Origin: Bacteroidaceae bacterium
GTDB lineage: Bacteria; Bacteroidota; Bacteroidia; Bacteroidales; Bacteroidaceae
Assembly: GCA_017541025.1 (NCBI GenBank)
Contig: JAFXZY010000029.1
Location: forward strand, 1-33,519
DNA: 33,519 nucleotides
Direction: 5' to 3'
Numbering within the stretch: the first letter of the stretch is position 1; the number at the start of each line of letters is the position of its first letter. The notes under the pieces were generated by a model, which searched no databases, was not told where the DNA came from, and saw only the letters and a program-made list of their open reading frames with translations. Below are positions 1 through 33,519 of this stretch, piece after piece. The translations under genes and the position numbers were made by a program.

Positions 1-542
1 CCAAACATCTCGATAAATTGCGATTTCACCATTTCGTCGGTGGCCGCAAGGAGTTTCTTGTATGACTCTTTGAGACGATACGCTGCCCATAGTTTTTCGG
101 CAAGAATCTTTTGCTCATCCAAAGTTGGAAGAGGAAACTCATAGTTTTTAAGATGCTCCCACTTAACACGTGGTGACAAAGAACCGGCTGAACCTTGCAT
201 GGCGTAGTCAAAGAAACGATCATTTTGAATGATGAAAGGTAATAACTCTGGAATTATACCTTCTGTCGCTTCAATTACTGTTATATCACCAGAACAGATT
301 CCGTCGCAAGGAGCAACGACTGCTTTGCGAAGATATACACGCCGACGACCAAGAAGTATTTGCCCTTTCTGAAATTTCTTTGAGAAGGTATGCTCAATAT
401 CTATATCCCAATTTCGAAGCTCTATTTCTCCTGGAATGAGATGCTCTAATCCGACAATAGGAGTTCCCAGTTGCTCACCACTCCAAGTTTGCCTGCATTC
501 GTGGGCAACCTCGCCTAACTTAACTGTTCTATTTATGCTCAT
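1..542 (-). CDS. hsdS: Type I restriction-modification specificity subunit HsdS, C-terminus outside window
   Basis: About 180 codons run from an ATG at 542-540 to the left edge with no stop, so the gene is partial. HsdS recognises the DNA target for the methylase and nuclease complex. The product starts MSINRTVKLGEVAHECRQ and includes a target-recognition-domain-like half (GQILLGRRRVYLRKAVV, then CDGICSGDITVIEA). It then enters the typical central helix PLPTLDEQKILAEKL ending near QFIEMFG, which usually precedes the second recognition domain. The start codon overlaps the hsdM stop as ATGA, indicating translational coupling. Only the first recognition half is visible, so neither target sequence nor integrity of the second half can be judged. 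Confidence 0.9.
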   Translation of the reverse strand, partial: MSINRTVKLGEVAHECRQTWSGEQLGTPIVGLEHLIPGEIELRNWDIDIEHTFSKKFQKGQILLGRRRVYLRKAVVAPCDGICSGDITVIEATEGIIPELLPFIIQNDRFFDYAMQGSAGSLSPRVKWEHLKNYEFPLPTLDEQKILAEKLWAAYRLKESYKKLLAATDEMVKSQFIEMF

Positions 543-2074
543 GCCCCTATCAATTTTATAAACAGGTTGTATTCAATCAAAGTATCTTCGCTAATTTTCT
601 TCCAAACAGACAAAGATTCGTCAATGTTTGTTTGAACATTATCATACAGGCTGGAGTATGCATAAAGCGAAATGTTTAGATTGTAATCTTTTCCCGCAAT
701 AAGGTCTTTTGTAACCAACTTGCTATATCCTTCTATTTCGGAGGAAGAATGGTATATTTTTGTTATCTTATCAATATGCTCAGGAAGCAGCTTGCTTTCG
801 GCGTTCTGCCTAACAACATCGTTAATAGCATTTATCATAAGGATTTTACCTCTGCGCTCAATAGGCTTACAATTCGAGCAAATGATAATACATGCTTCCA
901 TTGGTGAATTATAAAAAAGGTTTGGACCAAGACCTATGACACAATCAATAGCATCCGATTCAACCAATTTTCTACGGAGCTCTTTTTCCTCGTCACGGAA
1001 AAGGACACCATGAGGGAGAAGAGTTGCACTTCTGCCTTTATAATCATTCATAGAAGCAATAATATGCTGGATAAATGCATAGTCAGCACGTCCTTGTGGC
1101 GGTGTTCCAAGGAAGTTACGTCCCCATTTGTCATTCATGAACGCTTCACGGTTCCACGTCTTTATGCTATATGGTGGATTGGCCAACACAATATCGAACT
1201 TGCGCAGCTTACTTCCATCCACGAAGGCGGGATGTGCGAGAGTATCTTCACGAACAATACTGAAGTCTTCAACTCCATTGAGATATAGATTCATTCGAGC
1301 GATGGAAGAAGTAAGCGCATTAATCTCCTGCCCGAAGACTTTCACTCCTTGCCAAGGTTCTCCCTTTTGTCGAAGAAAGTCAAGACACTTAACAAGCATA
1401 CCACCAGAGCCACAAGTGGGGTCGTAAATGCTTTCCTCTGGCTTTGGCTGCAAAATCTCTGCCATCAACGTGACCACCGTGCGGTTGGTGTAGAACTCCT
1501 GAGCCGTATTGCCAGCATCATCGGCAAACTTACCTACGAGGTATTCGTATGCCTGTCCCATCTCATCTGCTGGGCAGTGAGCAAGGCTGAGGTTATAGCG
1601 AGAGAAATCTTCAATCAGCGAAGTGATAATGTGGTCAGGCATTTTTGCCTTGTTCGTCCATCCATCTTTAGGACCGAATATACCATCAAGTCCACCGATG
1701 ATGCGACCGTCAGCCTCTTCGCCAGGGTTTGCCTGCTCTATGGCTATGAAGGCTTCAACAAGACGTTGTCCGACATTCTCGGTCACTTCACGCACGTCAT
1801 TCCAATGTGCACCTTCAGGAATGCGGATGGCCAGTTCTTCTGCCTGCATATGGGCATAATCCTCGCCACCTTCACAGACGAAATCATGAAACTGTTCGTC
1901 ATAGACATCGCTAATGCGCTTGAAGAACAGCAGTGGGAAAATGTATTCTTTGTACCCAGCTGCGTCTATCTGTCCGCGCAAACGGGTGGCAGCTCCCCAT
2001 AGAAACGATTTCAAATCGTCGAGGGAAATCTGTTCGTCTGCTCCTAGATATTTTGTATTCTTATGCTCTTCCAT
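539..2074 (-). CDS. hsdM: Type I restriction-modification DNA methyltransferase subunit HsdM (copy 1, adjacent to hsdS)
   Basis: A 511-residue N6-adenine methyltransferase of the HsdM family. It has an N-terminal helical HsdM domain (about 15-165) and then the methylase domain. The SAM-binding motif DPTCGSGG is at about 218-225 and the catalytic motif NPPY at about 299-302. Where family members commonly have FYTPR, this copy has FYTNR (about 194-198). The gene starts 4 nt after the second hsdM gene and its stop overlaps the hsdS start, so it belongs to a tight regulator-hsdM-hsdM-hsdS cluster. Both catalytic motifs are intact, so it should be active. The C-terminal 60 residues differ clearly from copy 2, which may reflect different contacts with HsdS (inference). 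Confidence 0.92.
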   Translation of the reverse strand: MEEHKNTKYLGADEQISLDDLKSFLWGAATRLRGQIDAAGYKEYIFPLLFFKRISDVYDEQFHDFVCEGGEDYAHMQAEELAIRIPEGAHWNDVREVTENVGQRLVEAFIAIEQANPGEEADGRIIGGLDGIFGPKDGWTNKAKMPDHIITSLIEDFSRYNLSLAHCPADEMGQAYEYLVGKFADDAGNTAQEFYTNRTVVTLMAEILQPKPEESIYDPTCGSGGMLVKCLDFLRQKGEPWQGVKVFGQEINALTSSIARMNLYLNGVEDFSIVREDTLAHPAFVDGSKLRKFDIVLANPPYSIKTWNREAFMNDKWGRNFLGTPPQGRADYAFIQHIIASMNDYKGRSATLLPHGVLFRDEEKELRRKLVESDAIDCVIGLGPNLFYNSPMEACIIICSNCKPIERRGKILMINAINDVVRQNAESKLLPEHIDKITKIYHSSSEIEGYSKLVTKDLIAGKDYNLNISLYAYSSLYDNVQTNIDESLSVWKKISEDTLIEYNLFIKLIGA

Positions 2075-2078
2075 CTGA

Positions 2079-3614
2079 CTATACGTTTATGATTCTTTTA
2101 AATTCTGCCTCACGAAGCATTACTTCCTCATAGGCAGCCTTAAACTCAGCAAGCACCTCAGCGTAGGGCTTAATAGCTTCACGGTGGTACTGCACATATT
2201 TGTTGGGCGAAAGGTCGTAGCCTTTCGCAGCAATCTCTTCGAGCGTAACTACCTGAGAGAAGTCTTCCACATTCTCGTAGTTCTCATACAATTCAAAGAG
2301 GCGGTCAACATCCTTTTGTTCAAGAATGTTCTGAGCGCGTTTCTGTGTCAATATCTTCGTGCCATCAACCATAAGCACGCGAGCACTATGTGCAGCTGGT
2401 TTCATTTTGCGGATAATAAGGAAGCACGGTGAAAGCCCTGTTCCGTAGAAGAGTTTGTCACCCAATGTGACAACAGCTTCTACCATATCGCTCTTCACCA
2501 ACTTCTCTCGGATGCGTCCTTCTTCGTTACCACGGAAGAGTACACCTTGTGGCATCACCACAGCCATACGGCCATTGCCTGGAGCCATCGATGCAATCAT
2601 GTGCTGAATCCAGGCGTAATCACCGCAAGAGTCGCTGGGTGTACCCCAGATGTTACGTCCATACTTATCGGATGACCATTCCACCGAACCCCATTTCTCC
2701 AAGGAGAAGGGCGGATTAGCAATCACACTGTCGAACTTGGCCACTTCGCCGCCTTGTAGGATTTTCGGATTGCGGAGTGTGTCACCCTGCATGATGTTGA
2801 AATCACTGGCACCATGCAGGAAAAGGTTCATCTTTGCGATGGCAGAGTTGACAACGTTCTTTTCCTGACCGAAGATGTTTCCACAACAAAGACTACTATG
2901 ATTCATGTGGTGGACAGCCTCTATAAGCATACCACCAGAACCGCAAGCAGGGTCGTAAACGCTTTCACCTGGTTGAGGATCGAGGATGCGTACAAGTAAT
3001 TGTACCACGGAACGAGGAGTATAGAACTCACCTGCCTTTGCCTTTGAGTCATCAGCAAATTTCTTCAGCAAGATTTCGTAGGCATCGCCCATCAGGTCGG
3101 TAGGATAGTCTTTGTTTCCCAATTTGCGAGTGCTCAGATGCTCAATAAGGTCACGTATCTTTCCGTCAGAAAGGTTCTTCTTGTCCGTCCATTTCTGAGC
3201 ACTGAACATACTAAGCACACCATAAAGCGTATCAGGGTTGGCCAGCTCTATACCACGCATAGCACCAACGATGGCCGCACCAAGATTCTCAGTACGTTCA
3301 CGTACATCCTGCCAATGGCAACCATCTGGAATGACAAAGCGGTGCTGCTCTGGCAATGCTGCATATTCTTCATCACCGCCACTTTCTTCCAAAGCCGTTT
3401 CGGTCTCTTCATCATACACATCAGAGATGCGCTTGTAGTAGAGAATCGGAGTTATATAATCTTTGAAGTTGTCCTGACTCACAGGCCCACGAATAATATT
3501 GCACGCCTCAAACAGGAAGTTATACAGGTTCTGTACACCTTCCAGTTTCAGTTCTTGTGCGGTCTTGGTCGTATCAAAGAGATCTGATGACTTTATTTTT
3601 GTTTTCTTTGCCAT
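2079..3614 (-). CDS. hsdM: Type I restriction-modification DNA methyltransferase subunit HsdM (copy 2)
   Basis: A second full-length HsdM, also 511 residues and clearly homologous but not identical to copy 1 (shared KRISDVYDE, GSGGML, MNL.L.G, LFY). It carries DPACGSGG at about 221-228, NPPF at about 300-303 and the canonical GEFYTPR at about 195-201. Type I systems usually have one hsdM gene whose product forms an M2S dimer; two intact paralogues in tandem suggest an M1M2S heteromer or a fused remnant of two systems (inference). Its ATG overlaps the stop of the upstream XRE regulator by one base (TAATG), so the regulator and methylase are probably made from one transcript. Confidence 0.9.
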   Translation of the reverse strand: MAKKTKIKSSDLFDTTKTAQELKLEGVQNLYNFLFEACNIIRGPVSQDNFKDYITPILYYKRISDVYDEETETALEESGGDEEYAALPEQHRFVIPDGCHWQDVRERTENLGAAIVGAMRGIELANPDTLYGVLSMFSAQKWTDKKNLSDGKIRDLIEHLSTRKLGNKDYPTDLMGDAYEILLKKFADDSKAKAGEFYTPRSVVQLLVRILDPQPGESVYDPACGSGGMLIEAVHHMNHSSLCCGNIFGQEKNVVNSAIAKMNLFLHGASDFNIMQGDTLRNPKILQGGEVAKFDSVIANPPFSLEKWGSVEWSSDKYGRNIWGTPSDSCGDYAWIQHMIASMAPGNGRMAVVMPQGVLFRGNEEGRIREKLVKSDMVEAVVTLGDKLFYGTGLSPCFLIIRKMKPAAHSARVLMVDGTKILTQKRAQNILEQKDVDRLFELYENYENVEDFSQVVTLEEIAAKGYDLSPNKYVQYHREAIKPYAEVLAEFKAAYEEVMLREAEFKRIINV

Positions 3615-3820
3615 TATTCTAAGGGACGAACCAAATCATTAACGTTAACTTCTAACACTTTTGCTATTAGCAATAGCATCTCCAAATTAGGTTGCGTTGT
3701 ATTCGTCACCCACTTGGAAATGGTTGCTTGGTCTTTACCTAATTGCTCAGCCAGCCATTTATTACTTTTGTCTTTTTCGGCTAAAACGACCTTAATTCGG
3801 TTGAGATGCTTACTGTCCAT
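3614..3820 (-). CDS. Small XRE-family helix-turn-helix regulator of the Type I locus
   Basis: A 68-residue single-domain HTH protein beginning MDSKHLNRIKVVLAEK. The recognition segment KWLAEQLGKDQATISKW is a classic XRE/Cro fold, followed by PNLEMLLLIAKVLEVNVNDL. A longer in-frame extension upstream to 3928 exists, but it adds a poorly conserved Phe/Tyr/Ile/Cys-rich leader and would run through the promoter element, so the ATG at 3820 is preferred. Its stop overlaps the next hsdM start. Position and size resemble controller (C) proteins of restriction systems, so it probably controls timing of the hsd genes, perhaps autoregulating (inference). Confidence 0.82.
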   Translation of the reverse strand: MDSKHLNRIKVVLAEKDKSNKWLAEQLGKDQATISKWVTNTTQPNLEMLLLIAKVLEVNVNDLVRPLE

Positions 3821-3845
3821 ATTATATATAATGTATATTCGATTA

Positions 3846-3853
3846 CAAAGGTA
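3846..3853 (-). promoter_or_regulatory. Bacteroidales -7 box for the XRE-hsd operon
   Basis: On the minus strand TACCTTTG matches the TAnnTTTG -7 consensus, about 26 nt upstream of the XRE ATG. No good TTTG -33 box was found at the expected 19-20 bp spacing. Confidence 0.55.
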
Positions 3854-4084
3854 CTGTTTTTTTGCCAAATATATTCTCTTTATGGATAAAAATAAACAAA
3901 AGCCGCAAAATATTTGAAGAAAACGCAAAAAAGGAAACTTAGAAATGCAACAATCATGGGAAAATATGCTTTTTTAGCAAAAACATTTCTTGAACTCACA
4001 AAAAAAATCACTCTACGTTTCAGAAGGTTACGAAGGGTCACTTTCGCTTCAAAAAGGTCACCTGAAGGTCACCAAGAAAAGAAA

Positions 4085-4113
4085 AAGCACTTGCGAGAAA
4101 CTCGTAAGTGCTT
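4085..4113 (-). terminator. Intrinsic terminator downstream of tRNA-Met
   Basis: Inverted repeat AAGCACTT...AAGTGCTT extended by CGAG/CTCG with an AAA/TTT loop; read on the minus strand it is followed directly by a T-rich tract (TTTTTCTTTTC). It lies 12 nt past the 3' end of the tRNA gene. Confidence 0.8.
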
Positions 4114-4124
4114 GATTTTTAGTG

Positions 4125-4198
4125 TGGACCAGCTTGGGCTTGAACCAAGGACCTCCAGATTATGAGTCTGTTGCTCTAACCAACTGAGCTACAAGTCC
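4125..4198 (-). tRNA. tRNA-Met (anticodon CAT), probably elongator
   Basis: A 74-nt cloverleaf on the minus strand: acceptor beginning GGACTTG and ending GGTCCA, D-arm AGCTCAGTTGGTTAGAGC, anticodon loop CTCATAA with anticodon CAT, T-arm with GGTTCAAGCCC. No CCA is encoded. The anticodon stem lacks the three consecutive G:C pairs of initiator tRNA, so elongator Met is preferred; a tRNA-Ile read by lysidine-modified CAT cannot be fully excluded. Confidence 0.9.
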
Positions 4199-4227
4199 AG
4201 TGCATCCATATATTTGGTTTGCGGGTG

Positions 4228-4259
4228 CAAAAGTAGATATTTCTGATGAATTATCCAAA
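4228..4259 (-). promoter_or_regulatory. Promoter of tRNA-Met
   Basis: Minus-strand TTTG (4259-4256), 20-bp spacer, TACTTTTG (4235-4228): an exact match to the Bacteroidetes -33/-7 promoter, about 30 nt upstream of the tRNA 5' end. It is divergent from the ribF promoter, with 15 bp between them. Confidence 0.8.
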
Positions 4260-4274
4260 TGTGAAGCGGAAAAA

Positions 4275-4306
4275 TTTGGTCAGCAAAGTATATTTACCTA
4301 TTTTTG
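4275..4306 (+). promoter_or_regulatory. Promoter of ribF
   Basis: TTTG (4275-4278), 20-bp spacer, TATTTTTG (4299-4306), followed 15 nt later by the ribF ATG. The 5' leader would therefore be only about 8-10 nt. The possible TTG start at 4304 lies inside the -7 box, which argues for the ATG at 4322. Confidence 0.78.
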
Positions 4307-4321
4307 CAGCTTGGAAGGAAA

Positions 4322-5206
4322 ATGAGGTACGTAGCAACAATAGGTTTTTTCGATGGTGTTCACCGTGGGCACCAATGTTTGGTAAGTCAGGTCTGTGAAC
4401 TTGCCCGCAAATTGCAGTGTGCCTCTATGATTGTCACGTTCGACCGTCATCCGCGTCAGGTGCTTCATGCTGACTACGTTCCCCAGTTACTCTCAACTTA
4501 TGAAGAAAAAAAAGCTCTCTTGACAACCACTGGTATTGACAGATTGGAGATGTTGCCTTTTACGGAGGAACTGAGTCGTCTTACTGCATTGGAGTTTATG
4601 CAGCAGGTGCTGACTGTTAAGTTTCATGTTCAGACTTTGGTAATGGGTTACGACCATCGTTTTGGTTGTGGAGGCGGTACCTTCACTGAATATGTAGAGT
4701 GGGGGAAACTGGTTGGTATTGATGTCGTTTTGGCCCACGAGTTGGAAGAGGAAAAGGTCAGCAGCAGTGTTATCCGACGCCTGTTGGGTGAGGGGAAAAT
4801 AAGACAAGCCAACCATTTCCTGGGTTACGAATACAACCTGCATGGTAAAGTTGTTACAGGGCATCAGGTGGGGAGGAATATTGGTTTCCCTACGGCCAAC
4901 ATAATGGCCCCGAAAGACAAACTTCTTCCCGCTTGTGGGGTGTACGCTGTTAGAGCCATGGTTAATGATTCTTCTTATAATGGCATGCTGTGCATTGGGC
5001 ACAGACCAACGTTGAACAATGGAGATGAGCTGTCTGTCGAAGTCAATCTTTTTGGATTCAACGGAGATTTATATGGCCGGGAGATTTCGGTAAGCTTTGT
5101 AGATCGTCTGCGCGATGAACAATCTTTTCCCTCAGTCGAGGCGCTTCAGCGACAATTGGAACAGGACGCCTTTCATGCACAGGATATTCTCTCCAAAGTG
5201 GTATGA
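4322..5206 (+). CDS. ribF: Bifunctional riboflavin kinase / FAD synthetase
   Basis: A 294-residue cytosolic enzyme that phosphorylates riboflavin to FMN and adenylylates FMN to FAD. The N-terminal FAD synthetase (nucleotidyltransferase) domain shows GFFDGVHRGH at 8-17, TFDRHPRQV near 42 and the VSSSVIRRLL motif near 155. The C-terminal riboflavin kinase domain shows GRNIGFPTANI (Mg-ATP binding) and NGDELSVEVNLF. Length is normal for the family. The ATG at 4322 is chosen because the upstream TTG lies in the promoter and the protein then begins right at the conserved beta strand. The stop overlaps the next gene as ATGA. Confidence 0.95.
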   Translation: MRYVATIGFFDGVHRGHQCLVSQVCELARKLQCASMIVTFDRHPRQVLHADYVPQLLSTYEEKKALLTTTGIDRLEMLPFTEELSRLTALEFMQQVLTVKFHVQTLVMGYDHRFGCGGGTFTEYVEWGKLVGIDVVLAHELEEEKVSSSVIRRLLGEGKIRQANHFLGYEYNLHGKVVTGHQVGRNIGFPTANIMAPKDKLLPACGVYAVRAMVNDSSYNGMLCIGHRPTLNNGDELSVEVNLFGFNGDLYGREISVSFVDRLRDEQSFPSVEALQRQLEQDAFHAQDILSKVV

Positions 5207-6378
5207 CCAATACCGAATTCATAGTTCAACACAAATCAGACGACGTTCGCAAACTGGCGCTTGGAAAGGTGCCGGAAGGAATAGATCTGCCTTTCTGCCT
5301 GCAGCAGATAGAAGGTTGGCAGTTAGCCTGTAAAAAGATACCCCAGTGGGCTGGAACGGACGGATTGTTATATCCGCCGCATCTCTCTATGGAGCAGTGC
5401 AGCAGCGAAAAAACGGCACTTTATAAAAAACAACTTGTACAGCGTGTTTTATGCGATGAATTGGAACAAATGGTCGATCTGACCGGAGGCTTCGGAATCG
5501 ATTTCAGCTATATGGCCCCTTTGTTCCGCAAGGCTGTTTACATAGAGCGGCAAGAGACCCTTTGCCAGATAGCCCGACATAACTTTAATCTATTGGGTTT
5601 GCATCATGTCGGGGTGAGACAATCGCAGGCAGAAGACGAACTTGCTCAAATAAATAATGTATCCCTAATATATGTTGATCCCGCCCGAAGGGACAGTAAA
5701 GGCAGAAAGGTAGTGCTGTTAGAAGATTGTCAGCCTAACGTCATCTGTTTGCAAGACGAACTGCTTAAGCGGGCAAAAGTTGTATTACTGAAACTCTCGC
5801 CTATGCTTGAGATACGCCATGCTTTGCTTCAGCTGCATAATGTTCGCGAGGTGCATGTGGTAAGTGTGGATGGCGAGTGTAAGGAACTGCTGTTGGTGAT
5901 GCATCAACAAGATATCCCATTCCGTTATAATTGTGTGAACCTTTCCGGCACACGACAAGAAACTGTTGTGCCTGACACATGGCCCAGTCCTGTTATTTGC
6001 GAGAAAGAGAAAACCTTCTTGTACGAACCTAACGCTTCGATTCTTAAAGCTGGTGTACAAGATGCACTTTGCGAACAGTTCGGGGTAGAGAAACTGCATC
6101 CATTCAGTCATTTGTTCACATCTGAGGAGCTTATCGCAAGCTTCCCGGGCAGGTCTTTCCGCATTTTAGGCAGGAGCGATTTCAGTAAGCAGGGGCTCAG
6201 AACTTTGCTCTCTGGAGTCAAGCAAGCCAACCTGACAGTAAGGAACTTTCCTGCCAGTGTTCAGGAACTTCGTAAGAAGTTGAAACTGAGCGATGGAGGC
6301 AACTTTTATTTGTTTGCTACCACGTTGAAAGACGAATCTCATGTCCTTTTGCTATGCGAGAAAGCAAAAATTGACTAA
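5203..6378 (+). CDS. Class I SAM-dependent methyltransferase with THUMP-like domain
   Basis: A 391-residue protein that resembles the THUMP-like-domain methyltransferase family common in Bacteroidetes. A helical N-terminal section (about 1-85) is followed by the SAM-binding motif VDLTGGFGID (91-100), the acidic IERQ strand end near 115, YVDPARRDSKGRK near 158 and LKLSPMLEI near 198. The C-terminal part (about 300-391) has FRILGRSDFSKQGLRTLL and NLTVRNFPASVQELRKKL, which fits the THUMP-like region. The substrate is not known from sequence; RNA is likely by analogy to THUMP proteins. It overlaps ribF by 4 nt, suggesting co-translation. Confidence 0.85.
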   Translation: MTNTEFIVQHKSDDVRKLALGKVPEGIDLPFCLQQIEGWQLACKKIPQWAGTDGLLYPPHLSMEQCSSEKTALYKKQLVQRVLCDELEQMVDLTGGFGIDFSYMAPLFRKAVYIERQETLCQIARHNFNLLGLHHVGVRQSQAEDELAQINNVSLIYVDPARRDSKGRKVVLLEDCQPNVICLQDELLKRAKVVLLKLSPMLEIRHALLQLHNVREVHVVSVDGECKELLLVMHQQDIPFRYNCVNLSGTRQETVVPDTWPSPVICEKEKTFLYEPNASILKAGVQDALCEQFGVEKLHPFSHLFTSEELIASFPGRSFRILGRSDFSKQGLRTLLSGVKQANLTVRNFPASVQELRKKLKLSDGGNFYLFATTLKDESHVLLLCEKAKID

Positions 6379-6426
6379 ATTTGCTATTTTTGCTTTTTCT
6401 TGTTACATTTGTTTGATTATTTTTGC

Positions 6427-6434
6427 TATATTTG
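6427..6434 (+). promoter_or_regulatory. Candidate -7 box for the carbohydrate cluster
   Basis: TATATTTG matches TAnnTTTG, 38 nt upstream of the oxidoreductase ATG. The surrounding region (6370-6434) has several TTTG/TTTTG strings, but none at the usual 19-20 bp spacing, so the -33 box is uncertain. Confidence 0.45.
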
Positions 6435-6472
6435 CACCAAGAAACAAATCAAAACCACTAAATAACCTAATT

Positions 6473-7900
6473 ATGTCTACAAGAAGAGATTTTTTAAAAG
6501 GTATGGGTATTGCAACCGCTGGTTTGACCTTGGCTCCAGGTGATTTATTTGCAGCCAAGAAGAAAACACAACCCGCTCCTGCACCTAAGAGTGACAAAGT
6601 GAAGATTGCCTACATTGGTATCGGTAATCGTGGTCAGCAGAACATTGATGAGTTTGCCAAAACCAATATGGTGGATGTTGTAGCTCTTTGCGATGTTGAC
6701 CTGCAGGGTAAACAGTGCCAGAAGGTGCTGAATATGTATCCCAATGCAAAGCGCTTCACAGATTTCCGTAAACTTTTCGACGAGTATTCCGACCATTTTG
6801 ATGCCGTTGCAGTAAGTGTGCCCGACCATACGCATTTCTTCGTCTGCATGGCCGCCATGAAGCATGGCAAGCATGTTTATTGCGAGAAGCCCCTCATTCG
6901 TACTTTCCAGGAAGGCGAAATTCTCATAGAGATGGCCAACCGTCATCCCGAACTTGCTACTCAGGTTGGTAACCAGGGCCATTCAGAAGGTAACTATTTC
7001 CAGTTCAAGGCTTGGATGGAAGCAGGTATCATCAAGGATGTTACCAAGGTTGTCGCCCACATGAATAACGACCGTCGTTGGCATAAGTACGATTGGAATA
7101 TGACCAAGATGCCCGAGGGCGATCCTATCCCCGAAGGTATGGACTACGATACATGGCACGGAGGAATCCGTTACCATAACTACAGCAAGCTTTATCATCA
7201 GGGCGACTGGCGCAGCTGGTACGACTTTGGTATGGGGGCTTTGGGAGACTGGGGCGCTCACCTCTTGGATACCGCCCATGAGTTCCTACAGTTAGGCTTG
7301 CCTTACGAAATCAACATGAAGTATGCCAAGAACCACAACGAGTTCTTCTACCCGTTCTCAAGTACTATCGAGTTCCGTTTCGGTGCCCGTGGCAATATGC
7401 CTCCCTGTGATGTAATATGGTACGATGGTGTAGATAACCAGCCTCCATTGCCAGCAGGTTATGGTGAGAGCAAGTTGGCCGACGGTATCCCTGCCAGCGG
7501 TCAGGGCGAGTACACCAACCAGAAACTGAACCCCGGTAAGATTATCTACGGACGCGACCTTACCTTCAAGGGTGCCAGTCATGGTAGCACGTTGGAGATT
7601 ATCCCCAAGGAGAAGGCCGAGGCTATGAAGGACAAACTTCCCGTTGTTCCCAAGAGTCCCAGCAACCATTATGTAAACTTCCTGCGTGCTTGTCAGGGAA
7701 CAGAAAAGACCCGTTCTCCTTTCCAGATTGCAGGTGTGCTGTGCCAGGTCTTCTGTCTGGGTGTTATCGCTCAGCGCCTGAACACTCAGTTGTTCTTCGA
7801 CCCACGTACCAAGAAGTTTACCAACAACGAGTTTGCTAACGCTATGCTCTCTGGCATGCCTCCTCGCAGAGGTTGGGAAGAGTTCTATAAGATAGATTAA
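6473..7900 (+). CDS. Tat-exported Gfo/Idh/MocA family oxidoreductase
   Basis: A 475-residue NAD(P)-dependent sugar oxidoreductase. The start is the ATG at 6473, because the protein then opens with a twin-arginine signal (RRDFLKG at 4-10, hydrophobic segment ATAGLTLAPG); the upstream in-frame extension is junk-like and crosses the promoter. The Rossmann motif is IGIGNRG (about 48-54), followed by CDVD and the family hallmark CEKP with Lys at about 139. The Tat signal means it is exported folded with its cofactor. It is followed by a DUF1080 protein. In Bacteroides, such oxidoreductase/DUF1080 pairs oxidise glycosides at C3 and then cleave the keto-sugar, so a similar periplasmic role is likely here (family knowledge plus context). 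Confidence 0.9.
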   Translation: MSTRRDFLKGMGIATAGLTLAPGDLFAAKKKTQPAPAPKSDKVKIAYIGIGNRGQQNIDEFAKTNMVDVVALCDVDLQGKQCQKVLNMYPNAKRFTDFRKLFDEYSDHFDAVAVSVPDHTHFFVCMAAMKHGKHVYCEKPLIRTFQEGEILIEMANRHPELATQVGNQGHSEGNYFQFKAWMEAGIIKDVTKVVAHMNNDRRWHKYDWNMTKMPEGDPIPEGMDYDTWHGGIRYHNYSKLYHQGDWRSWYDFGMGALGDWGAHLLDTAHEFLQLGLPYEINMKYAKNHNEFFYPFSSTIEFRFGARGNMPPCDVIWYDGVDNQPPLPAGYGESKLADGIPASGQGEYTNQKLNPGKIIYGRDLTFKGASHGSTLEIIPKEKAEAMKDKLPVVPKSPSNHYVNFLRACQGTEKTRSPFQIAGVLCQVFCLGVIAQRLNTQLFFDPRTKKFTNNEFANAMLSGMPPRRGWEEFYKID

Positions 7901-7901
7901 C

Positions 7902-7954
7902 GTCCCTCTCCAACCCCTAGCCCCTCCTCCCCCAAATGGGAGGTGGGGAAGTCC
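7902..7954. repeat. GC-rich palindromic repeat, left arm in intergenic region
   Basis: CCCTCTCC..CCCCTAGCCCCTCC..CCCCCAAATGGG lies directly after the oxidoreductase stop. It is the inverted partner of the repeat at 7999-8040 and belongs to the same family found inside gltB, dapL and dapF. Confidence 0.8.
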
Positions 7955-7998
7955 AAAGTAAGTAAGAGAAATTAATAAACTGCCAAGCCCCTGTTAGC

Positions 7999-8040
7999 AG
8001 TTCCTTCCCATTTGGGGGAGGGTTAGGGAGAGGGGCCGAG
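7999..8040. repeat. GC-rich palindromic repeat, right arm in intergenic region
   Basis: CCCATTTGGGGGAGGG followed by TTAGGGAGAGGGG ends 2 nt before the DUF1080 start codon. Together with the left arm it brackets a 44-bp AT-richer core and could fold into a long hairpin in the mRNA between the two genes. Confidence 0.8.
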
Positions 8041-8042
8041 TT

Positions 8043-8801
8043 ATGAAGAAATATATTATAGCAATGGCTATGCTGGCTGTTCTGCCCGTAGCCGCACAGA
8101 AGAAAGTTGTAAAAGAGGTTGTTGCTCCAACTCCAACTACAGATAATGTACTCACAGAGCAGGAGGTGCGCGAAGGCTGGAAACTCCTTTGGGACGGTAA
8201 AACCACAGAAGGTTGGCGCGGCGCTAAACTTGCCGGTTTCCCTACAAGGGGGTGGCGCATTGAGGATGGTGTGCTGAAGGTCGAAGCTGCCAATGGTGCA
8301 GAAAGTGGTAATGGTGGCGACATCGTAACCAACAAAAGTTATCATAACTTCATCCTGAAGGTTGATTTTAAGATTACCGAAGGTGCCAACAGCGGTATCA
8401 AGTATTTCGTGGATCCTGATATGAACCAGGGCGAGGGTAGTGCTATCGGTTGTGAGTTCCAGATTCTGGACGACCTGCGTCATCCCGATGCCAAGTTGGG
8501 CGTTAAGGGTAACCGTAAGTTGGGTTCTCTTTATGACCTGATTCCCGCTCCCGAGAACAAGCCCTTCGACATTACCACCTGGAACACAGCAATGGTTATT
8601 GTAAAGGATATGCACGTAGAGCATTGGCTGAATGGTGTAAAGTTGTTGGAATACGAGCGCAATACACAGGAGTGGGACGCACTTGTAGCCTACAGCAAAT
8701 ACAAGAACTGGCCTAATTTCGGTAACCGCGACGGACGCATCCTCTTGCAGGACCATGGCAACGAGGTGTGGTTTAAGAATGTTAAGATTAAGGAATTTTA
8801 A
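8043..8801 (+). CDS. Secreted DUF1080 (3-keto-disaccharide hydrolase) family protein
   Basis: A 252-residue protein with an N-terminal signal peptide ([19 protein letters not shown]). The rest is a concanavalin-like beta-sandwich of the DUF1080 family: [17 protein letters not shown] near 46, [19 protein letters not shown] near 100, [10 protein letters not shown] near 127, [15 protein letters not shown] near 155, [19 protein letters not shown] near 180 and a final [22 protein letters not shown]. Characterised relatives cleave C3-oxidised glycosides. It sits directly after a Gfo/Idh/MocA oxidoreductase, the usual partner that would make the 3-keto substrate. The RNA leader carries a long inverted repeat that may affect expression relative to the upstream gene. 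Confidence 0.88.
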
Positions 8802-8813
8802 ATGCTTGCACAC

Positions 8814-11123
8814 ATGAGGAAAATCATTTTGTCAACTATTGCCACACTGTTTTGTGTCGGTTCTTTTGCAATAACAGACCCCGTTCAGTACGTGAATCCC
8901 TTGGTGGGCTCTCACTCTACGGGAGGCTTATCTACAGGTAATACCTATCCCGCGATTGCCCTTCCTTGGGGTATGAACTTCTGGACTCCCCAGACCGGTA
9001 AGATGGGCGACGGATGGTGTTATACTTATGACGCTGAGAAAATTCGCGGCTTCAAGCAGACCCATCAGCCCAGTCCCTGGATGAACGACTATGGTATGTT
9101 CAACATTATGCCCGAGTGCGGTGAGGATTATATCTTTGATGAGGCTAAGCGCGCGAGTTGGTTCTCTCATAAGGCAGAGGTGAGCAAACCACATTATTAT
9201 AAGGTATATCTGGCCGATTACGATATCGTAACGGAAGTTGCTCCTACCAGTCGTGCTGCCATCTTCCGCTTTACCTATCCTGCTGGCAAGAGTTACCTGG
9301 TAGTAGATGCTTTCGACCGCGGTTCCTACGTAAAGATTATCCCCGAGCAGAATAAGATTGTGGGTTATACCACACGTAACAGTGGAGGTGTGCCCCGTAA
9401 CTTCAAGAACTACTTTGTTCTGCAGTTCGACCGTCCCTTCACCATTACCGCTATCTGCGACGCAGGTGCCGAGAATAAGTCAGCCCTGGAGGCTACCAGC
9501 AAACATGCGCAGGGTGTTGTTGGTTTCAATACCAAGCGTGGCGAACAGGTAAACGTTCGTGTTGCCAGCTCTTTTATCAGTATCGAACAGGCCGAGCAGA
9601 ACCTGAAGGAGTTGAGTAACAAGACCTTGGAGCAGGTTAGCGAGGAAGGCCGTCAGGAATGGAACAAGGTCCTCTCTACTATCGATGTACAGGACGAGAG
9701 CGATGTGGATCGCCTGCGTACTTTCTATAGCTGTCTTTATCGTAGCGTCCTCTTCCCCCGCAGCTTTTTCGAGATTAATGCTCAGGGACAAGTGGTTCAC
9801 TACAGCCCCTATAACGGCGAGACCCTTCCCGGCTATCTCTTTGCCGATACCGGTTTCTGGGATACCTTCCGTGCTTTGTTCCCCTTGGTGAACCTGATGT
9901 GGCCCTCTATGAGTCAGAAGATGCAGGAAGGTTGGGCCAATGCCTATAAGGAGAGCGGTTTCCTGCCCGAGTGGAGTGCTCCCGGTCATCGTGCCTGCAT
10001 GGTAGGTAACAACTCAGCATCCGTAGTTGCCGATGCATATCTGAAGGGTGTGCGCGGTTATGATATCGATGCCCTGTGGGAGGCTGTTAAGCATGGTGCT
10101 AATGCCGACCTGCCCAGAACCACCAGTGGACGTAAGCAGTGGCAGACCTATAACAAGTTGGGTTATGTACCTTACGATAGCATCAATGAGAGTGCTGCAC
10201 GTACCCTCGAATATGCCTTCGACGACTGGAGCATTTATAAGTTAGGACAGGCTTTGGGTAAGCCCGAGAAAGAAATCCAGGTTTATGCCGAGCATGCCAT
10301 GAACTACAAGAACCTCTTTGATAAGAGCCATAACCTGATGCGAGGCAAGTTGGCCAATGGCGAGTGGGCTCCCAACTTCAATCCTTTCAAGTGGGGCGAT
10401 GCCTTTACCGAAGGTAACAGCTGGCACTACTCTTGGAGTGTTTTCCATGACCCTCAGGGACTTATCGACCTGATGGGCGGAACAGCCACCTTTAATCAGA
10501 TGCTCGACAGCGTCTTTATCCTGCCTCCTATCTTCGACGACAGCTACTACGGCGGCGTTATCCATGAGATTCGTGAGATGCAGATTATGAATATGGGAAA
10601 CTATGCTCACGGCAACCAGCCTATCCAGCACATGATTTACATGTACAACTATAGCGGTCAGCCTTGGAAAACCCAGTATTGGTTGCGCGAGACTATGAAC
10701 CGTATGTATAACGCCCATGCCGACGGTTATTGCGGTGACGAGGACAACGGTCAGACTTCTGCCTGGTATATCTTTACCGCTATGGGCTTCTATCCCGTAT
10801 GCCCCGGATCTAACCAGTATGTGCTGGGTGCTCCCTACTTCAAGAAGATGACGATGCATCTCGAGAATGGTAAGGATGTGGTGATTACAGCTCCCGAGAA
10901 TAGCGACGAGAACCGTTATGTTCAGAAGCTCACTGTTAACGGCGCAGAGCATAAGGTGAACTACGTGAACCATGCCGACCTGCTGCAGGGTGCCAGAATG
11001 GACTATGTGATGGGCCCCAAGGCAAACGAGTATCGCGGCAATACAGCAGAGGCTGCTCCCTATTCCTTCAGCAAGGAGTACAAGGCAGCACCCCAGAAGG
11101 GCAAAAAGAAATTTAAAAAGTAA
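8814..11123 (+). CDS. GH92 alpha-mannosidase, probably alpha-1,2-specific
   Basis: A 769-residue secreted exo-mannosidase with signal peptide MRKIILSTIATLFCVGSFA. The ATG at 8814 is preferred over 8802 because the signal then starts at MRK. GH92 hallmarks: VNPLVGS, GNTYPAIALPWGM, GFKQTHQPSPWMNDYG, the EGNSWHYSW motif with Glu533, IHEIREM with His584-Glu585, and GDEDNGQTSAWY with Asp642/Asp644. As I recall the literature on BT3990 (a Bacteroides alpha-1,2-mannosidase), its catalytic acid, base pair and His-Glu specificity pair carry the same numbers, and Trp89 here would match its Trp88. The enzyme therefore looks catalytically complete, with alpha-1,2 preference inferred. It is followed after 11 nt by a GH76 gene. 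Confidence 0.93.
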   Translation: MRKIILSTIATLFCVGSFAITDPVQYVNPLVGSHSTGGLSTGNTYPAIALPWGMNFWTPQTGKMGDGWCYTYDAEKIRGFKQTHQPSPWMNDYGMFNIMPECGEDYIFDEAKRASWFSHKAEVSKPHYYKVYLADYDIVTEVAPTSRAAIFRFTYPAGKSYLVVDAFDRGSYVKIIPEQNKIVGYTTRNSGGVPRNFKNYFVLQFDRPFTITAICDAGAENKSALEATSKHAQGVVGFNTKRGEQVNVRVASSFISIEQAEQNLKELSNKTLEQVSEEGRQEWNKVLSTIDVQDESDVDRLRTFYSCLYRSVLFPRSFFEINAQGQVVHYSPYNGETLPGYLFADTGFWDTFRALFPLVNLMWPSMSQKMQEGWANAYKESGFLPEWSAPGHRACMVGNNSASVVADAYLKGVRGYDIDALWEAVKHGANADLPRTTSGRKQWQTYNKLGYVPYDSINESAARTLEYAFDDWSIYKLGQALGKPEKEIQVYAEHAMNYKNLFDKSHNLMRGKLANGEWAPNFNPFKWGDAFTEGNSWHYSWSVFHDPQGLIDLMGGTATFNQMLDSVFILPPIFDDSYYGGVIHEIREMQIMNMGNYAHGNQPIQHMIYMYNYSGQPWKTQYWLRETMNRMYNAHADGYCGDEDNGQTSAWYIFTAMGFYPVCPGSNQYVLGAPYFKKMTMHLENGKDVVITAPENSDENRYVQKLTVNGAEHKVNYVNHADLLQGARMDYVMGPKANEYRGNTAEAAPYSFSKEYKAAPQKGKKKFKK

Positions 11124-11134
11124 TTCCCTTGTTC

Positions 11135-12583
11135 ATGAAAAAAATATTAACCATATTATGTGCAATGGCTTGTGTCGGCAGTCTGTTGGCACAGACCTTC
11201 ACCATCACCGATTCCATGCAGTGGAAGGCATACGACGACTTCAACAGCGCCCTGTTGGATAAAACACGCAATATCTATAAGGCCGACACAGAACAGAAGG
11301 CTGCCGACCACCGAGGCAACGGAGCACGCGACAACGACCGATCCGGTTGTGCTGCCGCCATCTGGTGTCAGGCTATCTATTACGATATGCTCATCAATGC
11401 CTACAATCGTGCTAAGACCGAAGGTAATGAAGATCTGATGAAGAAATACAAGACCCTGCACGATAGGATATATGGTGGCGAGAAATCCCATTATGTAAAC
11501 TTTAACTTCGACGACCCTAATACCAATAACGGATGGTTCGTTTACGATGATATCATGTGGTGGACTTGTGCCTTGGCTCGTGCATATCAGACTTTTGGAA
11601 AGGCAGAGTATCTTACCAATTCCGAGAAGAGTTTCTGCCGCGTTTGGTATGGAAGTGCAAAGGTAGGCGATGACGGTTCTTATGCCGATCCTGCCCGTTT
11701 CAGCGGAAAGTACGGCGGTGGAATGTTCTGGGAGTGGCAGCCTATTGCTAAGGCCAATCCACACAAAGAGGGCGATTTCCGCTCTGCCTGTATTAACTTT
11801 CCTACTGTTATAGCAGCCTGTCTGTTACATCAGTTGGTTCCAGAAGGCAGAGCTGTACCTACAGCGGCCCGCCCTACCCGTCAGACCAAGGAATGGTACT
11901 TGGAGAAGGCTATCGAAATTTACGACTGGGCCAGTAAGACTTTGGCTCCCACCAATGGTCGCGTAGCAGACGGAATTCACGGCGGCGGCCCCGAATATTC
12001 AGACCATCTGTATAATCAGGCTACATATATTGGTGCCAGTTGCCTGCTCTATAAACTTACTGGCGATAATAAGTATCGTACCAATGCCATAAACGGCACG
12101 CGCTATGTCTTCAACAGCATGGTTCAGGGAACAAACAAGATTCTTAATTTCGAGAACGGTTACGAGCAAGGCGTCTATGCGGCTATCTTTGCCCAGTATC
12201 TCCCGATGGTAGTATATGATCTGGGGCAGAAGTCATACCTTACTTATATTCAGCGTAACATGCAGAAAGCGTGGGACAATCGCGACCAGACCCGTGGTCT
12301 TCAGGCAGGCAATTTTAATAAGAAGACCGCCGAGACGGATGTAGTGGAGAGTTACGGCGGTAGTGGAATGCCTGCCCTGATGCTAATGTTCCCTGCCCAT
12401 ATTTCAGCCGATGACATACAGGATGGCTTAGAGGATATTCCCTCAGGAGCAGTTGGCTTTAATTCCGACGTTTACACCATCGATGGTAAACTGGTTATGA
12501 AGGATGCAACCCTTGGCCAGGTCGGAAATTTAGATAAAGGACTCTACATCTACCAGCAGAAGAAATTGCTGGTTAGAAAATAA
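11135..12583 (+). CDS. GH76 family (endo-alpha-1,6-mannanase-like) secreted protein with C-terminal sorting-like tail
   Basis: A 482-residue protein with signal peptide MKKILTILCAMACVGSLLAQ. The (alpha/alpha)-repeat body matches GH76: YDDIMWWTCALARAYQTFG with an Asp pair at 138-139, GGGMFWEWQ near 195, INFPTVIAACLLHQL near 220, AIEIYDWASKTL near 265, then DHLYNQATYIGASCLLYKLTGD. GH76 enzymes cut the alpha-1,6 backbone of yeast mannan. The last ~40 residues (VYTIDGKLV ... GLYIYQQKKLLVRK) look like a Type IX secretion C-terminal domain, suggesting export to the cell surface. The ATG at 11135 is chosen over an in-frame TTG six nt upstream. The product is predicted to work with the preceding GH92. 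Confidence 0.86.
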   Translation: MKKILTILCAMACVGSLLAQTFTITDSMQWKAYDDFNSALLDKTRNIYKADTEQKAADHRGNGARDNDRSGCAAAIWCQAIYYDMLINAYNRAKTEGNEDLMKKYKTLHDRIYGGEKSHYVNFNFDDPNTNNGWFVYDDIMWWTCALARAYQTFGKAEYLTNSEKSFCRVWYGSAKVGDDGSYADPARFSGKYGGGMFWEWQPIAKANPHKEGDFRSACINFPTVIAACLLHQLVPEGRAVPTAARPTRQTKEWYLEKAIEIYDWASKTLAPTNGRVADGIHGGGPEYSDHLYNQATYIGASCLLYKLTGDNKYRTNAINGTRYVFNSMVQGTNKILNFENGYEQGVYAAIFAQYLPMVVYDLGQKSYLTYIQRNMQKAWDNRDQTRGLQAGNFNKKTAETDVVESYGGSGMPALMLMFPAHISADDIQDGLEDIPSGAVGFNSDVYTIDGKLVMKDATLGQVGNLDKGLYIYQQKKLLVRK

Positions 12584-12612
12584 GTCGTAGTCTGTGTTTA
12601 TAATTAGTTTCT

Positions 12613-12645
12613 CGCTCCTCAGTAAAGTTCTTTTATTGAGGAGCG
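12613..12645. terminator. Possible shared hairpin between convergent GH76 and kinase genes
   Basis: CGCTCCTCA ... TGAGGAGCG forms a 9-bp stem with a 15-nt loop; it spans the kinase stop codon. T-tracts are weak on both sides, so terminator function is uncertain. Confidence 0.45.
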
Positions 12646-13617
12646 AATATTTTCCCATGTTTTGTCAGAGAGTCGTGTCCCAATCACCTGAATGACATTG
12701 GTTGCAACTAAATCTCCCATCTTTAGGCATTGCTCTAACGATGCTCCTTTGCAGAAACCGTACAGAAATCCTCCAGAAAAGAAATCTCCGGCACCCGTAG
12801 TGTCCACAACGTTAACTTTCGATGTAGGAGTGTAGGCCTCAGTGCCGTATTTGTCCGACGTAGCTCCCCACATAGCCATAGCACCTTTGCTACCCAGTTT
12901 CACTATGGCCAGGTTGCACAGTTGGGCTATACGTCTCATTCCTTCTTTGGCATCCGCCTCTTCCGTGAGGGCAGCACATTCCTCCTCGTTGGCAAAGACA
13001 ATGTCTATATACTCTTCTAACAGGTGAAGAAACAGGGGACGAAGGGTTTGTGCCAGGTTGTAACTGCCCAGATCGATGCACAGCGTCAGTCCTTCCTCTT
13101 TGGCTGTCCGACATATTTTCTCTATCAGTTCACGGTTTAAAATCAGGTAACCCTCAATATACAGAAGGTTGTAACCATGGAACATATCAGGTGTTATCTC
13201 CTCGGGGCGCATCTGAGCTGCAGCACCCAAGTACGTCCCGAATGTCCGTTCACCGTCGGCAGATATAAAGGTGTTGGCCACTCCCGAGGGTGTATCGCAT
13301 AAGCTAAGTTGTGTCTGTATGCCCAGTTGCTTGAACGTCTCGGCAAAGAAACTGCCCGTTTCGTCTCTTCCTATCTTTCCTATGAATCCTGGTGTGACAC
13401 CTAAATTCGCCAGTGCCAGCATGGTGTTGCTTGCACATCCGCCTGTAGCTCTGTGTGGGTGTAGCGCTTTCATGTGCAGGTGCAATTCGCGCATTCGTTC
13501 ATCGTTAATAGGTGTCATGCCGCCTTTCGGGAGTTGTAGTGCGGTAAGCATTGAATCATCATTTATCTGCACCAATACATCTACTAACGCGTTGCCAATT
13601 CCAATTATTTTCTTCAT
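12619..13617 (-). CDS. PfkB-family carbohydrate/nucleoside kinase (adenosine kinase-like)
   Basis: A 332-residue cytosolic kinase of the ribokinase superfamily. It begins MKKIIGIGNALVDVLVQI, has TGGCASNTMLALANLG (substrate-binding GG region, about 58-73) and the C-terminal anion-hole/catalytic motif VVDTTGAGDFFSGGF with Asp at about 278. The Bacteroidetes-type GIGNALVD start and overall architecture are most like proteins annotated as adenosine kinases, though ribokinase- or fructokinase-like substrates cannot be excluded. Start chosen at 13617, since the longer frame only adds residues encoded across the promoter. It is transcribed towards the GH76 gene, so it is a separate unit. Confidence 0.88.
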   Translation of the reverse strand: MKKIIGIGNALVDVLVQINDDSMLTALQLPKGGMTPINDERMRELHLHMKALHPHRATGGCASNTMLALANLGVTPGFIGKIGRDETGSFFAETFKQLGIQTQLSLCDTPSGVANTFISADGERTFGTYLGAAAQMRPEEITPDMFHGYNLLYIEGYLILNRELIEKICRTAKEEGLTLCIDLGSYNLAQTLRPLFLHLLEEYIDIVFANEEECAALTEEADAKEGMRRIAQLCNLAIVKLGSKGAMAMWGATSDKYGTEAYTPTSKVNVVDTTGAGDFFSGGFLYGFCKGASLEQCLKMGDLVATNVIQVIGTRLSDKTWENIRSSIKELY

Positions 13618-13634
13618 TTGAATCATTTTTTTTG

Positions 13635-13642
13635 CAAAGATA
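13635..13642 (-). promoter_or_regulatory. -7 box for the PfkB-family kinase gene
   Basis: Minus-strand TATCTTTG matches TAnnTTTG, 17 nt upstream of the kinase ATG. The -33 box is not clear. Confidence 0.5.
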
Positions 13643-13673
13643 TTGCATATTTCCAAAAAATGCTATACTTTTG
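13642..13673 (+). promoter_or_regulatory. Promoter of the tRNA-Asn pair
   Basis: ATTG (near-consensus -33) at 13642-13645, 20-bp spacer, TACTTTTG at 13666-13673; 29 nt upstream of the first tRNA-Asn. It overlaps the divergent -7 box of the kinase gene by one base. Confidence 0.65.
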
Positions 13674-13702
13674 CACCGCATTTGCAACAAAAATTTAATT
13701 TT

Positions 13703-13776
13703 GCTTCAGTAGCTCAGTTGGTTAGAGCACATGACTGTTAATCATGGGGTCGTTGGTTCAAGCCCATCCTGAAGCG
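13703..13776 (+). tRNA. tRNA-Asn (anticodon GTT), copy 1
   Basis: A 74-nt cloverleaf with acceptor GCTTCAG/CTGAAGC and discriminator G, D-arm AGCTCAGTTGGTTAGAGC, anticodon loop CTGTTAA and T-arm GTTGGTTCAAGCCCATC. No CCA is encoded. Confidence 0.95.
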
Positions 13777-13805
13777 CAAACAAGAGAAGTTAGCGAATGC
13801 ACCCT

Positions 13806-13879
13806 GCTTCAGTAGCTCAGTTGGTTAGAGCACATGACTGTTAATCATGGGGTCGTTGGTTCAAGCCCATCCTGAAGCG
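13806..13879 (+). tRNA. tRNA-Asn (anticodon GTT), copy 2
   Basis: Identical in sequence to copy 1, 29 bp downstream. The identical mature regions with short unlike flanks indicate a tandem duplication transcribed from the same promoter. Confidence 0.95.
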
Positions 13880-13887
13880 CAAAAAAA

Positions 13888-13917
13888 GAATCCCGTAAGC
13901 TAAGGCCTACGGGATTC
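13888..13917. terminator. Bidirectional intrinsic terminator between tRNA-Asn and glnN
   Basis: GAATCCCGTA ... TACGGGATTC forms a 10-bp stem with a 10-nt loop. On the plus strand it is followed by TGCTTTTAA; on the minus strand by TTTTTTT, so it can end both the tRNA transcript and the glnN transcript. Confidence 0.85.
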
Positions 13918-13942
13918 TGCTTTTAATGGCGTTTTGTTATTC

Positions 13943-16174
13943 TTATCTGATGAACAACAGTTCCCTATATTTAGGCAATGGCCAGAGGGCATCGTCAACG
14001 ATAAGTTCCAGCTTGTCTATCTGGTAGCGGATGGTATCGAACATCGGAGCGATGGTATCGTGATAGGCGATGGCCTTCTGGTGCTCGTCCTCTATCTTGT
14101 TGGCAACCTTGCGGGCCTCAACCAGTTCCTCAACCTTTGTCTCGATAGTAGCGGTACGCTGTGCAATCTCCTCGATAAGTTTCAGGTTGCGGGCATTCAG
14201 CTCCTTGGCCTTGTCGGCAGGGAATGCGGTACACATACGCTCAACATTACGTAGCAACTGGCTCTGATAGCTGGTGGCAACAGGGATGATGTGGTTCATG
14301 GAAAGATCACCCAGGACGCGGGCCTCTATCTGAATCTTCTTGGTGTAAGTTTCCCACTTCACTTCGTTGCGGGCTTCGAGTTCCTTCTCAGTCATTACGC
14401 CCAGGCTTTCGAACATCTTGATGCTGGCCTCGTCCAGATAGCGCTCGAAGATCTTGGGACAGCTGGTCTCGGTATCCAAACCGCGCTTAGCAGCTTCTGC
14501 CTTCCACTCGTCGCTGTAGCCGTTGCCGTCGAATCGGATGGGCTTGCAGGTCTTGATATCCTCACGCAGCACATCGATGATGGCATGGAACACAGGATTA
14601 TGTCCATTCGCCTTCAACTCGTCAACTTGTTTACTTGTCAACTTGTCAACTTTAGTGTCAACACGCTTCTTGAAGTCTTCCAACGCCTCGGCAACGGCGC
14701 TGTTCAGGGCAATCATGGCGCTGGCACAGTTAGCTTCGGAACCTACGGCACGGAACTCGAAACGGTTGCCTGTGAAGGCGAAGGGTGAAGTACGGTTGCG
14801 GTCGGTATTATCGATGAGCAACTCGGGAATTTCGGGAATATCCATTTTCATGCCCTGTTTGCCGGCAAAGGCAAGGATGTCATCTTTATCAGCTTTCTCG
14901 ATATGGTCAAGCAATTCACTTACCTGCTTGCCCAGGAAGGATGAGATAATGGCAGGGGGTGCCTCGTTGGCGCCCAGACGATGAGCATTGGTTGCACTCA
15001 TGATGCTGGCCTTCAGCAGACCGTTGTGGCGATAAACACCCATCAGTGTCTCTACGATAAATGTGGCGAAACGCAGGTTCTGCTCGGCTGTTTTACCGGG
15101 AGCGTGCAGCAACACGCCGGTATCCGTACTCAGGCTCCAGTTGTTGTGCTTACCGCTACCGTTGATGCCGGCGAAGGGTTTCTCGTGCAGCAATACGCGG
15201 AAGCCGTGCTTGCGGGCAACCTTCTTCATAACAGACATCAGCAGCATGTTGTGGTCAACGGCCAGGTTGGTCTCCTCGAAGATGGGAGCCAGCTCGAACT
15301 GGTTGGGAGCCACCTCGTTGTGACGGGTCTTAACAGGAATACCCAGTTCCAAAGCATGAATCTCCAAATCCTTCATAAAGGCCTGAACGCGCTCGGGGAT
15401 AGCACCGAAGTAGTGGTCGTCCATCTGCTGGTTCTTAGCAGAATCATGCCCCATCAGGGTACGACCTGTCAGCAGCAAGTCGGGACGGGCTGCATAAAGA
15501 CCCTCGTCAACCAGGAAGTACTCCTGCTCCCAGCCCAGGTTGCTGACTACCTTCTTTACCTCAGGATCGAAATAATGGCAAACATCTGTAGCAGCCACAT
15601 TCACAGCCTTCAGGGCGCGCAGCAGAGGAGCCTTATAGTCGAGTGCCTCGCCGCTGTAAGATATAAATACGGTAGGGATGATAAGGGTGTCATCCATAAT
15701 AAATACGGGGCTTGTCGGGTCCCAAGCCGAATAACCGCGAGCCTCGAAGGTGCTACGGATACCACCGCTGGGGAAGCTTGAGGCATCAGGCTCCTGCTGA
15801 ACCAGCAGCTTGCCACTGAACTCCTCTATCATACCACCCTTTCCGTCGTGCTCGATGAACGAGTCGTGTTTCTCAGCTGTTCCCTCTGTAAGGGGCTGGA
15901 ACCAGTGTGTATAGTGTGTGACGCCGTTCTCCTGCGCCCATTGCATCATGCCGGCAGCAACAGCATCAGCCACGGTGCGGTCCAGACGGGTGCCGTTTTC
16001 GATGACGTCAATCATTTGGTCATAAACACTTTTGGGCAGGTACTTGTACATCTTCTGGCGATTGAAAACCTTCTTGCCGAAGTACTCACTGGGTTTCTCA
16101 CTGGGTGCGACAACGCTGAGCGGCTTCTTCTTGAAAGCCTCGCCCACAACCTGAAATCTTAATTCGTTTGCCAT
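13943..16174 (-). CDS. glnN: Glutamine synthetase type III
   Basis: A 743-residue GSIII, the large Bacteroidetes/cyanobacterial class that makes glutamine from glutamate, ammonia and ATP. Seen: MANELRFQVVGEAF start, GSIII N-domain with THWFQPLTEGTAEKHDSF, then HEKPFAGINGSGKHNNWS and RNRTSPFAFTGNRFEFRAVG of the catalytic domain. The segment at about 504-520 (VDKLTSKQVDELKANG) is encoded by a TTGTCAAC-type repeat and looks like an in-frame insertion in a helical linker. It has its own strong promoter and a strong terminator. With gltBD nearby on the same strand it forms the GS-GOGAT ammonia-assimilation route, although seven kilobases of tandem sigma operons separate them. Confidence 0.95.
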   Translation of the reverse strand: MANELRFQVVGEAFKKKPLSVVAPSEKPSEYFGKKVFNRQKMYKYLPKSVYDQMIDVIENGTRLDRTVADAVAAGMMQWAQENGVTHYTHWFQPLTEGTAEKHDSFIEHDGKGGMIEEFSGKLLVQQEPDASSFPSGGIRSTFEARGYSAWDPTSPVFIMDDTLIIPTVFISYSGEALDYKAPLLRALKAVNVAATDVCHYFDPEVKKVVSNLGWEQEYFLVDEGLYAARPDLLLTGRTLMGHDSAKNQQMDDHYFGAIPERVQAFMKDLEIHALELGIPVKTRHNEVAPNQFELAPIFEETNLAVDHNMLLMSVMKKVARKHGFRVLLHEKPFAGINGSGKHNNWSLSTDTGVLLHAPGKTAEQNLRFATFIVETLMGVYRHNGLLKASIMSATNAHRLGANEAPPAIISSFLGKQVSELLDHIEKADKDDILAFAGKQGMKMDIPEIPELLIDNTDRNRTSPFAFTGNRFEFRAVGSEANCASAMIALNSAVAEALEDFKKRVDTKVDKLTSKQVDELKANGHNPVFHAIIDVLREDIKTCKPIRFDGNGYSDEWKAEAAKRGLDTETSCPKIFERYLDEASIKMFESLGVMTEKELEARNEVKWETYTKKIQIEARVLGDLSMNHIIPVATSYQSQLLRNVERMCTAFPADKAKELNARNLKLIEEIAQRTATIETKVEELVEARKVANKIEDEHQKAIAYHDTIAPMFDTIRYQIDKLELIVDDALWPLPKYRELLFIR
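14617..14664. repeat. In-frame TTGTCAAC-type short repeat inside glnN
   Basis: Three CAACTTGT or near-CAACTTGT units (GTCAACTTGT, TTACTTGTCAACTTGTCAAC). The minus-strand reading is DKLTSKQVDEL-like and the plus-strand reading LVNL-like. It differs from surrounding glnN sequence in being repetitive. Confidence 0.65.
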
Positions 16175-16257
16175 AATTGTGCTTGATTTAGGATTAATAA
16201 CAAATCTTTTTGCCTACGTTTTTTTATTGTTTGTGTCATTATTGATAAACGACGCTG

Positions 16258-16288
16258 CAAAGATACATCATTTTGCAATTAAAACAAA
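16258..16288 (-). promoter_or_regulatory. Promoter of glnN
   Basis: Minus-strand TTTG (16288-16285), 19-bp spacer, TATCTTTG (16265-16258). The ATG lies 84 nt downstream, so there is a 5' leader of about 75 nt. Confidence 0.8.
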
Positions 16289-16547
16289 ATATTTTCAAAC
16301 AGAATGTATTATATTTATGCAAATTTATTGATTTTCGTCACAAAACACACCATTTCTCTTGCAGAAAGAAGCAATGTCGGACAAAAAAACAAGCACAATC
16401 CGGCAGAAAAAGATTTGATTTCAAGACAGAGAATATATTTAATAAGGTATAAAAAGATTCTTCTTCCTTTGTTTTTCTACAGAAAAGAAGTACTTTTGAT
16501 TTCTGATAGCTGCATTACAGAGCACCTTTTTACAAAAAAGTGTTATC
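16289..16547. other. AT-rich intergenic stretch without a convincing gene
   Basis: Between the divergent glnN and ECF sigma promoters. An 83-codon plus-strand frame exists, but it has no family resemblance, an odd composition and no promoter of its own; I see no RNA gene or terminator here. Confidence 0.5.
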
Positions 16548-16589
16548 TATCGTAGAAAAACAGCAAGCAGGATTGTCTATAAAATAGAA
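16548..16589 (+). promoter_or_regulatory. Candidate ECF-dependent autoregulatory promoter, module 1
   Basis: A 42-bp block that aligns without gaps to 19988-20029 upstream of the second sigma gene. Shared parts include TATCGTA, AAAAAC, an AG dinucleotide, a TGTCT box and a final TAGAA. GTCT in the -10 position with an A-rich AAC element 14 bp upstream is ECF-promoter-like and unlike the TAnnTTTG promoters elsewhere in the window. The sigma ATG is 11 nt downstream of the block. Confidence 0.65.
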
Positions 16590-16600
16590 AACGACAGTAT

Positions 16601-17089
16601 ATGATTGACAAGACGATACTTCACAGACTCTTTTGCCTGCACTACAGCGAAATGATTCGCTTGGCCAGAACGCTCATGTACGACTATTCCGAAGCTGAAG
16701 ACATCGTTCAGGATATCTTCGTGCGACTCATGCAAAGCGACATTCTTCCTGCAGATGACAAAGTGAGAGCCTACTTGATGACAGCCGTACGTAATGGCTG
16801 TATTAACCGCATCAGGAAGAAGTCCATAACCAACCAGTTCCGCGAACTCTATTCTATGGATATTGATTCTGATTGGCAGCACATTGAACAACGGATGGAA
16901 ACTATTGATGCCATTTGCGACTATGCCGAGAACCATCTTCAAGAACCGCACCTCACAATCTTTCGGCTTCGCTTTGAGGATGACATGAAGCTGAAAGACA
17001 TAGCCAACCAACTCGGCATGAACCTCAAGACTGTTTTCAAGTATCTCAGCCAATCTATCGATGAAATCCAAAAACATTTCACCATTTAA
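16601..17089 (+). CDS. ECF RNA polymerase sigma factor, module 1
   Basis: A 162-residue sigma-70 family ECF factor. Region 2 includes LFCLHYSEMIRLARTLMYDYSEAEDIVQDIFVRL (core binding and -10 recognition), and region 4 includes LRFEDDMKLKDIANQLGMNLKTVFKYLSQSIDEI (an HTH for -35 recognition). It is short with no extra C-terminal domain. It is 12 nt upstream of an anti-sigma-like membrane protein and is paralogous to the sigma factor at 20069, sharing the same start register and motif order. It probably activates its own operon via the 42-bp upstream block (inference). Confidence 0.92.
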   Translation: MIDKTILHRLFCLHYSEMIRLARTLMYDYSEAEDIVQDIFVRLMQSDILPADDKVRAYLMTAVRNGCINRIRKKSITNQFRELYSMDIDSDWQHIEQRMETIDAICDYAENHLQEPHLTIFRLRFEDDMKLKDIANQLGMNLKTVFKYLSQSIDEIQKHFTI

Positions 17090-17101
17090 AATACCGAAGT
17101 T

Positions 17102-17791
17102 ATGAACACAACACTTGACAATATCAGCAAACTATTGAAAATGCTCGACAACCCCAGCATATATACCGAGCAAGAAATCCAGGACATCATCAATAGCAAC
17201 GACGAGACTCGCAAGACATACCATCTGATGGTGGCAGCAAAACAAGGCTATCGCCACAGACAGACGCACGGAGGGAAAGACACAGATACTTCGTGGCAAC
17301 AGTTTGAGCAGAAAAACTATACTAAAAGTAAAACCACACAACACTTTTGGATACGCGTTGCCGCTTTTTTCCTCGGTGCCATTTTCCTCACAGGACTTTC
17401 CTTTGCCGCAGGTCTGTCTTACGCTACTCATCGCGCCAAAGCATCAAGGCATGAAATGAAGACCCAAGAGTTTGCTGAAGAGAAAATGCTGGAGCTTTCC
17501 GATGACGGAGAACGTATTATTATAACCTGGCTAAAGGGAACCTGGGTGGAGGGCGATTTTGGAAGCTATATCGAGGCTGACCCCATAGAGCACTCGCCCG
17601 CCTTACCGCTCTATGGCGAGTATAAAGCCACCATAAAACTGAACGGGGAGAAAATTGATATTGACAACCTTCCTGACCTCCCTGCCTCATCAGTAAACAA
17701 GATGGAAATCCGCTTTACTGCAGGGCGAATCGTCAACCTTATAACCACACCTGTAGAGATTCCATACGCTGACGATTCCTACGGAGAATAA
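17102..17791 (+). CDS. Single-pass membrane anti-sigma-like protein, module 1
   Basis: A 229-residue protein with a cytoplasmic N-terminal region (LLKMLDNPSIYTEQEIQDI, about 11-30), one transmembrane segment (about 83-107: FWIRVAAFFLGAIFL...) and a periplasmic C-terminal domain of about 120 residues. The periplasmic part has WLKGTWVEGD and LNGEKIDIDNLPDLPASSV, also found in the paralogue (WCKGTWVVNGD, LDGKVLDINNLPDLPASAL). It has no FecR-type or zinc anti-sigma motif that I recognise. Location just after an ECF gene and the N-in/C-out single-pass topology support an anti-sigma role (inference). The periplasmic domain would sense the signal. Confidence 0.72.
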   Translation: MNTTLDNISKLLKMLDNPSIYTEQEIQDIINSNDETRKTYHLMVAAKQGYRHRQTHGGKDTDTSWQQFEQKNYTKSKTTQHFWIRVAAFFLGAIFLTGLSFAAGLSYATHRAKASRHEMKTQEFAEEKMLELSDDGERIIITWLKGTWVEGDFGSYIEADPIEHSPALPLYGEYKATIKLNGEKIDIDNLPDLPASSVNKMEIRFTAGRIVNLITTPVEIPYADDSYGE

Positions 17792-17844
17792 GAATACAAG
17801 TGAAATCACAGGAAATTACCTTTATTAATTAACACCATAAACTT

Positions 17845-19899
17845 ATGAAACATCCTTCTCTTCCGATGAAGGTCGCCACCTTCATATTGCTACTATTATG
17901 CCCGTTCGTTGGTAAAGCACAGTATAAAAGTAACTGGCTCTGGCCCGTCAAGGGGCAGAAGGCGGGGCAAGGTATCCTATACCGCCCGCAGGACATAATT
18001 GGAGAAGAACAGAACTTCGACAACCTCTTTATTACTGCTCCCGAAGGGACGGAGATTATCTGTCCAGATGATGCTGTGGTGGAGAACTATAGTTTCAGCT
18101 ACAATCCATCACTCGTCACCTCCAACAGTTGGGGTGCATCAGATAAGCCTTACCATGAGGTCGTGGCCGAACATAAGGATGAGTTCCGCAAGAAAGGATG
18201 GGACATTCGCTGTTTCTCCGTCCAGATTGGACTTAAGATTGGAAATAAGAAACTATGGATTAAAGGCCTGCGACGCGATAAAGCCATACCCACAGGTACC
18301 CGTCTGAGGCGCGGCGATTTACTTGGCACCATAGGCTATAGCTACCATGTTATTAATGAACCCAGTATTTCTGTGGCCATCTCGTACGAAGGAAAATGCG
18401 ACGACCCCATGACGCCCTTCGGTTTGCGTACTACCTTCCGAAAGCCGGAGCCCCAACCCACCAAGTTCCATCTGACTCATGACGAGGCGGTGGCTGATTA
18501 TAAACAACTGGCCAGCAGCATGAAGGAGATTTACCCTTCCTTGGAAGACCTGATGACCGAGCAAGAATACGATGCCTTTGTCAGCGAACAACTGAAGCGC
18601 ATTCCTGCCGACGGCATCGCGCTAAAGGACTTTGCCGGAATCGTTTATGATTACAACAAGGTTATTCATGATTCGCACATCAACATCCGTTGCCCCGTTC
18701 CTGAAAACCCGCAGGACAAGAAGAAAGGTCAGGTGTATTATTATTCACCCCTTATGGTTGGGCACGTTGCAGAAGGTGATTCGTCTGATTATGTCTGCGT
18801 GGTGTTACTTGCCGCCGATGGCGTTCATTCCAATTATGTGGGCAGACGCGTAGCACGCATAGACGGGAAGCCTGTCAGCGAACTGCGGGACAATATCCGT
18901 CGTAACATAGCACTCTATGATGCTGACGTGACATCCGTGGCAGACGAAGCTCTCTTTTACCCAAGCGTATCCATATGTCCGTTCAGAAAAGATGATTCGT
19001 CTGCAAAAAAAACACAGATATATGAATTCGAGGACGGCGAACGGGTAGAACTCCCCTTGGCAGATTGTTTCAGAGGCAGCGATGCTGACAGAAAGAAGTG
19101 GTTTCGTCGCAACGATATCAACCGCCACAAGGATAGTCCCATTGGCGTTCGCCAGTTGAACGACAGCGTCCTTTACATCGGCCTCAGCACCTTCGAACTC
19201 AGCCAGGTGGATTGCGACAGCATTGTAGAAGCCATCCATGCTGCAGAACGCAATAAGGTGCCCAACCTTATCTTCGACGTACGCAACAATTATGGCGGGC
19301 ATGGTGATGTAATGGCACGTATCACTCGCGCCCTGATGGGACGAACACCCGACTGTCCGCATAAAGGTTACCTGAAAGTCAATGCTGCCACTTTCAGCAG
19401 TCCCACCTTAAACTGGATTGCTGGCGATACAATCTTTGGTGATTTCAAACCTATTGAAGGTCGTAAGGGACTTTACCAGATGCCTAACGAAGAAGATAAC
19501 GATAGCCCATCTGTCGATTCCCTTGGCTATAACGGTCGCCTTTACGTTCTAATAGACAGTCACTCCGCTTCAGCTTCCGCTTTCCTGGCAGGAACCATCA
19601 AACGCAATTATCGTGGTTATATTGTAGGCCGTGAGACCAAGAGCGCCTACCATTGCGAGACTGCCATCAAGTTTGCCAACATCCAGCTCGCCAACAGTCA
19701 GTTCACAGCCACCATTCCTATGGTACGCATAGTCTTTGATGAGACCACTAACGACCGCCTGCCTGCTCTGCGTGGCGTGATACCCGACTGTAACATCCCT
19801 CTCAGCGAGGAGGAGTTCCACTACGATGGTGATTACATTCTGGATCGCACCCTCCAACTCATTGCTGACGGCACATATATAGAAATCCATCGCTCCTAA
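17845..19899 (+). CDS. Secreted protein: degenerate M23/LytM-like domain fused to S41-type peptidase, module 1
   Basis: A 684-residue exported protein with signal peptide MKHPSLPMKVATFILLLLCPFVGKAQ. Residues ~30-205 look like an M23/LytM fold (WLWPVKGQKAG, APEGTEIICPDDAVVE, GTRLRRGDLLGTIGYSYH, then DPMTPFG), but the metal-ligand HxH of M23 is missing (EPSISVAIS). From ~215 follows an S41-like domain: IHDSHINI (His275-Asp-Ser-His278), VPNLIFDVRNNYGGHG and IDSHSASASAFLAG with a likely nucleophile Ser576. No Lys is found 25 residues later as in C-terminal processing proteases; GRETKSAYH lies there. A tricorn-like Ser-His arrangement using DSH is possible (inference). It sits 53 nt after the anti-sigma gene. 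Confidence 0.8.
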   Translation: MKHPSLPMKVATFILLLLCPFVGKAQYKSNWLWPVKGQKAGQGILYRPQDIIGEEQNFDNLFITAPEGTEIICPDDAVVENYSFSYNPSLVTSNSWGASDKPYHEVVAEHKDEFRKKGWDIRCFSVQIGLKIGNKKLWIKGLRRDKAIPTGTRLRRGDLLGTIGYSYHVINEPSISVAISYEGKCDDPMTPFGLRTTFRKPEPQPTKFHLTHDEAVADYKQLASSMKEIYPSLEDLMTEQEYDAFVSEQLKRIPADGIALKDFAGIVYDYNKVIHDSHINIRCPVPENPQDKKKGQVYYYSPLMVGHVAEGDSSDYVCVVLLAADGVHSNYVGRRVARIDGKPVSELRDNIRRNIALYDADVTSVADEALFYPSVSICPFRKDDSSAKKTQIYEFEDGERVELPLADCFRGSDADRKKWFRRNDINRHKDSPIGVRQLNDSVLYIGLSTFELSQVDCDSIVEAIHAAERNKVPNLIFDVRNNYGGHGDVMARITRALMGRTPDCPHKGYLKVNAATFSSPTLNWIAGDTIFGDFKPIEGRKGLYQMPNEEDNDSPSVDSLGYNGRLYVLIDSHSASASAFLAGTIKRNYRGYIVGRETKSAYHCETAIKFANIQLANSQFTATIPMVRIVFDETTNDRLPALRGVIPDCNIPLSEEEFHYDGDYILDRTLQLIADGTYIEIHRS

Positions 19900-19964
19900 T
19901 GGCAATTGCTTTCATCTGCCTCTTGCTTATCTTGTTGCTTTATTATTATACAAGGAAAAAGTGA
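19899..19964 (+). CDS. Putative 21-residue hydrophobic membrane micropeptide
   Basis: An ATG overlaps the stop of the S41 gene (TAATG) and opens a 21-codon frame: Met-Ala-Ile-Ala-Phe-Ile-Cys, an LLLILLLYYY core and a final TRKK before TGA. This is a single transmembrane helix with a basic C-terminal tail. Translation by coupling from the upstream gene is possible. No counterpart follows the second S41 gene, and its small size means it may be chance. Confidence 0.35.
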   Translation: MAIAFICLLLILLLYYYTRKK

Positions 19965-19987
19965 GCATTTTAAAAGAAAAATGAGTT

Positions 19988-20029
19988 TATCGTAAAAAAA
20001 CTTATACCAGAAGTGTCTTATAGGTAGAA
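19988..20029 (+). promoter_or_regulatory. Candidate ECF-dependent autoregulatory promoter, module 2
   Basis: Gap-free 42-bp counterpart of 16548-16589: TATCGTA, AAAAAAC, AG, GTGTCTTATA and TAGAA. The preferred sigma start (20069) is 39 nt further downstream. Confidence 0.65.
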
Positions 20030-20068
20030 GTGTCCCTGAACGGGATGCACAAGAACAAAAAAAATGAT

Positions 20069-20593
20069 ATGCTTGAACAAAGAAAACTTGAAAAGCTTTT
20101 CCGCCAGAACTACAGCAAGATGATACATCTAGCCAGCGTGTTGCTGGGAGACGGCGGCGAAGCAGAGGATGTGGTGCAGGACATCTTCCTGAAATTGGCT
20201 GACAGCGACATTCAGCCCCAGAATGACAGTTATCTGCTGACTGCCGTCAGAAATGCCTGTCTGAACAGAATCCGTCAGATGCAACTGCAACAAAGGGTGA
20301 AGAACCTGCTGCCAGTTGAGACCGAAACTGACCAGCAGACCGTTAATATGGAACAACTGGAGGATATTGCAGCCTATGTGGATGAGCAGTTGGAGGAGCC
20401 GCATCACAGCATCTTCCACCTTCGCTTCGACGAGGACCTGACAATCGCAGAGATTGCCCGTAGGCTTAACCTGAATCCAAATACCACCTACAAGTATCTC
20501 ACACAAAGCATTCAGAGAATTAAGAACAACTTCAAACAAGAGAATTATGAAAGAGGAAAAGACTATCAGACAGCTTCTGGAAATGCTCGATAA
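20069..20593 (+). CDS. ECF RNA polymerase sigma factor, module 2
   Basis: A 174-residue ECF sigma factor paralogous to the one at 16601. Region 2: LFRQNYSKMIHLASVLLGDGGEAEDVVQDIFLKL; region 4: LRFDEDLTIAEIARRLNLNPNTTYKYLTQSIQRI. Start at 20069 (MLEQRKLEKLF) is chosen because it lines up with the start of the paralogue; in-frame starts at 20045 (ATG) and 20030 (GTG) would add poorly conserved residues. The last 47 nt overlap the start of the following anti-sigma gene in another frame, an unusually long overlap that couples the two proteins tightly. Confidence 0.9.
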   Translation: MLEQRKLEKLFRQNYSKMIHLASVLLGDGGEAEDVVQDIFLKLADSDIQPQNDSYLLTAVRNACLNRIRQMQLQQRVKNLLPVETETDQQTVNMEQLEDIAAYVDEQLEEPHHSIFHLRFDEDLTIAEIARRLNLNPNTTYKYLTQSIQRIKNNFKQENYERGKDYQTASGNAR

Positions 20594-21548
20594 CCCTGAG
20601 ACATATACCGAGCAGGAAATACGCGACATCATCAACCATGATGAGGAGACGCGCGAGGCTTATCGCCTGATGGTGGAAGCCAAACGCAGTAGCCGTCATA
20701 CACACGCCAACAATCTTACGAACGTAGATGCAGCATGGAAGCGTTTCAACCAGAAACACAAGGCCAAGAAGCAACGCTCCAGCTGGATGAAGATTGCCGC
20801 CTCGTTCATCATCGTGCTTCTTATTACCGGCGTCTCCTTTGCGGCATATCGTGCTGCTACGATTCCCAAGCAGGTCGAAGAGACAAAGGTTGACAAGAAG
20901 TATGCAAATAAAAAGATGCTGCACGCCTACCGCTTGCCAAAAGATGCACCCAAATGGCAGAAAGAACGTCTTAGTGATGCCATATGGGTATCATGGTGCA
21001 AAGGAACGTGGGTCGTGAATGGAGACGATTCCTTTGTAGAGGAACATCCCTTTTGCGATATAAGCTATTTATTTTTTGTAAAGAATTCCACCGTCATACT
21101 CGATGGCAAAGTACTTGACATTAACAACCTGCCCGACTTGCCAGCTTCAGCGCTGAAAAAGATAACCATTCACTATAATAAGGACGGTCACGGAACGGCT
21201 CATCTTAGTACCAAACCAGTTCAGATTCCCGTTAACGTGAAGGGCAACATCAACCCAGAGCTGACAATCCTGCTGACCGGTACTGTGCCCAAGGGGGCCT
21301 ACCAGCCCGTCACCATCTGGGAGTGCAAAGGCCTTAAGGATAGCTATGACTGGCATGACTATACCTATACATCTTGGACGGCAGAAAGTGATAACATCAG
21401 TATGAAACTGAAGGAAGTCGCCATTCGCAAAGACCATCGCGTGCGCGTAAACATCTGCAAGGGTACTCCCCAGAAACACATCGACCGCATAAAGAAACTG
21501 ATGCAAGAAAATGGCGTGACCAACTACGAACTGGTAAACCAAAAATAA
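20547..21548 (+). CDS. Single-pass membrane anti-sigma-like protein, module 2
   Basis: A 333-residue paralogue of the protein at 17102. N-terminal cytoplasmic region (LLEMLDNPETYTEQEIRDIIN, about 10-30), transmembrane segment at about 81-101 (MKIAASFIIVLLITGVSFAA), then a periplasmic region with WCKGTWVVNGD and ILDGKVLDINNLPDLP. It carries about 100 extra C-terminal residues not present in module 1, including ELTILLTGTVPKGAYQPVTI and a final region rich in Lys. The start at 20547 is supported by alignment to the module 1 N-terminus despite the 47-nt overlap with the sigma gene. Function inferred from position and topology. Confidence 0.72.
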   Translation: MKEEKTIRQLLEMLDNPETYTEQEIRDIINHDEETREAYRLMVEAKRSSRHTHANNLTNVDAAWKRFNQKHKAKKQRSSWMKIAASFIIVLLITGVSFAAYRAATIPKQVEETKVDKKYANKKMLHAYRLPKDAPKWQKERLSDAIWVSWCKGTWVVNGDDSFVEEHPFCDISYLFFVKNSTVILDGKVLDINNLPDLPASALKKITIHYNKDGHGTAHLSTKPVQIPVNVKGNINPELTILLTGTVPKGAYQPVTIWECKGLKDSYDWHDYTYTSWTAESDNISMKLKEVAIRKDHRVRVNICKGTPQKHIDRIKKLMQENGVTNYELVNQK

Positions 21549-21566
21549 TTTCTTAAACTTATTCTT

Positions 21567-23576
21567 ATGAAACATCTCAATTCTTGGATGAGGGCCGCAA
21601 CCCTCATCCTGCTACTGCTGTGCCTCATCTGCCAAGGCAGAGCACAATCTGAAAACGTCTGGCTTTGGCCCATTGAGGGACAAAAGGCTGGTACAAACAT
21701 TCTGCTTCGTCCACAAGACCCGTTGGACCACGAGGCCAACTATTGCGACCTTATCATCGGAGCCAAGGAAGGCACGGAAGTTATTGCTCCGGCTGACGGC
21801 GTAATCACGAGCCAGATGCTTACTTATCGTTCCGGCCTGTACCAATGCAGGACTTATGGTTATGATGATGCCAGGACTTTTGATGCCATGCGTAAGAAAA
21901 TGGAGGAAGACCCTGATGTCCGTGACCCTAAGAAGTATATCAATGGCGACATCGGACTGAAACTTACGGATGGTAGGGAAATACACTTCTCCGGACTTCG
22001 CGGCAATGCTGCATTCAAATCCGGCCAGAGCATAAAAGCAGGAACGGTACTGGGTACGGTCAGCTACGTTTTCGAGAAAGTAGGCGAGCCGCACATTTCC
22101 ATTTCTGTCAGCAAGGACGGCAAACCCATAGACCCTATGACCCCCTTCGGATTGCAGACTACATTCAAGGAGGGCGAAGCATTCACGCCTCCGGAGAAGC
22201 TTACCCGAGAGCAGGCCAACGAGGATTTCGACTTCTTTATGGAGAGTCTTCGCGAATGCGTTCCTTCTTATCGCGACATCATCACGCCGGAACTTGAAGC
22301 CGAGTTCGTACGCAATTGTAAGGCAAAATTGGATGCCGATTCGGTCAGCTTTACTACGCTTCACGACATAGTGGGCGATGCCTTTACGGCCCGTTTCTTT
22401 CATGATTCCCACGCCTGGAGGCAATCTTCCAACCCATTCCCCAACCCCAGCAGCAACGTTCAGTACCCGGCTATCATGCTCTGCACATTGGGTGACCGTA
22501 TGTTTGTGCGTCAGGTGCAGCCAGGTTATGAGGAACATATCGGCAAGGAGGTTGCTACCGTCAACGGCATCCCGGCCAAGGAGCAAGTGTCTCATCATCG
22601 CAAAAAAACGGAGCTCTTCGATGCAAAAGTAGAATCAACAGTTGCTATACAATTGCTGGCAAACTGGTGGGGACAGTATGATGACACATTCACAGGCACA
22701 GGGGCACACCTGACCTTTACCGACGGCACCAGCGTGGATGCGCCTTACCTGAAGCGCGATCAGGTCAAACGCTACACGCCACAACCAACTGGCCCCATCG
22801 CCTACTACGTTCACAAAAACCAAAACAGAAAAGAGGATTGGAGCTTTAAGATGCTGAATGACAAGACGGCTCTGCTGACGTTGGGCCACTTTCAGTTGAA
22901 TGAAGTACAGATGGACAACATAGCAGACAGCCTAAAGGCTCACGCCAAGGTGCCTAACCTTATTATAGATGTACGTGACAACTATGGGGGAAATGCAGAA
23001 TGCGAGGGACGGCTCCTGAATATGTTCCTGTTTGAGAAGCCTGTAACATTCAACTGCCAGATGGTGAACAGCAACAGCACATACCGCAGCTTTAGCCATT
23101 GCTATAACTGGAGCAAAGAAATGAAGCCCTTTGAAGACTTCGTGAAGATAGAGGGGAAAGAAGGATTCTATAACAGAGATGCATTTTCTGAGACAAAGAC
23201 CTCAGCAAAACCTAAGAAGAACGATGCTATCTACAAAGGAAAGCTATATGTTCTTATCAACGAGGGCTCTGTCAGTGCCGCAACCGACTTCCCCGCTCAT
23301 CTGGTACGTGCCAAGCGTGCCGTAAGTATCGGACGTGAAACCGCTACGGCTTACCATTACATGACAGCCTTGAAGTTTGCCCGTCTGTTCCTTCCCAACA
23401 CCAGGATAGAATATCATCTGCCACTTGTTAAGGCCATTACAGCAACTGATGTCTCAGAGCGCTTCCCTTATGGCAGAGGTTTGTTGCCCGATATAGAAGT
23501 GCCCTTGACCCAGGAGGAAGTTTTCTTCTCTACAGAAGATGTGATACTGAAAAAGGCATTAGACATCATAAGATAA
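21567..23576 (+). CDS. Secreted protein: degenerate M23/LytM-like domain fused to S41-type peptidase, module 2
   Basis: A 669-residue paralogue of the protein at 17845, with signal peptide MKHLNSWMRAATLILLLLCLICQGRAQ. The M23/LytM-like part is better preserved (GTEVIAPADGVIT, FKSGQSIKAGTVLGTVSY, GEPHISISVSKDGKPIDP) yet still has HIS where M23 enzymes have HLH, so it is probably inactive as a metallopeptidase. The S41-like part has FFHDSH (279-282), VPNLIIDVRDNYGGNAECE and INEGSVSAATDFPAH with likely nucleophile Ser570, followed by GRETATAYHY and no Lys at the Ser-Lys position. It starts 18 nt after the anti-sigma gene, completing the second copy of the sigma / anti-sigma / protease module. 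Confidence 0.8.
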   Translation: MKHLNSWMRAATLILLLLCLICQGRAQSENVWLWPIEGQKAGTNILLRPQDPLDHEANYCDLIIGAKEGTEVIAPADGVITSQMLTYRSGLYQCRTYGYDDARTFDAMRKKMEEDPDVRDPKKYINGDIGLKLTDGREIHFSGLRGNAAFKSGQSIKAGTVLGTVSYVFEKVGEPHISISVSKDGKPIDPMTPFGLQTTFKEGEAFTPPEKLTREQANEDFDFFMESLRECVPSYRDIITPELEAEFVRNCKAKLDADSVSFTTLHDIVGDAFTARFFHDSHAWRQSSNPFPNPSSNVQYPAIMLCTLGDRMFVRQVQPGYEEHIGKEVATVNGIPAKEQVSHHRKKTELFDAKVESTVAIQLLANWWGQYDDTFTGTGAHLTFTDGTSVDAPYLKRDQVKRYTPQPTGPIAYYVHKNQNRKEDWSFKMLNDKTALLTLGHFQLNEVQMDNIADSLKAHAKVPNLIIDVRDNYGGNAECEGRLLNMFLFEKPVTFNCQMVNSNSTYRSFSHCYNWSKEMKPFEDFVKIEGKEGFYNRDAFSETKTSAKPKKNDAIYKGKLYVLINEGSVSAATDFPAHLVRAKRAVSIGRETATAYHYMTALKFARLFLPNTRIEYHLPLVKAITATDVSERFPYGRGLLPDIEVPLTQEEVFFSTEDVILKKALDIIR

Positions 23577-23607
23577 ATACAAGATTAACAAGTAACATTT
23601 TCTCAAG

Positions 23608-23645
23608 AAACGCCCCGATAAGCCGTGAAGCCCATCGGGGCGTTT
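23608..23645. terminator. Bidirectional intrinsic terminator between the S41 module and gltD
   Basis: AAACGCCCCGAT ... ATCGGGGCGTTT forms a 12-bp GC-rich stem with a 14-nt loop between two convergent genes; the stem itself supplies the A/T tails in both directions. Confidence 0.85.
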
Positions 23646-23659
23646 AGTTGTTGGGGATT

Positions 23660-25012
23660 TTATCGTTTCAGGAAAGCATCCACCTTTTGGGCGGTTTGCT
23701 TGCCGCTGGCGATGGCACGAACGACGAGGGAGGCGCCATTGGCAGCATCGCCGCAGACAAACACATTTTCCGGGTATTCGGGATGCTCTGGCTTCAGGAA
23801 TCCCATTGCCAGGAGTACCAACTCGGCCTTGATGATTTCGGGTTCACCGGCTTCAATCATAAGGGGTCTGCCGCCCTCCGGATTGGGCTTCCAATCAATA
23901 GGCTGAACCTTTACGCCAGTAACCTTTCCGTCCTTACCCAGGAACTCAAGGGTGTTGATGTTCCAGCGTCGGGTACAGCCCTCTTCGTGGCTGCTGGTGG
24001 TTTTCAGTATGACGGGCCAGTTGGGCCAAGGGGTGTTGGGGTTGTGTCCAACGGGAGGCTTAGGCATAATCTCTATCTGCGTAACGCTCTTGCAGCCCTG
24101 ACGATGAGCCGTTCCGATGCAGTCGGAGCCCGTGTCGCCGCCACCGATAACGAGAACATCCTTGCCCCTGGCGGTAATGCGCTCCTCGTCGGAGAAAGTC
24201 ATGCCGGCCAGCACACGGTTTTGCTGCGAGAGCAGCTCAAGGGCCAGATGCACGCCTTTCAGTTCACGGCCAGGAGCCTTGAGGTCGCGTGCTGTGGGAG
24301 TGCCAGTGGCAATGACGATTGCATCGTAATCTCCAGAGATTACAGATATTCCGGATTCTCCGGAAATCTCAGAATTATAGCGGAACTCGACTCCTTCCTG
24401 CTCCATTACTTGGATGCGGCGATCGATGACGGCCTTGTTGAGTTTGAAGTTGGGGATGCCGTAGCGGAGGAGACCGCCGGCAGCCTCGTTCTTCTCGAAG
24501 ACCGTTACGCTGTAACCCATCAGGTTCAGCTCGTTGGCAGCAGCCAGTCCGGCAGGTCCGGCACCGATAACTGCCACCTTCTTGCCGTTGCGTTGGGGGT
24601 TCTCTATGGTCACATAGCCCTCCAAGAAGGCACGCTCAGCGATGGCAGCCTCATTCTCGCGGTTGGTAACGGCTTCGCCTGTGGTATGATACAGGACACA
24701 AGCCTTCTCGCAGAGCGCGGGACAGATACGGCCCGTAAACTCAGGGAAAGGATTGGTCTTCTTGAGCAACTTATATGCCGTTTCCCATTCGCCATGATAC
24801 AGGGCATCGTTCCATTCGGGGTCTTTATTGCCCAAGGGACAAGCCCAGTGGCAGAAGGGCACGCCACAATCCATACAACGTGAGGCCTGTTCCTGTCTGT
24901 CTTTGGTATTCAGCGTCTGTTCCACCTCGCCAAAGTCATGAATACGATCGTTAACGGGGCGATAACCGGCCTCCTTGCGGTGTATCTCTAAAAAAGCTTT
25001 TGGATTTCCCAT
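23660..25012 (-). CDS. gltD: Glutamate synthase (NADPH) small subunit
   Basis: A 450-residue GOGAT beta subunit that passes electrons from NADPH through FAD and iron-sulfur centres to GltB. The N-terminal region has the iron-sulfur cysteines CMDCGVPFCHWAC (C46, C49, C54, C58) and ICPALCEKAC (C97, C101, C105). The FAD-binding motif GAGPAGLAAA begins at about 150 and the NADPH-binding motif GGGDTG at about 290. The terminal ENVFVCGDAANGASLVVRAI matches the family's FAD site. It starts 13 nt after the gltB stop, so it is co-transcribed with gltB. Length is normal, and I see no palindromic repeat in it, in contrast to gltB. Confidence 0.95.
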   Translation of the reverse strand: MGNPKAFLEIHRKEAGYRPVNDRIHDFGEVEQTLNTKDRQEQASRCMDCGVPFCHWACPLGNKDPEWNDALYHGEWETAYKLLKKTNPFPEFTGRICPALCEKACVLYHTTGEAVTNRENEAAIAERAFLEGYVTIENPQRNGKKVAVIGAGPAGLAAANELNLMGYSVTVFEKNEAAGGLLRYGIPNFKLNKAVIDRRIQVMEQEGVEFRYNSEISGESGISVISGDYDAIVIATGTPTARDLKAPGRELKGVHLALELLSQQNRVLAGMTFSDEERITARGKDVLVIGGGDTGSDCIGTAHRQGCKSVTQIEIMPKPPVGHNPNTPWPNWPVILKTTSSHEEGCTRRWNINTLEFLGKDGKVTGVKVQPIDWKPNPEGGRPLMIEAGEPEIIKAELVLLAMGFLKPEHPEYPENVFVCGDAANGASLVVRAIASGKQTAQKVDAFLKR

Positions 25013-25025
25013 TGCTATTTACAAT

Positions 25026-28000
25026 TTAATAATCACGCTGGATATCTGCGATTTTCTCGTGCAGGCGGGCCATCTGTTCTTCCTGCAGGACACGCTTGTA
25101 CTCGATGGGAACAACCTGTATGAAGTCCTCCACGTGGCGGTTCCAGTCGTCCAGCATACGGCCTGCTAATGCAGAACCTGTGTGCAGATAGTGCTGACGG
25201 ATAAGCTCCAGCAGTTCCTTGCGGTGTGAAGCTTCCTCCACCAAGTTAATCTCCACCATATCCATGTTGCAGAAGTAGTCGAAGGTATGGTCGGGGTCGT
25301 AAACGTATGCTACACCACCGCTCATACCTGCAGCAAAGTTACGTCCCGTCTTACCCAAGACAACGACACGACCACCAGTCATGTACTCGCAACAATGGTC
25401 GCCGGCACCCTCCACAACAGCGATAGCGCCAGAGTTGCGGACTGCAAAGCGCTCGCCTACACGCCCGTTCACATACAGCTCGCCGCTGGTGGCTCCGTAT
25501 AAACCGGTATTACCGGCAATGATATTGTCCTCGGCATGGAAGTTGATGTCACTTCTTGCGGGAGGCAGGATGCTGATGCGACCACCGGAAAGACCCTTGC
25601 CGAAATAGTCGTTGGTTTCGCCTTCCAGACGCAGGTTCAGACCGCGAACGGCAAAGGCACCAAAGGACTGACCGGCCGAGCCCTTGAACTTGATATTGAT
25701 GGTACTGTCGGGCAAGCCCTTCTCGCCGTACTTCCGGGCAATAGCGCCTGAGAGCATGGTGCAGGCTGCACGGTCTGTGTTCTTGATAGCGTACGAAGCC
25801 TCACCCCCGTCCCCTCTCCCGGAGGCGAGGGGAGAAGATAATATTTCCTCAAAGTCTGCCAGTATCTGTTTGTTGAGTAGGTTACCGTTCACTCCAGTAT
25901 AGTCGCCACGGTCCCAGTAGAGCACCTTATCCGTCTGGGGTTTGTACAGCAGGCGACCGAAGTCGATGGTGCGCCACTTCCCAGCGGTAAAGTTCCCCTC
26001 GCCCACGGGAGAGGGGTTAGGGGTGAGGCTCTCAATCAGTTCCGTCCGCCCGATAATCTCCTTCAAACTCTTTACGCCTATCTCAGCGAGGTATTCGCGA
26101 ACCTGCTCGGCCAGGAAAGTGAAGAAGTTCACCACATATTCGGCACGACCCATAAAACGGGCTCTGAGCCGTTCGTCCTGCGTGGCAACACCTACGGGGC
26201 AGGTGTTGGTATTACACTTGCGCATCATTACGCAACCCAACACAATCAGGGGCAGCGTACCGAACGAGAACTCGTCGGCACCTAACATCGCCATGATGAT
26301 AACATCCTTGGCAGTCTTCAGCTGACCGTCGGTCTGCAGGCGGACCTGATTACGCAGTCCGTTCATCACCAGCGTCTGCTGTGTCTCGGCAAGACCTATC
26401 TCGGGCGAGATACCGGCAAAGCGCATACTGCTGGCAGGACTGGCACCCGTTCCGCCCTCGGCACCGCTGATTACAATCAGGTCGGCCTTAGCCTTGGCTA
26501 CACCGGCAGCAATGGTTCCTACACCACTCTCGGCAACCAACTTTACGCTCACGGCTGCTGTGGGATTGATATTCTTCAGGTCGAAGATAAGCTGTGCCAA
26601 ATCCTCGATTGAATAAATATCGTGATGAGGTGGAGGTGAAATCAATGAGATGCCAGGGATGGCATTACGTGTCTTGGCGATAATGTCGTTCACCTTGAAA
26701 CCGGGAAGCTGACCGCCCTCGCCGGGCTTCGCACCCTGCGCCACCTTAATTTGAATCTCCTCGGCATTCACCAGATATTCAGCTGTAACGCCGAAACGAC
26801 CTGATGCAATCTGCTTGGTCTTGCTGGAGAGCGAAACACCGTCCACATCCGAGTAATAGCGGGCATTATCCTCACCACCTTCACCAGTGTTGCTTCGTGT
26901 GCCCAGTTTATTCATCGCCAGAGCCAAAGCCTCGTGGGCTTCGATACTCAAGGCACCGAAACTCATGGCACCGGTTACGAAGTGTTTAACGATGTTCTCT
27001 ACAGGCTCTACCTCGTCAATAGGTGTGGGCTTGGCAGCCTTCTTGAAGCCGAAAAAGTCGCGGAGGAAGATTGGCTTCTCCTTCTCATCCACCATAGCAG
27101 ACCACTCCTTAAACTTCTTGTATGAGCCCAATCGGGTAGCTATCTGCAGATTAGCTATGGTATCAGGATTCCATGCATGAAGGATTCCGTCCTTGCGATA
27201 AGAGAACTGACCGTTGTTCTGCAGTAAAGTGTTCCCCTCGCCCACGGGAGAGGGGTTAGGGGTGAGGCTCTTCTTCTGCAGACGGATTTGATCCCTCGCA
27301 ATCTCTTTCAGACCTATACCTCCAATGGTACTCACCTCCGTACCGAAGTAGCGGCGCAGGAGGTCTTCGCTGAGGCCGATGCTCTCGAATATCTTGGCAC
27401 CGCGATAACTGCGGATGGTGCTGATACCCATCTTGGACATAATCTTCTTCAGCCCCTTATCTACGGCTTTAATATAATGAGCCTCGGCTGTTGCATAATC
27501 CTCCTGAATCTTGTGCTTCTTCACCAGGTCGTCCAACACGGCAAAGGTCATGTAAGGACAAATGGCACTGGCACCGTAACCTAAGAGCAGAGCGGCGTGC
27601 ATCACCTCGCGTATCTCACCGCTCTCGACAATCAGGGCTGTCTGCACCCGCTTGCCCACGCTAATCAGGTAGTGGTGAACAGCAGAAACGGCCAATAACG
27701 AGGGTATGTAGAAAGCCCCCTCCCGACCTCCCCCTTGGGGGAGGAGTTCCATCTTGTCAGTTAGTATAATATAGTTATAGCCGTTATCCACAGCTTCCTC
27801 CGCGTCTTTGCAGAGCTTGTCCAGGGCCATTCCCAACGCTTCTCCGGCCTGGGAGTAATTGTCCCCCTCGCCCACAAAGCTCCCCTCTCTCACGGGAGAG
27901 GGGCCGGGGGTGAGGCTAGAGGTTGGCAGGGGGCTGGTCATCGGCAACTTGATGGTCTTGAAACCCTTATATCGGATATTGCATAATATGTCCAACTGTG

Positions 28001-29777
28001 TATTCGTCAGCACAGGTTGTGGCAGGCGAACCATCTTGCAGTTGCTGGCATCGGGTGTCAGGATGTTGGTTCCCACGGCACCGATATACTCTGTCAGACT
28101 CATCACCAGTTCCTCTCGGATGGGGTCGATGGCGGGGTTGGTAACCTGCGCGAACTGCTGACGGAAATAGTTGAAGAATATCTGGGGGCGGTCGCTGATA
28201 ACAGCCAGCGGCGTATCGTTACCCATCGCAGCCACAGGCTCCTGACCGGCTGTTGCCATAGGGATGATGGTTTTGTCAATGTCTTCCTGTCCGTAGCCGA
28301 ACTGTACGAGTTTGCGTTCGAGGTTCTCTACAGAATTTTCTACGTGGCGACCGCTCTTCAGTTTCTCCAGCTGGATACGGTTGGTGCTCAGCCATTCGCG
28401 ATAGGGGTGAGCCTTGGCCAGCTGCTCCTTGATCTCGCCATCGTAGTATATCTTGCCTTCCAGGGTATCTATGAGCAGAATCTTTCCGGGCTGCAGACGA
28501 CCTTTGCTGACCACATCACCGGGTTCGAAGTCCATTACGCCAACCTCGGAGGCAACAACTATCATACCGTTCTTGGTGATGGTGTAACGACTGGGGCGCA
28601 GACCGTTTCTGTCGAGCATACCGCCGGCAAAACGACCGTCCGAGAACAACAGAGCAGCAGGACCGTCCCACGGCTCCATCAGGATAGAATGATACTCGTA
28701 GAACGCCTTCAGGTCTTCAGAGATGGGATTCTTGTCGTTGAAACTCTCCGGCACCAGAATAGCCATCGCCTGTGGTAGCGAGAGCCCGCTCATCATCAGG
28801 AACTCGAATACGTTGTCGAGACTGGCTGAGTCACTCATACCTTCCTGAACAATGGGACGGAGGTCCTTGATATCTCCTAATGCCTCGCTGCTCAGCACAC
28901 TTTCGCGTGCCTTCATCCAGCCTCGGTTGCCGCGGATAGTGTTGATTTCGCCGTTATGAGCCAAAAGGCGGAAGGGCTGTGCCAGCTTCCATTTGGGGAA
29001 CGTGTTGGTCGAGAAACGAGAATGTACCAATGCCAGTCCGCTGGTAAAGTAGGGATTGGAAAGGTCCGGGAAGTAGCGGCGCAGCTGCCCGCTGGTGAGC
29101 ATACCCTTGTAGATGATGTTCTTTGTGGAGAGAGAGCAGATATAGAAAGCCTCACCCCCGGCCCATCTCCAAGGGGAGAGGGGAGTTTCAGACTTTGTTA
29201 GTGCTTCCACCCTGTTCTCTATTCTCTTCCTTATAATATATAGTTTACGGTCAAGTTCTGACGTATTGCTAGGCAGAAGAGCGCTCCCCTCGCCCACAAA
29301 GTTCCCCTCGCCCACGGGAGAGGGGTTCGGGGTGAGGCTGTTGGGGGCGGTTACGAAAATCTGTTTGATTTCCGGCTCCACCTCACGTGCGGCAGCACCT
29401 AAAACATCCGGGCAGGTGGGAACCGTGCGCATATGCATCAGTTGCAGTCCTTCGCGTTCAATCTCCTCGATCATCACAGAGAGAATCTCCTGTTGTGCCT
29501 TCTCGTCTTTGGGAAGGAATACCAATCCTGTTCCGTAGCGGCCCTTTTCGGGTACGGGTATGCCTTGTAGCAGAATAAACTCGTGCGGAATCTGCACCAT
29601 AATGCCAGCACCGTCACCCGTCTTGTCGCGTGTCTCAGCACCACGGTGCTCCATATTCTCCAGCACCTTCAGTGCATTGTCCACCAGTTCATGACTCTTT
29701 CCGCCGTGGATGTTCACTACCATTCCCACGCCGCAAGCATCATGCTCGTAAGCTTCGTTGTATAATCCCTGATTCAT
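25026..29777 (-). CDS. gltB: Glutamate synthase large subunit, expanded by in-frame palindromic repeats
   Basis: A 1583-residue GOGAT alpha subunit; members are usually about 1500. The N-terminal glutaminase (Ntn) domain has the mature-start cysteine in DACGVGMV (Cys15) and PRNGLRPSRY-type elements (DRNGLRPSRYTI). The central and FMN-binding domains include GGEDNARYYS, SGRFGVTAEYLVNAEEIQIKVAQG, LISPPPHHDIYSIEDL and GCVMMRKCNTNTCPVGVATQ (iron-sulfur cysteines). The C-terminal GXGXG domain has GSAGQSFGAF and GGRISI. Seven GC-rich palindromic repeats are read through in frame (about residues 147-165, 197-210, 621-639, 676-688, 837-849, 1250-1262, 1314-1327), mostly in places that look like surface loops. 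All catalytic motifs lie outside them, so the enzyme probably works. Confidence 0.95.
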   Translation of the reverse strand: MNQGLYNEAYEHDACGVGMVVNIHGGKSHELVDNALKVLENMEHRGAETRDKTGDGAGIMVQIPHEFILLQGIPVPEKGRYGTGLVFLPKDEKAQQEILSVMIEEIEREGLQLMHMRTVPTCPDVLGAAAREVEPEIKQIFVTAPNSLTPNPSPVGEGNFVGEGSALLPSNTSELDRKLYIIRKRIENRVEALTKSETPLSPWRWAGGEAFYICSLSTKNIIYKGMLTSGQLRRYFPDLSNPYFTSGLALVHSRFSTNTFPKWKLAQPFRLLAHNGEINTIRGNRGWMKARESVLSSEALGDIKDLRPIVQEGMSDSASLDNVFEFLMMSGLSLPQAMAILVPESFNDKNPISEDLKAFYEYHSILMEPWDGPAALLFSDGRFAGGMLDRNGLRPSRYTITKNGMIVVASEVGVMDFEPGDVVSKGRLQPGKILLIDTLEGKIYYDGEIKEQLAKAHPYREWLSTNRIQLEKLKSGRHVENSVENLERKLVQFGYGQEDIDKTIIPMATAGQEPVAAMGNDTPLAVISDRPQIFFNYFRQQFAQVTNPAIDPIREELVMSLTEYIGAVGTNILTPDASNCKMVRLPQPVLTNTQLDILCNIRYKGFKTIKLPMTSPLPTSSLTPGPSPVREGSFVGEGDNYSQAGEALGMALDKLCKDAEEAVDNGYNYIILTDKMELLPQGGGREGAFYIPSLLAVSAVHHYLISVGKRVQTALIVESGEIREVMHAALLLGYGASAICPYMTFAVLDDLVKKHKIQEDYATAEAHYIKAVDKGLKKIMSKMGISTIRSYRGAKIFESIGLSEDLLRRYFGTEVSTIGGIGLKEIARDQIRLQKKSLTPNPSPVGEGNTLLQNNGQFSYRKDGILHAWNPDTIANLQIATRLGSYKKFKEWSAMVDEKEKPIFLRDFFGFKKAAKPTPIDEVEPVENIVKHFVTGAMSFGALSIEAHEALALAMNKLGTRSNTGEGGEDNARYYSDVDGVSLSSKTKQIASGRFGVTAEYLVNAEEIQIKVAQGAKPGEGGQLPGFKVNDIIAKTRNAIPGISLISPPPHHDIYSIEDLAQLIFDLKNINPTAAVSVKLVAESGVGTIAAGVAKAKADLIVISGAEGGTGASPASSMRFAGISPEIGLAETQQTLVMNGLRNQVRLQTDGQLKTAKDVIIMAMLGADEFSFGTLPLIVLGCVMMRKCNTNTCPVGVATQDERLRARFMGRAEYVVNFFTFLAEQVREYLAEIGVKSLKEIIGRTELIESLTPNPSPVGEGNFTAGKWRTIDFGRLLYKPQTDKVLYWDRGDYTGVNGNLLNKQILADFEEILSSPLASGRGDGGEASYAIKNTDRAACTMLSGAIARKYGEKGLPDSTINIKFKGSAGQSFGAFAVRGLNLRLEGETNDYFGKGLSGGRISILPPARSDINFHAEDNIIAGNTGLYGATSGELYVNGRVGERFAVRNSGAIAVVEGAGDHCCEYMTGGRVVVLGKTGRNFAAGMSGGVAYVYDPDHTFDYFCNMDMVEINLVEEASHRKELLELIRQHYLHTGSALAGRMLDDWNRHVEDFIQVVPIEYKRVLQEEQMARLHEKIADIQRDY
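25798..25836. repeat. Palindromic repeat in gltB (orientation B)
   Basis: GCCTCACCCCCGTCCCC, CTCCCGGAGGCGAGGGG. Read in the gltB frame it gives SSPLASGRGDGGEAS. Opposite orientation to the copies at 25993 and 27231. Confidence 0.88.
25993..26030. repeat. Palindromic repeat in gltB (orientation A)
   Basis: TTCCCCTCGCCCACGGGAGA then GGGGTTAGGGGTGAGGCT. Encodes SLTPNPSPVGEGN within gltB. Confidence 0.92.
27231..27269. repeat. Palindromic repeat in gltB (orientation A)
   Basis: Near-identical to 25993-26030 (TTCCCCTCGCCCACGGGAG, GGGGTTAGGGGTGAGGCT); encodes SLTPNPSPVGEGN. Confidence 0.92.
27714..27750. repeat. Palindromic repeat in gltB, CCTCCCCCTTGGGGGAGG subtype
   Basis: GCCCCCTCCCGACCTCCC followed by CCTTGGGGGAGGAG. 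Encodes LPQGGGREGAF; a related but different subtype from the SLTPNPSP copies. Confidence 0.85.
27863..27917. repeat. Composite palindromic repeat in gltB with internal partial duplication
   Basis: An extra CCCCTCGCCCACAAAG unit precedes CTCCCCTCTCTCACGGGAG and the GGCCGGGGGTGAGGCT end. Encodes SLTPGPSPVREGSFVGEGDN. Confidence 0.88.
29148..29188. repeat. Palindromic repeat in gltB (orientation B)
   Basis: GCCTCACCCCCGGCCCATCT then CCAAGGGGAGAGGGGAG; encodes TPLSPWRWAGGEA in the gltB frame. Confidence 0.88.
29284..29339. repeat. Composite palindromic repeat in gltB with internal partial duplication
   Basis: CTCCCCTCGCCCACAAAG plus TTCCCCTCGCCCACGGGAG and the GGGTGAGGCT end; encodes SLTPNPSPVGEGNFVGEGS. 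It has the same duplicated unit as the copy at 27863. Confidence 0.9.
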
Positions 29778-29991
29778 TGTATTATTTGATTTTAATTTCG
29801 GGAGTTATAAGATGAAGTTAAACTGGGAGTTATGCGCTGCGCGCAGGAAGTTAAGCCAGCAAGCTGGCTGGACGATAGTTATGCACGTGTAAAACCGTTG
29901 TCCTTTTTAACTCCCACGAGCGTAGCGAGTTAACTTCCAATTTAACTTCCATTTAAACTTCCGAAACTTCAGTAATTTGACAATTTACGAT
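29778..29991. repeat. Repeat-rich gltB-dapL intergenic region
   Basis: No gene is seen in these 214 bp. They hold GGGAGTTA / GGAAGTTAA motifs and their inverses (TAACTCCC, TTAACTTCC), and the palindromes GCGCTGCGCGC and AGCCAGC..GCTGGCT. No TAnnTTTG promoter is seen for gltB here, so gltB may be co-transcribed with dapL. Confidence 0.65.
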
Positions 29992-31188
29992 TTACAATTT
30001 ATTTTTTATACGCTGGAGTGCTTCCATCGTTGCTTCGTGTGTGCCGAAGGCGGTCAGCCTGACGTACCCCTCTCCGCTGGGACCGAAACCTGCGCCGGGA
30101 GTGCAAACCACGTGAGCGGAGTGTAGCATCCAGTCGAAGAATCTCCAACTACTCCCCTCGCCCTTTGGAGAGGGGGCGGGGGTGAGGCTTGGTGTCTTCA
30201 CCCACAGATAAGGCGCATCGGTGCCGCCATAAACGGTAAAGCCCATGCCGGTCAACGTCTCACGCATCAAACGGGCATTCTCCATATAGTATGCGATGGT
30301 AGCCCGTATCTGCTTCTTTCCCTCAGGCGTATAGATAGCCTCGGCAGCACGTTGACTCAAGTAGCTGGTGCCGTTGAACTTGGTGCACTGGCGGCGGCTC
30401 CACAACCGATTCAAGGGTACGTTCAACGTTTTGGGAACAATCGTGTATCCGCAGCGGACTCCTGTAAACCCTGCCGTCTTGGAGAAGCTGTGAAACTCCA
30501 CGGCACACCGCCTGGCTTCAGGAATCTCGTAGATGCTATGCGGAACGTTTTCACTCTGAATGAATGCCTCGTATGCAGCATCGTAGAAGATAAGCACATC
30601 GTTCCGGAGTGCATAATCCACCCATTTTTTCAACTGATCCTTTGTCAGTGTTGTTCCTGTCGGGTTGTTGGGATAGCACAAATACACAACATCCAAACGT
30701 TCCCCGGGAATACCGGGTACAAAACCATTCTCTGCTGTGCAGGGCAGTTTCACGATACGACGGCCGGCCATTACGTTAGAATCCACATAGACAGGATAGA
30801 CGGGATCTGTAACGGCTACTACGCACTCATCACTCAGCAGTTCCTGAAAGTTGCCTGTATCGCTCTTGGCCCCGTCACTTACGAACACCTCCTCGGCATC
30901 TATATCGATACCACGTGCACGATAATCGTTCTCGACAATAGCATTACGCAGGAAGTCGTACCCCCGCTCGGGGCCGTAGCCGCGGAAAGTCGCCGTTTGT
31001 CCCATCTCGTCGGCAGCCTTATGCAAGGCCTCCACCACAGCAGGACAAAGCGGCTGTGTTACGTCACCGATACCAAGGCTTATTACGTTTGCCTCGGGGT
31101 TCTCTTCCTTGAAGGCCTGCACCTTCTTAGCAATATCTGCGAACAGATAGTTGCTCGCCAGTTCCATATAATGCTCGTTAATCTTCAT
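29992..31188 (-). CDS. dapL: LL-diaminopimelate aminotransferase with in-frame palindromic repeat
   Basis: A 398-residue fold-type I PLP enzyme that converts tetrahydrodipicolinate directly to LL-DAP with glutamate as amino donor (the DapL lysine/peptidoglycan route). Seen: [20 protein letters not shown] start, [22 protein letters not shown], and the PLP lysine in [11 protein letters not shown] (Lys237). Near the C-terminus, APYLWVKTP is followed by a repeat-encoded [12 protein letters not shown] at about 333-346, where the usual protein has a short loop before SSWxFFD. It retains [21 protein letters not shown]. The start is the ATG preceding MKINEHY. The gene lies after dapF, which uses its product. 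Confidence 0.94.
30151..30190. repeat. Palindromic repeat in dapL (orientation A)
   Basis: CTCCCCTCGCCCTTTGGAG then AGGGGGCGGGGGTGAGGCTT; encodes [13 protein letters not shown] in frame. Confidence 0.92.
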
Positions 31189-31414
31189 ATTCTCAATGGT
31201 TAGCGGTTAGTGGTTAGCGGTTAGCGGTTAGGAGCCCAGCCATGGCTGGAACGTCAACGATAACGTCAACGACAACCTTTTAACCTATTAGCGGTTAGTG
31301 GACCCTTTAAACTCTTAAACTATTAAACTATTAAACTATTAAACTCTCTAAACTGACTCTAAACTCTAAACTGAAAAGATAAACCGTAAACCGTAAACCG
31401 TAAACTGTAAACTA
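31189..31414. repeat. Short tandem repeat arrays in the dapL-dapF intergenic region
   Basis: Distinct arrays follow one another: five GGTTAGC/T units (7-bp period, 31198-31231), a 14-bp perfect palindrome CCAGCCATGGCTGG (31236-31249), AACGTCAACGAT-type units (31250-31276), several TTAAACTA units (8-bp, about 31313-31345) and AAACCGT units (7-bp, about 31381-31412). A TATCGGT array continues into the dapF stop codon. No gene or promoter is visible. Confidence 0.85.
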
Positions 31415-32293
31415 TTATCGGTTATCGGTTAGCGAAACCTCTCCCTCAAACACAAACTCTGCCGGGCCCGTCATATACACATGGTTGTCAGCCTCGTTCC
31501 ATTCAATCTCCAGCTCGCCGCCATCCATGATAATACGGTTTTTGCGACCCGAGCGTCCCGTCTTACAAGCTGCCACAGCCGTAGCGCAGGCGCCTGTTCC
31601 GCAGGCTTGTGTTATGCCGCTGCCGCGCTCCCAAACGCGAACCCGAATGCCGTCAGGACGCATTTCGGCAAATTCGATGTTACAACGTTCGGGAAAAGCG
31701 GCATGGAATTCTAACTCACATCCCTTCGTCTCTACTGCGTCCACATCATTGGTAAAGATTACATAGTGGGGGTTGCCCATAGAGACAAAGAGGGACCCAG
31801 CCTCACCCTCAGCCCCTCTCCGGGGAGAGGGGAGTTGTATGACTGGGTTAAATTGTCTTTCGTCCTCGAAAACCGGTTCGCCCATATCTACCGTCACACT
31901 TTCCACGATGCCGTTCACAATATGCAGGAAGAGCAATTTTATTCCTGAAAGCGTAAGCAGGCGAATCACCGTCTCTTGGTAACCATTCCCCTCCTTACAA
32001 GGGAGGGGCCAGGGGCGAGTCCTCTCATATAGGTATTTGCCGATACAACGGCTGGCATTGCCGCACATCATAGCTTCTGAACCGTCAGCATTAAAGATGC
32101 GCATGGTAAAGTCCGCCTCGGGAAGCGGGCTGCGCCCGATCAGCACCAATCCGTCTGATCCGATGCCCTTGTGCCGGTCGCTCCAGGCGATGGCAGCTGT
32201 AGCAGGGTCCTTTATATTATATAAGGTAGTGTCAACGTATATGTAATCGTTGCCTGCACCGTGCATTTTGGTAAAGTGTATCTTCTCTGACAT
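31415..32293 (-). CDS. dapF: Diaminopimelate epimerase with two in-frame palindromic repeats
   Basis: A 292-residue enzyme that interconverts LL- and meso-diaminopimelate. The two catalytic cysteines are in MMCGNASRC (Cys77) and ACGTGACATA (Cys231); [15 protein letters not shown] and GNPHYVIF are also typical. Two palindromic repeats are read in frame: [11 protein letters not shown] (about 92-103) and [13 protein letters not shown] (about 154-166), both between core strands. The C-terminal residues SLTDNR and the stop codon are encoded by a TATCGGT/TAACCGA repeat array. It has its own promoter upstream and is followed by dapL and then gltB/gltD, whose glutamate feeds DapL. Confidence 0.95.
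31798..31837. repeat. Palindromic repeat in dapF (orientation B)
   Basis: AGCCTCACCCTCAGCCCCTC followed by TCCGGGGAGAGGGGAG; encodes [15 protein letters not shown]. Confidence 0.88.
31986..32022. repeat. Palindromic repeat in dapF (second, divergent)
   Basis: TTCCCCTCCTTACAAGGGAG then GGGCCAGGGGCGAGTCC; encodes [13 protein letters not shown] more diverged copy of the same family. Confidence 0.82.
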
Positions 32294-32342
32294 TTTGTTT
32301 TAGTTTCTGTTGTTTATGCTTTCTATCCGTAACAAAACGCGA

Positions 32343-32374
32343 CAAAGGTAGTACTTTTTGCAATTATATGCAAA
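32343..32374 (-). promoter_or_regulatory. Promoter of dapF (and probably dapL-gltB-gltD)
   Basis: Minus-strand TTTG (32374-32371), 20-bp spacer, TACCTTTG (32350-32343), 49 nt upstream of the dapF ATG. Confidence 0.8.
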
Positions 32375-32431
32375 TATTTTTCTTCTTTTTGAAAGCAATT
32401 TATTGATTTTATTGACATAAAGCAATAAAAA

Positions 32432-32470
32432 GAGCCGCCGGTACCCGTCATCATCGGATATCGGCGGCTC
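32432..32470 (-). terminator. Intrinsic terminator downstream of the HU-smalltalk genes
   Basis: GAGCCGCCG ... CGGCGGCTC, 9-bp GC stem; on the minus strand followed by TTTTTATTG. It lies 26 nt past the smalltalk stop. Confidence 0.8.
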
Positions 32471-32496
32471 ATCATAGGCGAGAGAGCAAATTCACT

Positions 32497-32607
32497 TTAA
32501 AACGGTCCGTGTCCCATGCAACTCGTGGTGGTGAGTGCCGTCAGGAAAGCTGTGAGCGCGGCTACTATCACCTTCACCGCAATCTCAATCAGACTATACT
32601 TCTTCAT
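32497..32607 (-). CDS. Smalltalk-type small hydrophobic protein
   Basis: A 36-residue frame too short for most gene callers. It begins MKKYSLIEIAVKVIVAALTA, continues with a Leu/Thr-rich helix and TTTSC and ends MGHGPF. A strong GGAGGG ribosome-binding site lies 9 nt before the ATG. Size, MKK start, single hydrophobic helix, the small Cys near the end and position directly after an HU-like gene match the tiny 'smalltalk' proteins of Bacteroidales. Function unknown; a membrane or lipoprotein-like location is possible because of the TSC motif. Confidence 0.75.
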   Translation of the reverse strand: MKKYSLIEIAVKVIVAALTAFLTALTTTSCMGHGPF

Positions 32608-32625
32608 ACGTCAGCCCTCCGTTGA

Positions 32626-33180
32626 TTAGTCCTCGTCGCTACCACCGTCACCACCGTTGCCGCCGTTGCCGTTTTGGTTTTCGTTCCCGTTCTCGTTAGG
32701 GTTATCGTTAACGTTTTCGTTCCCGTTCTCGGGATCTTCCACCTCGCCGCTGGTGCTGGTTACGCGCTTCACCTCGTTGCCGTTGCGGTCGATGCAGGTA
32801 ATCTGGATGGCGGTGTTGGCCAGCTCGTCCTTCAAATCTACTGAGGGAGTGAAGATGATGCGGCGGCTCTCGATGAGGCTGGTCTTCACGTCCTCTACCT
32901 TCTCCACAGCCTTGCTTCGCAGACCGAAGCGCATGGTTCCCAGTCCGGGCAGAGCCACCGAGTGGCCTTCCGTAGCCCAAGCCTTAATCACTTCGCCGGC
33001 TGCATCCCAGCAAGCCTTCATCACGCCCTGGTTTACGCCACTGCGCAGGGCAGCCTCCTTGATGACCTTTGCCTGAGTCAGGCTGGTGTACAGGTCGGCC
33101 TTCATAACATAGCGGTACTTGCCCGCCGATTCCTTGTCAAACTTCAGCAGTCTCTCCACTGCCTTTACTTTCAATGCCAT
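32626..33180 (-). CDS. HU-like (histone-like) DNA-binding protein with low-complexity acidic tail
   Basis: A 184-residue protein of the Bacteroidetes HU-related family. It starts MALKVKAVERLLKFDKESAGKYRYVMKADLY and carries HU-type helices and arm (INVG-like GVNQGVMKACWDAAGEVI, then GHSVALPGLGTMRFGLRSKAV, SRRIIFTPSVDLKDELA). The last ~35 residues are an Asn/Gly/Glu/Asp repeat tail (ENGNENVNDNPNENGNEN, GGNGGDGGSDED) encoded by repetitive DNA that may vary in length. The gene has a perfect promoter 173 nt upstream and is followed by the smalltalk-type gene and a terminator. Confidence 0.88.
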   Translation of the reverse strand: MALKVKAVERLLKFDKESAGKYRYVMKADLYTSLTQAKVIKEAALRSGVNQGVMKACWDAAGEVIKAWATEGHSVALPGLGTMRFGLRSKAVEKVEDVKTSLIESRRIIFTPSVDLKDELANTAIQITCIDRNGNEVKRVTSTSGEVEDPENGNENVNDNPNENGNENQNGNGGNGGDGGSDED

Positions 33181-33352
33181 AATGAATAAAAAATTTTAAG
33201 GTTGTAAAAATATTTCCTCTTCCTTAAAACCTTTTCCTTAGTCGTGCTTTTAGCGGTTACGCCATGAAAAACTATCTCGTCGACTAAGAAAATTTTTCTC
33301 TTTGGCTATGCCGCATTTTCCTGATGCTTATGTCTGTCTTGCATCTATGATG
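33181..33352 (-). promoter_or_regulatory. Long structured 5' leader of the HU-like gene
   Basis: About 165 nt between the promoter and the ATG. It contains the inverted repeats CTTAGTCG/CGACTAAG (33237-33244 with 33281-33288) and TTTTAAGG/CCTTAAAA (33194-33201 with 33222-33229), the latter close to the start codon. This could be a regulatory leader; no known riboswitch is recognised. Confidence 0.45.
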
Positions 33353-33384
33353 CAAAGGTACGGATTTTTCCTGAATTGAGCAAA
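33353..33384 (-). promoter_or_regulatory. Promoter of the HU-like gene
   Basis: Minus-strand TTTG (33384-33381), 20-bp spacer, TACCTTTG (33360-33353): a perfect -33/-7 pair. Confidence 0.82.
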
Positions 33385-33432
33385 CTTTCCGACAATTATT
33401 TTTCAATTTTATAACCTTATAATTTCCGCAGG

Positions 33433-33456
33433 TTTTGCACTTTTGCACTTTTGCAG
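33433..33456. repeat. Three tandem TTTTGCAC-type units
   Basis: TTTTGCAC TTTTGCAC TTTTGCAG at the right edge, in an AT-rich stretch without a gene. It may be part of a divergent promoter for a gene outside the window. Confidence 0.6.
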
Positions 33457-33519
33457 ACTTGACATAAAGGTTTTTGGGATTTCATCGAGGAAGAAATTTT
33501 ATTATTATATTATATATAA

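Follow-up and report, generated by a model that had tools for sequence, protein, structure and literature searches.

Adjoining ECF sigma/anti-sigma cassettes with exchangeable parts and a degenerate M23-like/S41 fusion as candidate envelope-stress operons in a Bacteroidaceae bacterium

Introduction

BlaR1 is itself a protease, and S41 enzymes of the CPAF/tricorn type bring Ser, His and Glu together. Among described regulators, IutY is a sigma/anti-sigma fusion whose site-1 cleavage is apparently due to the S41 protease Prc (PMC7593790). CtpA is reported to degrade peptidoglycan cross-link hydrolases (PMC6050968), and ActS to be an activator of amidases (PMC8360153).

Here we describe two adjoining cassettes in which genes for an ECF sigma factor and an anti-sigma-like protein precede a gene for a secreted fusion of degenerate M23-like (LytM-type) and S41 parts. 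A literature search covering titles and abstract openings, with few subscription journals, recognised no description of such a make-up. We propose, with a probability of roughly 55%, that the cassettes are self-inducing envelope-stress operons, each with the protease fusion as its output and assembled from three exchangeable parts.

Results

Two adjoining cassettes with separate histories

The window, a stretch of 33,519 nucleotides (contig JAFXZY010000029.1), carries six genes on its plus strand between positions 16601 and 23576, which in the ORF list repeat the order sigma factor, anti-sigma-like protein and fusion (Table 1). Pairwise BLASTP gave 44% identity between the sigma factors (154 columns, E 4e-47), 38% between the anti-sigma-like proteins (229 columns, E 3e-46) and 31% between the fusions (706 columns, E 5e-97). 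Together with Pfam, these alignments bear out the two cassettes of equal gene order and homologous proteins recognised in the initial annotation, but its term "tandem duplicated module" was an overstatement. Within a protein family of Bacteroidales that is older than the locus, fusions A and B belong to separate clades and have closer relatives elsewhere, whereas sigmas A and B share the one clade of ASN-type sigmas, so we rejected a plain tandem duplication of the whole module. An anti-phage defence scan returned a single weak match, to AbiEi in anti-sigma B (E 0.002), and a defence role was likewise set aside.

Table 1. Features of the two cassettes in window coordinates.
Feature	Position	Strand	Evidence
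Promoter-like site before sigma A	16551..16578	+	one of two genome matches
ECF sigma factor A	16601..17089	+	Sigma70_r2 2.1e-12, Sigma70_r4_2 4.1e-6
Anti-sigma-like protein A	17102..17791	+	profile matches, hydrophobicity
Fusion A (M23-like + S41)	17845..19899	+	Peptidase_S41 1.5e-17, profiles, residue tally
Remnant, C-terminal membrane anchor of fusion A	19899..19964	+	DNA against relatives' alignment
Promoter-like site before sigma B	19991..20018	+	other of two genome matches
ECF sigma factor B	20045..20593	+	Sigma70_r2 6.6e-10, Sigma70_r4_2 2.2e-6
Anti-sigma-like protein B	20547..21548	+	profile matches, hydrophobicity
Fusion B (M23-like + S41)	21567..23576	+	Peptidase_S41 8.2e-17, profiles, residue tally

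Sigma factors and promoter-like sites

Both sigma factors are small proteins with Sigma70_r2 and Sigma70_r4_2 matches above the Pfam cut-off, which places them among the ECF sigmas. The start of sigma B is uncertain, with candidates at GTG 20030, ATG 20045 and ATG 20069. Membership of the NCBIfam families GFO_1088 (sigma) and GFO_1087 (S41) was rejected on scores far under cut-off. A promoter-like motif (CGTA-N-AAAAAC, a 13-base spacer, GTCT) has exactly two matches in the genome, one upstream of each sigma gene, and a reversed control gave no match. Among relatives, the motif is weak in locus L192 (2/17 mismatches) and not recognisable in L092 (6/17); under fixed-spacing scoring, the zf-HC2-type gene of L100 scored the same as two ASN-type genes that have one extra base in the spacer (4/17). 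In the sigma tree, ASN-type sigmas form a single clade (support 96/88) and sigma-TonB_C fusions a separate one (100/100), so the sigma travels with the cytoplasmic part of its anti-sigma.

Anti-sigma-like proteins and the KGTW domain

Each anti-sigma-like protein has one strongly hydrophobic segment in its hydrophobicity profile (residues 86-104 in A, 83-101 in B), with a cytoplasmic domain, ASN, before it (6-75 and 5-74) and a periplasmic domain, KGTW, behind it (121-226 and 116-233); B carries an extra C-terminal domain (226-333). Pfam returned no match at all for anti-sigma A and five weak matches for anti-sigma B, every one under cut-off, and neither protein matched zf-HC2 or FecR. The ASN domain is similarly without a Pfam match, and its kinship to zf-HC2, a domain whose score passes the cut-off in the relatives L132 and L043 and stays below it in L055, was unsupported (hhalign probability 1.8%). 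From gene order and joint inheritance with the sigma, we infer that ASN is a sigma-binding anti-sigma domain.

The periplasmic signatures WxKGTWV and NLPDLPAS, singled out earlier as not assignable to a known class, recur in relatives, and searches of Pfam and PDB gave no credible match to the KGTW domain. Its hosts are window-type anti-sigmas, zf-HC2 anti-sigmas and BlaR1. In the family of the extra domain of anti-sigma B, five of the 9 members had a Pfam match to ExbD/TolR, none better than E 0.018 and that of member 1 under cut-off; the hhalign probability of 0.8% was no better than that of a sigma control (1.0%), leaving an ExbD/TolR identity unsupported.

A degenerate M23-like domain joined to an S41 part

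Fusion A comprises a signal-peptide-like start, a degenerate M23-like domain (residues 28-201) and an S41 part (206-680), and fusion B a corresponding M23-like domain (29-203) and S41 part (208-669) without a C-terminal anchor. Close relatives of fusion A keep a C-terminal membrane anchor that it has lost: the remnant is out of frame in A and in frame in L001, L003 and L004. Peptidase_S41 scored above the Pfam cut-off in both copies, and Peptidase_M23 matched only fusion B, at 27.3 bits against a cut-off of 28.7 (E 4.2e-6). None of the 47 fusions has any of the His, Asp and His zinc ligands of an active M23 metallopeptidase, at positions that we take to correspond to those of LytM. The S41 Ser nucleophile is kept in 46/47 (one gap) and a His within an HDSH motif in 47/47; these residues are numbered Ser576 and His278 here. 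The initial annotation thus described the pairing correctly, both as to a LytM-like domain without metal ligands and as to its S41-type partner.

By profile and Ser nucleophile the fusions are S41 members, without the Ser-Lys dyad of the Prc/CtpA type: at the position taken from alignments, the Lys general base of those proteases is found in 0/47 (one gap). We take the S41 part, with its HDSH His, to be nearer to the CPAF/tricorn type. The fusion might instead be a non-catalytic adaptor or sensor whose S41 fold presents peptides or wall fragments to the anti-sigma or a wall enzyme. The missing Lys and the degenerate M23-like part would suit such a role, as would the columns inspected near the C-terminus, where no conserved Glu was recognised, but an invariant Ser and His are what selection for catalysis would preserve in enzymes of the CPAF/tricorn type, and we regard an adaptor as improbable.

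Eight proteins combine the M23-like domain with a hydrophobic stretch and with a tail that may form an HTH (Pfam found nothing in the one tail examined), and they support a receptor function for the M23-like domain. In fusion A, this domain showed no sign of positive selection (dN/dS 0.23). Its divergence is synonymous too, which suggests that the region was replaced by a distant allele.

Regulators near fusions in other genomes

The initial annotation had staked its proposal on protease-like genes lying beside ECF/anti-sigma genes elsewhere, and a sigma gene indeed occurs within 5 kb of 24 of the 47 fusions, to be read against 24 Sigma70_r2 places in 3.28 Mb. Counting BlaI and BlaR1 genes as well raises this to 27/47, and a regulator lies upstream on the same strand in 22/47. 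Six fusions directly follow a BlaR1-type gene (L037, L096, L097, L099, L103 and L105), with BlaI in reach at five of these loci; among the six cassette genes, Pfam found neither BlaI nor BlaR1/M56. In a phylum sample, with two candidates scored per genome in the rows shown, no fusion was found outside Bacteroidales: 1/395 reached E<=1e-40, the genome of the window itself.

The link between fusion and regulator is not obligatory, since 20/47 fusions have no sigma, BlaI or BlaR1 gene within 5 kb. This number, together with the mosaic of identities along the cassette, could be explained if the fusion were an accessory envelope gene that frequent recombination leaves near regulators that do not control it. 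We consider such mere proximity very improbable, given the short, same-direction gaps before the fusions (17791 to 17845 in A, 21548 to 21567 in B) and the recurrence of upstream regulators on the same strand.

Exchange of parts at or near membrane-segment edges

At the sequence level, the operon resolves into three exchangeable parts: the sigma with the anti-sigma cytoplasmic domain, the membrane segment with the periplasmic sensor, and the fusion. The sensor in relatives is either KGTW or TonB_C, and in L048, L092, L094 and L098 the sigma itself is fused through a hydrophobic segment to TonB_C. In the DNA, the seams sit close to or directly at the edges of the membrane segment: at codon 84-85 between cassette A and L088, L090 and L102, at codon 100 between L192 and L193 (hydrophobic segment 100-118), and at codon 101 between cassette B and L089. 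Against L100, the seam of cassette B is at codon 110, which is off the membrane edge and belongs to the periplasmic linker. On the KGTW tree, the transducer label requires 8 changes, against a minimum of 3 and a mean of 13.9 for shuffled labels; on the fusion tree, the front-end label requires 11, against a minimum of 6 and a shuffled mean of 17.4. Both labels are clustered yet repeatedly exchanged. The contigs compared are metagenome assemblies (by their titles) or drafts, in which assembly chimeras could mimic single swaps, and less easily the repeated pattern.

These exchanges bear on a regulated-proteolysis circuit of the kind first proposed for the locus. Spelled out, binding of a wall ligand to the M23-like domain would switch on the S41 domain, whose initial cleavage of the anti-sigma would be completed by an M50 site-2 protease, freeing the sigma. 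Prc, also of the S41 family, is the apparent site-1 protease of IutY (PMC7593790). The fusion shares an operon with the anti-sigma, its Ser and His are conserved, and one M50 protease is encoded in the genome, as in all 14 control genomes. Furthermore, the juxtamembrane linkers look alike across swaps, so the anti-sigma may still be a target of the fusion. Such processing is weakened by fusion B and its L089 counterpart, which are 98% identical and yet adjoin unrelated sensors (KGTW and TonB_C). No fusion was found in 13 KGTW stretches from 11 genomes, many fusions have no regulator nearby, and BlaR1 should not need a separate protease. We judge this circuit unlikely, though more probable than the alternatives above.

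Discussion

In the self-inducing operon that we favour, a membrane-anchored anti-sigma would at rest hold the ECF sigma through its cytoplasmic ASN domain. The KGTW domain, in B together with the extra C-terminal domain, would register changes in the cell wall or the periplasm, upon which the anti-sigma would release the sigma or be destroyed. The freed sigma may then transcribe its own operon, presumably from the promoter-like sites, and so raise the amount of secreted fusion, the most likely output. The dead LytM-like domain would dock on a partner in the cell wall or envelope, and the putative Ser/His S41 domain would cleave an envelope protein. Related bacteria carry this kind of sensor on zf-HC2 anti-sigmas, or on BlaR1 accompanied by BlaI, ahead of the same fusion.

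More tentatively, at slightly less than even odds, KGTW may be an undescribed plug-in sensor that is exchanged among three unrelated transducers with or without its membrane segment. In that case, signalling across the membrane must take a form intelligible to each of the three, for example regulated proteolysis or a change in oligomeric state. The presence of one sensor domain on three unrelated transducers makes transducer-independent signal crossing testable. Nature also supplies a parts-exchange series, in which the same kind of fusion follows an ECF sigma whose anti-sigma is of either the ASN or the zf-HC2 type, a sigma-TonB_C fusion, or BlaI/BlaR1. The proposal furthermore gives a Bacteroidales family of degenerate LytM plus S41 proteins a candidate role.

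Several described systems share elements of this arrangement. As in FecI/FecR and IutY, an ECF sigma is followed by a membrane-anchored anti-sigma, and the sigma-TonB_C fusions of relatives recall the composite IutY; unlike FecI/FecR, anti-sigmas A and B have no FecR match, and a reading of the adjacent genes recognised no TonB-dependent receptor. The fusions share with Prc and CtpA the S41 profile and Ser nucleophile, but the Lys general base is missing, and the His of an HDSH motif is invariant instead. With EnvC, NlpD and ActS they share an envelope LytM-type domain without zinc ligands, which here is fused to a protease. Finally, as in BlaI/BlaR1 (MecI/MecR1), a membrane sensor-transducer would control an envelope-protecting output gene, and relatives place BlaR1-type genes directly before the same fusion; the window cassettes differ in using sigma/anti-sigma pairs, with KGTW or TonB_C as sensors across the family, and in having as output a protease fusion rather than a beta-lactamase.

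Two cassettes and the fusion family

The gene order described in the initial annotation was borne out: all six genes lie where it placed them, in two adjacent cassettes (A and B) that each comprise an ECF sigma factor, an anti-sigma-like protein and an M23-like plus S41 fusion. Pairwise comparison of A with B gave 44% identity for the sigmas (E 4e-47), 38% for the anti-sigmas (E 3e-46) and 31% for the fusions (E 5e-97). The flanking genes are presumably a type III glutamine synthetase on one side and glutamate synthase subunits on the other. Pfam recognized ECF-type sigma regions in both cassettes and Peptidase_S41 in both fusions, while Peptidase_M23 matched fusion B only, slightly below cut-off; anti-sigma A had no Pfam match, all matches of anti-sigma B were sub-threshold, and the sole NCBIfam model above cut-off among the cassette proteins scanned was the general ECF model.

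A search of the family sample using fusion B hit 28 of 251 genomes at E ≤ 1e-3, many through partial S41 or M23-like stretches, and 14 places fell below 1e-90, two of them in the window. An alignment query matched 17 of 139 genomes in the genus sample (E ≤ 1e-20) and 22 of 344 in the order sample (E ≤ 1e-15); all three genome counts include the window's own genome (GCA_017541025.1). Sixteen places in the order sample scored below 1e-130, two being the window's, and the remainder were weaker and partial. At E ≤ 1e-40 the phylum sample matched in the own genome only (1/395). Scanning named genomes revealed six fusion loci, all metagenome-assembled by title, three of which come from the rumen or reticulum of goat or buffalo. 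Stretches of related bacteria around matches (L-numbers) were taken in four sets of 19, 20, 14 and 13; five (L088-L091 and L102), judged by length, repeat contigs of the named-genome scan, and L001-L006 were excluded from counts. Purpose-built profiles applied to 54 sources afforded 47 full fusions.

The M23-like part lacks all three zinc ligands of M23 enzymes in 47/47 fusions, with one further His, in the HxH motif, kept in 25. In the S41 part, 46 fusions retain the Ser, the one other row being gapped there, and all 47 retain the His of HDSH; the Lys of Prc/CtpA occurs at its alignment position in none. These positions come from alignments, and we take their roles to be those of the namesake enzymes. 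A hydrophobicity threshold detected a C-terminal anchor in 27 of the 47 but none in fusion B and its clade of 13; the anchor of fusion A is out of frame. In eight further proteins an M23-like domain is accompanied by a hydrophobic stretch and an apparently HTH-like tail; Pfam matched nothing in the one example scanned. A gene that we assume to be of GLPGLI type lies within 5 kb of seven of these eight.

Coordinates of the cassettes and of features in related stretches
Sequence	Positions	Strand	Feature
Window	16601-23576	+	Cassettes A and B
Window	17354-17357		Seam at start of hydrophobic (putative membrane) segment of anti-sigma A
Window	25026-29777	-	Glutamate synthase-like ORF, with a repeat approximating LTPNPSPVGEG inserted in frame several times; resembling stretches in proteins of L044, L045, L053, L054
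L043	14498-15715		Degenerate M23-like domain on putative one-component membrane regulator; also L044, L046, L049, L051-L054
L040	4068-4910		Protein without Pfam match between ECF sigma and fusion
L198	8305-8559, 9622-9873		Small proteins, double-glycine leader-like start, Cys-rich tails; adjoin sigma/KGTW pair and GLPGLI-type gene
L048	2154-3179		ECF sigma with C-terminal TonB_C (one clade at 100/100 with the next three)
L092	813-1757		ECF sigma with C-terminal TonB_C
L094	13044-13991		ECF sigma with C-terminal TonB_C
L098	3383-4423		ECF sigma with C-terminal TonB_C
Own genome, C89	31037-31228		Sigma70_r2 match in 346-residue open frame, length as in sigma-TonB_C fusions
L193	6518-7477		zf-HC2/KGTW gene, diverging from L190 within KGTW (codons 107-205) but alike to it on either side
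L190	7153-8136		zf-HC2/KGTW gene, counterpart of L193

Varied regulators precede the fusion

Directly upstream of 18 of the 47 fusions is one of the following regulator arrangements. Anti-sigmas with the cytoplasmic ASN domain of the window type carry either the periplasmic sensor domain KGTW (window A, window B, L089 copy A, L095) or the alternative TonB_C (L089 copy B); zf-HC2-type anti-sigmas carry KGTW (L088, L090, L098, L100, L102, L104); BlaR1-type genes carry KGTW (L096) or TonB_C (L037, L097, L099, L103, L105); and in L048 the sigma itself is fused to TonB_C. Outside the 47 counted, L050 (after BlaR1-KGTW) and L106 (after zf-HC2-KGTW) retain only the fusion start, at a contig end. On some examples (L037, L048, L001, L043, L132), TonB_C, Penicillinase_R, Peptidase_M56 and zf-HC2 scored above the Pfam cut-off; M56 in L096 and zf-HC2 in L055 fell below it.

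More broadly, 27/47 fusions have a sigma, BlaI or BlaR1 gene no further than 5 kb away, which in 22 cases is upstream and on the fusion's strand; the other 20 have none of the three at that distance. A sigma gene is this close in 24/47, against a chance expectation that we estimate at about one in eleven from the 24 Sigma70_r2 places over 3.28 Mb of the own genome, the 47 rows being mutually related and picked by similarity rather than a random sample. Genera other than the window's also place a sigma near the fusion (L040, L043, L045, L132, L133, L138); the intervening L040 protein is perhaps another sensor type.

KGTW gave one weak Pfam match among 11 members (E 0.16) and a best PDB match of E 0.37. 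It occurs in 18/301 genomes of the family sample, own genome included. Thirteen stretches around KGTW matches (11 genomes) contained no M23-like or S41-fusion match; 12 include a sigma or BlaI gene at some position, and the only regulator in L186 is a BlaR1-type protein bearing KGTW.

Exchange of parts

Upstream labels on the fusion tree are clustered, yet repeatedly exchanged: for seven labels, 11 changes are required, against a minimum of 6 and a shuffled mean of 17.4. Grouped with window A are three zf-HC2-type loci and a single ASN locus; window B groups with ASN and zf-HC2 types, BlaR1 types lying further out. In the sigma tree (6 changes, minimum 4), ASN sigmas form one clade, as do sigma-TonB_C fusions, which are possibly membrane-tethered sigma factors; zf-HC2 sigmas take two changes. 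Transducer type requires 8 changes on the KGTW tree (minimum 3, shuffled mean 13.9). All three trees carried long-branch warnings.

DNA comparisons located seams near the hydrophobic segment. Window A is about 80% alike to L088, L090 and L102 from the anti-sigma A seam through the fusion end, interrupted by a gap in L102, with no likeness upstream of the seam. The likeness of window B to L089 stops at codon 101, where the segment ends, is absent from the periplasmic part and resumes (96%) past the stop codon. L192 and L193, whose stretches hold no fusion, share a seam at codon 100, where the segment begins; that between window B and L100, at codon 110, is slightly outside it. The divergent KGTW codons in L193/L190 are possibly a further replacement.

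Compared region by region with L089, the window is 99.2-99.8% identical in sigma A and anti-sigma A and 93.5% and 94.8% in the two flanking genes; fusion A is 81.1% identical in its M23-like part and 88.0% in its S41 part. At synonymous sites the divergence is 0.78 in the M23-like part, 0.30 in the glutamine synthetase gene, 0.02 in sigma A and 0.01 in anti-sigma A. A 61-base stretch at the start of the fusion gene, 72% alike between A and B and alike across clades too, may be a handle for recombination.

A promoter-like motif

The own genome contains just two exact matches to the motif CGTANAAAAAC-N12to14-GTCT, one preceding sigma A and the other sigma B; its reversed control contains none. 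Scored across relatives with a fixed 13-base spacer, ASN sigma sites showed 0 (window A), 1 (window B), 0 (L089 A), 4 (L089 B), 4 (L095), 2 (L192) and 6 (L092) mismatches of 17; in L089 B and L095 the boxes are unchanged and the spacer is longer by one base. Twelve zf-HC2-type genes had 4 to 8 mismatches and three sigma-TonB_C genes 7 to 8. By these counts, the putative promoter accompanies the close ASN sigmas and becomes weaker in L192 and L092. Each sigma would drive mainly its own operon, judging from a genome-wide search for exact matches only.

Possible function and known systems

We favor the fusion as the operon's output: the kinds of switch in front of it vary and it stays constant, much like beta-lactamase downstream of BlaR1, and sensors unrelated to one another are found with fusions that are nearly identical. 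The initial annotation instead placed the fusion in regulated proteolysis, possibly of the anti-sigma, as an envelope stress circuit. This is possible, given the Prc/IutY precedent (excerpt of PMC7593790) and the presence of a single M50 protease gene place in the own genome. Two of the eight S41 places there are these fusions, so other S41 proteases could do the job. CtpA, which degrades peptidoglycan hydrolases (excerpt of PMC6050968), and ActS, a degenerate LytM amidase activator (excerpt of PMC8360153), are precedents that by analogy would suggest a wall-related target.

Our literature search did not recognize the fusion, the KGTW sensor or exchange across three transducer types as described. 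The individual parts are of known kinds, and sigma/anti-sigma coevolution is known for FecI/FecR (excerpt of PMC9239204).
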